DNA of 64,000 nucleotides from Elusimicrobiota bacterium (GTDB taxonomy: Bacteria > Elusimicrobiota > UBA8919). This document shows positions 1 to 64,000 of the stretch, one piece after another; positions within the stretch are counted from its first letter, which is position 1, and the number at the start of each line of letters is the position of its first letter. The position numbers and the translations under genes are program-made. Under the pieces are notes generated by a model. The model worked only from the letters and a program-made list of their open reading frames with translations, searched no databases and had not been told where the DNA came from. The stretch is taken from NCBI GenBank assembly GCA_028718185.1, contig JAQUMH010000008.1, forward strand, positions 1-64,000. Reading direction: 5' to 3'.

Positions 1-115
1 CCAATATTACCAACCTGTCTTCTCCGTAAAAATCAGGCAAAGTATATTCATCACCTGTAAATTTTACTGCATATTTCTTTCCTCTCTTTGATGATGGCGA
101 TGAATCCTGCGACAT
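1..115 (-). CDS. Partial N-terminus, DUF4912-like protein
   Basis: An open frame starts at an ATG at 115, preceded by a G-rich stretch (GGGGGAAAGT) that can act as a ribosome binding site, and runs off the left edge after 38 codons. The visible part has a Ser/Lys-rich start and then KYAVKFTGDEYTLPDFYGED followed by RLVIL. The pattern 'LPxxYGxDRLVIL' resembles the opening of DUF4912 proteins, which have no firmly established role. It lies downstream of rapZ on the same strand, separated by hairpin repeats. The family call rests on about 20 residues, so it is tentative; that a coding region is present is more secure. Confidence 0.4.
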   Translation of the reverse strand, partial: MSQDSSPSSKRGKKYAVKFTGDEYTLPDFYGEDRLVIL

Positions 116-140
116 ACTTTCCCCCAAAAAACTCAAATTA

Positions 141-308
141 GGCACGCCAAGGGCGTGCAACTACAACTACAAACATTGAAATTCCTATACATCAAGTTAA
201 GCAAAGCTTCGCTTTGCAGCTACCAAGTAGGTTTTCAACAAAACAGCTGATGTTGTAGCCGCAGAGCGTCAGCTCTGCTAAACATTGAAATTCCTGTACA
301 TCAAATTA
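141..308. repeat. Composite hairpin repeat cluster R1
   Basis: Three palindromes lie in a row: GCACGCC/GGCGTGC near 142-158, GCAAAGC/GCTTTGC near 195-211, and GCAGAGC/GCTCTGC at 261-278. The outer two face the AT-rich linker ACATTGAAATTCCTGTACAT, which appears twice. The palindromes are flanked by GTAGC/GCTAC. The same frame recurs at 21540, 24220, 26272, 33933 and 52990. No coding potential is seen here. Confidence 0.85.
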
Positions 309-365
309 TCTTATCAACTTTTCAGATTTTGGTTGATTGTCAGACCCCGAATCAAGTTCGGAGTA

Positions 366-401
366 GTTTTTGTCCTGGTACAATAGGGACAAAAACTATT
401 T
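366..401 (-). terminator. Hairpin at the rapZ stop codon
   Basis: An 11-bp perfect inverted repeat (AGTTTTTGTCC / GGACAAAAACT) with a loop of about 10 nt overlaps the TAG stop of rapZ. No clean T-run follows, so it is either a weak terminator or one of the intergenic hairpin repeats. The arm AAATAGTTTTTGT recurs at the 3' end of several genes in this window. Confidence 0.4.
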
Positions 402-1241
402 ATCAATATCTCTGTGTTTCAAAATTACAGAGAATTTTCTATCTGTTAAATGCTTTTTTAAAAGATTTGCCAGTACAACAGACCTGTGATGCCCGCCGGT
501 ACAGCCAAGTGCTATTGTTAAATAAGATTTGCCTTCTTTAATATATTTTGGAATTATATTTAATATCATGGGGAAAAATAATTTTATGAATTTTTTTGTA
601 TCTTCAAAACCCATTATATAATTCTTCACTTTTCTTTCGTTACCTGTACTATTTTTAAGCCCTTTGACATAATAAGGATTAGGTAAAAATCTTACGTCCA
701 TAACAATGTCGGCGTCTGTAGGAATACCGTACTTATAACCAAACGATATGACAGTAATACGCATTTCCGCTTTTTTTGAAATTTTCAATAAATTTGATAT
801 TGTTTCTTTTAACTCCTGAAGGTTCATACCGGACGTATCTATAACTTTGGCTGCTTGTGCTTTTATATCTGATAAAATAACCCGCTCTGCTTTTATTGCT
901 TCAATAACAAGTTTTCCAAGAGGATGTTTTCGACGCGTTTCACTGAATCGCCTTGCTATCGTTTCATCAGATGCATCAAAAAACAGTATCCTCGGGCGGA
1001 TGGTCAAGTTGGATATTATCCTTGGAAAATTTGATAAATCTTCGCCCTCTCTTATATCTATACCAAGCGCTATCTTTTTAAACCTGCTGTCTTTTGAACT
1101 TGAACTAAGCGATACAAATTTATCAACTAAAAACAGCGGTAAATTGTCAATACAGAAAAAACCCAGGTCTTCAAAACATTTTATTGCCTGACTTTTTCCG
1201 GCGCCTGAAATGCCTGTAATAATAAAAAATTGTGTGTCCAT
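396..1241 (-). CDS. rapZ: RNase adapter / nucleotide-binding protein RapZ
   Basis: This 281-residue P-loop protein of the RapZ/YvcJ family binds ATP/GTP; in enterobacteria it steers RNase E to the GlmZ small RNA and so controls amino-sugar synthesis for the envelope. The Walker A motif GISGAGKS lies at residues 10-17, and the family's C-terminal GCTGGHHRSV motif is intact. Length is typical. The ATG overlaps the hprK stop by one base (TAATG), so the two are translationally coupled. It is the last gene of the hpf-ptsN-hprK-rapZ run. Which RNA it serves here is unknown, because no GlmZ-like RNA is visible. Confidence 0.95.
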   Translation of the reverse strand: MDTQFFIITGISGAGKSQAIKCFEDLGFFCIDNLPLFLVDKFVSLSSSSKDSRFKKIALGIDIREGEDLSNFPRIISNLTIRPRILFFDASDETIARRFSETRRKHPLGKLVIEAIKAERVILSDIKAQAAKVIDTSGMNLQELKETISNLLKISKKAEMRITVISFGYKYGIPTDADIVMDVRFLPNPYYVKGLKNSTGNERKVKNYIMGFEDTKKFIKLFFPMILNIIPKYIKEGKSYLTIALGCTGGHHRSVVLANLLKKHLTDRKFSVILKHRDIDK

Positions 1242-2176
1242 TATTCCTTTTTATCTTTCATCATTTTAATAAGCCGTTCATTTAAATCCTGGGCGGCATG
1301 ATAACCTCTCAGCTTAAGACGCTGATTCATAGCAGCAACTTCAATAATAGCAGCAGTATTTCTACCCGGCCTGACAGGTATGGTTACTTCCGGAATACGA
1401 ACACCGAGTATTTCGGTGTATTTTTCGTCAAGTCCGAGACGATCATATTCTTTTTCGCCTGTCCATTGTTCAAGTTGAACAACTAATTCAATTTTTATTG
1501 AATCCATAACTGCAAAAATTCCGAAAAGATTTCTTATGTCAATAATTCCGACACCTCTTATTTCCATATGGTGCCTAATAAGTTCTTCACCAAATCCAAT
1601 AAGTATTTCGCTGGAATATCTTTTAATTTCAACAACGTCATCGGCAACAAGTATATGCCCTCTTTTTATAAGTTCCAAAGCGCATTCAGATTTACCAATG
1701 GAAGAATCACCAAAAATCAAAACACCCATACCGGATACATTAACCAAAACACCGTGTTTGATAACAGACGGGGCAAGTACACTTTCAAGATATAATGTTA
1801 ATTCTGTCGATAACCTGCCGGTTTCCATAACCGATCTAATAATAGGTATTTTGTGTTCAACTGATAATTTTAAAAATTCTGACGGAACGTCAAGATTCCT
1901 TGTTACCATTATTGCCGGAATCTCATATGAAAAGATTTTTTTGAAAACATCCTTACTTACCGTGTGTGATTTCAAATATGTTATCTCGCATAAACCCATT
2001 ATTTGAAGCCGCTGATAAGGGAAATAATCAAAAAACCCGGTTAATACGAGCCCCATACGATTTATCTCAGGCACAACGATTTTCCTGTCAAGCCCTTCTT
2101 CTCCTGAAATAATCTCGAGCGCGTATTCTGTTTCTTTATTTTCAAAAATGTTTCTTATGGTAATACTTTTTTCCAT
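1241..2176 (-). CDS. hprK: HPr kinase/phosphorylase
   Basis: This bifunctional enzyme phosphorylates and dephosphorylates a serine of the PTS carrier HPr. The N-terminal DRTGG-like domain covers roughly residues 1-130. The catalytic domain shows His141 (HGVLV), Walker A GDSSIGKS at 156-163, an acidic DDVVEI near 179-184 and the family signature EIRGVGIID near 205-213. Length (311) is normal. It lies between ptsN and rapZ, the arrangement seen in organisms with a regulatory rather than sugar-importing PTS. HPr and enzyme I are not in this window, so a complete phosphorelay must be completed elsewhere. Confidence 0.96.
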   Translation of the reverse strand: MEKSITIRNIFENKETEYALEIISGEEGLDRKIVVPEINRMGLVLTGFFDYFPYQRLQIMGLCEITYLKSHTVSKDVFKKIFSYEIPAIMVTRNLDVPSEFLKLSVEHKIPIIRSVMETGRLSTELTLYLESVLAPSVIKHGVLVNVSGMGVLIFGDSSIGKSECALELIKRGHILVADDVVEIKRYSSEILIGFGEELIRHHMEIRGVGIIDIRNLFGIFAVMDSIKIELVVQLEQWTGEKEYDRLGLDEKYTEILGVRIPEVTIPVRPGRNTAAIIEVAAMNQRLKLRGYHAAQDLNERLIKMMKDKKE

Positions 2177-2200
2177 ATTATTATTGCAAATATTTCGATA

Positions 2201-2662
2201 TTACAGGGCATCCTCTTCTTTTATTAATTTAATAATTTCTTGCGCTGCCTGGGCATCTCTTAGCGACTGCCTGAAGTACTTATCTTTTAAAATACGTGAA
2301 ACTTTGGCGATTGCCTGCAAATGCTCGCTTATTGAAGCAGGTGGTGCGACCATTAAAAATATTATATATACCGGTTCACCGTCCAAAGAATCAAAATCAA
2401 CACCTGTTTTAGATATACCCAATGAAGCAACTATTTTTGAAACATCTTCACTTTTAGCGTGCGGTATAGCAACACCTTGCCCGATTCCGGTAGAACCTGC
2501 ACTTTCTCTCTTTAAAATAGCTTCTACTGTTTTTTCAACATCTTTAACGAGTTTCTTCTTTGCCAGAACACCGACAAGTTCCGCGATAACTTCTTTTTTT
2601 GTTTTTCCCTTTAATTCCGTTAGAACACAACTTTCTGACAAAAAATCCAAAATCTTCATCAT
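2201..2662 (-). CDS. ptsN: PTS EIIA-type regulatory protein (PtsN-like)
   Basis: This is a 153-residue EIIA domain of the fructose/nitrogen-regulatory class. The phosphorylatable His is His68 in GIGQGVAIPHAKS, the family hallmark. No EIIB or EIIC domain is attached, consistent with a signalling EIIA(Ntr). Two ATG codons stand in tandem; the first has a strong AGGAGGG ribosome binding site 6 nt upstream. It lies 24 bp upstream of hprK and downstream of hpf, as in proteobacterial rpoN clusters, although rpoN is absent here. The inferred role is to couple phosphorelay state to envelope or ion metabolism. Confidence 0.93.
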   Translation of the reverse strand: MMKILDFLSESCVLTELKGKTKKEVIAELVGVLAKKKLVKDVEKTVEAILKRESAGSTGIGQGVAIPHAKSEDVSKIVASLGISKTGVDFDSLDGEPVYIIFLMVAPPASISEHLQAIAKVSRILKDKYFRQSLRDAQAAQEIIKLIKEEDAL

Positions 2663-2718
2663 GAAAACCCTCCTAAAAGATATCTTTTTTTAACTATGCT
2701 CGACGCATTTTATAATAT

Positions 2719-3255
2719 TTATTTTACAGCATTACTCCTCTTGTCAATTTCATACAAACCATATTTTAAATTAATTTTTTTATAAATAACCGACAGTTTT
2801 TTAGTGGCTCTATTTATAAAAATCCAAAACATATACTCATTTTCATCCATCTCCTCTATTGCTTCTTCAATACTTAATATTTTAGGAATAAATTTACTGA
2901 TATCCAAATCTAACGGCATTTTTTCTTGTTGTTCATAATTATCTTCAAATAAAAGGTTCGTCGATTTTCTATGTTTTTTTAATTTTTCTTTTTGTTTTCT
3001 AAGTTGTTGCTCAACCTTATCTGCAGCCAAGTCGAATGCGGAACGAAAATCTGTCGAAGATTGGCTTATCCTTATCGTTTGACCTATGACATTAATTATA
3101 ATTTCGGCAACACAGAGATATTTTTGTTTGGTGAGAAATACCTCGATCTTTTCTATTCTTGGAAAGTACTTTTTACTTTTTAACAATTTTTCCTTTATGT
3201 GTTCCAGAACTGTTTCCGATACTTTTACTTTTATTGTCCTGATATTAACAAACAT
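2719..3255 (-). CDS. hpf: Ribosome hibernation promoting factor, long form
   Basis: This is a long-form HPF/RaiA protein of 178 residues. The N-terminal ribosome-binding domain (about 1-100) starts MFVNIRTIKVKVSE; the C-terminal dimerisation tail (about 125-178) contains FWIFINRATKKLSVIYKK. Long HPF dimerises 70S ribosomes to 100S during starvation. I chose ATG 3255 over the in-frame codon at 3273: the sequence between them contains AAGGAGG just before 3255 and residue 1 then matches the family start. The gene sits between lptB and ptsN. Confidence 0.93.
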   Translation of the reverse strand: MFVNIRTIKVKVSETVLEHIKEKLLKSKKYFPRIEKIEVFLTKQKYLCVAEIIINVIGQTIRISQSSTDFRSAFDLAADKVEQQLRKQKEKLKKHRKSTNLLFEDNYEQQEKMPLDLDISKFIPKILSIEEAIEEMDENEYMFWIFINRATKKLSVIYKKINLKYGLYEIDKRSNAVK

Positions 3256-3309
3256 AATCCTCCTTAACTGCATTCAATATACAAACATTTGCAGCAAAAA
3301 TCAATAATT

Positions 3310-4029
3310 TCACATTTTGAACTTTTCGCCAAGATATATTTTTCTCGCTTCGTCGCTTTTTAAAAGTTGATGTGCAGAACCCTCTATGAGAACTTTACCG
3401 TCATATATTATATACGCTCTGTCAATTATTTCCAGTGCTTCACGCACATTATGGTCGGTTAAAACAACACCAATGCCCGATTTTTTAAGGTCCTTTATTA
3501 TACACTGAATATCGGCTATTGTGATTGGATCTATCCCGACAAACGGCTCATCCAAAAGTATAAAATGCGGCTCTACTACCAAAGCCCGCGCTATTTCAGT
3601 TCGCCTTCTCTCCCCACCGGAAAGATTATAGGCACATCTGTCCTTAAGATGGTGAATCCCCAGCTTTTTTAATAATATTTCACATTTTTCATGTCGTCTT
3701 TCTTTATCCGTATCAATCATCTCAAGTATAGCAAGAACATTTTCTTCGACTGTAAGTCCCCTGAAAATTGATGATTCCTGGGATAAATACACAATACCCT
3801 TTCTGGCACGTAAATGAACGGGAAAATTTATAATATCTTCTGAATTGTAAAATATATGACCCTCATCCGCTTTCGTTAAACCTACCATTATATGAAATGA
3901 TGTGGTTTTCCCGGCACCGTTAGGTCCAAGAAGACCGACAATCTCAGAATCATTAACATGCAGAGAGATATTATTAACCACTCTGCGTCCTGAATAAGCC
4001 TTCACAATATTTTCAACTTTTAACTGCAT
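3310..4029 (-). CDS. lptB: LPS export ABC transporter ATP-binding protein LptB
   Basis: This cytoplasmic ATPase powers LPS extraction from the inner membrane with LptF, LptG and LptC. The Walker A GPNGAGKTT, signature LSGGERRR, Walker B FILLDEP and H-loop TDHNV are all present, as is the family's switch segment. The ATG at 4029 (MQLKVEN) fits the family start and has a GAGGG ribosome binding site; an in-frame upstream codon at 4056 would add nine unlikely residues. It follows lptA and precedes hpf. No lptFG gene is in this window. Confidence 0.96.
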   Translation of the reverse strand: MQLKVENIVKAYSGRRVVNNISLHVNDSEIVGLLGPNGAGKTTSFHIMVGLTKADEGHIFYNSEDIINFPVHLRARKGIVYLSQESSIFRGLTVEENVLAILEMIDTDKERRHEKCEILLKKLGIHHLKDRCAYNLSGGERRRTEIARALVVEPHFILLDEPFVGIDPITIADIQCIIKDLKKSGIGVVLTDHNVREALEIIDRAYIIYDGKVLIEGSAHQLLKSDEARKIYLGEKFKM

Positions 4030-4083
4030 ACTAACCCTCACTTCGCTCGGGAACACGAATGGTCACGAATTTTCTAACATCTC

Positions 4084-4117
4084 ACGAATAAGTAATCACA
4101 AATACTCACATTTATTC
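4084..4117. repeat. Short hairpin between lptA and lptB
   Basis: Inverted CGAATAA/TTATTCG arms lie in the 70-bp gap upstream of lptB, next to two CACGAA words. There is no T-run. It is probably another of the small intergenic hairpins. Confidence 0.45.
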
Positions 4118-4127
4118 GCGCATATAA

Positions 4128-4982
4128 TCACTGCGTAATCATTTTTGTCTTTGTATTGCCTGAAATGGTAATTTTTTCTTTTTCTATCTCTAATAAAATC
4201 TTATCGCCGGTATATTCAGAGGAATTTTTATCCTCTACTCTTGTCAATTTTGGAGGACCGCCCAAAAGTAAAAGTGTGCCTGCCTTCTGGTCGTAAATTG
4301 CTTCATCACTCTGTGTTTTAGTTTGTTCCTTAAAAAAATTAACGTTTTTCATTGCATGTAAATTTTCTCCAAAATTAAAAATCTCCAGTTTCTCGCAGGT
4401 CATTTCTATAAAATCAGTCGTGCATTGTGATAAATATCTTTTAACCTTTACATTATCTAAAATAACTCCGCTACCGCTATTTTTGTTAAATTCAGCTGTT
4501 TCTCCCCAGACATTTGTATTTGTTGTAGCGCTTGAATATTGAATATAAACATTTTTTGTTGCATGAAAATCTTCCCCATAATTAAAAATTTCAAGTTTCT
4601 CTGAAGTTAACTCCATAACACTGGTTGTATTCTGTGATAAAAATCTTTTAGCCTTAACATTCCCTAAAATAACTCCGCTGCCGGTATTCTTGTTATATTC
4701 TGCTGTATTTCCCCATGTGTATGTTTCGGTTGTGCCGCTGGAATATTGAACACAAATATTACCTGAACTTGTTATAATACCGGTCCGCTCGTTTGACTTC
4801 ATTTCATCGGCTTTAACTTTAATATTCTCCTGAACAAGTTTTACATTACCGATATACTCCACTATATCGCCCTTCTGCAATATTTTAGTCCTATCACCGG
4901 TAATCATTATCGGCTCACCGGAATAAATAATATTAGTAAAGAAACACACCAGTAAGACAATAAATAGAATATTATAATTCAT
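4128..4982 (-). CDS. lptA: Periplasmic LPS bridge protein LptA (OstA-like) with internal duplication
   Basis: This OstA/LptA-like protein is predicted to form the periplasmic bridge for LPS. A signal peptide spans about residues 1-22, followed by a beta-jellyroll with recurring 'D/E-x-x-x-x-G/N-V' strands. It is longer (284 aa) than the usual LptA of about 185 because a 69-residue segment is tandemly duplicated (DNA 4745-4539 and 4538-4332); both copies have YSS-TT-W---AE and KLEIFN-GE. Start 4982 gives a clean signal peptide, whereas an upstream codon at 5003 lies inside lptC and would prepend charged residues. Its position between lptC and lptB supports the assignment. Confidence 0.88.
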   Translation of the reverse strand: MNYNILFIVLLVCFFTNIIYSGEPIMITGDRTKILQKGDIVEYIGNVKLVQENIKVKADEMKSNERTGIITSSGNICVQYSSGTTETYTWGNTAEYNKNTGSGVILGNVKAKRFLSQNTTSVMELTSEKLEIFNYGEDFHATKNVYIQYSSATTNTNVWGETAEFNKNSGSGVILDNVKVKRYLSQCTTDFIEMTCEKLEIFNFGENLHAMKNVNFFKEQTKTQSDEAIYDQKAGTLLLLGGPPKLTRVEDKNSSEYTGDKILLEIEKEKITISGNTKTKMITQ

Positions 4983-4986
4983 CGCT

Positions 4987-5529
4987 TCACTTTTTTTTCT
5001 CATTTCTTACTACTGCTTTTACATCTTTTAAAATTGTAATATCCGATAAATCAGTATTTGCTTCCAGACCATAACCCGTAATCGTAGTATCGGGTTTTTC
5101 CTGCCGGACAAAAGAATCTGAAAACATTTTTCCTGCTTTTTCAAAATAACTTAACGAATCCACGAAAATGGTTGTATTTTTTAATAAAGAAAAAATAATT
5201 ACATTGCCTTCAGCTTTTATGTCGCCGGTTTCTGTTTGCAAGATTGCTTTATCAGCGGAAACAACAGAACTTATTTTTCCTGCTTCATAAAAGCTCATTT
5301 TTATTTTTTTAGCATTTACTTTTTTCTTCTTTTCGTAAACATCACCGCGAACAGCAAAAAAATCCCACTTGCGAGTTTCAAGTTCATATTTGTTTATAGT
5401 AAAATCTCTGATAACCTGGTCGGGGAACTCATCTCTTACAAAAAATTTATCTTTCTTCTCATCACTACAAGAAGCAAAACAAAAAAACATCAAAATCAAG
5501 CACGATAATGCTTTAATACTTTTTCCCAT
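4987..5529 (-). CDS. lptC: LPS export protein LptC (lipoprotein form)
   Basis: This 180-residue LptC/YrbK family protein is the inner-membrane link between the LptBFG pump and LptA. The N-terminus has a hydrophobic stretch ending in FASC, a lipobox-like site, so a lipid anchor is possible instead of the TM helix of E. coli LptC. The rest is a beta-rich OstA-like fold (INKYELETRKWDFFAVRGDV). It overlaps kdsC by 34 bp and lies 4 bp from lptA, indicating one transcript. Confidence 0.85.
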   Translation of the reverse strand: MGKSIKALSCLILMFFCFASCSDEKKDKFFVRDEFPDQVIRDFTINKYELETRKWDFFAVRGDVYEKKKKVNAKKIKMSFYEAGKISSVVSADKAILQTETGDIKAEGNVIIFSLLKNTTIFVDSLSYFEKAGKMFSDSFVRQEKPDTTITGYGLEANTDLSDITILKDVKAVVRNEKKK

Positions 5530-6035
5530 AATCCCTGTGATTTAAAAATTATCTCAACTACCTCTCTAAAAACACCTTTCCCGCTTTCTACATTAGTTAT
5601 GTAATCAACTGATTTTTTTATTTCATCGGAAGCATTTTTAGGACAGATTGAAAACCCGCATCTTAAAAGGACCGGCAAATCCACCAAATCATCACCAATA
5701 AAAGCAATCTCGCTGATTAATAAATTTTCTTTTTTCAAAATTTCATTAATCGCAGACATTTTATCCATCTTTTTCTGATATAAATAGTGAACACCTACTT
5801 CTCTTGCTCTATCCTCTACTTGTTGTGATTTTCTGCCGGTAATCCATGCTATTTTTAAATCTTTTGCATAATTTTTTATAAGACTAAACGCAAACCTGTC
5901 ATATACATCCCAGAATTTTACTTCTTCCCCGCTGTTTAAAACTATAATTCTGCCATCAGTTAAAACACCATCAACATCGGTCGCGAGTAGTTTAATCTTG
6001 CTTGCCTTTTTTAAAATATTTTTCCAATTTTCCAT
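5496..6035 (-). CDS. kdsC: KDO-8-phosphate phosphatase
   Basis: This HAD-superfamily phosphatase of the YrbI/KdsC type removes phosphate from KDO-8-P to give KDO for the LPS inner core. The catalytic DVDGVLTDG motif has nucleophile Asp20 and acid/base Asp22; the GDD motif of loop 4 (IGDDLVDLPV) is intact. The 179-aa length matches the cap-less tetrameric subfamily. It starts the kdsC-lptC-lptA-lptB run. kdsA lies about 2 kb upstream on the same strand. Confidence 0.95.
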   Translation of the reverse strand: MENWKNILKKASKIKLLATDVDGVLTDGRIIVLNSGEEVKFWDVYDRFAFSLIKNYAKDLKIAWITGRKSQQVEDRAREVGVHYLYQKKMDKMSAINEILKKENLLISEIAFIGDDLVDLPVLLRCGFSICPKNASDEIKKSVDYITNVESGKGVFREVVEIIFKSQGLWEKVLKHYRA

Positions 6036-6069
6036 ATCTTTGAGAGCGTTAAAAAAGTCCCTTTTTGAC

Positions 6070-6168
6070 TGTCATTGCGAACCCGAAGGGTGCGGCAATC
6101 TTTCTTTTCTATAAAGTAATTCTGAGATTGCTTCGTCATCCCAAACATCGGGATTCCTCGCAATGACA
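6070..6168. repeat. Palindromic repeat element with TGTCATTGCGA ends
   Basis: TGTCATTGCGA at 6070-6080 and its complement at 6158-6168 bound a 99-bp element with inner GATTGC/GCAATC words. A second element with the same ends but a different interior lies at 60681-60773. There is no ORF inside. It looks like a non-autonomous (MITE/REP-like) repeat. Confidence 0.75.
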
Positions 6169-6197
6169 TCTTAAAAAGATTTTTAAATAATCATATT

Positions 6198-7247
6198 TTA
6201 CTTTTCACTTAATTTTCTTGTGTTGTTCTCAATATCCAGAAAAACTAAAATAGTTTCCGCAATTGCATTAAACGTAACAAAAATCATATATGAAACAGCT
6301 GATATGCCAATCAAACCCAGTGAAGATAGAAAAATACTTTTTGGTAATAAAACCACGAAATAACTTGTAGCCATTATTAACCCGATAATTAAAATAAACC
6401 GTCCAAGAAACCTGAACACATTTGAAATACGATGTAAAGCCCCGTATCGTCGCGGATTTACAACTTTAGGTGCTTTCAAAATATTTCCGCAATTAATACA
6501 ATAGCCGCTTACGGGTGTTTCTTTGCGACATATTACGCATATCATCATGCTTTCATCTAAATTCATACCTTCAGTAACAGGTGAAAACCTTTCACTCATC
6601 CCTATAAAAAGAAATATCAAGCCTGATGTTATGCCGCCGTAAAGCATATCGGCAACAGTAAACATTATTGCAGAAGTTGATTCATATCTCAATCGCAAAA
6701 ATATCTCCCACCCAACCGCGCCACCTATAGCACCGCCTAAAGCGCCGCCGATAAATGCAGAAATACCTCTTTTTTTCTGAGATGTAAAAAATCCTATAAA
6801 AGCACCGACTATCAACCATATAACAGCATTAGCTGTTGTATATAACGAAAATTCAAGGTTTTTTGCTTTTTCAGGAACAAATAACCACATTGGTACATCA
6901 TTTTTCAAAATAAAAGTGGCAATAAGACCGCCTAATACACCTCCGATAATTCCTCCGATAAGTCCGAAAATTATCTTGCGAGTCGATTTTTCCAAAACAC
7001 CAATAACTACACCGATAAAAACAGCCGATACAATAGTCCTTATTATGACATAAGACGGTTCACCAATATCACTTGCTATGATGTTAAATATCACTGAAGA
7101 AAGGAACCATCCAACGCAACCGGCAATAGCTCCCGCAACTGTCCTTCTAAGCAACCACGCTGATGTTGTAAGCAAAAAATTTGTCCCGCAACTACCGCAA
7201 TATCTCGAACCTTCTTTCACCTCTGCATCACAATTAGAACACCGCAT
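6198..7247 (-). CDS. Double zinc-ribbon polytopic membrane protein
   Basis: This unrecognised 349-aa protein starts with a zinc ribbon (CSNCDAEV...YCGSCG, residues 3-20). About six to eight glycine-rich hydrophobic segments follow (for example IGVVIGVL, GGIIGGVLGG, GGALGGAIGGAVG), then a second CxxC...CxxC ribbon near residues 237-254, then two more TM helices. The glycine-zipper helices resemble YMGG-type membrane proteins. It precedes kdsC and follows another zinc-ribbon protein. Function is unknown; envelope sensing or scaffolding is only a guess. Confidence 0.8.
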   Translation of the reverse strand: MRCSNCDAEVKEGSRYCGSCGTNFLLTTSAWLLRRTVAGAIAGCVGWFLSSVIFNIIASDIGEPSYVIIRTIVSAVFIGVVIGVLEKSTRKIIFGLIGGIIGGVLGGLIATFILKNDVPMWLFVPEKAKNLEFSLYTTANAVIWLIVGAFIGFFTSQKKRGISAFIGGALGGAIGGAVGWEIFLRLRYESTSAIMFTVADMLYGGITSGLIFLFIGMSERFSPVTEGMNLDESMMICVICRKETPVSGYCINCGNILKAPKVVNPRRYGALHRISNVFRFLGRFILIIGLIMATSYFVVLLPKSIFLSSLGLIGISAVSYMIFVTFNAIAETILVFLDIENNTRKLSEK

Positions 7248-7306
7248 AAGACCTCCGTTTCACCAACCTGCATTCAGAACGCAAGAAAGGTAAATTAATA
7301 CTTTTA

Positions 7307-7564
7307 TTATTTTGTATTTTTGATTGGTTCTTGTTTTTCAATCATTGGGTATTCCGATTCCCAAGTAGGCAGATTTCTGTCGAACTTATTAAGGAAAAAT
7401 CTGGCAATGAAAAACAAAACTACTACAATTGCATAAATTATCCCAAGTATTTTTAAGTGCCACTTCCAGCCTGGGCGCCAAGGGATATATGTTAAATCGG
7501 CACCGCAATTTTTACATATTTTTGCTGTTTCCTTATTCTCCAGCTGACAATTATAACATTTCAT
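7307..7564 (-). CDS. Small zinc-ribbon membrane protein
   Basis: This 85-aa protein has an N-terminal zinc ribbon (CYNCQLEN...CKNCGADL) and a single TM helix at about residues 35-57 (LGIIYAIVVVLFFIARFF). The predicted topology puts the ribbon in the cytoplasm. It sits between a double-ribbon membrane protein and a small lipoprotein; the three may form a unit. No known function. Confidence 0.75.
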   Translation of the reverse strand: MKCYNCQLENKETAKICKNCGADLTYIPWRPGWKWHLKILGIIYAIVVVLFFIARFFLNKFDRNLPTWESEYPMIEKQEPIKNTK

Positions 7565-7579
7565 TTTCCCCCCTATTCC

Positions 7580-7906
7580 TTATTTATATTTTAAGGCAAT
7601 TGCTTTTAATGCAAACAACGAATCGAAAGTATTTTGGGGTGGGTTGGTTATCTCAGACGTTATAAATATTGCGTCCGCGCCAACCTTCTTTGCTTGGTTT
7701 ATAGCTTTTTCTACACAGGCATTTTTACTATTAGCCCCAACTTCAATAATCCCCAATTCTTTAAATGATTTTTCGGGCTTCGTTCTAAATACCTCAACAT
7801 TATTACTCACTGCTAATTGGACATAATCAGGATTCGGTCTCCATTGGAGTGACGAACAACCATACATAAAAAACCCAACAACTAAAACAACATATAATTT
7901 TTTCAT
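7580..7906 (-). CDS. Small lipoprotein of unknown function
   Basis: This 108-aa protein has a signal sequence and cysteine at 17 (FFMYGCSSLQ), a lipobox with a non-ideal -3 residue. The mature part contains KELGIIEVGANSKNACVEKA followed by VGADAIFITSE. That 'LG-I-V...A...GADA(I)F/V' layout is shared by many small DUF4156-like lipoproteins, though I cannot confirm the family. It is co-oriented with and 15 bp from the zinc-ribbon gene. Confidence 0.75.
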   Translation of the reverse strand: MKKLYVVLVVGFFMYGCSSLQWRPNPDYVQLAVSNNVEVFRTKPEKSFKELGIIEVGANSKNACVEKAINQAKKVGADAIFITSEITNPPQNTFDSLFALKAIALKYK

Positions 7907-7924
7907 ACTTTACCTCTCCTTATT

Positions 7925-7998
7925 TTAGTTCTTATGTCCTACCGTTCTCATGTTCTCTAATTTTCTAATCTTTTAATCTTAATTCTTACTTCTTTTTT
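7925..7998. repeat. Degenerate TTCT(T/A)A-word region
   Basis: This gap downstream of kdsA holds a run of related 7-9 nt words (GTTCTTAT, GTTCTCAT, TTTCTAAT, TCTTTTAA). Unlike the array at 38441 it has no clear opposing arm and its period is not strict. Confidence 0.45.
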
Positions 7999-7999
7999 C

Positions 8000-8809
8000 T
8001 TAATTCTGCCTTAAAAACACTTCTTTTAAAAATTTTTCCATTTCTGAGAGTTTTAAAGAATTAGCGCCGTCTGAAAGTGCTTTTTGAGGATTTGGATGAA
8101 CTTCCAAAAAAAGTCCGTTTATCCCAACTGCAATTGCCGCTTTAGAAAGCGGTAGAACAAATTCTCTCTGGCCGCCGCTTTTATCGCCAAGCCCGCCCGG
8201 TAGTTGAACTGAGTGAGTGGCGTCAAAAATTACAGGATAGCCGGAATTTTTCATTATAACCAGAGAACGAAAATCAACTACAAGATTATTATACCCAAAA
8301 CTTGTTCCCCTTTCTGTTAATAATATTTTTTTATTACCTGCTGATTCAATCTTTTCTATAACATTCTTCATATCGTGAGGTGAAAGGAACTGGCCTTTTT
8401 TTACATTTACCGGCTTTTTTGTTTTTGCAACAGCAAGCAATAAATCAGTCTGTCGACACAAAAATGCAGGTATTTGAATTATATCTGCAATCTTTGAAAC
8501 ATTTAAAACATCTTTTGTGCAGTGAACATCTACCAGAATTGGTATATTGTATTTAGATTTAACCTTTGCTAATATTTCCAGTCCTTTTTTAATTCCGGTA
8601 CCCCTGAATGATTTTATGGATGACCTGTTCGCTTTATCATATGACGCTTTGAATATAAAAGGGATTTTCAACTGTTGGGTGAGTTTCTGAAGTTCTCCTG
8701 CAATTTGAAAAACAATTTTTTCTGCTTCAATAACACAAGGACCCGCAATTAAAACAACCGGATTATCTTTGCCGATTAATATATTACCAACTTTGATTTC
8801 TTTATTCAT
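8000..8809 (-). CDS. kdsA: 3-deoxy-8-phosphooctulonate (KDO-8-P) synthase
   Basis: Condenses phosphoenolpyruvate and arabinose-5-phosphate to KDO-8-phosphate, the first committed step of KDO synthesis. The 269-aa TIM barrel has IAGPCVIE near the N-terminus, FKASYDKANRSS, CRQTDLLLA and the C-terminal GLFLEVHPNP and DGANSL motifs. Cys23 in GPCVIE is normal for the family and does not alone decide metal dependence. Together with kdsB, kdsC and rfaE1 it shows a KDO/heptose-type LPS core pathway. Confidence 0.96.
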   Translation of the reverse strand: MNKEIKVGNILIGKDNPVVLIAGPCVIEAEKIVFQIAGELQKLTQQLKIPFIFKASYDKANRSSIKSFRGTGIKKGLEILAKVKSKYNIPILVDVHCTKDVLNVSKIADIIQIPAFLCRQTDLLLAVAKTKKPVNVKKGQFLSPHDMKNVIEKIESAGNKKILLTERGTSFGYNNLVVDFRSLVIMKNSGYPVIFDATHSVQLPGGLGDKSGGQREFVLPLSKAAIAVGINGLFLEVHPNPQKALSDGANSLKLSEMEKFLKEVFLRQN

Positions 8810-8858
8810 AAATTTTGTAGACGAACATTAAATATCGGTTACAAACTTCTCAAATACA

Positions 8859-8883
8859 GCACGCCAAGGGCGTGCAGCTACAA
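8859..8883. repeat. GCACGCC/GGCGTGC hairpin upstream of kdsA
   Basis: A 7-bp palindrome with a 3-nt loop is followed by AGCTAC. It carries the same stem word as the copies at 141, 39235 and 44155. Confidence 0.75.
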
Positions 8884-8967
8884 TTATTACATGGTATGTA
8901 AATTCAAGGTAAGACTATCGAACTTTTTCAATAGTGTCATTTTACTTAATTTTGTGCAATTTATCAA

Positions 8968-9762
8968 TTAAATAATATTTCCGTTAAAAATAATTTCGAT
9001 ATATTTTGATTCAAGCCAGCCCTTTATACCCATAGACTTGACGCCTACCTCAATCCAGTCATCTGAAGTTTCCAAAACCATCACTTTTTTACCTTCGGGA
9101 AGCGTAAAGTTTACCTTAAAACTATTATCGGGTCCGGACCTTATCTCTGCATTATTTATAACGACTGCTTCTATCTGTTTCTGTTGACGGTATTTTATTA
9201 AAAATAAAGCTGAACATAAACCAAAAAAAATAAAAGAAATAGTAAAAAGCCAAAACATCCGCTTTTGCGGAATAATCAATTTTATGGAAATAATAATTGT
9301 AAAAACGAAAAGAGAGATAGAAAAAACCAATTTAACCAGGGATATATTAATTTTCGAAATTAATGTTTGCTCATAATCTGTATCATTTATCATATTGGCG
9401 AGAAATTTTATGTTAAAATTAACATCTTCATCAGAAGGGGAGATTTTACGGGCTTTCTCGTAATAAACAAGCGCCATACCTATTTTACCCAGCCGGAAAT
9501 AGGTATTACCAATATTATAAAAAGTATTTGCGTTTGGATATTCCTTTTCCAATAATTTAAATTTATTTAATGCTTCCTGGTAATCGCCCTTTTTGTACGA
9601 ATCGCATCCTAAAATAAAATTGTCCTGACCTGCCTTTTCGACAGGCAAGCTTGTCTCGTCACCTTGCTTAACTGAATTGAGCTTAACAGGCAGGGTCTGA
9701 ACCGGCCTTAAAATCTGGATACTGCCTAAAAATACGAGAAAAAGAATCAATATTTTCTTCAT
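8968..9762 (-). CDS. TPR and SH3-like domain membrane protein (BatE-like)
   Basis: A signal sequence is followed by tetratricopeptide repeats (GCDSYKKGDYQEALNKFKLL; TFYNIGNTYFRLGKIGMALV), two TM helices near residues 140-185 and a C-terminal bacterial SH3-like domain (AEIRSGPDNSF...GWLESKY). This architecture matches BatE of Bacteroides/Spirochaete-type aerotolerance operons. Start 9762 overlaps the batD stop as ATGA; an upstream ATG at 9771 is possible but less well spaced. The SH3 domain suggests contact with peptidoglycan or a partner protein in the periplasm. Confidence 0.85.
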   Translation of the reverse strand: MKKILILFLVFLGSIQILRPVQTLPVKLNSVKQGDETSLPVEKAGQDNFILGCDSYKKGDYQEALNKFKLLEKEYPNANTFYNIGNTYFRLGKIGMALVYYEKARKISPSDEDVNFNIKFLANMINDTDYEQTLISKINISLVKLVFSISLFVFTIIISIKLIIPQKRMFWLFTISFIFFGLCSALFLIKYRQQKQIEAVVINNAEIRSGPDNSFKVNFTLPEGKKVMVLETSDDWIEVGVKSMGIKGWLESKYIEIIFNGNII

Positions 9763-11525
9763 AACTTCCATCCTTTGTCAATATCGTAAATTACATCTTT
9801 AATTCTTTTTGCTTCTTCTTTAAAATCTATTTTTTGAGCTGCCGAAGGCGTAAACCTGATAAAATCCGCTTCTTCAAGAATATCCCTGATTTTTTTTATG
9901 TCCTTTTGTGAAAGATTTTTCTGTGTCAAAACCTCTTCCATCTCATTAAAAGTCATACCTGATAGAGTAACCTTTGTTTTGTCCGAAATATACTTTACAA
10001 TCAACTCAAAAACTATTCCATAAAAATCCTTAATTTCTATCGACCGCTTGTGCATCTTATCGATACCCTTATTAAATTCCCTGAACGCTATTTTACTTTT
10101 AATCAGTCCATAATTCTTAGACATAAAAAAGTTATATCTATTATAACCGGCGGAAATTATGAGAAATAAAAACGAAATTATTACCAAACCATTTGATAAA
10201 TTATTTGTAATTTTACTGTTTGTATTTTCTCCGATTTCAGTTTTTATAAATCGTATGTCCTGACCGACAACATTAACTCCGCTGCCAAAAGCCGGTAATT
10301 GGGCAGATACCGGCGTTTTAGACGGTATAACTTTTACCTGTATAACACTTGATTTTACTTTTTGATACTCCTTTTTATCCGGGTCAAAATATGAAAAATC
10401 CAATTCCGGAACTATTAAATTACCCGCTCTTTCGGGAACAATAACTGTTTTAAATACTTTTGAACCGCTTACTTTATAATTAGTCTTGGATATATTGACT
10501 GAAGAAATCGTATCATATTTTCTTGTACCCATAATGTTTGGAAGTTTTGGCTCTGATATTGACTTAATGTTCCCTTCACCCGAAACAGTTACATTTACAG
10601 TTAAAGGATTATTCGCCTCAACCTCTGACTTATCGGTATTTACGCTAATATTATACTTTCCGACTGTACCTGAAAAATTTGCAGGTTTATTTGATGCAGG
10701 AAGCGATACTACTTCAACTGTTAATGGTTTTGATTTAAGAATAATTGATTTACCTGAACCAAAAATCCCGCTAAAAAAACTATCATTAGGAAAATTATCG
10801 GCCGGATTACCGGAAAAATCCTGAACACTTGTCCGCAAAGAAGCTACGCCTAAATTATAAGTCCCGGCAGAAGTAGGAAATAATTCAAACTTTATTTCAA
10901 TAACATTATATGTTTTCCCGTTTACTGTTGTCTGGTAATTTCTTTGCGGCGGAAGGTCTTCTACAATGAAACCGGTATAATTTGGCGGGTTGTATTCCGG
11001 ATTTGAAAGTAAATTCCTTGATGTAAAAAACCTGAAAGTATAAATCAATCCTTCGTTAACAAAAACTTTTTTTTTATCTAACTGTGCCGTGACAAAAATC
11101 CCGCGAGCTTCATCTTCATCAACATTTACAACTTGTTTTTGCTGTGGCGCGGAACCGGCTGGTAAAACTTCAATACTTATCGGGTTTGTCGAATATGTTT
11201 TCCCGCCAACTGTTAAACTTACAGGTTTAATAGTATATTTCCCGGGTTTATTCAGTGATAAAACAAAATTATATGTTATGGATGATGATACTTTGCCGTT
11301 AACAAAAGACACGTTCTGCGATGTGCCCGATGAATAGACATTGAAATCAGTAAGTTGCGGAAGTTCCGGTTTTGGAATGTTAGCCACATCGCCGGAAACA
11401 ATGACCTGCAGAGTAATTGATTCGCCGAAACTAACTGTATTCCTGTCAACTGACGCATTTATGTTTACATCGGCAAATACTTTAGCTGTTGCAAACAAAA
11501 AAACACATATTAATATTTTTTTCAT
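9759..11525 (-). CDS. batD: BatD-family oxygen-tolerance protein
   Basis: This 588-aa protein has a cleavable signal (MKKILICVFLFATAKVFA), several periplasmic Ig-like beta domains (NTVSFGESITLQVIVSGD; the second near 290-380), one TM helix around residue 440 and a cytoplasmic C-terminal helical domain (about 470-588). This is the layout of BatD/DUF3491-containing proteins that accompany moxR/batA/batB. It is coupled to the BatE-like gene but lies about 4.5 kb from batABC, because a three-gene metabolic cassette intervenes. Confidence 0.88.
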   Translation of the reverse strand: MKKILICVFLFATAKVFADVNINASVDRNTVSFGESITLQVIVSGDVANIPKPELPQLTDFNVYSSGTSQNVSFVNGKVSSSITYNFVLSLNKPGKYTIKPVSLTVGGKTYSTNPISIEVLPAGSAPQQKQVVNVDEDEARGIFVTAQLDKKKVFVNEGLIYTFRFFTSRNLLSNPEYNPPNYTGFIVEDLPPQRNYQTTVNGKTYNVIEIKFELFPTSAGTYNLGVASLRTSVQDFSGNPADNFPNDSFFSGIFGSGKSIILKSKPLTVEVVSLPASNKPANFSGTVGKYNISVNTDKSEVEANNPLTVNVTVSGEGNIKSISEPKLPNIMGTRKYDTISSVNISKTNYKVSGSKVFKTVIVPERAGNLIVPELDFSYFDPDKKEYQKVKSSVIQVKVIPSKTPVSAQLPAFGSGVNVVGQDIRFIKTEIGENTNSKITNNLSNGLVIISFLFLIISAGYNRYNFFMSKNYGLIKSKIAFREFNKGIDKMHKRSIEIKDFYGIVFELIVKYISDKTKVTLSGMTFNEMEEVLTQKNLSQKDIKKIRDILEEADFIRFTPSAAQKIDFKEEAKRIKDVIYDIDKGWKL

Positions 11526-11569
11526 TCTTTTTTAAATTAGTTTTTTTTCGAAAAAGCACAAAAACTATT

Positions 11570-12832
11570 TTATAAACTCTCTAACAGAGATTTTAGCCCG
11601 TCTACTAAAACTGCCCCTACATTTTTTTCATACCGGAAAAATCCGGTAAACATAGGAGCCCGCATCGCAGCATAGTTGCGGAACCGGCCGGGACCATCTC
11701 CGAAGTCTTCTTCATCGGGAATATATCCCACATAATCATTTGCGTATCCGACTACAAAAACATTCTTAAAACCTTTGTCTCTTACAATTTTTTTTATTTT
11801 CATACCCACTTTTGTAAACAATTCCGAAGGCTGTATGGCAAAAACAATATCTTTACCGACTTTTAAAATTTGTATTTCAACAGGCAATAAATTACTTGAA
11901 TTATTTTTTACTTTGTTCATTATTTCTTCTTTCCATTCCTGCATAAACCTTTCAAAGTTTACATCTTTTTTTCTCCAGTCTGAGTATTTTTCCATTCTTT
12001 CGTCAACTTCTTCTATTGTAGGAACGTGCAAAGGAAGATTAATAATAGCCGATTTCATATCAATTTTTAGCCCGTCTTTTACTTTGATATTTTTATAAAC
12101 TTTTAATAGTTCATCGGATATATCCTTTCCATATTCTTTTGCTTTTTCAAAATTCCCGTCATCTTTAACATTTATATCGCCGCAATATCCCTGTAAAAAT
12201 ACCGGGATGCAACCAATTTCTTTTTCAATATTCTGGTTCGCCTGCCCGGGCCAATCAGAAGAAATCAGAAAATTATTAGAACCGCTGTTTACAGGGTGCG
12301 CGTTATAATTATAAATGACGGCTTTTGTACCTCCGCTTGTTTTATCTATCCGCATAACAAATAACTCGTTATCTTTCGGACCATTTTCTATAACCCGGTT
12401 ATACCCTATATCTATTTCCCCTTTCGCTGCACCGATTCTTACATCTTCCAAATCTGATTCCGCCCTTTTTGCCGATTCGATAATATTTTTCTTTAAATCT
12501 TTTAAGTAATTTTCATCTAAAGTTCCGATTGCCCTCGTGTTAACTGTTACAGGACCTGCGTGTGTATGTGTCGTACATATACAAATATTCTCTTTTTTAA
12601 TATTTACTGATTTCACAATTTCATTTTTGCATTCCCGGATAGAATCTTCGCCAAGAGCGCCAAGGTCACATACAATAATCATAGACCTGTTTTTCCCGTC
12701 ATCAAACAGGACCGCTTTTGCAAATAAATCATCATGCACGGCTACCGAACGCCGGTTAATATAATAACCGTATCCCCACAAATCAACTCCAACCGGGGGT
12801 GTTATTACTATTTTTGATACTCCAACTTTCAT
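11570..12832 (-). CDS. Neutral/alkaline ceramidase-like hydrolase
   Basis: This 420-aa protein matches the N-terminal domain of neutral/alkaline non-lysosomal ceramidases: VGVSKIVITPP near residue 3, HTHAGP near residue 91 (zinc ligands) and NAHPVNSG near 187. It lacks the long C-terminal domain of true ceramidases and has no signal peptide, so a cytoplasmic amidase/deacylase is more likely than a sphingolipid ceramidase. It follows a DegT-type aminotransferase and a fucose-isomerase-like enzyme on the same strand, suggesting an amino-sugar or amino-polyol substrate (inference). Its stop lies inside the recurring TAGTTTTTGT motif. Confidence 0.8.
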   Translation of the reverse strand: MKVGVSKIVITPPVGVDLWGYGYYINRRSVAVHDDLFAKAVLFDDGKNRSMIIVCDLGALGEDSIRECKNEIVKSVNIKKENICICTTHTHAGPVTVNTRAIGTLDENYLKDLKKNIIESAKRAESDLEDVRIGAAKGEIDIGYNRVIENGPKDNELFVMRIDKTSGGTKAVIYNYNAHPVNSGSNNFLISSDWPGQANQNIEKEIGCIPVFLQGYCGDINVKDDGNFEKAKEYGKDISDELLKVYKNIKVKDGLKIDMKSAIINLPLHVPTIEEVDERMEKYSDWRKKDVNFERFMQEWKEEIMNKVKNNSSNLLPVEIQILKVGKDIVFAIQPSELFTKVGMKIKKIVRDKGFKNVFVVGYANDYVGYIPDEEDFGDGPGRFRNYAAMRAPMFTGFFRYEKNVGAVLVDGLKSLLESL

Positions 12833-12980
12833 AAATGTATCTCCATTTTTTACTTTTTATTAATGCTTTATTGTAATTCAGACTGCCTGTTAAAAATCTT
12901 ACTATACCCCTCACCTCTTTCCTCTCCCGCAAGGGGAGAGGATGAAAGGAAAAAGAGGCAAGAAACGAATGTATATAATT

Positions 12981-14213
12981 CTACTTCAGTTCACTTCTGT
13001 TTTCCCATATTTTTGTAACTGCATCTACTATATCCTGCATACCTTTTTTATTGCTTAAAAGAATCCGCTGGGGAATATAAACTGCTTCTTCGCAGATTGT
13101 TTCCGAGTTAGGACAAACGACTTTTGTATAATCCACTTTTTCTCCATAGTAAGGACAGGAAATAGGACAATTTTTTTTGCCTTCACCGGTCCTCATAAAA
13201 ATAGGGTTTTTATAAAGCGGAATCGGGTAACCGCTGTGGCAAAGAACTCCTTCTGCCATTAAAGCATCGAGAAATTTATTTCTTGTGATACCTTCCCATT
13301 TATCTCTTACAAATCTGAAAAGATACATATGAAATGCCTGTCTCGTGGTATCCGGATTTCTTCTTATTAGAGAAATCCCGGGAATATTTTTCAAATTCTT
13401 ATCCAAAAAATATCCGTTCTTTTCTCTTATCAATGTCTGCTTTTCTAAACGGGTTAATTGTCCGAGTAAAATTGCCGCCTGAAGTTCCGTCATCCTGAAA
13501 TTACTACCAAGAAGATAATGTTCATAAAAACCTTTACCCTCGCCTCTGCCGCAATTATGGTAACTTCTTGCTGTTTCTGCAATTTCATTATTATCGGAAA
13601 TAAAAATACCGCCTTCGCCGCTTGTAATATTTTTACCCATCTGAAAACTAAATACGCCGCAATCTCCTAACGCTCCGGTTCCCTTACCTTTATATTTAGT
13701 ACCCCAGGAATGACAGGCATCTTCAATAATTCTGATATTGTGTTTTTTTGCAATATTCTTTAACGTATCCATATCACAAGGCATTCCACCGAAATGTACG
13801 GGAATAATTGCTTTTGTTTTGGAAGTAATTTTCCTTTCAACTTCTTTAGGGTTAATATTAGCCGTATCCAACTCGATATCGGCAAATACCGGTATCGCAT
13901 TTACTCTTAAAACCGCGCTTGCAGTCGCCATAAAAGTATATGGAGGAACTATTACTTCATCTCCTGCCCCTACACCACATGCCAGTAGAGCCATCTCCAA
14001 TCCTATTGTACCGTTACAACAGGCAACGGCATATTTAGCGTCTTGGAATTTTGCATATTTTGCTTCAAATTCTTTTACATTTTCTCCATACCACCATTTA
14101 CCACTGTCGAAAACCTTTAATAAGTTTTTTCGTTCAGTAGCACCGAATACCGGCCATGTAGGATACTCTTGTGTTCTAACCTTTTTCCCGCCATTAATCG
14201 CTAACTTTCCCAT
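12981..14213 (-). CDS. DegT/DnrJ/EryC1/StrS-family PLP aminotransferase
   Basis: This 410-aa fold-type I PLP enzyme acts on keto-sugars or keto-cyclitols. The PLP lysine is Lys194 in SFQMGKNITSGEGG; EDACHSWG (near 164-171) holds the cofactor-binding Asp. GGKKVRTQEYPTWP at the N-terminus is typical of the StrS/2-deoxy-scyllo-inosose aminotransferase subgroup. It carries a Cys-rich stretch (NCPISCPYYGEKVDY...VVCPNSETICEEAVY, about 342-376). It stands alone between the ceramidase-like and isomerase genes with gaps over 100 bp, so co-transcription is plausible rather than certain. Confidence 0.88.
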   Translation of the reverse strand: MGKLAINGGKKVRTQEYPTWPVFGATERKNLLKVFDSGKWWYGENVKEFEAKYAKFQDAKYAVACCNGTIGLEMALLACGVGAGDEVIVPPYTFMATASAVLRVNAIPVFADIELDTANINPKEVERKITSKTKAIIPVHFGGMPCDMDTLKNIAKKHNIRIIEDACHSWGTKYKGKGTGALGDCGVFSFQMGKNITSGEGGIFISDNNEIAETARSYHNCGRGEGKGFYEHYLLGSNFRMTELQAAILLGQLTRLEKQTLIREKNGYFLDKNLKNIPGISLIRRNPDTTRQAFHMYLFRFVRDKWEGITRNKFLDALMAEGVLCHSGYPIPLYKNPIFMRTGEGKKNCPISCPYYGEKVDYTKVVCPNSETICEEAVYIPQRILLSNKKGMQDIVDAVTKIWENRSELK

Positions 14214-14325
14214 TTTATCCCCCTAATAATCTCGCCCTCTACCTTCATCTTCTCCCCGAATCGGCCTTTTACTGCAGATTGCCAAGGGCAATCCACTACA
14301 TAAACTTCTTCCTGTATTTTATAAT

Positions 14326-15897
14326 TTAGCTGATTTTTGTATATTTTTTCCCTGCTTCGTCGTAAATTGTGTAACCGATGTCAAGACGCTCCGCCATTTC
14401 AACAATGTGCGGTAAATAGTTGCCATAAACAAAACCGAGATGATTACAAGGCCAAAGGTCTATTATCTGGCGGTCGGTAATCGGCAGTTTCCCTAAAATA
14501 ATAGGCCAGGAAAAATTATATTTTTTATGGTCTTCCTTTTTCACGTTGACGGTTTTTATAACTGTGGCGACTATATGATACCGTAAATTTTGCCTTGCAA
14601 GCCGAGCAACTGTGATAGTCTCCCCTGCGGGTGTCCTTCCGCGGACGGAAGAGCCGCCTGCATCATAAAATATTTCCTGCCCGAGATATTCCACATAATC
14701 AAGTTTTTTTACGCTGCTTTCAGTTTCTTTACCAAAAAAGCACGGAGGATGCTGTCCGCAGTTGACAATAGCGAGCAGACCTTTTTCAACATCACGGAAA
14801 TCGCCGAAACCCGAAGGCTTTCCTGACAGAAGATATAGCCAAAGTTGTGTCATAGCGGAATCCATATCGTTTTCACATGCAATAGGTGTAATCTTTTTTT
14901 CTTTGCCATCCGGACCGATGTCATTGTTCATAAAAGCTGCCGATATGCACTGTGTACAATCATTAGCACTAAGTTCATCCTGGCATTTAACTCCGCCTAC
15001 TGTTCCGCCATACAGCTCAAACAGGTCTTTCGCAGCATAATAGAACGAAATCTGGTAAACAAACATATCCAGTGATGAAAATTTCGCCCTTGAAAAATCA
15101 AAACTTCCATGTTTTTTATTGTAGAGGTAATCTACGGCTTGTTCAACTCTTTTGTCTTTTATTCTATATGCAGACTTGCCCGGAATACCTCTCCAGTCAA
15201 CCATTTTAAGAGCTTGTTTTTTAAGTTCCGACTGGTCAAGCGCCTCGTAAGATACCCCCCAGTTTTTTGCCCAGTAATCTACATCCGCCGTAGTAGTACA
15301 CATTTTCAAACTCATACCGCCGAACGCTACATACTTCTGCTTTTTGAGTTTTTCAATCGCTTCAATAGCCTTTGATGTCGCTTCTTTCCTCTTTTTATAG
15401 AACGAAAGTATATCTATTATTTCATGAACTACTTTCGGGTCTTTATCTATCTTACCATAAACCATCTGATATGCTAACCCTATCCTTTGAAGTGCTCCGC
15501 CGACTGCCATACCTGCAACAAGTCCGGGAACTTGCGTATCTTTGTAAGCATAAATTAAAACTCTTGCTATGCCTTTGTCGTTACCTTTAAGTTCGTTAGC
15601 AAATGCAGTTACCGCATCCCTCGAATCATACGGAAATGTCCACGAACCTTCATTTATGATAATGGCGTCCACATTAGCACTGGCAATTTTTTTTGCATGT
15701 TCTCTAACAAGGTTAGTGTTCCACGCGATCTGGTCTTCTTTCGGGTAACCGTCACCGCCACGCACAACTTCAATGCCCTTTTTCTTAAGTGCACTAACCA
15801 AAAACCCTTCATACTTAATCATCATATCCACATTTTCTGCCCTTACCCAAGGTCTTGGATCATTCGGGGAAAACACTCCAACTCTAATTTTACTCAT
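14326..15897 (-). CDS. L-fucose/L-arabinose isomerase-family protein
   Basis: This 523-aa protein has the three-domain aldose-ketose isomerase fold of L-fucose isomerase (FucI). The N-terminus (KIRVGVFSPNDPRPWV) is a Rossmann-like domain. ACENDMDSAMTQLWLYLLSG near residue 340 carries the acidic metal ligands, and a conserved His-rich C-terminus (WPCNHLGFVYGNYLPH) is present. A perfect AAGGAGG precedes the ATG. The exact sugar cannot be read from sequence. It leads a three-gene cassette with a sugar aminotransferase and a ceramidase-like hydrolase. Confidence 0.82.
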   Translation of the reverse strand: MSKIRVGVFSPNDPRPWVRAENVDMMIKYEGFLVSALKKKGIEVVRGGDGYPKEDQIAWNTNLVREHAKKIASANVDAIIINEGSWTFPYDSRDAVTAFANELKGNDKGIARVLIYAYKDTQVPGLVAGMAVGGALQRIGLAYQMVYGKIDKDPKVVHEIIDILSFYKKRKEATSKAIEAIEKLKKQKYVAFGGMSLKMCTTTADVDYWAKNWGVSYEALDQSELKKQALKMVDWRGIPGKSAYRIKDKRVEQAVDYLYNKKHGSFDFSRAKFSSLDMFVYQISFYYAAKDLFELYGGTVGGVKCQDELSANDCTQCISAAFMNNDIGPDGKEKKITPIACENDMDSAMTQLWLYLLSGKPSGFGDFRDVEKGLLAIVNCGQHPPCFFGKETESSVKKLDYVEYLGQEIFYDAGGSSVRGRTPAGETITVARLARQNLRYHIVATVIKTVNVKKEDHKKYNFSWPIILGKLPITDRQIIDLWPCNHLGFVYGNYLPHIVEMAERLDIGYTIYDEAGKKYTKIS

Positions 15898-15904
15898 ACT
15901 TACC

Positions 15905-16009
15905 TCCTTAAAAATCGATTAAAAAATTTGAGAGACATCAAAAGATTAAAAAGATTTTAAACATTTCTAATTTTTCTAATCTTTAAATCTTTCAATTTGA
16001 CTCTTATTT
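15905..16009. repeat. AAGATT/TCTAATCTT-word gap
   Basis: This spacer between batC and the isomerase gene contains AGATTAAAAAGATTTTAAA followed by TCTAATTTTTCTAATCTTTAAATC. These are complementary A-rich and T-rich arms built of short words, like the arrays at 48030 and 49032 but less regular. Confidence 0.45.
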
Positions 16010-16711
16010 CTACCAATCTTTTTCCGGCATACCGAATACCGGGACTTTTACGTTTGCTTTTTCTTTGGGTCTTTTTTCGTCGCCGGTAGATTCAAGCAAA
16101 CGCTGTGCATCTTCTTTTGACATACCCTGCTTTTTTTCTTCTTTTTTGTCTTTTTCTTGCTGTTTCTTCTCTTCGTTCTTTTTATTTTCTTTATCTTTAC
16201 CTTTATCTTTTTCTTTTCCCTTATCCTTATCTTTATCTTTCTGACTCTGTGAGTCTTTATCCTGCTGTTTGGAATTTTTATCAATATTTTCTTTTAATTT
16301 TTTCTGAGCAAACTCTATATTAAATTTGGCGTCTGTATCACTAGGGGTTAATTCGAGTGCCTTCTTATAAAGTTGTATCGCTTCCGGAAGTTTACCTAAC
16401 CTGAATAATGAATTCCCCATATTATAGTAAGCTTTACCCTGAAGTGCAATATCTTTGCTATATGTCGCTTTTTCATAATTCTTTAACGCATCTTCATATG
16501 CACCAGTTTTAAAATATACATCGCCTATATTAAACGCTGTTTCCGGCAAGTTAGGGTCAGCCGTTTCTGCAAGTTTATATTTTTCCAATGCCACATCGTA
16601 TTTTTCTTTATTAAATGCACTGTTGCCTTTGCTTAAATTGCCTCTAATGGAAGAATATAAACTGCCGGAGAAATATAAACTTAAAAATATAATAAACACA
16701 ATACGTTTCAT
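16010..16711 (-). CDS. batC: TPR protein with charged tail (BatC-like)
   Basis: A signal peptide precedes three to four TPR motifs (residues 30-135: GNSAFNKEKYDVALEKYKLA; AYYNMGNSLFRLGKLPEAIQ), then a very lysine/glutamate/aspartate-rich tail (about 145-200) and a short C-terminus ending VFGMPEKDW. The architecture fits BatC. Its ATG overlaps the batB stop (ATGA), so it is coupled to batB. The low-complexity tail probably extends as a charged linker. Confidence 0.86.
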   Translation of the reverse strand: MKRIVFIIFLSLYFSGSLYSSIRGNLSKGNSAFNKEKYDVALEKYKLAETADPNLPETAFNIGDVYFKTGAYEDALKNYEKATYSKDIALQGKAYYNMGNSLFRLGKLPEAIQLYKKALELTPSDTDAKFNIEFAQKKLKENIDKNSKQQDKDSQSQKDKDKDKGKEKDKGKDKENKKNEEKKQQEKDKKEEKKQGMSKEDAQRLLESTGDEKRPKEKANVKVPVFGMPEKDW

Positions 16712-17724
16712 ATATTTATCCTTTTTTTGAAACCGTCAGGCAAAAACATTTCAATAAGTATCAATATCAGACCAATTAATACAAAATAATAAAACTTTTC
16801 TTCGTACCTTTCATATTTTTGGGCTTTTAGCTGTTTAGTCTCCATACTTGAAATATCTTCTGTTATGCGCGACACTTCAATCTCGCCGTCAGTTGCCTGA
16901 TAGTATTTTCCTCCGGTTTCATAAGCAATTTTCTGCAAAGTAAGTTCGTCTAACTTCGTCATTACAGTCTCGCCTTTTTTATCCTTTTTGTAATTGGTTA
17001 CATTACCGGTTTCATCCTTATCCGGTATTAATTCACCTTGTGATGTCCCAAATCCGATAGTAAATATTTTCACACCTTCCTTTTTTGCCGCAAGAGCGGC
17101 TGACAGCGGGTCGCTTTCGTGGTCTTCACCATCGGTTAAAATTATAAGCGCTTTGTATTTTCTTTCCTCTTTTATAAAGTTTTTTACTGCTAAATCTATT
17201 GCTTCACCGATAGCAGTGCCGGGAACAGGGATAAGGTCGGTAGTTATTGAGTCCATAAATATTTTACTGGCAGAAGTGTCCAACGTTAATGGGCATTGTA
17301 AAAACGGTTTCCCGGCAAATGCAATAATTCCCAGCCTGTTACCGGAAAGTTTATCAATTATAAAACTAAGTTCAAGTTTTGCTTTTTCTAAACGACTGGG
17401 TTTAATATCCTGGGCAAGCATACTCTTTGAAACATCAATAGCTATTATTACATCTACACCGTGTTTTTTAATATCGACAAGTTTTGCCCCAAATTTTGGA
17501 CCTGCAAGTGCAAAAAGCAGGAAAAATAGCCCTGAAATTTTAAGAACTTTCTTTAACTCTATAATTCGGATATCATATCTTACAAAAAGTTTTTGGATAT
17601 TATCTTCTGAAAACAGTTTTTTCAGAAATTCCCTTTTATTTTTTTCAGACGAATATTCTAATATAATCAGGAATACAATAACAAAAACTAAAATATAAAT
17701 AAAAACCGGTGCTGAAAATCCCAT
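16708..17724 (-). CDS. batB: BatB von Willebrand factor A membrane protein
   Basis: This 338-aa protein has two N-terminal TM helices, a VWA domain (about 85-290) with an intact MIDAS (DVSKS near 97-101, TDGEDHES near 197) and a C-terminal TM helix. Bat proteins associate with MoxR AAA+ ATPases and support stress or oxygen tolerance in several phyla. It abuts batA with no gap. With both batA and batB carrying a MIDAS, either could bind metal-dependent partners. Confidence 0.93.
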   Translation of the reverse strand: MGFSAPVFIYILVFVIVFLIILEYSSEKNKREFLKKLFSEDNIQKLFVRYDIRIIELKKVLKISGLFFLLFALAGPKFGAKLVDIKKHGVDVIIAIDVSKSMLAQDIKPSRLEKAKLELSFIIDKLSGNRLGIIAFAGKPFLQCPLTLDTSASKIFMDSITTDLIPVPGTAIGEAIDLAVKNFIKEERKYKALIILTDGEDHESDPLSAALAAKKEGVKIFTIGFGTSQGELIPDKDETGNVTNYKKDKKGETVMTKLDELTLQKIAYETGGKYYQATDGEIEVSRITEDISSMETKQLKAQKYERYEEKFYYFVLIGLILILIEMFLPDGFKKRINI

Positions 17725-18708
17725 TTAAGGTACCGTCCTGAAAACTAAATTTTTTAGCATAATTTCAATAAGGAACAATAAAACTGCCGGTAGAAGAAAC
17801 CAGATATAAAGTTCGTTAAAATCGGTATATTCTTCAACCTTAAACTCTGTTTTTTCCATTGAGTTAATTTTTTTATAAATTTCTTCCAGTGATGATTTAT
17901 CGGTCGCCCTGAAATATAAGCCGTCTGTTTCTTTAGCAATCTGTAAAAGTTTTGTCTCATCAAGGTCTTCTTTTATCCAAACATATCTTCTGCCAAAGAC
18001 AGGATCATCAACGGGATAGGGCGCAGGACCGGTACCCGCAGCACCTATAGCATAAATCTTAATCCCGAATGCAGATGCTGCTTTCGCTGCCGTAATAGGG
18101 TCAACTTCTCCCATATTATTCCTACCGTCAGTAAGTAAAATTATAATCTTGCTTTTTCCTGTGGACTCTTTTAACCTATTAACAGATGTTATTATCGCCG
18201 TCCCTATAGCTGTCCCGTCTGTCTGGGTAATCCCAATTTCAATCTTATCAATAAAATCAAGTAACGAACCGTAATCCGTCGTCAACGGACACTGGGTAAA
18301 AGCAACAGCAGAAAAAACAACCACACCTATCCGGTCATTTTTCCTGCCTTTTATGAATTTTTTTACTACATCTTTTGCAGCTTCAAGACGGTTTTGCGGT
18401 TTGAAGTCTTCTGCACGCATAGAACTTGAAGTATCAATACATAAAATTATATCTAATCCTTTTTTTGTAAATTCCGATGACTTTTCACCGCCTTGAGGAC
18501 GTGCCAATGCCAAAATAATGAAAATAACGGCAAAAATCCTTAGACCATCCAATATCTTCTTGCCGAACGGCGGATTCGTTTTACCGAAAATATTTATATC
18601 TGAAAATATTATTCCGGAGTCATTCTTTAATTTCTTCTTTTTAATATAATACAGTATTCCGATAAAAACCGGAATTAATATTAAAACATACGGATAATAA
18701 AATCGCAT
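17725..18708 (-). CDS. batA: BatA von Willebrand factor A membrane protein
   Basis: This 327-aa protein has an N-terminal TM pair, a VWA domain with MIDAS residues DTSSS (near 91-95) and TDGRNN (near 193), and a C-terminal TM anchor. The conserved HxxRRYVWI-like segment (DPVFGRRYVWIKEDLDE) is characteristic of BatA. It overlaps its upstream neighbour by one base (TAATG) and abuts batB. Confidence 0.94.
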   Translation of the reverse strand: MRFYYPYVLILIPVFIGILYYIKKKKLKNDSGIIFSDINIFGKTNPPFGKKILDGLRIFAVIFIILALARPQGGEKSSEFTKKGLDIILCIDTSSSMRAEDFKPQNRLEAAKDVVKKFIKGRKNDRIGVVVFSAVAFTQCPLTTDYGSLLDFIDKIEIGITQTDGTAIGTAIITSVNRLKESTGKSKIIILLTDGRNNMGEVDPITAAKAASAFGIKIYAIGAAGTGPAPYPVDDPVFGRRYVWIKEDLDETKLLQIAKETDGLYFRATDKSSLEEIYKKINSMEKTEFKVEEYTDFNELYIWFLLPAVLLFLIEIMLKNLVFRTVP

Positions 18709-19658
18709 TATGGAACCTCTAATTCTTGTTCATCCGGAACTTCCGGAGGTTTAACTATTTCAACTATATCTTTTGCACTTTCAAAATTTAAGTATATATC
18801 TTTTTCTTCAGGTATATACTTGGCAAATTTCACCAGATCGGCACATTCTAAAAACTCCCGTAGTTTTATTAAAAATCTTTTGTCCGCTCCCTTTTCACGT
18901 AGTGCCTTCACTGATTCCGACGTTGTCATATCAGTAATATTAACATCAAAAACCTTGGATAAGTAAACCCGTACTATTTGGGTCAATCTTACAAAAAATT
19001 CTTTTATCATACCATTTTTTATTAAATCCATATTTTCAAGTTTTGATAGTTCTTCAGTTGCATACTTATACGGGTCTGTAATCCTGGTAAACATCTGTAA
19101 AATATCACTTTTACGAAAGTAATATTTATAAATAAAATACCCTGATAAAAGTAATATCGGGACTCCAAAAACAACTATGTAAAAAATGGGGGTTCTTTTT
19201 ATGTTGACAGGTGATTTTATGTCGCGTATATCAGAAGCACTCTCTTTATCCAATAAGCTTGTAACTTCAATTTTAAGTGAATTCGTCTGGCTTTGTGCCG
19301 GTGTCCCGTCTTTATTGGTGAAATTTACAACAAATGGGTTAATTTCATATATACCGGTTGTAAATGTGGATAGTATATATTCGTATTTTTTTATATACCT
19401 TCCGAATATAAAATATTTTTTCCTTTCTTTCGAAATCTTATAATTCTTGATTTCAAAACTTTTAAGATTTTCTTCCGGGTCAAATTGCCCGAATTTTATA
19501 TCTTTCGTGTATTCAAAAATAAGCGTTAATTTTACCTTATCCCCGATTGTCATTTTCTTTTTATCGGTATAACACAGAATATAGGCGTCGGATGACAATG
19601 AATAAAGTAACTGGACGGCAAATAAAATATAAAATATAAAAATAGCTGTTTTTCTCAT
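18708..19658 (-). CDS. DUF4381/BatD-like membrane protein
   Basis: This 316-aa protein has a signal peptide, a short periplasmic beta domain (LTLIFEYTKDIKFGQFDPEE), one TM helix near residue 165 and a cytoplasmic helical C-terminus (KFFVRLTQIVRVYLSKVFD...MTTSESVKAL). That C-terminus resembles the one in batD here and the DUF4381-type partner usually found between DUF58 and batA genes. It overlaps both neighbours by 1-4 bp, so it belongs to the moxR-bat operon. Confidence 0.8.
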   Translation of the reverse strand: MRKTAIFIFYILFAVQLLYSLSSDAYILCYTDKKKMTIGDKVKLTLIFEYTKDIKFGQFDPEENLKSFEIKNYKISKERKKYFIFGRYIKKYEYILSTFTTGIYEINPFVVNFTNKDGTPAQSQTNSLKIEVTSLLDKESASDIRDIKSPVNIKRTPIFYIVVFGVPILLLSGYFIYKYYFRKSDILQMFTRITDPYKYATEELSKLENMDLIKNGMIKEFFVRLTQIVRVYLSKVFDVNITDMTTSESVKALREKGADKRFLIKLREFLECADLVKFAKYIPEEKDIYLNFESAKDIVEIVKPPEVPDEQELEVP

Positions 19659-20527
19659 CTGAATCTTTTTTCTCTCATCTTAAAAAAACTGATTAAGGGC
19701 AATATGTAGGATTTATCTGTTTGCAGATTAAGTTTGTCAATTGCAAGATTTTTTGCCATTTTTTCCAGATATTCGTAATTATTCTTTTTTGATTCTTCGA
19801 GTTTTTTTATTAAAAAATAATCTTTGGCATCAACATAAATATCCTTGCCTGATTCGGCATCCAGGAAATGGAAAACGCCATAATCCGGTAATTTATATTC
19901 TAAAGGGTCACCGACATTTATCATGATTAAATCGTGTTTTTTAGCGGTAACTCTCAGTAACTTATCATAACCGGTATCTAAGAAATCTGAAATAAGGAAA
20001 ACCACTGCACGTTTCTTGACTGCCCTATTCAGATAATCCAGCGCCCCGTAAATATCCGTCCCCGATTTGGTCTTTGCAGATAATACCTCGTCAATAATTC
20101 TTAAACAGTGTTTTTTACCCTTTTTCGGAGGGATAAACTTTTCCACTTTATCAGAAAATAAAATAACGCCAATCCTGTCGTTGTTCTGCATAGACGAGAA
20201 ACTTATAACACCGGATAATTCCGCTATCAAGTCAATTTTAGATTTTTGTGTGCCGAAATCCTGGGATTTTGAAACATCTATCAAAAGTATTACTGTAAGT
20301 TCCCGTTCTTCAACAAATTTTTTAACAAACAAACTGCCATATCGCGCAGAGACGTTCCAGTCTATAGTTTTTATATCGTCCCCTGCCTGGTATTCTCGGA
20401 CTTCAGAGAATTCCATTCCCCTGCCTTTGAAGACGCTTTTATACTCACCGGCAAAAATATCATTAACGATTTTCCCGGTAGTAATTTCTATTTTTCTTAC
20501 TTTTTTAAATAAATCACTATGAATCAT
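19655..20527 (-). CDS. DUF58 family VWA-like protein
   Basis: This 290-aa DUF58 protein shows the family hallmark GRGMEFSEVREYQAGDDIKT followed by IDWNVSARYG near residues 35-65. A VWA-like core with DVSKS (near 95) follows. DUF58 proteins are almost always beside MoxR ATPases and are thought to be their adaptors or clients. It abuts moxR (1 bp) and overlaps the next gene by 4 bp. Confidence 0.93.
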   Translation of the reverse strand: MIHSDLFKKVRKIEITTGKIVNDIFAGEYKSVFKGRGMEFSEVREYQAGDDIKTIDWNVSARYGSLFVKKFVEERELTVILLIDVSKSQDFGTQKSKIDLIAELSGVISFSSMQNNDRIGVILFSDKVEKFIPPKKGKKHCLRIIDEVLSAKTKSGTDIYGALDYLNRAVKKRAVVFLISDFLDTGYDKLLRVTAKKHDLIMINVGDPLEYKLPDYGVFHFLDAESGKDIYVDAKDYFLIKKLEESKKNNYEYLEKMAKNLAIDKLNLQTDKSYILPLISFFKMREKRFR

Positions 20528-21517
20528 TTATGGAACCTCAACTTCCAAAAGAAGCCGTTTTACAATATCTTCGGAAGTAATATTATCTGCTTCTGCTTCA
20601 TATGTAAGTATAATCCTATGTCTCAAAACATCCATAGCTACATTTTTTACATCTTCAGGTGTTATATATCCCCGACCTGAAATAAATGCATATGCTCTTG
20701 CTGTTTCCGCTAAATATATCGAGGCTCGGGGTGAAGCACCGTATAAAATCATGTTTTTTAAATCCTTAATCTTGTATTCTTCCGGATTTCTTGTGGCGAG
20801 AACAATATTAACAATATAATCTTTTATCTTCTCATCCATATAAACCATCCGGACAGATTCCCTGGCTTTTTTAATCCTTTCCGAATTTATTACTTTCTTC
20901 ACTCCTTCAAAACTGTTTGAAGAAACTTTTTCCATTATTTCTTTTTCTTCTTTTTTATCGGGATAAGTTATTTTTAACTTCAGCATGAACCTGTCAACCT
21001 GTGCTTCAGGCAACGGGTAAGTACCTTCCTGTTCAATAGGGTTTTGAGTCGCTAACACCATAAACGGCTCATCAAGCAGGTATGTTTTATCTCCGATAGA
21101 AACCTGCCGTTCCTGCATGGCTTCCAAAAGAGCGCTTTGAACTTTAGCAGGAGCACGGTTAATCTCGTCAGCAAGAATTAAATTTGCAAAGATGGGACCT
21201 TTCTTTACATAAAAATCGGATGTTTTAGGACTAAACACCATGGTCCCTATAATATCACCTGGCAACAAATCGGGCGTAAACTGTATCCTTGAAAATTTAC
21301 AATCAACCGACTGGGCAAGGGTCTTAACAGCAAGCGTTTTAGCCAAACCCGGAACTCCCTCAAGAAGAACATGCCCGTCAGCTAACATGCCTATAAGAAG
21401 CCGTTCAAGCAAATACCTCTGACCGACTATCGTTTTCCCAAGTTCATTCATAACCTCTGATACAAATAACGATTCCTGCTTAACTAACTCATTGATTTCC
21501 TTAATGCTTTTCTCCAT
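20528..21517 (-). CDS. moxR: MoxR-family AAA+ ATPase
   Basis: This 329-aa AAA+ chaperone-like ATPase has Walker A GVPGLAKT (family variant with Ala before Lys), Walker B ILADEINRAP and sensor ATQNPIEQEGTYPLPEAQVDRF. MoxR proteins remodel VWA-protein complexes. A strong ribosome binding site (AAGGAGG) lies upstream. It is the first gene of the moxR-DUF58-DUF4381-batA-batB-batC unit; hairpin repeats occupy the upstream spacer. Confidence 0.96.
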   Translation of the reverse strand: MEKSIKEINELVKQESLFVSEVMNELGKTIVGQRYLLERLLIGMLADGHVLLEGVPGLAKTLAVKTLAQSVDCKFSRIQFTPDLLPGDIIGTMVFSPKTSDFYVKKGPIFANLILADEINRAPAKVQSALLEAMQERQVSIGDKTYLLDEPFMVLATQNPIEQEGTYPLPEAQVDRFMLKLKITYPDKKEEKEIMEKVSSNSFEGVKKVINSERIKKARESVRMVYMDEKIKDYIVNIVLATRNPEEYKIKDLKNMILYGASPRASIYLAETARAYAFISGRGYITPEDVKNVAMDVLRHRIILTYEAEADNITSEDIVKRLLLEVEVP

Positions 21518-21539
21518 ACAAACAACCTCCTTTATATCC

Positions 21540-21670
21540 TGTTAAGCAAAGCTTTGCTTTGCAGCTACCAAGTAGGTTTTCAACAAAACAGTTGATATTG
21601 TAGCCGCAGCCGAGTAGGTTCACCTGAGGTGAAAGCGTTAGCTCTGCTAAACATTGAAATCTCTATACAA
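21540..21670. repeat. Composite hairpin repeat cluster R2
   Basis: This has the same frame as R1: the GCAAAGC/GCTTTGC hairpin, AGCTACCAAGTAGG, a spacer, then GTAGCCGCAG. The second hairpin is interrupted by an insert (GTTCACCTGAGGTGAAAGC, itself palindromic). The AT-rich linker follows. It lies between moxR and the GH38 gene. Confidence 0.8.
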
Positions 21671-24196
21671 TTAATTACTAAAACTTAAGGTGATAATTTC
21701 GTTTGGCTTTATCTTAAAATTTATGTTACCGTCTTTAGTTTCTAAATCTTTTATTTTTTCTTCCAACAGATTAACTATTGAAATATTTTTGAAGTTTTTA
21801 TAAATTTTTATGGTTGCATTCAGTTCAATATCTTTCGTATTGAAAACTCTGACTATAATGCTGTTCCCTTTTTCCGCTTTTTTTATTGTACTGATAATTA
21901 TTCCCTGGGGTTCTACTTCCAGAAATGAAAATTCATTTTTTAGTTTGGGAGTTTTATCTTTTGCGGGTTCCAGAGTTTTATAAAACAGTGGCTGTCTGAA
22001 GTTATAACTTTGCAAAATCGGCATAAAATCAAGCCCTGAAGAGAAGGAATATTTCAGGATATGTTTTCCGGGCATCTGTGCTGCAGGTGTTGGTATTTCA
22101 GGTCCCGGGCATCCGGTACGCAATGCAAGGTTCCTTTTTGCAATCCAGCCGATTCCTCTTAAAAGCGTCAGTGCAATCGCTTTTTTATTTAGAATTTCGT
22201 ATTCCTTTAGCCCGATGTTGCTTAAACATACTGAGTAATTCTTATTTTTTGCCATAACAAAACCAAGATTTGGGAAACACCCAACAGGTGTTTCCTTGAA
22301 ATCTTTGTTTCCCTTCGGTACGGTTGTACTTCTATCTATTATCCCGAAATGGTTTGCTGCGGATGATTTTTGTATTTTCCACGGAAGCGGGAACAAAACC
22401 CGCAATCTGTGGTCACTGACATTGTTTTCAACTTCTGTTTCAAACTCTACGCGCGAGATTGAAGATATAAGCGATATCCTGTTTTTAATAACGCAAAGTT
22501 TTTTGTTTTTCTTGCGGGATTTTCTGTCATCAGACAGACTTTCCGGAAAGTAGTATTTACCGGTTATCTCAAGCGTTGTTTTAAGATTGCCTTTTTCTAT
22601 AAATCTTGTTTTTACGGAAGCCGGTTTCATAATGAGGGTATCTTTTTGTGGTGGAGAATAATTATATTCATCCCCTGCATCACCACTCTCTTCAACCTGA
22701 CAGCAGTTTTTGAAAATTGCTTTATTTATTTTATCCGAAATATTTATACTGCCGTTTTTGTTTACACTTATTTTATAATATTTATTTTCAAAACAGTTCT
22801 TCCCCGGTTGTAAATCAGTTTTTACCTTTTGCTGTTTTTTATCTGTTTCTTTCAAGTAATAGGTTTTAAATCCTAATCCCGGGACATCTTCTGCCATAAA
22901 TTTCATCTTGTTACCGGTTTCTTCACAAAATAACTCTTTTTTGTCACTGTTATATATCCCCATATTTTTATCTTCATTATTAACATCAAGTTCTATTAGT
23001 TCGCTTCTTTTGTTTCCGGTGAAATTGAATACTGCAATTTTCATTTTGCTTTCAGGAATTTCAGTATTTATTTCCGATGCGATATATCCGGCGGCCTCAT
23101 CTAATAAATTATTACATATTTCCCTCGCGCTGTTAAATCTTGTTTCCATTTCCTTGTGGACTTGGTCGATACTGCACCCGCATATACTGTCGTGTGCCTG
23201 GTTTTGCAGCATATACTTCCACGCAAGATTAATATAATTTTCAGGATAGGAAAGACCTTCAAGGTGCACAAAAGAAGATAAGGGTTCGACATAATTGGAA
23301 AGCAGAGTTTCAATCTCATCAATATTCTGTTTCAAGTTTACTCTGGTAGAAAGAGTGCCCGGCAACACGTATGCCCTTTTAGGCGAGCGAAATTCACCTT
23401 TAAATTCTGCAAGCGAATTTATGTCCACATTATTCAGAATTTCATTTTTTAGTTTTTCAAGATTTGTAATTTCAAAATCATAGGGCAGTTTATCTTTGAT
23501 TTTTTCCAAAACTCCAGGTAATTTCTCCTGAGCTTCCTGATGGTCACAACCGTTCATCAGCAACAGATTGTTACTTTTTGCATGTGGAATCAGCCTTTCG
23601 GAAATCACCTTTAATTTATCCAGTAGTTCTTCATCTTGTAGCGGCAATTCCACGGCATTGCAGTAACCATAAATCAAATAAATCGTAAATATTTTACTTC
23701 CATCATCACCCTGCCAGAAAAATTCAGTATCGTTTATCTCATCACCGACCCCTCTCCATACAACCGCACAGTCAATACCACTTCCCTTTAAAATTTTAGG
23801 AATACCTATACTGTGGCCAAACTGGTCAGGCAGGTAACCTATTTTCATTTTTTTACCGAATTTATTTGCAATTCTATCGCCAAAAATTAAATTCCTGACA
23901 AGGCTTTCGCCGCTCACTAAAAATTCATCCGGAAGAATATACCATGGACCAATTTGTATCCTGCCTTCTTGTATGTATTTTTTTAATTTTTCTTCGTTTT
24001 CCGGTCTTATTTCCAGATAATCTTCAATCACAATCGTTTGCCCATCCAGCATAAAACAGCTGAACCGTTTTTCATTTTCAAGAGTAGTGAGAAGGTTATC
24101 TATCATTTTTACCAACCTGTATCTGAACCCCTGAAATGTCTGATACCATTCCCTGTCCCAGTGAGTGTGCGGTATTATTGCCAGTTTATATTTCAT
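21671..24196 (-). CDS. Alpha-mannosidase, glycoside hydrolase family 38
   Basis: This 841-residue enzyme has the GH38 core: HTHWDREWY (His10, His12 and Asp14 bind the catalytic zinc), the nucleophile Asp in GYLPDQFGHS, NGCDHQ and QAHDSICGCSIDQVH. C-terminal beta domains complete the typical architecture. No signal peptide is visible, so it is cytoplasmic and probably releases mannose from imported oligosaccharides. The ATG at 24196 has GGAG 7-8 nt upstream; the in-frame TTG at 24211 overlaps that site and is unlikely. Confidence 0.94.
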   Translation of the reverse strand: MKYKLAIIPHTHWDREWYQTFQGFRYRLVKMIDNLLTTLENEKRFSCFMLDGQTIVIEDYLEIRPENEEKLKKYIQEGRIQIGPWYILPDEFLVSGESLVRNLIFGDRIANKFGKKMKIGYLPDQFGHSIGIPKILKGSGIDCAVVWRGVGDEINDTEFFWQGDDGSKIFTIYLIYGYCNAVELPLQDEELLDKLKVISERLIPHAKSNNLLLMNGCDHQEAQEKLPGVLEKIKDKLPYDFEITNLEKLKNEILNNVDINSLAEFKGEFRSPKRAYVLPGTLSTRVNLKQNIDEIETLLSNYVEPLSSFVHLEGLSYPENYINLAWKYMLQNQAHDSICGCSIDQVHKEMETRFNSAREICNNLLDEAAGYIASEINTEIPESKMKIAVFNFTGNKRSELIELDVNNEDKNMGIYNSDKKELFCEETGNKMKFMAEDVPGLGFKTYYLKETDKKQQKVKTDLQPGKNCFENKYYKISVNKNGSINISDKINKAIFKNCCQVEESGDAGDEYNYSPPQKDTLIMKPASVKTRFIEKGNLKTTLEITGKYYFPESLSDDRKSRKKNKKLCVIKNRISLISSISRVEFETEVENNVSDHRLRVLFPLPWKIQKSSAANHFGIIDRSTTVPKGNKDFKETPVGCFPNLGFVMAKNKNYSVCLSNIGLKEYEILNKKAIALTLLRGIGWIAKRNLALRTGCPGPEIPTPAAQMPGKHILKYSFSSGLDFMPILQSYNFRQPLFYKTLEPAKDKTPKLKNEFSFLEVEPQGIIISTIKKAEKGNSIIVRVFNTKDIELNATIKIYKNFKNISIVNLLEEKIKDLETKDGNINFKIKPNEIITLSFSN

Positions 24197-24219
24197 AATT
24201 TTCTCCTGCAAGTAAAGTT

Positions 24220-24318
24220 AAGCCCGCCACTGAACCGTTGGCGGGCAGCTACAAACCAATTGATAGTGTAGCGGCAGAGCGATAGCTCTGCTATACATTG
24301 AAATTCCTATACATCAAG
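24220..24318. repeat. Composite hairpin repeat cluster R3 with a swapped stem
   Basis: The frame is identical to R1/R2, but the first hairpin is GCCCGCCA...TGGCGGGC instead of GCAAAGC/GCTTTGC. GCTACAAACCAATTGATAG, GTAGCGGCAGAGC and the linker ACATTGAAATTCCTATACAT follow. Confidence 0.82.
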
Positions 24319-25021
24319 TTAAATTATTATTTGCTAAAAACTTTTTTACTTTGTTTAAATCACTTGCCGTGTCAACACCTATTGTATTATATTTGGTTTT
24401 CACTACATAAATCTTGTAACCATTTTCTAAAATCCTTAATTGTTCAAGTCTTTCTGAAATTTCTAGCGGTGTTTGTTTAATTTTAGAAAACTTCAATAGA
24501 AAACTTTTTCTGAAAACATATAATCCTATATGTTTCAATGCATTTGGAAGCGGCATCCGTGAAAAATAAATAGCAAAATTATTTTTATCTATAATTACTT
24601 TAACATCATTAGGGTTATCTATTTCTTTTTTACTATTAAAATCGGTGGCAAGCGTTGAAACAAGAAAATTCTTATTGCCTACTATCGGTTTAATCGCGGA
24701 ATCGATCATTTCCGGTTTTATCAGCGGTTCGTCCCCTTGAATATTTACAACAATATCACAATTTATTTTTTTAGCGATAAAAGACAGGCGGTCTGTTCCG
24801 CTATTACACTGCGGTGTCATAATAACATTAGCTCCAAAAGTTTTTGCAGAATCGTAGATTCTTTTGTCATCGGTTGCAATTATAACTTTATCTAAGTGTT
24901 TTGATTTTGATACTGCCTCATAAACCCATTGGACCATTGGTTTGTCAAAAATTTTAATAAGCGGTTTGCCTGGTAATCTTGTAGATGCATATCTAACCGG
25001 AATAATGCCTATTATTTTCAA
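24314..25021 (-). CDS. kdsB: CMP-KDO synthetase
   Basis: This 235-aa cytidylyltransferase activates KDO as CMP-KDO before transfer to lipid A. The N-terminal IIPVRYASTRLPGKPL nucleotide-binding motif, VNIQGDEPLI and the KHIGLYVFRKSFL substrate segment are intact. AGGAG precedes the ATG. It follows rfaE1 on the same strand, so KDO activation and the heptose kinase may be co-transcribed. Confidence 0.95.
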   Translation of the reverse strand: MKIIGIIPVRYASTRLPGKPLIKIFDKPMVQWVYEAVSKSKHLDKVIIATDDKRIYDSAKTFGANVIMTPQCNSGTDRLSFIAKKINCDIVVNIQGDEPLIKPEMIDSAIKPIVGNKNFLVSTLATDFNSKKEIDNPNDVKVIIDKNNFAIYFSRMPLPNALKHIGLYVFRKSFLLKFSKIKQTPLEISERLEQLRILENGYKIYVVKTKYNTIGVDTASDLNKVKKFLANNNLT

Positions 25022-25042
25022 TTTGTTTCTCCTGTAAAATCA

Positions 25043-25100
25043 GAGATTAGCGGATTAGAGAATTAGTTAATTAAGTTTTCTATCTAATTCTTTAATAAAT
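25043..25100. repeat. Octamer-word hairpin between kdsB and rfaE1
   Basis: The left arm is a strict 8-nt register of related words (GAGATTAG, CGGATTAG, AGAATTAG, TTAATTAA; 25043-25074). The right arm TATCTAATTCTTTAATAAAT is roughly complementary. Confidence 0.65.
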
Positions 25101-25142
25101 TTATTTTTCTTAGGATAAGTTTTTTAGCTACCTTCCTACCTG

Positions 25143-26120
25143 TTACGAAGTCTCGCCCTTTAGCGCGGAAAGTAATTCTTTCGGGGAAACTGTGGCAGTA
25201 CCAAGTTTGCCTACCACAATTCCGGCAGCATAATTCGCAATTTTTGAAGCATCAGATAACGAAGCACCACAGGAAAGAGCAAGTGTTAAAACTGCAACTA
25301 CAGTATCCCCAGCACCGCTTACATCAAAAACCTCTTTTGCCACAGTAGGTATGTGTACTTCACTATTAGATGTAAAAAGTGTCATTCCGGATTCACCCTG
25401 CGTGATTAAAACAGAGCGACATTTAAGTTTCTTTAAGATTCTTTTACCAAGTCCGCTAAAATCAGTTTTATTTTTTAATTTTGCAACCTGCATACCGGAC
25501 ATCGCTTCATAAATATTGGGTGTTATGCAATCAACATATTTATATCTTGCAAAATGTTCTATTTTTGGGTCAACTGTGATAATTTTTTTATGTCTTCTTG
25601 ACAGTTTAATAATTTCCTCTATTATTTTTTTTGTTATAACTCCTTTACCATAATCTGATACCAAAATAGCATCTATATGCGGCATTTTTTTACTTACAAA
25701 ATCCAGAATTTTTTTAGTAAGAACCGGCGATAGTTCTGTTATTGTTTCTTTATCATATCTTACAACCTGCTGATGCCCGGCAATCACTCTTGTTTTAACT
25801 GACGTTATATTACTATTATTGACAAATACACCGCTTGCATCAATTTTTTTGGCAAATAATTGTTTTAACAAGACTTCGGCAGTGTAATCGTTACCGACAA
25901 TTCCGCATAAAGATGCATTAGCGCCAAGTGAAACAATATTATTGGCAACATTACCGGCTCCGCCTAAACAATATGTCTCTGTTTTAACTTCAACTACAGG
26001 GACCGGGGCTTCAGGTGAAACTCTTCGTACTTCACCATGAATAAACCTATCCAGGATTAAATCACCGACTATTAGTACTCTTGCCTGTGGAAACTTTTTC
26101 AATATATTAACTAAACTCAT
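25143..26120 (-). CDS. rfaE1: Heptose-7-phosphate kinase (RfaE domain I)
   Basis: This 325-aa PfkB/ribokinase-family kinase has the RfaE N-terminal signature (VLIVGDLILDRFIHGEVRRV followed by SPEAPVPVV) and the PfkB signature DVSGAGDTVVAVL. It makes heptose-1,7-bisphosphate for ADP-heptose. The C-terminal nucleotidyltransferase domain found in fused HldE is absent, so a separate rfaE2/hldC must lie elsewhere. I prefer ATG 26120 (MSLVN) to an in-frame TTG at 26147. Confidence 0.94.
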   Translation of the reverse strand: MSLVNILKKFPQARVLIVGDLILDRFIHGEVRRVSPEAPVPVVEVKTETYCLGGAGNVANNIVSLGANASLCGIVGNDYTAEVLLKQLFAKKIDASGVFVNNSNITSVKTRVIAGHQQVVRYDKETITELSPVLTKKILDFVSKKMPHIDAILVSDYGKGVITKKIIEEIIKLSRRHKKIITVDPKIEHFARYKYVDCITPNIYEAMSGMQVAKLKNKTDFSGLGKRILKKLKCRSVLITQGESGMTLFTSNSEVHIPTVAKEVFDVSGAGDTVVAVLTLALSCGASLSDASKIANYAAGIVVGKLGTATVSPKELLSALKGETS

Positions 26121-26130
26121 ATAGTAAATT

Positions 26131-26271
26131 AAGCGACTTCGTCGCAAGATTACACAGATTGGGAAATTGATTTATCTGTGTAATCTGCCTTTAATCGGCG
26201 TAATCAAGTATCGGATTAAATTCCGATACTGTAAATTATATAAACTTACCTCTTGAAAGTCAATAACACCT
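26131..26271. repeat. Three consecutive hairpins upstream of rfaE1
   Basis: These are a short GCGAC/GTCGC hairpin, a perfect 13-bp palindrome AGATTACACAGAT/ATCTGTGTAATCT (26147-26159 and 26174-26186), and TATCGGA/TCCGATA near 26211-26231. The word AGATTACACAGA also occurs near 45612. No reading frame is seen. Confidence 0.7.
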
Positions 26272-26385
26272 TTTCAAGTTAAGCAAAGCTTCGCTTTGCA
26301 GCTACCAAGTAGGTTTTCAACAAACCAGTTAATATTGTAGCGGCAGAGCGATAGCTCTGCTATACATTAAAATTCCAAGATATCA
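26272..26385. repeat. Composite hairpin repeat cluster R4
   Basis: A near-copy of R1: GCAAAGC/GCTTTGC, GCTACCAAGTAGGTTTTCAA, GTAGCGGCAGAGC...GCTCTGC, then a diverged linker ACATTAAAATTCC. Confidence 0.85.
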
Positions 26386-26438
26386 AGTCAAAAATACTTT
26401 AATTGTCTCCTTTTTCAGCATTTCTTTGTATGTTTATT

Positions 26439-26699
26439 TTACTCTATCTGTTTAATCTGTTCTTCTTGTTTCTTGGTGTTATTATTTGAGTCCTCTATTT
26501 TACTTTTTGAGTCCTTAACCATTCCCGGATAATTATTTGAATTTATACTCTGCTCTGATAACTCTTTCTTAGTCTTTTCATCTAATGTTGAACTCTTATA
26601 ATAAACTTTTACCGCATAATACATCAATAAACAAACTATTATAGTTGTTATCAATATTTCCAATAATGAAAACCCTGTTTGATTTTTTGTTAGTTTCAT
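26439..26699 (-). CDS. Small type IV pilin-like protein
   Basis: This 86-aa protein has a class III prepilin signal: a short charged leader, then G/FSLLEILITTIIV (Gly before Phe as cleavage site, Glu at mature +5) and a hydrophobic helix. The remainder is a short Lys/Glu/Asn-rich tail (KTKKELSEQSINSNNYPG) ending in repeated Lys/Gln. It is too short for a normal pilin head, so it may be a minor pseudopilin, a remnant or a pilin-like anchor. No pilus genes adjoin it. Confidence 0.6.
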   Translation of the reverse strand: MKLTKNQTGFSLLEILITTIIVCLLMYYAVKVYYKSSTLDEKTKKELSEQSINSNNYPGMVKDSKSKIEDSNNNTKKQEEQIKQIE

Positions 26700-26757
26700 T
26701 TTTATATAGAATTTATTGTTACTATATTACAATTTTTTTGTTAAATTTTCAACTAAC

Positions 26758-26792
26758 AAAAAACCACTATTTTTTATATTTAGTGGTTTTAA
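26758..26792 (-). terminator. Terminator downstream of tRNA-Ala
   Basis: AAAACCACTA (26760-26769) pairs with TAGTGGTTTT (26781-26790). On the minus strand the stem ends in a run of six T, about 85 bp past the tRNA 3' end. Confidence 0.65.
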
Positions 26793-26874
26793 TAAAAACT
26801 TGTTGGAAATAATTGTAATTAGTGCGAGTTTGAGTAATTAGTACTTAGGGAATTTTATACTTTTTGTAAAAAAT

Positions 26875-26947
<73 letters not shown>

Positions 26948-26960
26948 ATTTGACCTTCCC

Positions 26961-27001
26961 GATGTTACATCGGGACACTCTCCCAACTGAGCTACACCCC
27001 C
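26961..27001 (-). pseudogene. Partial tRNA-Ala 5' half fused to a palindrome
   Basis: Bases 26978-27001 repeat the first 24 nt of the adjacent tRNA-Ala exactly (GGGGGTGTAGCTCAGTTGGG and on). The sequence then switches to the palindrome CCCGATGTAACATCGGG, which cannot form a normal anticodon arm (no T at position 33), so it is a truncated tRNA copy. Confidence 0.7.
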
Positions 27002-27119
27002 AAAATCGCTCGGGAACAAATTTCTTTGAGACGCTCGTTAGAACTCGCTCTGTCCGCCATAAAGTATTGGCGGGAAGCTCTTCAGTCCCGCATAGCGGGA
27101 TTCCCTCACTCATAATTAT

Positions 27120-28334
27120 TTAGTATGTATATTCGAATTTTATGCCAAAGTAGTTTCCTGTGTAGTTGTATGGCAGGTATTTTTCAAATTTCATATTGGA
27201 ACTTTGACTTTGAAAAACATGGAAAAGCGTGGTGCGGGTAACGGCATTCGGTTTGAAAGTAAACCCGGAACTTAAAATAAAAAGATTATTTTTCTGTTTT
27301 TCATTCATTAAAAAATTACTATTATCATCCTGCGGCGGACGCTTGGTATAGGTTTTTATATCATATTCCGGACTTGCTGATAATTCCCATTGTTCTCCTA
27401 AAGCAAGTGAGAAAGGTATAGAGAAAATAACCTGGGTATAATCATAATAATCACCAAAATATCTGGGTACTTCTGTAGAACCAACTGAATCAAAATGAAG
27501 ATAGTTCTGGTTTGAATTTTTAATTTTATAACATAGCGTAGGGTTAAGCGAAAGCTTCTCCCATAATTTCTGCATGCGCCCGACACTCAAATTTATTATA
27601 ATGTCTTTCTGAAGGTCAGAACTGTAATATGTTCCGTTTGCTTGAACCATTGATACTGCTATTTTTTGTTTACTGTAATTTTGCATAATTATATCAAATC
27701 CAAAATGATTAACATTATACTCTACTGCTAAACCCGTCTGGTAAAGTGAGTGATTCTGTTTGCCGGTGGAACTTTCCACATTTGCGCCGCCAGCCTGAAA
27801 TTCGGCAAGCAAGTCAGTATAATTAGGGAAATTCAAAAAGTGATATTGTCCGGTAATTGACGCTGATAATTCACTGGAAAACTTTCTGCCAACGGAAATC
27901 AAGCCGCCTAAACGGCTAAAATCGTAAAGACCGGTTCCCCATACTTCGTTACTACCGGTTCTTTTATATTCTTTCATATAGTCAACCTGACTTTTTAGCG
28001 AATAATTTTCATTTATTTTGTAGTTATGTCTTATTACTCCTAAATGATCCATTGTTCTGTCTGTAAATTTTTCGCCTTCTTCCCGTTTAAGTCCCGGACC
28101 CGTATATTTCAGTTCATAAAAACCAACAAACGAGTGCTTGCCTTCCGGTTTTACAATCACACCTAAGTCACTTAATAAATTTATGGAAAAATTCCAATCA
28201 CTTATGTTTGGAATAAAAGCACCTTCATTAAATTGAAGCAAATAATATGGTGCAACTTTTACTTCTCCATAAAAATTATTTATTGATGAACTTATTATTA
28301 TGCTTATCATTAATAAAATCTTTTTAATTTGCAT
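27120..28334 (-). CDS. Predicted outer-membrane beta-barrel protein
   Basis: This 404-aa protein has a signal peptide (about 1-24) and alternating aromatic/polar beta-strand patterns throughout (NYSLKSQVDYMKEYKR, ELSASITGQYHFLNFPNY, WELSASPEYDIKTY). It ends in FGIKFEYTY, an aromatic C-terminal strand typical of BAM substrates. No family is recognised. It lies 11 bp after another secreted protein and two genes after a FecR-domain protein, likely as a secreted/outer-membrane module. Confidence 0.7.
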   Translation of the reverse strand: MQIKKILLMISIIISSSINNFYGEVKVAPYYLLQFNEGAFIPNISDWNFSINLLSDLGVIVKPEGKHSFVGFYELKYTGPGLKREEGEKFTDRTMDHLGVIRHNYKINENYSLKSQVDYMKEYKRTGSNEVWGTGLYDFSRLGGLISVGRKFSSELSASITGQYHFLNFPNYTDLLAEFQAGGANVESSTGKQNHSLYQTGLAVEYNVNHFGFDIIMQNYSKQKIAVSMVQANGTYYSSDLQKDIIINLSVGRMQKLWEKLSLNPTLCYKIKNSNQNYLHFDSVGSTEVPRYFGDYYDYTQVIFSIPFSLALGEQWELSASPEYDIKTYTKRPPQDDNSNFLMNEKQKNNLFILSSGFTFKPNAVTRTTLFHVFQSQSSNMKFEKYLPYNYTGNYFGIKFEYTY

Positions 28335-28345
28335 GTTTTATATTC

Positions 28346-29098
28346 CTAAAAATTCCAATGATATGCTATAAACGGGTGGATTACAAAAAGCCCTTCAGGA
28401 TAAATATCCATTCCTAAATCCAAATGAGTTTTAGAAACCATTATCCGTGAAATGATTTTTTTATACTTGAACCCATATCCCATCTGAACTGCAAGCAGTG
28501 AAGGTACATTTATATCCTTTTGATGAACCAAGCCTGTAAATACAAATATATCGGCAACTTTAAAGTTAAGTTCTGATACTCTAAAATCACCAAACTCAAT
28601 AGCGGAAGAAGAAGAAAGTTTAACATCCATGCCGACACTTGAATATTTTACCCCGCCATAAAGCTTTGTTTCGTCAGTCGCAGATTTAGAAAAAACTAAA
28701 CCTGTAGAATAATCATTGAACGAAGGTTTAACATCTCCTGAAATAAAGCGAAGAGCAATCATATCGCCATATTGACCAACTATATCAATTTGTGGAAGAA
28801 CTTTTTGTTCATTAAAAAGTTTTGCTTTCACATTTAGATTAGCCCAGGTAAAAGGAAAGAGTGCCGGGAATAGATTGAACCTTATTGCACCATTTTTATC
28901 AGAAAGAACCGGTGAAAAATCTTCACTATTAGCGTGGATATTAAAAAAGAAGTCACCGGGATTATCAAGAAATTTTAGACCAAGATTTATAACTTCCTGC
29001 CCTAAAGCAGTTTTCTCAAAACTCTCCGCAGAAACATAGCCAAGTCTGTATATTATCAGCGCTAAAAACAATACTAAAAATTTAATTTTTTTACTCAT
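28346..29098 (-). CDS. Predicted exported outer-membrane-associated protein
   Basis: This 250-aa protein has a signal sequence (MSKKIKFLVLFLALIIYRLG, cleavage near SAES). Its beta-rich sequence ends FIAYHWNF (C-terminal Phe), consistent with a small barrel or barrel-associated protein. No family is recognised. It starts 10 bp after the fecR-domain gene, within the same transcript. Confidence 0.65.
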   Translation of the reverse strand: MSKKIKFLVLFLALIIYRLGYVSAESFEKTALGQEVINLGLKFLDNPGDFFFNIHANSEDFSPVLSDKNGAIRFNLFPALFPFTWANLNVKAKLFNEQKVLPQIDIVGQYGDMIALRFISGDVKPSFNDYSTGLVFSKSATDETKLYGGVKYSSVGMDVKLSSSSAIEFGDFRVSELNFKVADIFVFTGLVHQKDINVPSLLAVQMGYGFKYKKIISRIMVSKTHLDLGMDIYPEGLFVIHPFIAYHWNF

Positions 29099-29108
29099 AG
29101 AACAAAAA

Positions 29109-30668
29109 CTACTTTACTGAATCTGCTATTTCACTAGCCTGTGTAGCTAACTTCTGTGCTATAGATACAACTATATCCGGTGTTATTACAATATCAATAT
29201 TGCCTTTACTTAGAAAATCCATAGAATCAACTGTATTCCCTTCCCTAACACTTACTATCATTTCACCTGCTACTTCTTTAAGCACGGTAAAAGGATTTTC
29301 CGATGTAGAGGTAAAATCTTTCAAATTAAGCAGTTTCCCTTCATTGTTAATAGCATACGATTCTGTAAACAGGTTAATATACTTAGTTTGCCCGTCTTTC
29401 TCAACCTTAACATTTGGCGAAATATTAGTAGCCCATAAATCACCGGGAACCTCACCATTTGCTGAAATACTTTTATCCCCGGCATCATACTCTTCATCAA
29501 TTTTCCAGCCATTTATATATGTATCCATAATTATGCTTCTTCCAGTAAGAACTTTCCCTTCATTATCTAACTGCCCTTTATCTCTTGTCTCTCCTATCAA
29601 TTCCAGTTTATCTGTCTGATTGGTAACTTTACAATAAACTGACTGCGGATAAAAAGTATCTGCTTCCTGACCGGATATAAAACCCGGCCATTCTGTTATC
29701 TGGCTTGGTAACGGTTTATTAAATGTAACTTTTGTTTCGAGAACATCTAATCTGCTGGTAGAGGGTCCTTCATATTTGAATTTTCCGCCGTATACATAAC
29801 TATCTCTTTTTGTCAGGTTTAGAAATTGCATTGTCTGGCTATCCGGACGAAGCAATTGCTGTTCAACACGGACAAGGTTACCATGTATATCCTTTAAACT
29901 GCGTCCGGTGGCGAAATCAGCTTCTTTTATTTCATTAACAATCTCTCTTGTTACTTCAATATCTGATTTCATATCAGCAACAATCGTATGCAACTCCTGC
30001 TGTAATGCTGCCATTTCATTTTTCAAATCTTCTTTTTTAGTCTCTTTTTGTTCTTTTTCTGCCGGTTGTGAATTCCCCTCCTGCTTCATATCCTCAAAGC
30101 CTGACCATTCCTGATTTATTAAAACCATTTGCTCGTTAGGAATAGGTGCCGGCGCAGAAACTCCTCCACCTGCGTCAGCTGTGGCATATTGTCCTGCAGG
30201 TACATCTGAATTTGCTGAGCCGTTTGAATTTGAAAAAGCAACTATTCCATCTAAAACCTGAAGAACACCATTATCTGAAGCTATAAACTCTGTACCCCTG
30301 ACCGCACAAACAGCAGTCGGGGTTTTCACGCTGAATTTCCCGCCCTGTTTAAGTTTTATCTTGGCACGGATTTTACCAAGTATTAAATTAAACATGCTTT
30401 CGTTGCCAAGCGAATTCATCTCTACCTCAGAATTCTCGTGAACCCAGATGCGGCTGGTTTCATCCATGATTAATTCTAAACGGCTTAGCAGGCTTGTTTT
30501 AACTTTATCCTGCTGTTTCAAAACCATATCCGGTTTTGCAGCAACCCAGACCTGATTCTGAAACACCAGAACAGAACCTGTAAATTTAGAAATCTTAACA
30601 TCTGCAAAAAGACAGGTAAAAAATATAAAGTATACAATAAAAAATAAAAATCCTAAAATCTTTTTCAT
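29109..30668 (-). CDS. FecR-domain periplasmic protein
   Basis: This 519-aa protein has a signal peptide and a FecR domain at about residues 20-150 (GSVLVFQNQVWVAAKPDM...FSVKTPTAVCAVRGTEF). A Pro/Lys/Glu-rich linker and coiled coil (KEDLKNEMAALQQELHTIV) are followed by a large C-terminal region without recognisable family. No ECF sigma factor adjoins it, so it is probably a structural/adhesion-type FecR protein rather than an anti-sigma regulator. ATG 30668 has GGAGG 6 nt upstream, better than the codon at 30704. Confidence 0.82.
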   Translation of the reverse strand: MKKILGFLFFIVYFIFFTCLFADVKISKFTGSVLVFQNQVWVAAKPDMVLKQQDKVKTSLLSRLELIMDETSRIWVHENSEVEMNSLGNESMFNLILGKIRAKIKLKQGGKFSVKTPTAVCAVRGTEFIASDNGVLQVLDGIVAFSNSNGSANSDVPAGQYATADAGGGVSAPAPIPNEQMVLINQEWSGFEDMKQEGNSQPAEKEQKETKKEDLKNEMAALQQELHTIVADMKSDIEVTREIVNEIKEADFATGRSLKDIHGNLVRVEQQLLRPDSQTMQFLNLTKRDSYVYGGKFKYEGPSTSRLDVLETKVTFNKPLPSQITEWPGFISGQEADTFYPQSVYCKVTNQTDKLELIGETRDKGQLDNEGKVLTGRSIIMDTYINGWKIDEEYDAGDKSISANGEVPGDLWATNISPNVKVEKDGQTKYINLFTESYAINNEGKLLNLKDFTSTSENPFTVLKEVAGEMIVSVREGNTVDSMDFLSKGNIDIVITPDIVVSIAQKLATQASEIADSVK

Positions 30669-30713
30669 AATCCACCTCCATATTTTGCATGAGGTTTCTT
30701 TCAAAACTTCTTT

Positions 30714-30741
30714 ACCACAAGCGGTTTACACGCTTGTGGCT
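30714..30741. repeat. GTAGCC-framed hairpin (CACAAGCG stem)
   Basis: CCACAAGCG and CGCTTGTGG, a 9-bp perfect palindrome with a 7-nt loop, are followed by CTAC. It belongs to the same GTAG-framed family with yet another stem word. Confidence 0.7.
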
Positions 30742-30842
30742 ACTATTATTATAACAGCTGTTCAAATATCTGTCAAGTACTTTTTTTACATACCTGACAA
30801 ATAATGTAAATTAATGACAGTATTTAAGTATTTTGTGATTTT

Positions 30843-32057
30843 TTACACACTAACCTTTTGTAAAACCCAGCATTGCAAGTATCTGCCTTCGGGGAAATCT
30901 AACGACCACGAATGGTCAATATCTGCACTAAATTTTTCAATAACTTTTATTTTACAATTGGCTATCGTGGCTGATTTAAAAAGTGCCTTTTGAAAATCTT
31001 CTTCGGATATATAAGAACTACAGCAAAAACTGAAAAGCAAACCGTTCTTTACCAGTTTTCTTATAGCTAAATTATTTAAACGCTCATAACCTTCTAATGC
31101 ATTCCTGATTTTTTCCCTATGCTTTACAAACGATGGCGGGTCAAGGATAATAGCATCTACACTTCCATTATCAGTTTTAGTTAAATACTCAAATGATTCT
31201 CCAGTAATCACTTTAATATTCTTTCCATAACCATTTATTATTGAGTTTTCTTTTGCAATATCGTTAGCTGATTCCGAAACGTCAATATGTTCTATCTTTT
31301 CAACTCCTGCACGGGCAGCATAAAGATTAAAACTTCCCGTATAACCAAAATAATTTTGTAAATACTTTATATTGAGAATCTTGCACCAATATTCAACCCG
31401 TCTTCTTGCATTTCTCAAATCCAAAAAATAACCGGTTTTTTGCCCGTTAGGTATATCAACAAATATTTTGAAACCATTTTCTTCAATAAAATACTTTTCG
31501 GGTAATGTCCCATATAGAATACCCGCTGGTAAATCAACAAGTCCTTCTTTTTTCCGTACTTCAACATCGCTTCGTTCATAAATTGCGGATGGATTCCATA
31601 TCTTTTTAATAATCGAAACCCATAAATCCCTGTTTTTATCCGCAAAAAACGTCTGGAATTGTAATACAAAAACAAGACCATAGCGGTCAATTATCAGTCC
31701 GGGAATATTATCAGATTCCGAATAAATCACGCGGTAATTTTTTTTATTATTCGGTAAGTCATATATTCCCAGTAATCGCTCTTTTCTTTCTGATATATCT
31801 TTAACATGCGCAAAAAACCAATCATTATCAATTTTTTCTTTTTCACTCCAGACTATTACCCTCAAACGAATATCGCTGTTTGGATTGTAAGCTGCTTGTG
31901 CAAAAATATTTTTAGTATCATCGGTAACATAAACAATATCTCCTGCCATTAAACCCTCTGAAACACTATTAACTGCTCCTGAAAAAATCCATGGATGGCG
32001 GTTATATCTGATTTTCTGTGCTCTATCTTTTTTTATAATAACTGATTTACTTGTCAT
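30843..32057 (-). CDS. rlmI: 23S rRNA m5C1962-type methyltransferase (RlmI-like)
   Basis: This 404-aa protein has an N-terminal PUA-type domain (RYNRHPWIFSGAVNSV), a central RlmI-specific domain and a C-terminal Rossmann methyltransferase with YTGSFNLYAARAG and catalytic DPPSFVKHR (motif IV). It methylates a cytosine of 23S rRNA. The CC dyad in FCCSSYIS is intact. It overlaps no neighbour but lies 1 bp from an esterase stop. Confidence 0.9.
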   Translation of the reverse strand: MTSKSVIIKKDRAQKIRYNRHPWIFSGAVNSVSEGLMAGDIVYVTDDTKNIFAQAAYNPNSDIRLRVIVWSEKEKIDNDWFFAHVKDISERKERLLGIYDLPNNKKNYRVIYSESDNIPGLIIDRYGLVFVLQFQTFFADKNRDLWVSIIKKIWNPSAIYERSDVEVRKKEGLVDLPAGILYGTLPEKYFIEENGFKIFVDIPNGQKTGYFLDLRNARRRVEYWCKILNIKYLQNYFGYTGSFNLYAARAGVEKIEHIDVSESANDIAKENSIINGYGKNIKVITGESFEYLTKTDNGSVDAIILDPPSFVKHREKIRNALEGYERLNNLAIRKLVKNGLLFSFCCSSYISEEDFQKALFKSATIANCKIKVIEKFSADIDHSWSLDFPEGRYLQCWVLQKVSV

Positions 32058-32058
32058 A

Positions 32059-32832
32059 TTATTTATGGCAGGATTTTATCGGTAACCATGCAAGGACTTT
32101 TTGGATATTTTTATCCCAATACTCCCAGCTGTGTCCTCCTGGTCCATCTTCATAAGTCAAATTTAAAGATAATTTTTTACCGAATTTCATAAAACGGACA
32201 TTATCCTGATAAAACTTATCTTCTTTCCCGCAGCATTGATACAACATCGGCTTTGGACCCTTTAATTTAGCCATTTTCTCGGCTAAATAAAAAAGATCGT
32301 TATCACTTCCTTTAATTTTTCTTGTTTCCCCGAAAATATTTTTATATCTTGTCTCACCCATAACGCTTTTTGCCGAAGTACTTTCAATATCTGTCACTCC
32401 CGAAAGGCTCGCGGCGGCAATAAATTTATCCGGGCACCTGAACGCTACCTTTAACGCACCATAACCGCCCATTGAAAGCCCTGCAACAAAATTATCCTTT
32501 CTTAAACTTGATAACGGAAAAAATGACCTTGCTATAACCGGTAATTCCTCGCTGATAAACGTAAAATATTTATTCCCGTTCGCCATATCCGTGTAAAAAC
32601 TCTTATCGGCATCCGGCATTACAATCGCAAGATTAAGCGATTCCGCATATCTTTCAACAGAAGTTCTCCGTAACCACGTTGAATAATCGTCCGCTAAACC
32701 GTGAAGCAGGTAAAGTGTAGGATATTTACCCGTGAACACTTTTTGAGTATTCTCCGGTTGCGGTAGCAAAACATTCATTGATGTCCAAATACCAAGAATT
32801 TTAGACACAAAATTACAATGAATTAAAACCAT
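32059..32832 (-). CDS. Esterase D/S-formylglutathione-hydrolase-like alpha/beta hydrolase
   Basis: This 257-aa protein of the putative esterase (tributyrin esterase/EstA) family has the nucleophile elbow GLSMGGYGA, an acidic residue in CGKEDKFY and the catalytic His in GPGGHSWEYWD. The lack of a signal peptide indicates a cytoplasmic enzyme. The substrate (acetyl esters of sugars or other) is not predictable. ATG 32832 with a GGGAG ribosome binding site is preferred over TTG 32844. Confidence 0.88.
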   Translation of the reverse strand: MVLIHCNFVSKILGIWTSMNVLLPQPENTQKVFTGKYPTLYLLHGLADDYSTWLRRTSVERYAESLNLAIVMPDADKSFYTDMANGNKYFTFISEELPVIARSFFPLSSLRKDNFVAGLSMGGYGALKVAFRCPDKFIAAASLSGVTDIESTSAKSVMGETRYKNIFGETRKIKGSDNDLFYLAEKMAKLKGPKPMLYQCCGKEDKFYQDNVRFMKFGKKLSLNLTYEDGPGGHSWEYWDKNIQKVLAWLPIKSCHK

Positions 32833-32861
32833 TCTCTCTCCCAATAATCAAGGACATAGCC

Positions 32862-33206
32862 CTAAGACTTTATCATCACTAAAAGCATTTTGTATTTTTT
32901 CACTGCTTTTAATGCGTGTGGTTTATTTGCAGGCATTATAATCATTTCACCCTGTTGAACATTGATAGATTTACCGGAAATAGTAATATCTGCTTCACCA
33001 TCAACTATATAAACCAGCGCATCAAAAGGTGCTGTATGTTCACTCAACCCCTGTCCTTTATCAAAAGCAAATAGGGTAACCGTTCCCGTTTTTTTATTTA
33101 TTATTGTCTTGCTTACCACAGAATCTTTCTGGTAATCTATCAAACTGGATAAATCTAATGCTTGTGCCAAAAGTTTTTCAGAATCAGATTGTTTTTTAAC
33201 AGTCAC
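32862..33206 (-). CDS. Cupin-domain protein
   Basis: This 114-aa single cupin has motifs 1 and 2 in degenerate form (GQGLSEHTAPFDALVYIVDG; EMIIMPANKPHALKAV). It retains one His in motif 1 and one in motif 2, so metal binding is possible but minimal. It starts with GTG, with GGAGG 4 nt upstream. Small cupins of this type often sense or protect against small molecules; nothing here decides which. Confidence 0.85.
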   Translation of the reverse strand: MTVKKQSDSEKLLAQALDLSSLIDYQKDSVVSKTIINKKTGTVTLFAFDKGQGLSEHTAPFDALVYIVDGEADITISGKSINVQQGEMIIMPANKPHALKAVKKYKMLLVMIKS

Positions 33207-33216
33207 TGTTCCTCCA

Positions 33217-33927
33217 TTATTTTCTTACATGAATTATTTTGTCATCATGAGAAGCAACTATCATTTCACCAGGTTGGACAACTAAAAATTCTTCTGAATT
33301 CCAATTCCCTTCCAAAAAGTCTTTTATCAGTTTAGGACTACCTGAAAGAAAATCATTATTCCAACCTAACCACTTTGAACATTTTTTAGTATATGTCTTG
33401 TATTCTTCCGTAGTATAAAAACCCAAATCCACATATGCGGCATTTGAATATCTTTTAAACCATCCCTGTTCTGCTTCCATAAGATATTCGGCGTTATCTT
33501 TGCCGTACTTTTCTATGTATGTTTGCAATACCTGTTCGTATCTTTCTTTACTTGGTTGTGTATCTGTATCAATCCAACCCGGACTATACCAGTATGTACC
33601 GGGATGTTTTTCTAAATATTCTTTGTATCGTTCTTTTGAACCAAGAAGGAAAGTAATGCAGTCGTGCCCTCTCATAACAACTAATTTTGTTTTTCGTGCA
33701 ACAATCCCTTCAAGCCCGTTACCACAAAGCCCATAACCGACGAAAATCGCCGAATAATCATCTTCTGCTTTATCAATAGCATCCTGCAACTTTTTTCGCA
33801 GAATATCCGGAGTATTATGCAAACTTTGTTCTATAAAATTGAAATCAAACGTATTTTTTGAAATAGATGCAAAATGGCACAATTCCCGCCAAAGAACATG
33901 GCAACTTATTATTAAAAACTTATTCAT
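33217..33927 (-). CDS. DUF1638 protein
   Basis: This 236-aa protein resembles DUF1638: ISCHVLWRELCHF at the N-terminus, VGYGLCGNGLEG, RGHDCITFLLGS and a C-terminal catalytic-looking cluster (CSKWLGWNN). DUF1638 proteins co-occur with corrinoid/methylamine-type methyltransferase systems in anaerobes, but the function is not settled. It forms a likely pair with the cupin 10 bp downstream. Confidence 0.8.
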   Translation of the reverse strand: MNKFLIISCHVLWRELCHFASISKNTFDFNFIEQSLHNTPDILRKKLQDAIDKAEDDYSAIFVGYGLCGNGLEGIVARKTKLVVMRGHDCITFLLGSKERYKEYLEKHPGTYWYSPGWIDTDTQPSKERYEQVLQTYIEKYGKDNAEYLMEAEQGWFKRYSNAAYVDLGFYTTEEYKTYTKKCSKWLGWNNDFLSGSPKLIKDFLEGNWNSEEFLVVQPGEMIVASHDDKIIHVRK

Positions 33928-33932
33928 TAAAT

Positions 33933-34022
33933 TTATGTATAGGAATTTTAAAGTACAGCAGAGCTAACGCTCTGCGGCTACAATATCAATTAGTTTGTAG
34001 CTGCAAAGCAAAGCTTTGCTTA
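33933..34022. repeat. Composite hairpin repeat cluster R5
   Basis: In forward orientation: linker TATGTATAGGAATTTTAAAG, GCAGAGC...GCTCTGC, GGCTACAATATCAATTAGTT, GTAGCTGCAAAGC...GCTTTGC, TTAA. It is the mirror image of R1/R4. Confidence 0.85.
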
Positions 34023-34028
34023 ATTTGT

Positions 34029-34625
34029 CTACTTTTTCTTGATACGGTATCTTATTATTGTGTAATATCCCTTTGGGTTACCTTTAAGAAACATTCCCGG
34101 TCCTTTTATATATTCTTCTTCATGTACATCAATTACTTTATAACCCTTATCTTTTATAAAAGCCATTAATTTTTCTGTTGTAGGAGCTTCTTCATTATAA
34201 GGACCTATATGGAGAATTTCTGCAACCGTTCCATATTCCCAGGTTACTATTTTCGGCTCAATTTTTTGTGTATTACCTGCTTCCGGCAATTTTTCAACTG
34301 AATCAGGGATAGCTAACCCATATATGCCTACCCATTCCTCTTTCGGCGTGGTCACTATTTTCGGCCATCTTGCTCTCGGTGCACTTATTACCATTTCTTT
34401 AACATTTCCTTTTATCTTGTAAAAAGTTTTGAATAACTGTGAAAAAGCAATACCAGCAGCAATATTAGGATCCCCTTTAACTTCCACAACAAGCATTTTC
34501 TGGTTAGCCATAGTTTTTATCTGCGGTCCCTTTAAGTATTCATACTTCTTCATATTAGGACTCCGCCCCAAAAAATACACAACAACAACCAAAACCACAA
34601 TCACAAAACCAACTATCTTAGCCAT
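34029..34625 (-). CDS. Membrane-anchored GyrI-like small-molecule-binding protein
   Basis: This 198-aa protein has one N-terminal TM helix (IVGFVIVVLVVVVYFLG) and then a GyrI/AraC-effector-like domain (MLVVEVKGDPNIAAGIAFSQ; YGTVAEILHIGPYNEEAPTT; YTIIRYRI). GyrI-like domains bind amphipathic small molecules. A perfect AAGGAGG lies upstream. The membrane anchor is unusual for the family, although anchored forms occur. Confidence 0.78.
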   Translation of the reverse strand: MAKIVGFVIVVLVVVVYFLGRSPNMKKYEYLKGPQIKTMANQKMLVVEVKGDPNIAAGIAFSQLFKTFYKIKGNVKEMVISAPRARWPKIVTTPKEEWVGIYGLAIPDSVEKLPEAGNTQKIEPKIVTWEYGTVAEILHIGPYNEEAPTTEKLMAFIKDKGYKVIDVHEEEYIKGPGMFLKGNPKGYYTIIRYRIKKK

Positions 34626-34649
34626 ACCCCTACCTCCTTATTTTTTAAA

Positions 34650-35315
34650 TTATTTTCTTAACTCACCTACTAAACTATTATGATATTCATTAATTCCAGT
34701 TTTACAACTGAACTTAATAGCTAACACATAATCCTTAACACTATTTAAGTTGTCCGCTTGACTATCTGTAAGAGGTCTTCTGAATTTTTTGTATAACGTT
34801 CTAATCAAATAATCCAGTTCGGACTCATTTAACTTTAAATCTTGGAATTTATTTAATTTGCTTTGATTTTTTATGCTCTTAGTAGTATGAGTTATACCTT
34901 CAGCCTTATCACTCCCCGGATTTTTTTGAATTTCAACAAAACCACCAATATCAGTTTTGCCCGGAACGACTTTCGCTATATGTCCGACTTTTTCTTCTGT
35001 TTGAAAAATTATTACTTTTTTATCGCCGTCTTTATTAAATACGACCTTGAACCTTCCGGCTCCAAAAACCTTCGGATTATCAGGGAGCCTTTTTCTACCT
35101 TCTTCTATACCCATTGTTGTGTGTTCTATAGATGTAATTTCGCTATCGTATAATTCGTCTATGTAAATTTTAACTTCCGGCCTGATTTTTGATAAATCAA
35201 TATTTGTTATGATATTTTGACTAACAGATTTCCGCTGGCTAGAAATTAGAATCGAAATTAAACTTAAAACAATTACCAACCCGGTTGTTAAAATATTTTT
35301 TTGTATTTTTTTCAT
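34650..35315 (-). CDS. Hypothetical exported protein
   Basis: This 221-aa protein has an N-terminal hydrophobic segment (ILTTGLVIVLSLISILI) that is either an uncleaved anchor or a signal. The rest is hydrophilic (GRKRLPDNPKVFGAGRFKVV; KFRRPLTDSQADNLNSVK) without a family match. Upstream lies a compact promoter/terminator-like region (35380-35491). Function unknown. Confidence 0.65.
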   Translation of the reverse strand: MKKIQKNILTTGLVIVLSLISILISSQRKSVSQNIITNIDLSKIRPEVKIYIDELYDSEITSIEHTTMGIEEGRKRLPDNPKVFGAGRFKVVFNKDGDKKVIIFQTEEKVGHIAKVVPGKTDIGGFVEIQKNPGSDKAEGITHTTKSIKNQSKLNKFQDLKLNESELDYLIRTLYKKFRRPLTDSQADNLNSVKDYVLAIKFSCKTGINEYHNSLVGELRK

Positions 35316-35388
35316 ATCTAATTTGTGTTTTCCTCAAATTTTCGTGACAACAGAAATTTATCCAGTTATTCCAAAAAAACCGCCAAGC

Positions 35389-35414
35389 AAAAACCACAAA
35401 TTTACTTTTTGTGG
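35389..35414 (-). terminator. Hairpin with T-run upstream of the 34650-35315 gene
   Basis: CCACAAA (35394-35400) pairs with TTTGTGG (35408-35414); the minus-strand transcript continues with TTTTT. It could end transcription of the GT-C-like gene at 35557 or act as an attenuator. Confidence 0.55.
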
Positions 35415-35556
35415 TATCACTACAAAAAAGTTAAGACCTTTTTATAGTATCATACAAAAAAGTCAAATAAATGTCCATCAATTTTTGGCGGCAAATTCAA
35501 CTTTAATAATCCCATTGTAAGCAATATCAACCAGTATAGAACGTTTCCTTTTTCTG

Positions 35557-36966
35557 TTAGAAGTTCATGCTCCTTTTTTCATTGTCTACTTTAAATGCTT
35601 TGAAATAATTTGATGCAAATATCAATTTGGCATTTAGTGGAATTATCGGTTCATGAAACTGTGTTTTTTGCCTGTCATTGTTGAAGCCATTTATTTGGGT
35701 AATAAAAATTATATTCCGATATTTTTCAAATAAGTTTTTATCTATTGCCTTGTCCTGTCCGATTTTTGTTTTCAACACCCAAGCTGTCCACCATTCAAGA
35801 CCATGTCTTGCAATAACTATAGTTTGATTGTCACTTTTGATTACAGATTTTAATTCTTTTAAATTCTCGTATGCACTTTGGTCAATAACTGCTTCTTTTG
35901 GGCGTCCTGCAATAGATAGTATTGAGAAGGAAGTAAATATTAAAAGGCTAATACTTATTGTTTTAAGTTTTCGAACACTGATTACAGGAGCTATCTGAAT
36001 TATTAGTAAAATTTGAGGAATAAATAACAATAGATTAAGTCTTTTAAAATATTCTCCGTCAAGCAAAGGAAATGAAAAAGCTATTAAGCAAATAATTGAA
36101 GCGAAAATTAATGCTTTTTGAAGTGACGTTAAAACGTAGCCCTTTGTCTTCAAAGTGATTATGCCGAATATGGCAAGTAATATAGAAAATAAAATATTCA
36201 AATAGTCAGGAGGTACTAACATTTCGTTTAATAGGGCAGGTCTTTCAAAAATCTCAGTCCAAAAGGAAAGTAACCTGTTAAAACGTGATAAATCAAAGAT
36301 TGCGATTATACCAATACTAACACCAACAATAATTACTAAGGGAATTATTGCTTTCTTCTTGTAGGAATATAAAGCGAATATTGACAGAAAAAATAATGCA
36401 AAGATAAATGTTCCAAAATGCGTAAGACCTGTCAAAATTAAAAATGCCACAGAGAGAATAATATCCTTTTTCTTAAGCAGATAATTTAGAAAGTAATAAA
36501 GAAAGTTAAATAGAAAAACAATAGCTAATGCGTTTTTTTGCAAATCCGATGTAAGAATAAGCGGCGAAAACGAAAGAACTGAAAAAGCAATAATACTCGT
36601 GTTAAAATATTTTAATGATGATGGTTTATTCAAACGTATGATTTTATAAAGAGGTATTAGCAAGAGAGGAATTGAAATACTGTCAACTATTTTTACCCAG
36701 TTCAATATCAGCGTATCCGTAATTGTAAAACCAAACAATGAAAGGGTCTTTATTAAAAATGCGTCTAAATAAAATAGCAACGGCATATCAGAAAAACCCA
36801 ATTGACCATTTGTCAAAATTGACCTTACTTGCAGAGGATAATACCCGCCATTGGCTCCCGGAATTAAATCTTGAGAAAAATTGAAATAAAACCGAAAACA
36901 CAAAGCGATTAAGCCAAAAATAACATAAATAATAGCCGGTTTAATGTTTGAGTATCTTTTAAGCAT
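35557..36966 (-). CDS. GT-C-like polytopic membrane protein
   Basis: This 469-aa protein has about 11-12 predicted TM helices. The N-terminal loop GANGGYYPLQVRSILTNGQL and the short periplasmic C-terminal domain resemble GT39/PMT-type lipid-linked glycosyltransferases. A DxD-like acidic pair in the first loop is not obvious (NFSQDLIPGANGG). A single gene with no sugar-nucleotide partners nearby, it probably modifies lipid A, a polymer or proteins, but this is an inference. Confidence 0.68.
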   Translation of the reverse strand: MLKRYSNIKPAIIYVIFGLIALCFRFYFNFSQDLIPGANGGYYPLQVRSILTNGQLGFSDMPLLFYLDAFLIKTLSLFGFTITDTLILNWVKIVDSISIPLLLIPLYKIIRLNKPSSLKYFNTSIIAFSVLSFSPLILTSDLQKNALAIVFLFNFLYYFLNYLLKKKDIILSVAFLILTGLTHFGTFIFALFFLSIFALYSYKKKAIIPLVIIVGVSIGIIAIFDLSRFNRLLSFWTEIFERPALLNEMLVPPDYLNILFSILLAIFGIITLKTKGYVLTSLQKALIFASIICLIAFSFPLLDGEYFKRLNLLLFIPQILLIIQIAPVISVRKLKTISISLLIFTSFSILSIAGRPKEAVIDQSAYENLKELKSVIKSDNQTIVIARHGLEWWTAWVLKTKIGQDKAIDKNLFEKYRNIIFITQINGFNNDRQKTQFHEPIIPLNAKLIFASNYFKAFKVDNEKRSMNF

Positions 36967-37130
36967 GACTGTTAACTATTGTGATTGAAACAAATTGCTG
37001 ACTTGCACTGAATGCAGTTAAAGTGTGGTAATTTAGACGAAGTACATTTATGCTCTGAGTATTTTGCACCATGTTAGCCGTCTGTTGCAGACATTAACAG
37101 AATAGTTATCCCTTTCTTCTTTTCCTATTT

Positions 37131-37883
37131 TCAAGCTATTAATCTGACAATATCTTTATAGGTTATTATGATTGTTAGAATAACAAATAATGACAGCCCC
37201 ATCAAGTTAATCGCCTGATAAGTTTTTAAACTTATAGGTTTTTTCTTTATAGATTCTATTAAAAGCATAAATAAATGTCCACCATCTAATGCAGGAAGTG
37301 GGATAAGGTTCATTATACCAAGGTTCATACTCAGTACACCTGTAAAATGTAAGAGATTAAGAATGCCCTTGCTTGCCGCCTGACCAGACAAAGAAGCTAT
37401 GCCTACAGGTCCTAATATTCCTTCTACCACACCGTTTCCAGAAACAACATTAAAAAGAAAGGTAATAGTCCCTGATAGCATCGCCCAGGTAGTTTTAGAA
37501 CTTAAAAATATAGCATCAATAAAATTGAGGTCTTTACTTATCACAAATATTGGAATAAATAATAAAAAAGCAAAGATAATATTTAAAAAAGAACCTGCTG
37601 ACAAAATCATTGCTCTTTTAAGAGGACAAACTCCGAATAAATCTTTTGCATCTTCATCACCTTCTTTTGAGAAGCTTACAAATCCGCCAAGAGGTAATAA
37701 CCGCAAAGTAAATTCTGTTTCTTTGTGACTGAAAAGTTTTAAGATTCTTGGACTAAAAGGAAAGCCGATGGAAAATTCATAAACTCTTACACCCGCCTTT
37801 CTTGCTGCTATAAAATGTCCAAATTCATGTACAAGTACAATTATAGAAAATACAACGATGAATGCAACAAATGAAATTAACAT
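37131..37883 (-). CDS. PDZ-less RseP-like site-2 metalloprotease
   Basis: This 250-aa M50 protease has HEFGH (VLVHEFGHF) near residue 18, LPLGGFVSF, GPVGIA and the second zinc-ligand motif NLIPLPALDGG near residue 195. Four TM segments are expected. The PDZ domain that RseP carries between the two halves is missing: about 55 residues separate FLLFIPIF from GPVGIA. The protease core looks intact. GAGGAA precedes the ATG. Confidence 0.88.
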   Translation of the reverse strand: MLISFVAFIVVFSIIVLVHEFGHFIAARKAGVRVYEFSIGFPFSPRILKLFSHKETEFTLRLLPLGGFVSFSKEGDEDAKDLFGVCPLKRAMILSAGSFLNIIFAFLLFIPIFVISKDLNFIDAIFLSSKTTWAMLSGTITFLFNVVSGNGVVEGILGPVGIASLSGQAASKGILNLLHFTGVLSMNLGIMNLIPLPALDGGHLFMLLIESIKKKPISLKTYQAINLMGLSLFVILTIIITYKDIVRLIA

Positions 37884-38011
37884 TTTATTTCCTCAATGAT
37901 AGTTTTGGTTTGCAGTTAAAATAAGCAGTTTTTCTTATCTAAAACAAGTTTGGAATAATAAAAAACACTATTGTCGAACAGCCGCACGTCCCCGATAATA
38001 TTATTGCCAAT

Positions 38012-38173
38012 TTATTCAACTCGCTCTATTAATATTACACCGCTAATTCCGCATATCAATATCACTAAAATATCTACGATAAACCAAAAAATAAGGTTGT
38101 TTACTATCATCGCAATAATAACTAATACTGATAATCCTATTAATAATGTACCAATAATTTTATTTTTTTCCAT
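38012..38173 (-). CDS. Small 53-residue two-helix membrane protein
   Basis: This minus-strand frame starts MEKNKIIGTLLIGL, contains two hydrophobic segments (LSVLVIIAMIVNNLIF and VDILVILICGISGVILI) separated by WF, and ends ERVE-stop. AAGG lies 7 nt upstream of the ATG. No family is recognised. Its clean amphipathic layout and absence of interruption support coding; comparative evidence is lacking. Confidence 0.5.
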   Translation of the reverse strand: MEKNKIIGTLLIGLSVLVIIAMIVNNLIFWFIVDILVILICGISGVILIERVE

Positions 38174-38330
38174 TTTTTACCTTACTTTTCATTTTATTGT
38201 ATATAACTCATTTATATCCAAATCGGTCAATTAAGAACGTTGTTAGATATGTAGTTTTATGCTTTTTGTCCTTTGTTTCCTTTCGTTGAGTTTATGGCAA
38301 GCCCTGTACCTGAGCGTAGCGAATGGTACA

Positions 38331-38420
38331 TGGCGGAGAGGGAGAGATTTGAACTCTCGATACCTTGCGGTATACACGCTTTCCAGGCGTGCGCACTAAG
38401 CCGGGCTATGCGACCTCTCC
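38331..38420 (-). tRNA. tRNA-Ser (anticodon GGA)
   Basis: This class II tRNA has a long variable arm: acceptor GGAGAGG pairs with CCTCTCC, discriminator G, CCA encoded. The anticodon arm CACGC/GCGTG has loop CTGGAAA; the variable arm is TATACCGCAAGGTATC and the T-arm GAGAGTTCAAATCTCTC. Confidence 0.95.
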
Positions 38421-38440
38421 ACGAATACAACTGCAAATTC

Positions 38441-38537
38441 GTTCTTATGTTCTAATGTTCTTAAGTTCTTAGGTTCATTATTAGGTTTTAAAAATCTTTG
38501 GAACATGAGAACACAAGAACCTTAGAACCTTAGAACC
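38441..38537. repeat. Octamer-word hairpin between tRNA-Ser and lemA
   Basis: The left arm is 4.5 units of an 8-nt word (GTTCTTAT, GTTCTAAT, GTTCTTAA, GTTCTTAG, GTTC; 38441-38476). The right arm is 4.5 units of GAACnnnA (38501-38537), in exact 8-nt phase and complementary in kind. Confidence 0.85.
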
Positions 38538-38544
38538 GTCTTAC

Positions 38545-39111
38545 CTAAAATTCTACTTTGGGGACTGATTTTGCGGCTTCTTCTGCTTTGAAATATGCGT
38601 CTTTCTTGGTAAAACCGGTCATGGACGCTATTATATTGCTGGGAAATCTTTTTACAAGAATATTATAACCAAGAACTACTTCGTTGTATCTCATTCTTTC
38701 AACTGCAACACGGTTTTCCGTGCCTGCAAGCTCGTCCTGGAGACGAATGAAATTTTGGTTAGCTTTTAAATCAGGATAATTTTCCACGACAACAAGAAGG
38801 CGGGAAAGAGCGCTATCAAGTGACTGGTTTGCTTTAATCTTTTCATCAACTGTTTTTGCGCCTGCTAATTTCGCTCTGGCATCGGCGATATGGGTAAATA
38901 CTTCTTTTTCGTGTGTCATATAACCTTTAACTGTTTTTACAAGGTTAGGTATGAGGTCGTTACGCCGCTGAAGCTGGTTCTCTACCTGCGCCCATTGCCC
39001 GTCAATACTCGCACTAAGCGTAACTAACTTGTTGTAATTGCCAATATAAGTTCCGATTAACATCAACACTAAAAGAACAATAACACCTAAAATAATCCAT
39101 ACTTTTTTCAT
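38545..39111 (-). CDS. lemA: LemA family protein
   Basis: This 188-aa LemA protein has an N-terminal TM helix (KVWIILGVIVLLVLMLIG), then YNKLVTLSASIDGQWAQVEN and QLQRRNDLIPNLVKTVKGYM. The C-terminal helix includes NYPDLKANQNFIRLQDEL. LemA proteins form an alpha-helical bundle of unknown function and often pair with TPM-domain proteins, which follow here after one intervening gene. The start has GGAGG upstream; a GTG at 39132 is an alternative. Confidence 0.95.
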   Translation of the reverse strand: MKKVWIILGVIVLLVLMLIGTYIGNYNKLVTLSASIDGQWAQVENQLQRRNDLIPNLVKTVKGYMTHEKEVFTHIADARAKLAGAKTVDEKIKANQSLDSALSRLLVVVENYPDLKANQNFIRLQDELAGTENRVAVERMRYNEVVLGYNILVKRFPSNIIASMTGFTKKDAYFKAEEAAKSVPKVEF

Positions 39112-39175
39112 AAGACCTCCCTCCTGTTTCACAAGTTAATCTTACCAAAGGTCTGGCGACAACTACAAAACTATA

Positions 39176-39275
39176 ATTAAATTGTAGTTTCACGCCCTCG
39201 GCGTGATAACATTGAAATTACTGTACATCAAATCAGGCACGCCAAGGGCGTGCAACTACAAATATTAAAATTCCG
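39176..39275. repeat. Composite hairpin repeat R6
   Basis: GTAGTTTCACGCCCTCGGCG, then AACATTGAAATTACTGTACA, then GCACGCCAAGGGCGTGC and AACTACAA: two different stem words joined by the AT-rich linker. Confidence 0.82.
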
Positions 39276-39278
39276 ATA

Positions 39279-39980
39279 CTATAACGCATCAACAACGTCA
39301 ACCATTTTTTCTATTTCTTTTAAGTATTCCTCCATACTTGAATCAGGGTCAAGCTTCAACGCTTCCCTATTTCCCTGTTTCATATTGAATATTGTAGCAA
39401 AAATTGATGGGTTTAGTCCAGTTTTTTCTGATAATATTTTAAGTGAGTCAAGCCGTTTCACGGGTGGTGTTATGTTAAATAATCTGACTATATGACGGAA
39501 AATAATTAAAAAAGTTGAAATGGAATTAATTAACAGTTTTTGGACATCGGATTTACTTTGGGAAACCATATATCCTTGCCGTAACTTAAGTAATTTGCCT
39601 TTGAGTTCAAATTCACATTCATGTCTTAAATGTGTATTTTTTATTTCCAGATTTTTAAACGGGTCCTCTCCGTATAAAATTTTACGGTTGTCTTTCATGT
39701 CGAGAAATTCTATTGGGAAAACATCAGTTGATTTTTTTAGTTGTTCAATTGTAAAAAGCAAAGGCGGGTGGTTCCCGTTTTTAATCCAGGATTTCATTGT
39801 TTTACCGACTGACTTTAAATCACTGAACTTAATTTCTCCAAGAATTAAAAGCAGGTTGTCATCAGAATGTTTTTCAGTATGTTCTCCGCTTGCCTTTGAA
39901 CCATAAAGAACAATTGATTTTAAATTTTCGCCGTATATAATTTTTATTTCTTCAACAAATTTATTTAAAACATCTGCCAT
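39279..39980 (-). CDS. Nucleotidyltransferase-fold protein
   Basis: This 233-aa protein starts with a MNT/Pol beta-like domain (LKSIVLYGSKASGEHTEKHS followed by DDNLLLIL). The GSx(9)DxD motif is present except that the second carboxylate is Asn (DDN instead of DxD), which may reduce or abolish catalysis. A helical C-terminal half follows (KLRQGYMVSQSKSDVQKLLI). It lies between lemA and the TPM gene, a neighbourhood shared by some candidate phyla, so it is a resident and not a toxin-antitoxin half. Confidence 0.8.
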   Translation of the reverse strand: MADVLNKFVEEIKIIYGENLKSIVLYGSKASGEHTEKHSDDNLLLILGEIKFSDLKSVGKTMKSWIKNGNHPPLLFTIEQLKKSTDVFPIEFLDMKDNRKILYGEDPFKNLEIKNTHLRHECEFELKGKLLKLRQGYMVSQSKSDVQKLLINSISTFLIIFRHIVRLFNITPPVKRLDSLKILSEKTGLNPSIFATIFNMKQGNREALKLDPDSSMEEYLKEIEKMVDVVDAL

Positions 39981-39989
39981 TTTCTCCTC

Positions 39990-40715
39990 CTACCAACCAC
40001 GACTGGCTCCGCCACCGCCGCTCATACCTCCGCCAAACCCGCCAAAACCACCACCGAAACCGCCACCACCTGACCCGCGGCCGCCAGATGTTCCTAAAAA
40101 TAAAAGAAATAAAAATGGATGGCGGATAAAAACATATATTATTATAATAAAAAATAAAAATTGGAAAAATATACCTAATGGGCTTGATTTGCCGCCTTGC
40201 TTTACACCAATAGTTCCGCCGGTAAGTTCAACACCTGCATCCTTTGCAATAACAGAAGCAATAGCAAGAACACCGGTTGTTAAACCCTTGCTATACGCGC
40301 CTTCTTTGAAATTGGGAATAACATAAGTATCAAGAATTTCACCGCACAATCCATCCGGCAGAATTCCTTCAAGCCCATAACCGACTTCTATTTTTACTTT
40401 CCTATCATCAATTGAAGCAGCAAGCAATACACCATTATCTTTTCCTTTTTTCCCGATACCCCATCTTTTAAAAAGTTGGACACTGAAATTTTCAATTGAA
40501 TCGTTTCCTAAATTTTTTACCGTTACTACTGCAATTTCAGCGCCGGTTTTTTGTTCCAGTTCTTGTATAATTGCGCTCATTTGCTGTGAAGATGAATCAT
40601 CAATTACACCGGCATAATCCGCAACCCAACCGGTAGGTTTAGGAAGGTCAACACCGTAAGATAATCCGGAGCAAGAAAATAAAAAGAAAAAAATAAAAAT
40701 TAATTTTTTATTCAT
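39990..40715 (-). CDS. TPM-domain membrane protein (YgcG-like)
   Basis: This 241-aa protein has a signal peptide, a TPM domain (PTGWVADYAGVID; TGAEIAVVTVKNLGNDSIEN; WGIGKKGKDNGVLLAASIDD), one TM helix (FFQFLFFIIIIYVFIRHPFL) and a glycine-rich C-terminus (GGGGFGGGFGGFGGG). TPM proteins are membrane-tethered and linked to photosystem or membrane repair in plants; bacterial roles are unclear. It is co-oriented with lemA. Confidence 0.88.
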   Translation of the reverse strand: MNKKLIFIFFFLFSCSGLSYGVDLPKPTGWVADYAGVIDDSSSQQMSAIIQELEQKTGAEIAVVTVKNLGNDSIENFSVQLFKRWGIGKKGKDNGVLLAASIDDRKVKIEVGYGLEGILPDGLCGEILDTYVIPNFKEGAYSKGLTTGVLAIASVIAKDAGVELTGGTIGVKQGGKSSPLGIFFQFLFFIIIIYVFIRHPFLFLLFLGTSGGRGSGGGGFGGGFGGFGGGMSGGGGASRGW

Positions 40716-40732
40716 TTTTTAGAAACAGCACC

Positions 40733-40757
40733 CAGTCGCATAGCAATGCGACCGCTA
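40733..40757. repeat. GTAG-framed hairpin (GTCGCAT stem)
   Basis: AGTCGCATAGCAATGCGACC followed by GCTAC; the stem is GTCGCAT/ATGCGAC. It is directly followed by the CTATAAC word array. Confidence 0.65.
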
Positions 40758-40763
40758 CAAACC

Positions 40764-40794
40764 CTACAACCCTATAACTTTATAACCCTATAAC
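40764..40794. repeat. CTATAAC octamer array carrying the nnrD stop
   Basis: Four words (CTACAAC, CTATAAC, TTATAAC, CTATAAC) start at 40764, 40772, 40780 and 40788, a strict 8-nt register. On the minus strand they encode the last four residues (VIGL) and the stop of nnrD. A complementary array lies upstream of nnrD at 41689. Confidence 0.8.
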
Positions 40795-41658
40795 ATTTTT
40801 TATCGCTTCCGGTATTCTTTCAATTAAATCTGTCGGTAACATTGAAATCTGGGTTTTATCTTTTGCTGCTAAATCACCGGCAAGGCCGTGTAAGTAAACT
40901 CCGAGACAAGCAGCGTCCAACAAATTTTCAATCTGCCCTATAAATCCCGCAATCATACCGGTTAAAACATCGCCGCTGCCTCCGGTTGCCATACCAGGAT
41001 TACCGGTTGTGTTAATAAATACTTTTTCACCGTCTGTAATTACGGTTTCATGTCCTTTAAGTACACATATTAGTTTATTTTCTGATGCGAATTTTTTTGC
41101 AATTTTTTCTCTGTTATTTTGTATTTCTGTTATAGAAATATTTGTTAAGCGGCTTAATTCTGCCGGGTGAGGTGTTAAAATAGTTTTCGATTTAGATTTT
41201 TTAAGAATTTTTGTATTTTTTTGTATATTGTTTAATCCATCCGCATCAATTACAATCGGAATTTTATTTTTAATTAAAAATCTTTCAACAAATATTTTAG
41301 TGCCCGGTTCAGTTGAAAGCCCACACCCTAAAGCAATTGCTGTGATTTTCCTTTCAGTAGTAAAATCTGAAACTGTCTTTGTCGCTGTAGGTGAAATAAA
41401 CCCGTCTTTATCAGGGAGCTGTAGCGTCATAACCTCCGGAGGTAATCGTTTGGTAATCTGGGTACTTAATGATTCCGGGAATGCAAGTGTTGTTAGCCCG
41501 CTACCGGAACGCAAACAACCCATTGAGCATAATATAGCAGCACCGGTGAACTGTTTAGAACCAGCCACTATTAATGTGTGCCCGTAGTCGCCCTTGTGTG
41601 AATCCAAAGCGCGGGACGGCAAGATATTCCTTATATAATTCGAGGTTAGTTTTATCAT
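40780..41658 (-). CDS. nnrD: ADP-dependent NAD(P)H-hydrate dehydratase
   Basis: This 292-aa YjeF C-terminal (ribokinase-like) domain enzyme repairs damaged NAD(P)HX. SHKGDYGHTLIVAGS, ALGCGLSTEP, TPHPAELSRL and NPGMATGGSGDVLTGMIAG match the family. The NAD(P)HX epimerase domain (NnrE), often fused, is missing; an epimerase must be supplied elsewhere or act spontaneously. The last four residues are encoded inside a repeat array. Confidence 0.94.
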   Translation of the reverse strand: MIKLTSNYIRNILPSRALDSHKGDYGHTLIVAGSKQFTGAAILCSMGCLRSGSGLTTLAFPESLSTQITKRLPPEVMTLQLPDKDGFISPTATKTVSDFTTERKITAIALGCGLSTEPGTKIFVERFLIKNKIPIVIDADGLNNIQKNTKILKKSKSKTILTPHPAELSRLTNISITEIQNNREKIAKKFASENKLICVLKGHETVITDGEKVFINTTGNPGMATGGSGDVLTGMIAGFIGQIENLLDAACLGVYLHGLAGDLAAKDKTQISMLPTDLIERIPEAIKNVIGL

Positions 41659-41688
41659 ATTTTCACCAGAATGAATAAGAAACTAATT

Positions 41689-41727
41689 GGGTTATAGCGT
41701 TATAGGGTTATAGGGTTATAGGGTTTT
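41689..41727. repeat. GTTATAG octamer array upstream of nnrD
   Basis: GTTATAG begins at 41691, 41699, 41707 and 41715, in exact 8-nt phase. It is the reverse complement of the array at the 3' end of nnrD. A less regular CTCTAAAAACT array (ACTCTA words, about 9-nt period) follows to 41775. Confidence 0.82.
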
Positions 41728-41786
41728 ATCATATTAACTCTACAAACTCTAAAACTCTATGAACTCTAAAAACTATTTTACGAGTG

Positions 41787-42134
41787 CTATTTGTTATATA
41801 TCGCTACTGCAACGGCATAATCATCAGTATGTGAAAGCGAAAGCGAAACTTTTTTTCCCAAATCTTTATATTTTTTTGCCAATACGACTTCCGGTTTGCC
41901 GTCTTTTGTGTTTCTTACCATAATGTCCCTGTGCCATATATCTTTTTTACCAAGCGCCTTCCAAACAGCTTCTTTTGCGGCAAATCTTACCGCAAAGTGC
42001 TGCCACTTGGTCTTCCTGGAATTGCAATATTCAATTTCTACCGGAGTATAAACTTTCTGCAGAAATCTTTTGTTAGTCTGTATAATCTTTTTTATTCTTT
42101 TAACTTCAATTATATCAACACCGGTTAGTATCAT
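41787..42134 (-). CDS. acpS: Holo-acyl-carrier-protein synthase
   Basis: This roughly 115-aa phosphopantetheinyl transferase starts MILTGVDIIEVKRI, the family start. The metal ligands Asp8-equivalent (GVDIIE) and Glu58-equivalent (RFAAKEAVWKALG) are present, and SLSHTDDYAVA closes the domain. An in-frame ATG at 42173 is possible, but it would translate a GAGATTGT/ACAATCTC hairpin region between the two starts, which favours 42134. The enzyme activates ACP for lipid synthesis. Confidence 0.92.
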   Translation of the reverse strand: MILTGVDIIEVKRIKKIIQTNKRFLQKVYTPVEIEYCNSRKTKWQHFAVRFAAKEAVWKALGKKDIWHRDIMVRNTKDGKPEVVLAKKYKDLGKKVSLSLSHTDDYAVAVAIYNK

Positions 42135-42141
42135 ATTTTTA

Positions 42142-42171
42142 TTAGAGATTGTCAGATTTTCGAACAATCTC
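42142..42171. repeat. GAGATTGT hairpin before acpS
   Basis: GAGATTGT and ACAATCTC arms are separated by CAGATTTTCGA. Similar GAGATTG/CAATCTC hairpins stand at 45531-45563 and near 60846-60874. Confidence 0.55.
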
Positions 42172-42196
42172 ATTATACTAAAAAAACTTTTTTTAT

Positions 42197-43108
42197 CTAT
42201 GGTTTACAAAATATTCTTTTCAAGAATGTTTTTGAGCTTCTAATATTAATAGTTTTTTTAAGTTCGGAAATTTTTGATACTGATTCATTTTCACCTGCAA
42301 GAAGACATTCCTGAAATCGCTTTACTTCAAACCATTTTATATTTTTTACATCCGGAAACAATATAAAATCTGCATCTTTTAATTGAAGCTGCCTTAATGT
42401 GCAAAGAACTATATCATTTGTGCGGTAATTTATATCAGACGCATTTTTTAATTCATTTTCTGTAATTGAATGTAATCCGATACTTACATCTACTCCAATT
42501 GCAAAATCGCAACCCATATCCTTTACTACTTTTGTCGGAACAAGCCGGACAGCACCACCATCTACAAGCATATGGTTTTTATATTTTACAGGCGGCATAA
42601 TTCCGGGAATTGACATGCTGCAGGAAACGGCTTCCAATATGGAACCTTCTTTTATGACAACTTCTTCTCCTTTTGCGATATCTGTTGCGACACAAGCAAA
42701 TGGAATCTTCAAATCAACAAAATCAATATCCGGTAAAAAATACTCGAGCATACTATCTATTGCAGATTTCTCTAAAAATGCCATTTTTATACCCGATAAA
42801 AAAAACATCGCCTTTTCCTTTATAATGCCTAAGGCGTTCTTTAAAAAATCTTTTGAATCGCCCTTTGATAAACTATCAAATTTTAAATTTTTATAGATAT
42901 CTGTATTTAAAAAATCTGCTACTTTTTTCTCCATTTCCTCAACAGACATCCCACAACAGTACATTGCACCAACAATTGCTCCCATAGAAGTCCCAGCCAC
43001 AAAATCCGGTACGATTTTATTCTTTTCGAGGACTTTTAAAACACCGATGTGTGCAATCCCTCTTGCACCGCCACCACCTAAAGCAAGTCCGACCTTAAAT
43101 TTCCTCAT
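42197..43108 (-). CDS. Patatin-like phospholipase (RssA-type)
   Basis: This 303-aa patatin-domain protein has the oxyanion hole GGGGARGIAHIGVL, catalytic Ser in GTSMGAIVG and catalytic Asp in DGGAVRLVP. C-terminal region FILFPDVKNIKWFEVKRFQE resembles RssA/YchK-type proteins. Its promoter is remarkable: TATAAT at 43122-43117 with TTGATT 17 bp upstream and only 8 nt to the ATG, predicting a leaderless mRNA. Confidence 0.92.
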   Translation of the reverse strand: MRKFKVGLALGGGGARGIAHIGVLKVLEKNKIVPDFVAGTSMGAIVGAMYCCGMSVEEMEKKVADFLNTDIYKNLKFDSLSKGDSKDFLKNALGIIKEKAMFFLSGIKMAFLEKSAIDSMLEYFLPDIDFVDLKIPFACVATDIAKGEEVVIKEGSILEAVSCSMSIPGIMPPVKYKNHMLVDGGAVRLVPTKVVKDMGCDFAIGVDVSIGLHSITENELKNASDINYRTNDIVLCTLRQLQLKDADFILFPDVKNIKWFEVKRFQECLLAGENESVSKISELKKTINIRSSKTFLKRIFCKP

Positions 43109-43116
43109 ATTAGGTC

Positions 43117-43160
43117 ATTATAAGAATTTTCTTGCTTAAAATCAAGTTATATTATATAAT
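43117..43160. promoter_or_regulatory. Overlapping divergent sigma70-type promoters
   Basis: Minus strand: TTGATT (43145-43140), 17 bp, TATAAT (43122-43117), 8 nt, ATG of patatin. Plus strand: TTGCTT (43132-43137), 17 bp, TATAAT (43155-43160), 8 nt, ATG at 43169. The two promoters overlap head to head. Confidence 0.75.
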
Positions 43161-43168
43161 TCCTTTCC

Positions 43169-44074
43169 ATGAAACTTTTCGGATTTGAGATTGAACGCTC
43201 GTACTGGCTATTAACCATAGGTGTGGTAGTAGGTATATATTTATGGTTTTTTCTAATGACGGTTTCAAGATTTATTGATTTAAAAAATGCGAAAATAGAA
43301 AGAAAATATGAAGAAGAAGTTGAATCAATAAAAGAACAAATTATTATAGTACAAAGACTAAAGTCAGATAATGCGCCTTATGCGGATGTTTCATTAACTA
43401 TACCTGACGGCTTAAATCAAATTTATACCACACACTTTATAATTTATTCATCTAATGAACCATTATTAAAAGAACTTTCCCAGCAGGTTGAGACAATTTT
43501 TAGCACAATAATCGCTGATACTAATCTTTACAATTTTAAACCACCGGAAAGGTTCCCAATTTACATATACAAAGATGCCCAAATGTATAAGGAATTTACT
43601 AAAAGACCGGAATGGTCCGGTGGATTTGTAATGGATAGAAAAATATACACTTTTGAAGGTAACCATTTAAAATATATACTGTCACATGAAATTGCACACC
43701 TCATTTTTAATGACTTTATGGATAACAAAGCTGTAAATATTTCTAAATGGATAAATGAAGGGGTTGCTATGTATGAAGAAAACAAGGTAAGTAATATAGA
43801 AAAGCCGCAATTTGACAAATCAAAGAGAATATCAATGCAGGAGTTTTTAGCTTTTGATATTTTGTCAGCAGAAACATCAAAAGTAAGCTTATGGTATCTT
43901 CAAGCAGATTCATTAGTAACCTTTTTACTTGAAAAACGGGCAAAATTAAAGTTTTATAACTTTTTAACTAAATTAAAAGAAACAGAAAACTTTGATGAAG
44001 CGCTTTTCTGGGGATACCAGTCTGAGTTTAAGAATATTGCTGATTTAGAATCTGCCTGGTTAGATGATAAATAG
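43169..44074 (+). CDS. Membrane-anchored gluzincin-like metalloprotease
   Basis: This 301-aa protein has an N-terminal TM helix (YWLLTIGVVVGIYLWFFLMT) and then an extracytoplasmic peptidase MA-like domain with HEIAH (LSHEIAHLIFNDF, near residue 172) and a downstream glutamate in WINEGVAMYEEN, the third zinc ligand of gluzincins. LQADSLVTFLLE and FDEALFWGY complete the family pattern. It opens the plus-strand half of the window and is divergent from patatin. Its natural substrate is unknown. Confidence 0.85.
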   Translation: MKLFGFEIERSYWLLTIGVVVGIYLWFFLMTVSRFIDLKNAKIERKYEEEVESIKEQIIIVQRLKSDNAPYADVSLTIPDGLNQIYTTHFIIYSSNEPLLKELSQQVETIFSTIIADTNLYNFKPPERFPIYIYKDAQMYKEFTKRPEWSGGFVMDRKIYTFEGNHLKYILSHEIAHLIFNDFMDNKAVNISKWINEGVAMYEENKVSNIEKPQFDKSKRISMQEFLAFDILSAETSKVSLWYLQADSLVTFLLEKRAKLKFYNFLTKLKETENFDEALFWGYQSEFKNIADLESAWLDDK

Positions 44075-44102
44075 TTTTTGTTGAAGAGACATAAAACTAT
44101 TT
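44069..44102 (+). terminator. Hairpin after the gluzincin gene
   Basis: AAATAGTTTTTGT and ACATAAAACTATTT arms pair with a 7-nt loop; the stop codon TAG lies inside the left arm. T-rich sequence follows only after a gap, so strength is uncertain. Confidence 0.45.
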
Positions 44103-44122
44103 ACAAAGAAACTTTTTATAAT

Positions 44123-44180
44123 TGTAGTTTCGAACCCTTGGACTGCCCGCATATGGCACGCCAAGGGCGTGCAACTACAT
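44123..44180. repeat. GTAG-framed hairpin repeat R7
   Basis: GTAGTTTCGAACCCTTGGAC, then GGCACGCCAAGGGCGTGC and AACTAC, with the same stem word as at 141, 8859 and 39235. Confidence 0.72.
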
Positions 44181-44229
44181 TTCCATATATGAACAAATCA
44201 TAACACAATTTCAAAGAGCTGGATTGAAA

Positions 44230-44245
44230 TGTTTCACGTGAAACA
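44230..44245. promoter_or_regulatory. parS site 1
   Basis: TGTTTCACGTGAAACA, a perfect 16-bp palindrome identical to the consensus chromosomal parS. It touches the ATG of rimO (44246), so ParB bound here would cover the start codon region. Confidence 0.95.
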
Positions 44246-45532
44246 ATGAGAAAAGTTAATATAATTTCTTTTGGTTGCCCCAAGAATCTTGTCGATTCTG
44301 AAACAATTGCAGGAATCTTGGCAAAAAATGGTTGCGCCTTTCTGGCTAATTATAATTTAGCTGATATCATTATAATAAACACCTGCGCTTTTATTGAATC
44401 GGCAAGAGAAGAAGCATATTCTACGATTTCGGAAATTTCTAAACAAAAGTCCCCGCACCAAAAACTTGTAGTTTGTGGATGTTTACCCCAGCTTGAAAAA
44501 GATGCATTGCTAAAAAAATTCCCTAAAATAGATATGCTTCTTGGTAGTTCAGATTTTTCAAATATTCTTAATGCACTTAATTCGTTTGATTTACCTTCCT
44601 CCTCTTTTGTAAAAATAGGGACACCAAAATTCGTTATATCCAATGAACCAAAAATATTTTCAACTCCTAAAAGTTACGCCTATATAAAAATTGCCGAAGG
44701 CTGTAATAACAGGTGTAATTACTGTATTATTCCGGCGCTTCGCGGGAACTATAGAAGCCGGAAAATAGAAGATATTCTTAAAGATGCAGAAAATGCTGCC
44801 GTCACAGGAAGAAAAGAAGTAATTCTAATCGCACAAGATATAACTATGTATGGTTCCGATATCTACAAAAAGCGATGTCTCCACACTCTATTGAAAAAGA
44901 TGGTGAAAATCAGCGGTTTGCAATGGATTCGACTGCTTTACACTCATCCTGCACATTTCACAGATGAGTTAATCTCAACAATTGCCGGAAACGAAAAAAT
45001 CTGCAAATATATTGACATCCCAATCCAACATACAGATGATTCTATATTAAAACAGATGGGAAGGTCCTCTTCCGGTACAATTTTCAATACAATTGAAAAA
45101 TTAAGGAAAAAGATACCAAATATAGTATTGAGAACAACAATAATGGTTGGTTTTCCCGGAGAAACAGAAAAAATATTTACTAAACTATTAAATGATATTA
45201 AATCTCTTGAATTTGACTGGCTTGGAGGATTTGCCTATTCACCTCAAAAAGGAACCGTAGCTTTTGATTTAAAAAATACTATACCGCAAAAAATAAAAGA
45301 AGCACGGCTTAATAAATTGATGGAAGTCCAGCAAAAAATTACTTATATAAAAAACAAAGCCCGTATTGGAAAACCATTTAATGTCCTTGTTGATTCTGAC
45401 AAATGCGGTCATGCCGAATTTCAGGCTCCTGAAATAGATGGCAATATAATATTTAAAAAAAGACAGATAATTGGTGGTTTTTTAAAAGTAAAAATTAAAA
45501 ATGTAAAAAATGTTTATGATTTAACCTGTTGA
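44246..45532 (+). CDS. rimO: Ribosomal protein S12 methylthiotransferase
   Basis: This 428-aa radical-SAM methylthiotransferase has an N-terminal MTTase domain (NIISFGCPKNLVDSE, three Cys at about 10, 46 and 79), a radical SAM domain with CxxxCxxC (EGCNNRCNYCIIPALRGNYR) and a C-terminal TRAM domain. RimO adds a methylthio group to an Asp of S12. The parS palindrome abuts the start. No strong ribosome binding site is visible, so the start is assigned by family. Confidence 0.93.
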   Translation: MRKVNIISFGCPKNLVDSETIAGILAKNGCAFLANYNLADIIIINTCAFIESAREEAYSTISEISKQKSPHQKLVVCGCLPQLEKDALLKKFPKIDMLLGSSDFSNILNALNSFDLPSSSFVKIGTPKFVISNEPKIFSTPKSYAYIKIAEGCNNRCNYCIIPALRGNYRSRKIEDILKDAENAAVTGRKEVILIAQDITMYGSDIYKKRCLHTLLKKMVKISGLQWIRLLYTHPAHFTDELISTIAGNEKICKYIDIPIQHTDDSILKQMGRSSSGTIFNTIEKLRKKIPNIVLRTTIMVGFPGETEKIFTKLLNDIKSLEFDWLGGFAYSPQKGTVAFDLKNTIPQKIKEARLNKLMEVQQKITYIKNKARIGKPFNVLVDSDKCGHAEFQAPEIDGNIIFKKRQIIGGFLKVKIKNVKNVYDLTC

Positions 45533-45563
45533 GATTGTTGTTCAAAAAATACCCAACAATCTC
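45531..45563 (+). terminator. Hairpin at the end of rimO
   Basis: GAGATTGTTG (45531-45540) pairs with CAACAATCTC (45554-45563), overlapping the rimO stop by 2 nt. No T-run follows; a repeat function is equally possible. Confidence 0.45.
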
Positions 45564-45564
45564 T

Positions 45565-45660
45565 GATTACACCTACTCGCCTCGCTTTCGCGAGAGCGAA
45601 GCAGGTTACAAATAAGATTACACAGACCTACCTGCTGGTAGGCAGATTAAAATCTAATGA
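45565..45660. repeat. Hairpin-rich spacer between rimO and parS site 2
   Basis: It contains TCGCTTTCGCGAGAGCGA, a GC-rich palindrome, AGATTACACAGA (shared with 26147) and CTACCTGCTGGTAGGCAG. No reading frame is evident. Confidence 0.5.
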
Positions 45661-45666
45661 TACAAA

Positions 45667-45682
45667 TGTTTCACGTGAAACA
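45667..45682. promoter_or_regulatory. parS site 2
   Basis: A second identical TGTTTCACGTGAAACA, 1.4 kb from the first and 10 bp upstream of a good -35 box. Confidence 0.95.
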
Positions 45683-45692
45683 TTTTTTTCGC

Positions 45693-45721
45693 TTGACATA
45701 TCATTTCTCTTTTTATACAAT
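45693..45721 (+). promoter_or_regulatory. Promoter for the URO-D-like/dCMP deaminase/parAB run
   Basis: TTGACA (45693-45698), 17 bp, TACAAT (45716-45721). parS site 2 is 10 bp upstream. The downstream genes overlap one another (8 bp each), so one transcript could reach parA. Confidence 0.7.
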
Positions 45722-45756
45722 AAAGCTTTCATTAACTATTATTGAGAGTTTATTTT

Positions 45757-46746
45757 ATGCAATCATCTAAAGAATTAGTAAGTAATGCCATTCATTTCCG
45801 TAACCCGGAACGTTTACCGGTAGAGTTTAGCGCTATGGGTATAAGCGATACTGCAGTCGTAAACTGGAACCAGACAGGAGCCGGCAATCGTGACATAAAC
45901 ACAACATTTGATGAATGGAATTGCGAGTGGAGCAGGACTGAAGTTAAAAACATGGGGCTGGTTACCGGTCATCCGCTTTTAAGCTGGGATAAGTTGTCAA
46001 CTTTCAAATGGCCGGACCCGGATAACAATCTATTCTACGAAGGAATGGAAAATAAATTCAAAGATACCGACGGTAAATATGTAAAAACTGAAATTTTTAT
46101 GCTCTTGTTTGAACGCATACATTCATTACGTGGATTTGAAAACACTCTTACCGACCTTTACCTTGAAAAGGAAAAAATAAGTCATCTTGCAGATAGAATT
46201 GTGGAATTTGACATAAGAATAATAGAAAATATATCTAAAAGGTTCCCAAATAAAATAAATGGTCTTTTTTTTACCGATGATTGGGGTACCGAACTGAATT
46301 CTTTTATAAGCGTTGAATTATGGGATGAATTTTTCAAGCCGCGATACAAAAAGATTTTTTCTGCGGCTAAAGCGGCGGGTTGGGATGTCTGGATGCATTC
46401 TTGCGGCAAAATAAATAATCTTATACCTTCTCTAATTGAAATCGGATGTAACGTATTAAATATGCAGCAGCCGCTCACAAACGGAATAAACGAAATCGGT
46501 AAAAAATTTGCCGGTAAAATTTGTTTCTCATCCCTTTGTGATATACAACACACTCTGCCGTTTAAATCAAATGAAGAAATTGAAGCAGAAGCTAAAGAAC
46601 TACTTACCAAATGGGGTACAAAAAATGGCGGGTTCATTTTATCCGATTATGGGGATGACAGGGCAATCGGTGTAAACGGTACGAACAAAAAGCAAATAAT
46701 GTATAACGCCTTTATGAAGTATGACAGGTGGAAAACAAATGTCTAA
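45757..46746 (+). CDS. Uroporphyrinogen-decarboxylase-like methyltransferase-type protein
   Basis: This 329-aa URO-D-superfamily protein has FNPERLPVEF-like entry (RNPERLPVEFSAMG), FTDDWGTE, WMHSCGKINNLIPSLIEIGC and FKSNEEIEAEAKELLTKWG. True HemE arginines and aspartates are not evident; the pattern fits the methyltransferase/unknown branch (MtaA/CmuA-like) common in anaerobes. ATG 45757 is preferred over a TTG at 45742. It overlaps the next gene by 8 bp. Confidence 0.8.
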   Translation: MQSSKELVSNAIHFRNPERLPVEFSAMGISDTAVVNWNQTGAGNRDINTTFDEWNCEWSRTEVKNMGLVTGHPLLSWDKLSTFKWPDPDNNLFYEGMENKFKDTDGKYVKTEIFMLLFERIHSLRGFENTLTDLYLEKEKISHLADRIVEFDIRIIENISKRFPNKINGLFFTDDWGTELNSFISVELWDEFFKPRYKKIFSAAKAAGWDVWMHSCGKINNLIPSLIEIGCNVLNMQQPLTNGINEIGKKFAGKICFSSLCDIQHTLPFKSNEEIEAEAKELLTKWGTKNGGFILSDYGDDRAIGVNGTNKKQIMYNAFMKYDRWKTNV

Positions 46747-47254
46747 AAAAACACTTAAAAGAACTGATTATATATCCTGGGATGAATATTTTATGGGTGT
46801 ATCTTTGCTTTCTGCTAATAGAAGCAAAGACCCAAACACACAAGTCGGGGCATGTATAGTAAACTCCCAGAAAAAAATTGTCGGCGTAGGATATAACGGG
46901 TTCCCGGCCGGATGTTCCGACGATAAGTTTCCCTGGAACAACGGCGGAAAATTTTTAGATACAAAGTATCCGTATATATGTCATGCGGAACTCAATGCAA
47001 TCCTTAACAGTACAGGTAGAAATCTTTTAGGATGCATTCTTTATACCGCGTTATTTCCTTGTAACGAATGCGCAAAAGCTATAATACAATCAGGAATCAA
47101 AGAAGTGGTATATTTATCAGACAAGTATTCACATACTGATGTAGTCAAAGCTTCTAAATTGATGTTCAAATCATCCGGCGTAATCATCAGAAAACTAAAA
47201 ACCGTAAGAAAATCTGTTACAGTGTCATTTTTACCATCAAAATATTATGAGTAA
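46739..47254 (+). CDS. dCMP deaminase
   Basis: This 171-aa zinc deaminase has the CDA motif CHAELNAI (near residue 80) and PCNECAKAI. It converts dCMP to dUMP for thymidylate supply. The N-terminal RTDYISWDEYFMG matches deoxycytidylate deaminases. It overlaps the upstream and downstream genes by 8 bp each; GGTGG provides the ribosome binding site inside the upstream gene. It directly precedes parA, an unusual partner. Confidence 0.93.
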   Translation: MSKKTLKRTDYISWDEYFMGVSLLSANRSKDPNTQVGACIVNSQKKIVGVGYNGFPAGCSDDKFPWNNGGKFLDTKYPYICHAELNAILNSTGRNLLGCILYTALFPCNECAKAIIQSGIKEVVYLSDKYSHTDVVKASKLMFKSSGVIIRKLKTVRKSVTVSFLPSKYYE

Positions 47255-48026
47255 AGTAATTGCTATTGCTAATCAAAAAGGTGGAGTAGGAAAAACTACT
47301 ACTGCGATAAATCTATCTGCATCTCTTGCCTCACTTAACTATGAAACTCTTCTTATTGATTTGGATCCGCAAGCAAATGCAACAAGCGGGTTTGGTATTA
47401 AAAAAGATGAAGTCACCTCCAGCATATATAATGTACTAATTGACGATAGCTTATTAGAAGACACCATTTTACCGACTGATGTCGAATGGTGCGAGATTGT
47501 ACCTTCAGGATTAGACCTGGTTGGTGCAGAAGTGGAATTAGTAAATATGTTGTCCCGTGAAACCCGTCTGAAAAACGCTTTATCTAAGTTTCAGAGTGTT
47601 TATGACTATATAATTATTGACTGCCCGCCATCGTTGGGATTATTAACTGTTAATGCGTTCTGTGTCGCAAATTCCGTAATTATACCGATTCAATGTGAAT
47701 ATTATGCTTTGGAAGGACTTGGTCAGCTGCTTAAACTCGTCGAAGCAATTAAAAAAACATTGAACCACCAACTTTATGTTGAAGGTGTTTTATTAACTAT
47801 GTATGATGCACGGTTAAATCTTTCGGGCCAGGTAATAGAAGAAATCAAAAAATATTTTGGTGATAAAGTTTATAAAACAATCATTCCCAGAAATGTTCGC
47901 TTAGCAGAAGCACCGGGATTCGGGAAGCCTGTTATACTTTATGACAAACATTCACGGGGAACAGAAGCGTACTTAAATCTTGCCAAGGAAATGATTGATA
48001 AAGAATCTGAAAAAGAAAAAAAATGA
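47247..48026 (+). CDS. parA: Chromosome-partitioning ATPase ParA (Soj)
   Basis: This 259-aa Walker-type ATPase has the deviant Walker A KGGVGKTTTAINL near residue 11, VDLDPQANAT-like IDLDPQANATSG and IIDCPPSLGLLT. With ParB and parS it separates origins. It starts inside the dCMP deaminase stop region. Confidence 0.97.
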   Translation: MSKVIAIANQKGGVGKTTTAINLSASLASLNYETLLIDLDPQANATSGFGIKKDEVTSSIYNVLIDDSLLEDTILPTDVEWCEIVPSGLDLVGAEVELVNMLSRETRLKNALSKFQSVYDYIIIDCPPSLGLLTVNAFCVANSVIIPIQCEYYALEGLGQLLKLVEAIKKTLNHQLYVEGVLLTMYDARLNLSGQVIEEIKKYFGDKVYKTIIPRNVRLAEAPGFGKPVILYDKHSRGTEAYLNLAKEMIDKESEKEKK

Positions 48027-48029
48027 TTT

Positions 48030-48098
48030 AAGATTCAAGATTGAAGATTTTAATCTAATCTTACTTCTTAAATCTTGTATCTTGCATCTTTTTTCTTG
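48030..48098. repeat. AAGATT heptamer array between parA and parB
   Basis: AAGATTC, AAGATTG and AAGATTT start at 48030, 48037 and 48044 (7-nt phase). The opposing arm has ATCTTG words at 48072, 48079 and 48086. The segment TCTAATCTTACTTCTT is shared with the array at 49032. Confidence 0.72.
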
Positions 48099-48125
48099 CT
48101 TCGTGTTATACAATGGGGGAACTTT

Positions 48126-48992
48126 ATGAGGAAAGCATTAGGGAAAGGGTTGGAAGCATTGATACCGGAAATCGGCAATGCTCTTTCTTCTTCCACATCA
48201 GCAGAAGGTGAAGGTACTCTAAAAATACCTGTAAACAAAATTAAACCTAACAGATACCAGGCAAGAGAAAAGTTTGATGAGGCAGGTCTTAAAAATTTGG
48301 CAGATTCTATTATGGAACATGGTCTTGCCCAGCCGATAATTGTTTCAGCAAAACGAAAAGACGGGACATACGAGCTGGTTGCAGGTGAAAGGCGGTGGAG
48401 AGCTTCTATGCTTGCCGGACTTTCTGAAATTCCGGCTATAATAAAAACTCTTTCTGAAAAAGAAAGCTTTGTCCTTTCATTAATTGAGAACCTTCAACGA
48501 AAAGATTTGAACCCCGTAGAAGAAGCAAAAGGTTATAAAAGATTGATGGCTGAATTTAACCTGACTCAAGAGGATTTAGCGAAAACTCTCGGCAAATCCC
48601 GTTCTACGGTTGCAAATATAATACGGCTTCTTTCGCTACCAAAACAGATTCAGGACGCTATTTCTGAAGGTAAAATTACAGAAGGTCATGCAAGAGCAAT
48701 CGCGTCAATTGACGACCCGTTAAAACAACGGTTATTATTAGAGAAAATTATAGCCCAGCAATTAACTGTTAGGGATGTTGAAAAAATTTCGCAAAAATCA
48801 AAAAAAAGTACTTTGAAAAAAGATGCAAACATAACAACAGTTGAGGAAGACTTACAGAAGATTCTCGGAACAAAAGTTGAGATAAAATACAGGGGTAAAA
48901 AAGGTAAAATTATAATCTCCTGTTACTCTTTGGAAGATTTAAATCGTATAGTTAACATTTTACACCAAAAATCTAAGCTTGTAAAAAAATAA
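48126..48992 (+). CDS. parB: Chromosome-partitioning protein ParB (Spo0J)
   Basis: This 288-aa ParB has the N-terminal KALGKGLEALI motif, the CTP-binding/parS-nuclease-like domain (LVAGERRWRASMLAG; NLQRKDLNPVEEA) and an HTH (LTQEDLAKTLGKSRSTVANI). The C-terminal dimerisation domain ends DLNRIVNILHQK. ATG 48126 has GGGGGAA upstream; 48075 would add a hydrophobic stretch unlike the family. The two parS sites above are its expected targets. Confidence 0.96.
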   Translation: MRKALGKGLEALIPEIGNALSSSTSAEGEGTLKIPVNKIKPNRYQAREKFDEAGLKNLADSIMEHGLAQPIIVSAKRKDGTYELVAGERRWRASMLAGLSEIPAIIKTLSEKESFVLSLIENLQRKDLNPVEEAKGYKRLMAEFNLTQEDLAKTLGKSRSTVANIIRLLSLPKQIQDAISEGKITEGHARAIASIDDPLKQRLLLEKIIAQQLTVRDVEKISQKSKKSTLKKDANITTVEEDLQKILGTKVEIKYRGKKGKIIISCYSLEDLNRIVNILHQKSKLVKK

Positions 48993-49031
48993 AATAATTG
49001 TTATAATTGCAGATGCTAATGGAAGGAATTA

Positions 49032-49117
49032 AAGATCTAAGATTCAAGATTATATTCTAATCTTACTTCTTGTTTCTTGTTTCACATAACACATAACACA
49101 TTTCACATTACACAATT
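49032..49117. repeat. Heptamer word arrays AAGATT and CACAT
   Basis: AAGATCT, AAGATTC and AAGATTA start at 49032, 49039 and 49046. TTCTTG starts at 49067 and 49074. CACATAA, CACATAA, CACATTT, CACATTA and CACAATT start at 49083, 49090, 49097, 49104 and 49111. All are in 7-nt phase within each run. Confidence 0.75.
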
Positions 49118-49136
49118 TTATAAGGAGGGTACTCAA

Positions 49137-49286
49137 ATGGCAGAAGGAAGATGTATGAAATGTAAGAAGCAGGTGGAAATTAAGGATGCAAAAGAAATTG
49201 AAATGAAGGGCGGCAGAAGAGCGTTACAAGGTGTCTGTCCCGCTTGTAGTACAAAAGTATTTAGAATACTCGGCAAAAAAAAATAA
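49137..49286 (+). CDS. Small DUF5679-like zinc-ribbon protein
   Basis: This 49-aa protein starts MAEGRCMKCKKQVEI and contains CPACSTKVFRILGKKK, a four-Cys ribbon matching DUF5679-type proteins. AAGGAGGG stands 7 nt upstream. These small proteins may bind RNA or DNA; the role is unknown. An upstream in-frame ATG at 49077 would translate a repeat array and is rejected. Confidence 0.8.
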   Translation: MAEGRCMKCKKQVEIKDAKEIEMKGGRRALQGVCPACSTKVFRILGKKK

Positions 49287-49308
49287 GATTGTTTTAAAAA
49301 ACAATCTT
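49285..49308 (+). terminator. Terminator after the DUF5679-like gene
   Basis: AAGATTGTTTT pairs with AAAACAATCTT with a tiny formal loop. The T-rich sequence after it is broken, so efficiency is uncertain. Confidence 0.5.
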
Positions 49309-49425
49309 GTTCTGATTTTGTTTTGTAATTAATATCTTTATTGATGCATCAAAGTCAAATGCTACAACTCTGCTATCCCACAATCCCGCTATCCCACGAC
49401 ATTTTGACTCTACGATTCTATCTTT

Positions 49426-49929
49426 TTATGCCCATTCTTTCACTTTAATCTTTTCTTTTACGACTTCTTTGGTAGGGTAGATTTCATTTACAACTTCGGA
49501 AGGCGAAAACCATAGTTTTATTTCTCGCTCGGCTTCATCATCAGAACTTGAAACGTGTAAAACGTTCTCATAAACGCCTTTTGTTGTTATCCGGCCGTAT
49601 GCTCCACGTATTGTTGTCGGTTCGGCTTCTTCAGGATTTGTAGCGCCTGCTATTTCTCGTAGTTTTCCAATAGCATTTTCTCCCTCATATAAAAGAACTA
49701 ATACTCTTTTGGTTTTGTGTATTTCCCCGCAAATGTACTGGACAAGTTCTCCAAAAAACGGTTTATCCTTCATGTGGGCATAGTGTTTTTCGGCAAGTTC
49801 TCTGCTCGGGCTTACAACTTTTGCTCCTATAATTTCAAGCTTTGCCTCCGAAAGTTTTATGAGGATACTTCCGGTTAAAGATTTTTTTAGACCATCTGGT
49901 TTTACTATAACAAGTGCTTGTTGTTTCAT
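49426..49929 (-). CDS. ndk: Nucleoside diphosphate kinase
   Basis: This 167-aa protein has the NDK fold: MKQQALVIVKPDG, RGAYGRITTKG and the catalytic His in ENVLHVSSS. The C-terminal 20 residues exceed the classic length of about 145. It balances (d)NTP pools. It is the only convincing minus-strand gene to the right of 43.1 kb. The start at 49929 is fixed by its promoter: an upstream in-frame codon at 49938 would lie in the -10 box. Confidence 0.93.
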   Translation of the reverse strand: MKQQALVIVKPDGLKKSLTGSILIKLSEAKLEIIGAKVVSPSRELAEKHYAHMKDKPFFGELVQYICGEIHKTKRVLVLLYEGENAIGKLREIAGATNPEEAEPTTIRGAYGRITTKGVYENVLHVSSSDDEAEREIKLWFSPSEVVNEIYPTKEVVKEKIKVKEWA

Positions 49930-49936
49930 AAATATC

Positions 49937-49965
49937 ATTTTACAAAAATTAAATATATTTGTCAA
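49937..49965 (-). promoter_or_regulatory. ndk promoter, predicted leaderless
   Basis: On the minus strand: TTGACA (49965-49960), 17 bp, TAAAAT (49942-49937), then 7 nt to the ATG at 49929. Transcription should start at or next to the start codon. Confidence 0.72.
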
Positions 49966-49996
49966 GAAAATTTTTTATTTATTAAAATTTTTTCTC

Positions 49997-50025
49997 TTGA
50001 CTTCTTGTTGAACATTTAATATAAT
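49997..50025 (+). promoter_or_regulatory. dnaA promoter
   Basis: TTGACT (49997-50002), 17 bp, TATAAT (50020-50025), giving a leader of about 135 nt before dnaA. A DnaA-box-like TTATGCACA lies at 50115-50123 in the leader, consistent with autoregulation. Confidence 0.75.
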
Positions 50026-50114
50026 ACAAAAACAAAACATATTTGTTTCGCTAAAAAGTAAGACTCCCTGATAAAATATGGTAAAACTAAACACCTAAAA
50101 GAACTACTAATAAG

Positions 50115-50123
50115 TTATGCACA
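50115..50123 (+). promoter_or_regulatory. DnaA-box-like site upstream of dnaA
   Basis: TTATGCACA differs by one base from the consensus TTATCCACA. A GTTAGTAA word follows at 50127. Confidence 0.5.
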
Positions 50124-50166
50124 ATTGTTAGTAACTATGTTAATAACTTTATTTAAGGAATAAATA

Positions 50167-51525
50167 ATGAGCAAATCTCCGCAAGAATTGTGGGAAAACT
50201 GTCTGGAAGTTATTAAGAAGACTCTTCCTGAAAAATCTTTTGAGCTGTGGGTAAAACCTGCCAAACCGGTTTCAGTTAACGAAACCGCATTCACAATTGA
50301 AGTACCTAATAAATTTTTCGTGGATTGGCTCAAAGGAAATATCCAGGAAAAAATTGAAAAAGAACTTTCTAAACAACTTGGCTCATCTATTAAAATTGAT
50401 TATACCGTAATGCAAAATCTCGACGAATTTTTAAAAAGAACTGAGCAAACTATTGAACCGATACCTCTTGCCCAGGAAGAAACAATTTTTTCAGATACCC
50501 AGTTTAATCCTAAATATACATTTGATAAATTCATTGTAGGCAGTTCAAATAAATTTGCCCAGGCAGCAGCACTTGCAGTAGCAGATGACCCAGGAAAAGC
50601 ATATAATCCTCTTTTTATATATGGCGGTGTTGGTCTTGGTAAAACACATCTTTTCCATGCAATAGGGCATAAAATGAAACAAAAAAATCCCTATGCAAAA
50701 ATACTTTATATCACTTGTGAAAAATTTGCCAATGAAATGATTTCTTCAATTCCAAATCGCACAATGCCCCAGTTTCACCAAAAATATCGTTCACTTGATG
50801 CTCTTCTTATTGATGACATTCAATTCCTCGGTAAAGGAGAACAAATTCAGGAAGTTTTTCATCATACATTTAATGCACTTTACGATTCCGGCAAACAAAT
50901 TGTTCTGTCAGCCGACTCTGCGCCAAAAGAAATTATTACGCTCCAGGACCGGCTTAAAAGCAGATTTGAGTGGGGTTTGGTTGCAGATATACTTCCGCCC
51001 GATTTAGAAACAAGGATAGCTATATTAAAAAGCAAAGTAGTTGACGAGCGGATTCACGTGCCTGAAGATGTTATCCTTTTCATTGCTTCAAATATAAAAG
51101 CAAATATCCGGGAATTAGAAGGTGCTCTAATAAAAATAGTCGCGCACGCATACCTTACCGGAAGTCAAGTTACTATTGACAAGACACAAGCCATACTTAA
51201 AGATATTATAAAAGGTCCTATTGAAGATGCTCCAATAACAATAGAAAAAATACAAAAAATCGTTTCAAAACATTTCTCATTAGATATAAAAGATTTGAAA
51301 AGTAAAAAAAGAACAGACGCCATTGCACACCCAAGACAAATAGCAATGTATCTTGCAAGAAAACTTACTGAACTTTCAACAATTGAAATTGGTGAATCTT
51401 TTGGCGGCAGAGACCACACAACAGTTCTTTATTCATATGATAGAGTAGAAAAAGCTATAATAAAGGATCCGATTTTTTCATCAGATATCGCTAAAATAAT
51501 CCAGGATATCAGGAATATTAAGTAA
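50167..51525 (+). CDS. dnaA: Chromosomal replication initiator DnaA
   Basis: This 452-aa protein has the N-terminal domain (about 1-75), a short linker, the AAA+ domain with Walker A GGVGLGKTH and Walker B ALLIDDIQF, and the C-terminal DNA-binding domain with DnaA signature GGRDHTTVLYS. All four domains look normal. dnaN follows after 308 bp of AT-rich DNA. Confidence 0.98.
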   Translation: MSKSPQELWENCLEVIKKTLPEKSFELWVKPAKPVSVNETAFTIEVPNKFFVDWLKGNIQEKIEKELSKQLGSSIKIDYTVMQNLDEFLKRTEQTIEPIPLAQEETIFSDTQFNPKYTFDKFIVGSSNKFAQAAALAVADDPGKAYNPLFIYGGVGLGKTHLFHAIGHKMKQKNPYAKILYITCEKFANEMISSIPNRTMPQFHQKYRSLDALLIDDIQFLGKGEQIQEVFHHTFNALYDSGKQIVLSADSAPKEIITLQDRLKSRFEWGLVADILPPDLETRIAILKSKVVDERIHVPEDVILFIASNIKANIRELEGALIKIVAHAYLTGSQVTIDKTQAILKDIIKGPIEDAPITIEKIQKIVSKHFSLDIKDLKSKKRTDAIAHPRQIAMYLARKLTELSTIEIGESFGGRDHTTVLYSYDRVEKAIIKDPIFSSDIAKIIQDIRNIK

Positions 51526-51833
51526 AAATGAATATCGTAATAGAATTAAATCTCGTAGCCGCACCGCCTTGCGGTGCTAATAAATACTTATTCGATAAAT
51601 GTTAGTAATTTTTAAATATAGTTAGTAAGTACAAAAAAATTTGCTTTTATTTGGTTATGCGACTAACTTCTTAAGTTATCAACCTATTAACTAACATTAA
51701 TAAATATCTGAAAACCAGTAATTATAGAAGGGAAAACACCAAATAAAAAAATAACTAACATATTAACAGCCCTTATGATGGTTATTATGATAAATTAATA
51801 ACATAATAAAACAAATAAAAAGGAGGAACAAAG
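51526..51833. other. AT-rich dnaA-dnaN gap, candidate oriC
   Basis: This 308-bp gap without a gene starts with the GCACCGC/GCGGTGC hairpin (51555-51577). GTTAGT words follow on both strands (51601, 51621 plus; 51661-51667, 51689-51695, 51753-51759 minus). There is one weak DnaA-box-like TTATCAACC at about 51676, and long A/T tracts. No canonical box cluster is visible, so origin assignment rests on gene context and the word cluster. Confidence 0.5.
51555..51577. repeat. GTAGCC-framed hairpin (GCACCGC stem)
   Basis: GTAGCC then GCACCGC CTT GCGGTGC; copies of this stem word recur at about 56137 and 59190. Confidence 0.75.
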
Positions 51834-52940
51834 ATGAAAGTTATTTGTATGAAGGATGAATTATTAAAAGGAATAGGGATTGTTTCAGGAGCAGTATCAC
51901 AAAGAAGTACGCTGCCATTACTTTCAAATTTGCTTTTTGATGCTAAAGATAGTCAGCTTATACTTGCAGCAACAGATTTAGAAGTAGCAGCAAAAACAAT
52001 AATTAAAGCACAAGTATTAAAAGAAGGCGGAATAACGCTTCCGGGTAAATTAATTGCAGACATTATAAGAAAGGTTGATAATAAAGAAATTGAAATTACT
52101 ATTGAAGACCAGGGAAAGGTTCTTATAAAAGCAGGAAAGACAAAATTTACAATTGTTGGTATTCCAAAAACAGAGTTTCCGGTTGCAATTGATTTTGAAG
52201 GCGGGAAAACATTTCAAATCAGCACAGCAATCGTAAAAGAGATCATTACTAAAACAAAATTCGCCATATCAACCGATGAAACAAGGTACGTTTTAAACGG
52301 CGTTTGTTTTGTTGTAGAGAAAGGAAAGGTAATGATGATTGCCACAGACGGCAAACGGTTAGCATTTATATCAAAAGACAACGTTGTTGATAAAAAGCTT
52401 TCATTTACTTTTATAATTCCGTCAAAAGCGGTAGAAGAACTCTTAAAAATTATATCAAATACCTCAAGTGAAGAAATGGAGATAGGTGCGTTTGACAACC
52501 AGGTCGGATTTAAAATTGGCGATACAATATTACGTTCCCGGATTATTGACGGGCATTTCCCGAATTACGATCAGGTAATACCAAAAGAGAAAAAAGGAAG
52601 TATTAAAATAAATACAAAGGAACTTCTGGACGCAACAGACAGAATCTCACTTATTTCATCAGGCAGAACTTCATCAATTAAATATTCTGTAAATAAAGGA
52701 AAAATCCTGTTATATTCAATGGAACAGGGACGGGGCGAAGGTAATGATGAAATAGAAACGGATTACAAAGGCGAGCCGTTCAATGTTGCATACAATCCAA
52801 ATTATGTAGTAGATATGTTAAAAGTTGCCGAAAGCGATGAAGTTATATTTGAATTTACAACACCTGTCAGTCCCGGTGTTTTAAGGCCAGCTAACGATCC
52901 AAATTATCTATATATAATTATGCCCATGCGGCTGGAATAA
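51834..52940 (+). CDS. dnaN: DNA polymerase III sliding clamp
   Basis: This 368-aa beta clamp has three domains with the expected start (MKVICMKDELLKGI) and end (YLYIIMPMRLE); SGRTSSIKYSV and NPNYVVDML are in family positions. AAGGAGG precedes the ATG. It provides processivity to the replicative polymerase. Confidence 0.97.
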   Translation: MKVICMKDELLKGIGIVSGAVSQRSTLPLLSNLLFDAKDSQLILAATDLEVAAKTIIKAQVLKEGGITLPGKLIADIIRKVDNKEIEITIEDQGKVLIKAGKTKFTIVGIPKTEFPVAIDFEGGKTFQISTAIVKEIITKTKFAISTDETRYVLNGVCFVVEKGKVMMIATDGKRLAFISKDNVVDKKLSFTFIIPSKAVEELLKIISNTSSEEMEIGAFDNQVGFKIGDTILRSRIIDGHFPNYDQVIPKEKKGSIKINTKELLDATDRISLISSGRTSSIKYSVNKGKILLYSMEQGRGEGNDEIETDYKGEPFNVAYNPNYVVDMLKVAESDEVIFEFTTPVSPGVLRPANDPNYLYIIMPMRLE

Positions 52941-53255
52941 AGAAATAATCAAAGATTCCCGATTAAAACACTCTGGAATGACACATAAGAATTTCAATGT
53001 TATCACGCCGAGAGCGTGAAACTACAATTTAATTATAATTTTGTAGTAGTCGCCAGACCTTCGGCAAGCCTAACTTGATGTACAGGAATTTCAATGTTTA
53101 GCAGAGCTAACGCTCCGCGGCTACAATATCAACCGGTTTGTAGCTGCAAAGCAAAGCTTTGCTTAATTTGCGATAAAATAATTCGAGTTAGATTAGCGAC
53201 CATTTGCGTTCCCGAACGAACCTGCCTAACGGTAGATAGGAGTGAGGGTGATTTT
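52941..53255. repeat. Gap with composite hairpin repeat R8
   Basis: The gap between dnaN and the dciA-like gene holds CACGCCGAGAGCGTG, GTAGTCGCCAGACCTTCGGC, linker TTGATGTACAGGAATTTCAA, GCAGAGC...GCTCCGC, GGCTACAATATCAACCGGTT and GTAGCTGCAAAGC...GCTTTGC (52990-53168), in the mirror orientation of R1. No gene is seen; ORFs through it are repeat translations. Confidence 0.82.
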
Positions 53256-56005
<2,750 letters not shown>

Positions 56006-56012
56006 GGACAGG

Positions 56013-56175
56013 TAATAGGGGATAGTAGATAGTAGGTAGGTCCCGCCACTAAACCGATGGCGGGCAAGCATAGTTCGTAGCGGGCGCCCGCCTTGTCACG
56101 AGGCAGGATTGCTATGCGACAGATTATTGTAGCTGCACCACCTTGCGGTGCCGAATAAATTGTCGTTGACCGCCA
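56013..56175. repeat. Heptamer array and hairpins between gyrB and gyrA
   Basis: TAATAGG, GGATAGT, AGATAGT and AGGTAGG run in 7-nt phase from 56013. Then come CCCGCCA...TGGCGGG (same word as at 24227), a GCATAG...CTATGC outer pair and GTAGCTGCACCACCTTGCGG. Confidence 0.7.
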
Positions 56176-56219
56176 CAATTTATAGGCTGACTTAATTTTT
56201 AAAAAAGGGACTTTAATTT

Positions 56220-58772
56220 ATGGCTGAGAAAGAAAAAGACGAAGAAAAAGAGAAACCAGAGAAACCAAAACAGGAAAAACCAGAACCGATACCGCAGCAG
56301 ATTAATATGGACAGGGTAGTCTCGCGCAATATTGAAGATGAGATGAAAACATCTTATATTGATTACTCGATGTCCGTTATTGTCGGTCGTGCTTTGCCTG
56401 ATGTCAGAGATGGCTTAAAACCCGTTCATCGTCGTATACTTTATACGATGAAAGAAATGGGTTTGAAACATAACACAGCATACAAGAAATCAGCCCGCGT
56501 CGTTGGAGACTGTTTAGGTAAATATCACCCGCACGGGGACATGTCAGTATATGATGCGATGGTCAGAATGGCGCAGTATTTCTCGCTCCGTTACCCGCTT
56601 GTAGAAGGTCAGGGAAATTTTGGTAGTGTTGACGGGGACCCGCCGGCTGCAATGCGTTATACGGAAGTCCGGCTCGCTCCGATTGCAGAAGAACTGCTTG
56701 GCGATCTTGATAAAAATACAGTTGATTTCGGACCTAATTATGACGGTTCGCTTACAGAACCGCTTCTATTGCCAGCCAGACTTCCAAATCTTTTATTAAA
56801 CGGCTCATCCGGTATTGCGGTTGGTATGGCAACAAATATTCCGCCGCATAATCTAACAGAAGTCTGTGATGGTATATCCGCAGTTATTGAAAATCCTGAA
56901 ATAGATATTCCGGAACTTTCCAAAATTATAAAAGGACCGGATTTCCCGACAGGCGGTATTATTTTCGGTAAGCAGGGAATAAAGGATTATTTTGCAACAG
57001 GGCGGGGTTCAATAAGAATCAGGGCAGTAGCAGAAATAGAGGATATAAAAAGCGGGAAGACGGCAATAATTGTCAATGAACTTCCATACCAGGTAAATAA
57101 AGCAGTACTTATAGAAACAATAGCCGACCTTGTAAAAGATAAAAAAATTGAAGATATATCCGACATAAGAGACGAATCCGACAGGGAAGGTATGCGTTTA
57201 GTAATTGAAGTAAAGCGTGACGGCAACCCGCAGGTTGTCCTGAACCAGCTCTTCAAACATACCCAGATGGAATCGTCTTTTGGCGTGATAATGCTGTCGC
57301 TTATCAACAACCGTCCTAAAGTACTCAATATAAAAGAAATGCTTTACCAGTATATTGAACACAGGAAAATAATAATTGTTCGCCGCACAAAATTTGAACT
57401 TGCCAAAGCTGAAGCTCGAGCACATATATTAGAAGGACTTAAAATCGCGTTAGACAATCTTAATAAAATCGTAAAATTAATAAGAGAATCAAAAGATGCC
57501 GATACTGCAAGAACCCACCTGATGGAAGAGTTTAAATTATCAAAAATCCAGGCACAGGCGATTTTGGATATGAAACTTGTACAACTGACCGGACTGGAAC
57601 GGGAAAAAATTGATGCAGAATACCTTGACCTTATAAAAACAATAGAACGGTTAAAATCAATTTTATCCGACCCGAAGAAAGTCCTTACAATAATTAAACA
57701 GGAACTTGCAGAATTAAAGGAAAAATACGGAGACGATAGAAGAACGAAAATATTAGCAAACGCCGTTGACTTAGACATGGATGATTTAATACAGGAAGAA
57801 GACGTTGTTGTATCGATTTCGCATGCCGGTTATATTAAACGAATGCCGACAACGACATATAAGACACAAAACCGTGGCGGCAGAGGCGTTACCGGTATGA
57901 CTACACGCGATGAGGATTTTGTTGAAGATATGTTCGTCACTTCAACACATTCTTATATGCTCCTTTTCACTAACAGAGGGCGTGTTTACTGGATAAGAGT
58001 TTACGAAATTCCGGAAGCGACCAGAACTTCCAAAGGCAAAGCGATAATTAATCTTGTCCAGCTTTCTACTGCTGAAGAAAAAATTACGGCATCAATCCCG
58101 ATAAAATCGTTTGAAAAAGAAAAGGCGACTTATCTTTTAATGGCGACAAAAAACGGGACAATCAAGAAAACAGAACTTTCAGAATACTCAAACATCAGGA
58201 AGTCAGGTATTATTGCCATAAATCTTGAGGATGGCGATTCCCTGATTGATGTAAAACATACTGAAGGCAAAAGCGAGATAGTTATTGCGACAAAAGAAGG
58301 GCTTGCTATCAGGTTCAACGAAGATGATGTGAGATGTATCGGCAGGAGCGGCAAAGGCGTGCGTGGAATTCGTCTGAATAAAGGTGACGATGTTATAGGT
58401 ATGGAAACAGTCATGCCGAAAGACACGGTCTTAATCGCGACAGAAAACGGTTATGGGAAAAGAACAGAAATTGACGACTATCGCGTACAATCCCGCGGCG
58501 GTAAAGGCGTTATTAATATAAAAACAACGGATAGAAACGGAAATGTAATCGGTATAAAAAATGTTAAAGATGATAACGACATTATGCTGATGACACAGCA
58601 AGGTATAATGATAAGAATGGCGGTCAAAGGTATTTCCGTTATAGGACGAAATACGCAGGGCGTACGGCTCATCCGTCTTGGTGAAGGCGATAAGCTGGCA
58701 TCCATTACATATGCAGCAAAAGAAGATGACACCGATAACGATAAAGAAAAAGAAAAAGGTAAAGATAAATAG
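56220..58772 (+). CDS. gyrA: DNA gyrase subunit A
   Basis: This 850-aa protein has a charged Glu/Lys/Pro-rich N-terminal extension (about 25 aa), the breakage-reunion domain with catalytic Tyr147 in AMRYTEVRL, a coiled coil and six-bladed beta-pinwheel with GyrA box QNRGGRGV. The QRDR reads [10 protein letters not shown], so Met108 occupies the position of E. coli Ser83, while Asp112 corresponds to Asp87. The GyrA box supports a true gyrase rather than topoisomerase IV. Confidence 0.97.
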
Positions 58773-59175
58773 ATTTAAAATTATCAATCATACAGCAGAC
58801 GTTGGCATTATTGTAACCGGGAAAACAATAAAGAAACTTTTTGAGAATGCTGCTTTTGGGATGTTTTCGTTGATTACCCCTCTTAAAAAAGTACAGAAGA
58901 AAATTTCAATATCCGTTTCAATTAAGTCAAATAATTACGAAGAACTTCTGGTAGCTTTTCTAAACGAACTCCAGTATTATTACGCTGTTAAGAAATTACT
59001 TTTCAAAGATTTTAAAATCTCCAAAATAACCAAAACCCATCTAAATGCGAATGTTTCAGGTGAAAAAATTTCCAAACATGAAATTCTACACGACATCAAA
59101 GCCGCCACATACCACAACTTGAAAATAGATAAAACGCTAATTGGTTTCCAAACCCAAATAATTTTTGACGTTTAG
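58726..59175 (+). CDS. Archease
   Basis: This protein of about 149 aa has [47 protein letters not shown]-like ([20 protein letters not shown]) and the C-terminal acidic end (IIFDV). Archease activates the RNA ligase RtcB, but no rtcB is in this window. The ATG lies inside gyrA (47-bp overlap); alternatives without ATG near 58765 cannot be excluded because the first residues are a Lys run. Confidence 0.85.
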
Positions 59176-59179
59176 GCAA

Positions 59180-59320
59180 TGTTTTCCGTAGCCGCACCGC
59201 CTTGCGGTGCCGCTTTTGTTCCCTGGTGTTCTGTAGTCGCAGACCCTTGGTCTGCTGATGTTATATATTTGTTGTGAAACGTCCATATTTCGTAGCTGCA
59301 GAGCAAAGCTCTGCGTTCTT
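59180..59320. repeat. Three GTAG-framed hairpins
   Basis: GTAGCCGCACCGCCTTGCGG, GTAGTCGCAGACCCTTGGTC and GTAGCTGCAGAGCAAAGCTC stand one after another: three stem words in the same frame. Confidence 0.8.
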
Positions 59321-59341
59321 AGCTAGTATTAGTTATCTACT

Positions 59342-60505
59342 ATGAAAACCATTTTAAAATCAATCCCGCGCGATTTCCTGCTTTTTATATTTGCAGTCAT
59401 CTGTATTGGATTTGCACAGAGTATAGTTGATTCCACCTTCAACAATTTTCTTAACGAGCGATTTCACATAACAAGCTGGCAAAGAACTTTCCTTGAATTA
59501 CCCAGAGAAATACCGGGACTGATAGTTATTTTCGTCTCTGCTCTTTTTTTCTTTATGTGTAACAGAACACTCGCCGCACTATCACAATTTCTTGCAGCTT
59601 TAGGAGTTTTCTTTATAGGACTTTTGGCATTCAATTATTCAATAATGCTTGTCTGGCTGTTTATATACAGTTTAGGACAACATCTTTTCCTGCCGCTTGT
59701 TTCCGACGTAGGAATGGAACTTGCCGGTGAAGGCAAAACAGGAAGAAGACTGGGCCAGCTCCAGGGAGCAGGAAATTTTGCAGCAATTGCAGGAAGTTTT
59801 TTCATATTTGTCGGATTTAAATATTTTAGGCTCAATTTTACCATAGCATTTATAATATCGGCACTCTGTTTTCTTGCGGGAGCGTTGTTTATATATTCAA
59901 TGAGAAAAAATAAACCGGTCCCGCTTAAGACAAAATTCAAATTCAGAAAAGAATATAAACTTTTTTATATACTATCCATACTTTATGGAACAAGAAAACA
60001 ACTTTTTCTTACTTTTGCACCTTGGGTTCTTATTACTATTTTCATGCAAAAAACTCAGGCAATTGCAACGCTTCTGACAATCGGGGGAATTATCGGAATA
60101 ATATTCAAGCCGTTACTAGGGCATGCAATAGATAAATACGGAGAAAAAACAATACTTGCAGGCGAAGCCATTGTACTGATTTTTGTATGTTTAGGATACG
60201 GGTTTTCTAAAAAGATGTTTTCGGTAAATATTGCATTGATAATAACATCCGCATGTTATGTAGCCGACCAGCTTTTAATGTCCGTAACCATGGCGAGAGC
60301 CACGTATCTTAAAAAAATAATTGTTGACCCGCAGGAATTAACATCAACGCTGACCATGGGTGTATCAATTGACCATATATTTTCAATAACAGTAGCACTT
60401 ACCGGCGGCATTATCTGGAAATTATACGGATACGAATACATCTTTTTATTAGGCGCACTCATTGCCTTAACAAACCTGTTTTTCACCCTGAAAATAAAAA
60501 CATAA
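59342..60505 (+). CDS. MFS transporter
   Basis: This 387-aa protein has about 12 TM helices with a central hydrophilic loop (RKNKPVPLKTKFKFRKEYKL). Typical MFS glycine motifs are weak: GEGKTGRRLGQLQGAGNFAA in loop 4-5 is distinctive. The substrate is unknown. It stands alone, with hairpins on both sides. Confidence 0.85.
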   Translation: MKTILKSIPRDFLLFIFAVICIGFAQSIVDSTFNNFLNERFHITSWQRTFLELPREIPGLIVIFVSALFFFMCNRTLAALSQFLAALGVFFIGLLAFNYSIMLVWLFIYSLGQHLFLPLVSDVGMELAGEGKTGRRLGQLQGAGNFAAIAGSFFIFVGFKYFRLNFTIAFIISALCFLAGALFIYSMRKNKPVPLKTKFKFRKEYKLFYILSILYGTRKQLFLTFAPWVLITIFMQKTQAIATLLTIGGIIGIIFKPLLGHAIDKYGEKTILAGEAIVLIFVCLGYGFSKKMFSVNIALIITSACYVADQLLMSVTMARATYLKKIIVDPQELTSTLTMGVSIDHIFSITVALTGGIIWKLYGYEYIFLLGALIALTNLFFTLKIKT

Positions 60506-60960
60506 TTCACTTTAATCGCAAAACGAGTAAATATCCTTTATAATTATCTGCCAAAGATTCAGTCAAAAGCTGATTTTGTCATTCCCGAACGCTTACATCG
60601 GGAATCTAAATGCATTTAATGTATTCGCAGACCCTAATTATTAGAAAGTCTGTCATTCCTGTGAACAGACTGTGTCGCAATGTCATTGCGAGCGTTAGCG
60701 AAGCAATCTCATAAAATGTATCTCGTAGAAGAAGGGATTGCCACGAGCCAATAAATTGGCTCTCGCAATGACAAATCGTGGGTTATGACACAGTCTGGAA
60801 AACGGGAATCTCTGAAGTTGTTTATCTGATGTTATGTAGTTGTCGAGATTGCTTGACTAATATAAACAATCTCCAACCAAATCAAAAAGTACTTGACTTT
60901 CTTCAAAACTATATGTAAACTATAGTTGTCATCTGGTTGTCATAAGGAGAATCAATCAAC
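60506..60960. repeat. 455-bp gap: nested inverted repeats, MITE-like
   Basis: There are outer arms CAGACTGTGTC (60666-60676) / GACACAGTCTG (60787-60797), inner arms TGTCATTGCGAG (60681-60692) / CTCGCAATGACA (60762-60773) and a central GAGCCAAT/ATTGGCTC hairpin. A partial TGTCATTCCCGA copy lies near 60578. No gene is found. The right end holds the fic promoter. Confidence 0.75.
60893..60943 (+). promoter_or_regulatory. fic promoter with probable operator
   Basis: TTGACT (60893-60898), 17 bp, TAAACT (60916-60921, extended by TG). The perfect palindrome AACTATA-TGTAAAC-TATAGTT (60907-60927) spans the -10 box. Two copies of GTTGTCAT (60925 and 60936, 11 bp apart) follow. Confidence 0.65.
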
Positions 60961-61953
60961 ATGTTAAATAATATTGAAATTAGACCAAGAGTAATGAAAA
61001 CATTATCGGAGATTGATTATCTGCAAGGAAAAATCGCAGGTAGTTCAGCAAAAGGAATATTCGTTCCCGTAGTCCAGAAAGAATCGGCTATAATAATGGC
61101 ATATGCTTCAACAACAATTGAAGGAAGCACATTAACACCGCAAGAAGTCAAGCAAGTATCTGATGGTGAAAGACCACGAAAACCGGAACTTCATATACAA
61201 ATGGTTAAAAATTATCTGGATGTTGTTCGATGGATAAGAGAAAAAGAAAATACAAAAGTTATTACAGAAAACAACATTTTTACCTTGCACAAAATTATCG
61301 GTGAAAAAGCAGTTGCCGGCGGTCCTGTAGGTAAATACAGGAAAGTTCAAGTATATGTCGGGGACCATACACCACCATCATCTGAAAAAGTGCCGTATTT
61401 AATGAAAGAGTTTTTAGAATGGTTAAATAACAAAAGCCACCAATACCATCCAGTCTTATGTTCAGCGATTGCCCATTTTGAAATTGCAACCATACACCCG
61501 TTCCGTGACGGCAACGGCAGAGTAGCCAGAGCATTAGCCAGTTGGGAATTATATCGCCGCGGATTTGATACTTTGCACGTTTTTACACTTGACGATATTT
61601 TATTGGAAAACAGACAATTCTACTATCAACAATTAAACAACGCAAGAAAACCCGGTGGTTTAGCTAACTGGCTGGAATATATATGCGATATTACAGCCGA
61701 AGGGCTTGAGCGGGCGTATAATCGTCTTATATCGGCACAGGTGACGGCAAAAAAACTACCTTCACTTTCAGAAACACAAAATAAATTGCTTGTAATGTTG
61801 GCACAAGATGGTCCAAAAACAATGAAACAACTTACAACAGAACTTCGTATTACCCGTCAGGGTGTTTACAAGATGTTAAATCCGTTACTAAAAACAAAAA
61901 GAATCATACGCATTGGTACCAGACGCAACAGACAATATTCAATTACAATTTGA
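60961..61953 (+). CDS. Fic-domain protein with C-terminal HTH
   Basis: This 330-aa class II Fic protein has inhibitory motif S50TTIE54G55 (S/TxxxE(G/N)), core HPFRDGNGRVAR at residues 179-190 (catalytic His179, Asp183), a helical bundle and a winged-helix C-terminus (PKTMKQLTTELRITRQGVYK followed by MLNPLL). Fic enzymes transfer AMP to protein hydroxyls; the motif suggests autoinhibition. The HTH and the palindrome over its promoter suggest autoregulation. AGGAGA lies 10 nt upstream. Confidence 0.92.
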   Translation: MLNNIEIRPRVMKTLSEIDYLQGKIAGSSAKGIFVPVVQKESAIIMAYASTTIEGSTLTPQEVKQVSDGERPRKPELHIQMVKNYLDVVRWIREKENTKVITENNIFTLHKIIGEKAVAGGPVGKYRKVQVYVGDHTPPSSEKVPYLMKEFLEWLNNKSHQYHPVLCSAIAHFEIATIHPFRDGNGRVARALASWELYRRGFDTLHVFTLDDILLENRQFYYQQLNNARKPGGLANWLEYICDITAEGLERAYNRLISAQVTAKKLPSLSETQNKLLVMLAQDGPKTMKQLTTELRITRQGVYKMLNPLLKTKRIIRIGTRRNRQYSITI

Positions 61954-62094
61954 TTGTAAAAGATAGCACCCAATTATTTAAATATCTTTTACAATTTGCT
62001 ATAATCAACTTAAAGTAAAGACTTTTGTAATAAATCTTGCATTTTTAGATGTTGTGTGATTACTCCATTTGAGCAGGAAACAACACTTTAAAAT

Positions 62095-62703
62095 ATGAAA
62101 ATAAATAAGACCACTCTTTTATATGTTTCTTTCCTAACTTCCAGTATAGTTTTTAATTTTACTGCCTCGGCATCAGCTAGTGATGGGATTCCAATGATAA
62201 CCATTATAATGCCTAGCATGATTTTAAGTTTAATACCGATAATTTTTATTGAATCTTGGGCATTTCGTCACTTTATCAATATTTTATTTTGGCGTTCGCT
62301 AAAAATAATGAGTCTTGCAAATCTTGTTTCAGCGCTTCTTAGTATTCCTATCGTTTTTATAATCTTACTTGGACTTGCAATTTTGATTGCCGTTCCATTA
62401 GAAATGCTTCACATAAACTTAAATTCATCAAATTTTTTGAGTAAGATATTTTTTTTCACTTTTGGAACTGCGACGCTTGAACCTGAACAGTTTTCTTCTT
62501 GTGGGATAGTTCCTATCACTGTCCTTGTTTCACTTATTCAATGTTTTTTCGCTTCATGGTTTTTAAAATATACCGTAGCAAAACAAATGATGAAGGATTT
62601 TGAAAAATCACTTATTAGAAACGCTACATTGCGAACAAACCTTATTTCATATAGTTTCCTTGTTGTATTGGTATTAATTATTTCATTCTATTCCAATAAA
62701 TAA
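62095..62703 (+). CDS. Hypothetical polytopic membrane protein
   Basis: This 202-aa protein has about five TM helices. TM1 could be a signal (YVSFLTSSIVFNFTASASA). It is not recognised. It is flanked by fic and a second small membrane protein, with no obvious shared promoter. Confidence 0.6.
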   Translation: MKINKTTLLYVSFLTSSIVFNFTASASASDGIPMITIIMPSMILSLIPIIFIESWAFRHFINILFWRSLKIMSLANLVSALLSIPIVFIILLGLAILIAVPLEMLHINLNSSNFLSKIFFFTFGTATLEPEQFSSCGIVPITVLVSLIQCFFASWFLKYTVAKQMMKDFEKSLIRNATLRTNLISYSFLVVLVLIISFYSNK

Positions 62704-62849
62704 AATGTAACTGGGACAGTTCTGATATTTTAATTTCTATATAATTCAACAAAAATCTTTAATGGGAATTGGGAATAAAAAACAAATGTTATCTTCCCAA
62801 GCCAGTTTATTAAGGTCGTGTCGTAAATATTCTAATGAAAGGGGGACAA

Positions 62850-63197
62850 ATGAAGAAAGTTGTAATGGTACTCTGTATTTTATTGTTTGGCTTGCTGGTT
62901 TGGGGACTCATCCAATCGAGTAATGTCTCAGTAGTGGTGAACGGGCAAGAGCTTTCTAGTCCAATGAAAGCAGTTGTAAGTGCCTGGGGTCTTCTTGTTG
63001 CCATAGTGGTTCTATTTTGTGTGGCGATTTTGCTGACATTTGTCTTGGCTGGGGCAAGTCTATTGTTTTTAGGTTTCATCGTGTTGGTCGGTGTCATTCT
63101 TTCCGTTGTTTTGTTTCCGTTTTTGTTGCCTCTCTTACTTCCCTTGATTATCGTATGGGTTTTTATTTTAGGTGAAAGAAGAGGCAAGAAAATTTAA
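62850..63197 (+). CDS. Hypothetical small membrane protein
   Basis: This protein of about 115 aa starts MKKVVMVLCILLFGLLVWGL, has three further hydrophobic segments and ends GERRGKKI. GGGGG stands about 7 nt upstream of this ATG (an in-frame codon at 62835 is upstream of it). No family is recognised. Confidence 0.6.
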   Translation: MKKVVMVLCILLFGLLVWGLIQSSNVSVVVNGQELSSPMKAVVSAWGLLVAIVVLFCVAILLTFVLAGASLLFLGFIVLVGVILSVVLFPFLLPLLLPLIIVWVFILGERRGKKI

Positions 63198-63270
63198 CGA
63201 TAGGCGTTTAAAAACCACGCACACAATAACAAACAGTAAATAGTGACACGAATATTACATATATAGAGGC

Positions 63271-63972
63271 ATGACAATGGCAAACTCAGGAACAAGAATA
63301 AAACAGATAAAAGAACATTTTGAGAAAGAGGCAAAGGAATTTGATAAGATGTTCTTTAAGGTTGCACCTCATTATATAGATGTCGTAGATATATTAGTGT
63401 CCGCGATTCCTTTTGAGAAAAATAGCAGAATAAATGTTGTAGACTTGGGTTGCGGGACCGGAAATATTACGAAAGCACTGTTAAAAAGATACCCTAATGC
63501 TAATGTTACTTGTGTAGATATTGCCAAGAGTATGCTCGAAATGGCTAAAAACAAGCTAAAAAAATATAAAAATGTGAAATATTGGTGCGTAGATATCACG
63601 AAGTTTGATTATTCTCCAAAATATGACGTTATAATTTCATCGCTTGTTTTACATCACATTGAAGAAAAAGATAAATATAAATTTTACAAGAAAATTTATA
63701 ATTCGCTTAAACAAAATGGAGTTTTTTATACTGCAGACTTTGTACTCGGCTCAAATCCGCATCTGCAAAAAATGTATTTGTCCAGATGGGAAGAATTCTT
63801 ACGCCGCAATTGGAATGAGCAGCAAATTAAAGCTATATTTTTAAAACATAAACAGGAAGATAGACCATGCAAGCTGATTACTGAACTTGAACTGTTAAAC
63901 AAAACAGGTTTTAAAGATGTTGATGCCATTTGGAAACAATTTAATTTTGCAGTATACGGCGGACAAAAGTAA
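63271..63972 (+). CDS. Class I SAM-dependent methyltransferase
   Basis: This 233-aa Rossmann methyltransferase has motif I VVDLGCGTGNITKALLKR (near residue 62), CVDIAKSMLEMAKNKL and motif IV SSLVLHHIEEKDKYKFY. The C-terminal region resembles ubiquinone/tRNA-type small-molecule methyltransferases (TADFVLGSNPHLQKMYLSRW). The substrate is not predictable. It lies near the right edge and stands alone. Confidence 0.88.
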   Translation: MTMANSGTRIKQIKEHFEKEAKEFDKMFFKVAPHYIDVVDILVSAIPFEKNSRINVVDLGCGTGNITKALLKRYPNANVTCVDIAKSMLEMAKNKLKKYKNVKYWCVDITKFDYSPKYDVIISSLVLHHIEEKDKYKFYKKIYNSLKQNGVFYTADFVLGSNPHLQKMYLSRWEEFLRRNWNEQQIKAIFLKHKQEDRPCKLITELELLNKTGFKDVDAIWKQFNFAVYGGQK

Positions 63973-64000
63973 AATCTCTTTTTTATATTTTTGAATGAGC

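What the first reader, a model, noticed from the sequence alone, without database searches (positions are those of the whole stretch)
44230..45682. Two perfect parS sites, one touching the rimO start codon and one beside a promoter
TGTTTCACGTGAAACA occurs at 44230-44245 and 45667-45682, within 4 kb of parAB and 5-6 kb of dnaA. The first abuts rimO's ATG; the second lies 10 bp upstream of the -35 of the transcript that leads to parA. ParB occupancy could therefore affect rimO and parAB expression. Both are identical to the parS consensus known from Bacillus and many other phyla.
Basis: partly seen in the sequence, partly recalled or inferred. Interest (0 to 1): 0.5.

Follow-up and report, generated by a model that had tools for sequence, protein, structure and literature searches.

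The report
parS centromere sites beside rimO, parA
Two textbook bacterial chromosome-segregation sites sit next to a ribosome-modification gene and next to the promoter feeding the segregation genes, an arrangement kept by several related species; the sites themselves are ordinary, but in other branches of the same phylum the site sequence has changed, apparently together with the protein that reads it.

Summary
TGTTTCACGTGAAACA lies at 44230-44245 and 45667-45682; the 3.03 Mb genome has no other match with 0 or 1 mismatch (0.001 perfect sites expected). The genome is an Elusimicrobiota one. The cognate ParB has parS-type DNA-reading residues. These are ordinary chromosomal parS sites.

Placement is less ordinary. 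rimO lies in the parS/parAB neighbourhood in 9 of 9 order members checked. parS abuts rimO's ATG in 3 of 9; in two more a repeat split the junction. The abutment looks inherited but dispensable. parS2 is better supported: parS, 8-16 bp, TTGACA-16/17-TATAAT, then the parA transcript, in 6 of 9. I favour mild ParB feedback on parAB; ParB dependence is untested. Precedents exist (P. aeruginosa parS3/parS4; M. bovis gidB-parAB).

Following parS across the phylum gave a larger lead. 115 of 340 Elusimicrobiota genomes carry GTTTTCACGTGAAAAC, 81 of 340 TGTTTCAYRTGAAACA, one both, 145 neither. The change tracks ParB's recognition helix: a probable centromere-specificity switch with hybrid intermediates.

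The parts
44230..44245 (.). parS1, perfect 16-bp palindrome TGTTTCACGTGAAACA, directly before rimO's start codon
   Evidence: same junction in G003 and G004
44246..45532 (+). rimO (ribosomal protein S12 methylthiotransferase); no Shine-Dalgarno match, parS1 fills positions -16 to -1
45627..45646 (+). degenerate copy of a 20-nt palindromic dispersed repeat, 20 bp before parS2
   Evidence: 3 mismatches; family counted
45667..45682 (.). parS2, perfect 16-bp palindrome
45683..45692 (+). T-rich spacer between parS2 and the -35 box
   Evidence: T-rich in relatives too
45693..45721 (+). sigma-70-type promoter TTGACA-17-TACAAT (11 of 12 consensus letters) of the transcript that leads to parA
   Evidence: conserved in relatives
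45757..46746 (+). URO-D / MtaA-CmuA-like gene, first gene of that transcript here; no match in the fetched loci of the other 8 order members
46739..47254 (+). dCMP/cytidine-deaminase-like gene, overlapping its neighbours
47247..48026 (+). parA (begins at the Walker-type ATPase domain, no N-terminal extension)
48126..48992 (+). parB; GERR motif and parS-type recognition residues R173, N178, G201, R204 (Caulobacter numbering). My queries began two codons upstream, at 48120

Best explanation
The two sites are the only canonical parS sites found in the genome. ParB loads on them as a CTP clamp and slides out over rimO, the parA promoter and the parAB genes to build the partition complex near the origin. 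Sequence, neighbourhood and the matching ParB are shown here; loading and sliding are inferred from the established ParB family. parS2 sits 10 bp upstream of the -35 of the parA transcript, and a similar spacing is kept in most order members, so ParB most likely exerts mild negative feedback on parA-parB (inferred). parS1's contact with the rimO start codon is an inherited position, tolerated rather than needed; any effect on rimO is probably a small roadblock effect.
For: Only two sites with 0-1 mismatch genome-wide, both by parAB. ParB domains HTH_ParB, ParB_N and ParB_C above their cut-offs, with Q162, G170, K171, S172, R173, N178, G201, R204 of the parS-binding type (positions from passages of PMC7383237). 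74 of 77 parS sites (0-1 mismatch) in 37 loci lie outside ORFs, while 83% of sampled positions lie inside ORFs. parS-spacer-TTGACA-TATAAT in 6 of 9 genomes; their best promoter scores are 11-12 of 12, shuffle P 0-0.007 in 1000 approximate dinucleotide shuffles. Outside the order, parS (0-2 mismatches) lies within 400 nt upstream of parA in 17 of 21 loci with a parA match. ParA has no N-terminal DNA-binding domain, so ParA-type autorepression is unlikely (review PMC7022226, passages). ParB at parS3/parS4 represses adjacent promoters in P. aeruginosa (PMC5521831, abstract and one section).
Against: No expression or binding data exist here. In G001 the promoter is kept while its parS has decayed (4 mismatches); G005 has a parS after rimO but no promoter beside it (best 5 of 12, P 0.999); G002's stretch reads N and was not scored. 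The same strong promoter within 16 bp of parS was not found in the other families' parA upstream stretches. In B. subtilis, V. cholerae and S. pneumoniae few genes change without ParB (review passages). The abutment to rimO is not intact in 6 of 9. NCBIfam's best-scoring model for ParB is nucleoid_noc, below its cut-off (246 of 315 bits); parB_part is above its own.
Confidence: 0.6

Rival explanations
1. Pure centromere: the sites only nucleate ParB. They lie by start codons and promoters because parS is confined to short intergenic gaps, with no regulatory effect.
For: parS is almost never inside ORFs in this phylum (74 of 77 outside), so closeness to promoters and starts is expected. The abutment to rimO is absent or split in 6 of 9. 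G001 keeps the promoter without an intact site.
Against: The parS-to--35 distance stays within 8-16 bp in 6 of 9 genomes, including one of another family (G008), while the first gene of the transcript changes.
Confidence: 0.3
2. parS1 works in the rimO mRNA leader: its hairpin or A-rich end before the AUG sets translation, so one element is both centromere and translation signal.
For: No Shine-Dalgarno match at rimO; the leader can fold a hairpin of -4.7 to -7.0 kcal/mol directly before AUG in G000, G003, G004. Three genera share the junction. Of 12 named stretches with parS directly before ATGARRAAA, 5 start an ORF of 200 aa or more, among them rimO, rsmG, an mnmG-like and an RluA-family gene.
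Against: 38 of 57 window genes have a Shine-Dalgarno match at one of their first three starts, so lacking one is not rare. The hairpin is weak. Six of nine order members do without the intact junction. In G004 the rimO frame stays open upstream to a possible start at 5570, so the ATG choice there rests on the alignment.
Confidence: 0.05
3. parS2 palindrome plus T-tract also ends the rimO transcript as a weak intrinsic terminator, insulating the parA promoter.
For: Hairpin of -8.4 (G000) and -6.8 (G004) kcal/mol followed by 6-7 T.
Against: Only three of the six (G000, G004, G008) have the T-run directly after parS; the stem has few G-C pairs and the terminator scan did not list it. G008's hairpin is -2.9.
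Confidence: 0.05

Closest known systems
Chromosomal ParABS centromere parS (B. subtilis-type consensus TGTTNCACGTGAAACA)
   Same: Matching sequence, origin-proximal, beside parAB, cognate ParB with parS-type residues
   Different: Only two sites, both intergenic and both on the rimO-parA interval
P. aeruginosa parS3/parS4 at PA0011 and PA0013 (PMC5521831)
   Same: Intergenic parS beside a promoter; there ParB represses it through parS
   Different: Here the promoter leads to parA itself, and repression is untested
M. bovis BCG gidB-parA-parB promoter overlapped by parS (PMC2346475)
   Same: parS at a promoter of the operon that contains parAB; regulation proposed there
   Different: There parS overlaps the -10; here it lies 10 bp upstream of the -35
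ParB/Noc specificity switch parS-NBS (PMC7383237), for the phylum-wide lead only
   Same: Change of half-site base 1 together with the recognition helix around residue 173
   Different: The Elusimicrobiota variant has GT instead of TG, K or R at 173 with S177, and keeps G201 in nearly all (57 of 57; A in G217 and G252)

Membership tests
Chromosomal parS (ParABS) | 16-bp palindrome matching the consensus | tested here: met
   consensus from passages of PMC2346475 and PMC4409726
Chromosomal parS (ParABS) | near parAB and the origin | tested here: met
   (cumulative skew lowest at 42-45 kb within the window; dnaA at 50 kb)
Chromosomal parS (ParABS) | cognate ParB with parS-type HTH residues and CTP motif | tested here: met
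Chromosomal parS (ParABS) | ParB binds the site in vivo | not testable with these tools
   needs ChIP or in vitro loading
ParB-regulated promoter with parS | parS next to a promoter, conserved in relatives | tested here: met
   6 of 9 order members; not seen outside the order
ParB-regulated promoter with parS | transcription changes with ParB or parS loss | not testable with these tools
   needs reporter or RNA data
Noc/NBS system | Q173, K179/K184, R201 and an NBS half-site | tested here: not met
   window ParB has R173, I179, S184, G201; the sites are parS

The most novel reading that the evidence does not exclude
Within Elusimicrobiota a large ParB clade (families f4, f6, f21-f24) has switched its centromere sequence: the outer half-site dinucleotide TG became GT (GTTTTCACGTGAAAAC). 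The change goes with recognition-helix residue S177 and, mostly, K173. Loci with R173 plus S177 carry either hybrid or mixed sites (11 of 23) or variant ones (12 of 23) and look like living intermediates. Three lineages placed inside the clade, with R173 plus A177, carry canonical-type parS. This would be a natural third DNA specificity of the ParB/Noc family, with its steps preserved.
Probability: 0.7. Interest if true: 0.6.

Novelty: new member of a known kind. Interest (0 to 1): 0.42.

Why it matters
For the window: an uncultured lineage adds a conserved parS-promoter arrangement to the few examples where the centromere may tune its own segregation genes. For the phylum: how a chromosome changes its centromere sequence without losing segregation is an open question, and a clade with old, hybrid and new sites paired with matching ParB residues makes it testable with purified proteins and 16-bp duplexes.

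Tried and rejected
Leaderless rimO start: parS1 offers no -10 element at the required place by inspection; not pursued. Intrinsic terminator at parS2: weak. Tree of the order for dating the rimO abutment: poorly resolved, the splits between genera have support 38-79, so one origin is likely but not shown. DnaA-box scan: no cluster at either parS. Paper searches: rimO with parS and ParB, 27 papers hold the terms, 10 listed, none on this subject by title; parS with start codon or ribosome binding site, 589 hold three of the terms, 12 listed, none on this by title. A one-residue code (R173K alone) for the variant parS was rejected: 23 loci with variant or mixed sites in the derived clade have R173. 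The sign test on independent pairs for K173 versus variant sites is not significant (median p 0.25, 5 pairs).

G005 has a copy of the 20-nt palindrome 25, 25 and 28 bp from its three parS sites; possibly only because both crowd into intergenic gaps, not resolved.

Full report
Observation. Matches with up to 3 mismatches number 5 in the window against a shuffle mean of 0.35, and 0 of 100 shuffles reached 5. In the whole 3.03 Mb genome (27 contigs, 96.7% complete) there are two perfect sites, none with one mismatch and five with two; composition predicts 0.001, 0.06 and 1.3, so the two-mismatch sites need little explanation beyond chance. The first site directly precedes rimO's ATG; the second ends 10 bp before TTGACA.

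Organism. The relative G003 has a parS-bearing contig of 49,298 bases, the same length as DHFT01000045.1, titled 'Elusimicrobia bacterium UBA4817', which the pattern scan returned with the same parS-rimO junction. G003 is of the same family as the window's genome, so the window is from Elusimicrobiota.

Machinery. rimO, parA, parB and dnaA were checked against NCBIfam, and all but dnaA also against Pfam. ParB carries the GERR motif and, by ungapped counting along its recognition helix, Q162, G170, K171, S172, R173, N178, G201 and R204. These are the parS-type residues described in PMC7383237 (passages), not the Noc set Q173/K179/K184/R201. ParB should therefore read the canonical site. NCBIfam's top model by score is nucleoid_noc, but below its cut-off.

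Arrangement in relatives. Of 60 genomes, the own one included, 37 have parS with at most one mismatch; I fetched one locus from each of the other 36. In the family (8 genomes) plus one genome of the same order, rimO lies in the parS-parA neighbourhood in 9 of 9. parS touches rimO's ATG in G000, G003 and G004; in G004 the rimO frame stays open to a possible start at 5570, upstream of parS, so there the ATG rests on similarity to the other RimO starts. In G006 the same parS-ATG junction exists, but 233 nt separate parS from the present rimO start; 226 nt of that stretch have 30 matching places in the genome, most of them partial. In G007 a 20-nt palindromic repeat splits the site in its centre while the right half still touches the ATG. 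In G001, G002, G005 and G008 parS lies further away. The upstream contexts of G000, G003 and G004 look unrelated by eye: G003 has a promoter-like site (10 of 12) ending 44 nt before the ATG, so parS would be in its leader, and in G004 an in-frame stop codon of what I read as an upstream gene ends 7 nt before parS. The junction looks inherited and dispensable.

The promoter. Downstream of rimO, parS (0-2 mismatches) is followed at 8, 9, 10, 15, 16 and 16 bp by TTGACA-16/17-TATAAT-like promoters in G004, G008, G000, G003, G006 and G007. Of 8 genomes scored, G001 keeps the promoter with a decayed site and G005 has no promoter there; G002 was not scored because its stretch reads N. The first gene after the promoter differs between genomes, but parA lies downstream in the same direction in each. 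Outside the order, parS lies within 400 nt upstream of parA in 17 of 21 loci with a parA match, but without this promoter geometry. 74 of 77 sites with at most one mismatch are outside ORFs of 100 aa, against 17% of sampled positions (simple ORF caller; the sites are not independent).

Function. Loading of ParB at such sites is established for the family (general knowledge). Promoter repression by ParB at an adjacent parS was shown in P. aeruginosa (PMC5521831: abstract and the reporter section read), and regulation was proposed for the M. bovis BCG gidB promoter that parS overlaps (PMC2346475: passages). Other species show few changes near parS (PMC7022226: passages). I commit to centromere function (near certain) with mild feedback on parA-parB (about even odds) and little or no specific control of rimO.

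Beyond the window: a changed centromere. In one search, 23 of 60 genomes had no parS with up to one mismatch, all of them in families f4 and f6, yet each has a ParB match (59 of 60 genomes do; the one without is G057 of f3). Several loci around their parAB show GTTTTCACGTGAAAAC (6 of the 10 fetched have no exact copy or a related form only in 5: G033, G013, G041, G027, G056). That exact 16-mer occurs in 15 of the 60 genomes, all in f4 and f6, at 27 places all within 3 kb of parB. In the phylum it occurs in 115 of 340 genomes and TGTTTCAYRTGAAACA in 81 of 340; comparing the two tables by eye, only G317 has both, so 145 have neither exact form. G317 has two ParBs on different contigs, one of each kind, so contamination of that MAG is likely. 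ParB itself was found in 296 of 340.

Covariation. I read all sites with the core TTTCAYRTGAAA in 127 loci and the ParB recognition helix where the locus or a separate short stretch gave it; 101 loci had both a residue 173 and at least one site, 23 had the residue but no such site (14 with K, 9 with R) and 3 had sites but no ParB. With K173, 44 of 56 sites are GT/GT and none is TG/TG. With R173, 83 sites are TG/TG, 37 GT/GT and 22 hybrid GT/TG, plus 24 other mixtures. Residue 173 alone is therefore not the code. In the derived clade all 56 loci with variant or mixed sites have S177 (32 K173, 23 R173, 1 S173), and all 6 with canonical-type sites have R173 and A177. Outside the clade 12 loci have S177 with canonical sites, so S177 depends on context. 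A ParB tree built without the recognition-helix columns (137 rows) puts f4, f6 and f21-f24 together (98% SH-aLRT), with the canonical lineages G157-159, G254-255 and G212 inside (quick tree, root not inferred, G212 is a long branch). The sign test over independent pairs is not significant (5 pairs), so the association rests on few independent changes. The variant string was in 0 held papers. Searches (187 papers, 10 listed; 2 papers; 83 papers, 10 listed) showed none on this variant by title; the nearest is PMC7383237 on parS versus NBS. Most subscription papers are not in that library.

Limits. No binding, expression or TSS data; relatives are mostly unnamed MAGs; promoters are consensus matches.

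Noticed in passing
L118-L127, L148-L227 (relatives); tables: Many genomes of families f4, f6, f23 and some of f24 of Elusimicrobiota carry GTTTTCACGTGAAAAC beside parAB instead of canonical parS; ParB there has S177 and mostly K173, with R173 and hybrid sites in genus g30.
   Followed up: partly
L046 1662-1697 (G007): A 20-nt palindromic dispersed repeat is inserted in the centre of the parS that touches rimO, a naturally split centromere site.
   Followed up: partly
L044 (G005) parS at 8746, 10160, 12140; window 45627-45646: Each of the three G005 parS sites has a copy of the same 20-nt palindrome 25-28 bp away; a degenerate copy lies 20 bp before parS2 in the window.
   Followed up: partly
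L040 9833-9848 (G001): Another parS touches the ATG of a different gene, a 559-aa membrane-like protein, so parS-ATG contact probably arose at least twice in the family.
   Followed up: no
L077, L083, L086: Perfect parS directly before the ATG of rsmG (Alphaproteobacteria), an mnmG-like gene (Bacteroidales, judged by sequence only) and an RluA-family gene (Bacteroidales).
   Followed up: partly
window 44125-44190: An imperfect inverted repeat (TGTAGTT...AACTACA) fills part of the gap before rimO; possibly a dispersed repeat.
   Followed up: no
window 42-51 kb: Cumulative GC skew is lowest at 42-45 kb, at parS1 rather than at dnaA (50.2 kb), with a second shallow dip near 51 kb.
   Followed up: no
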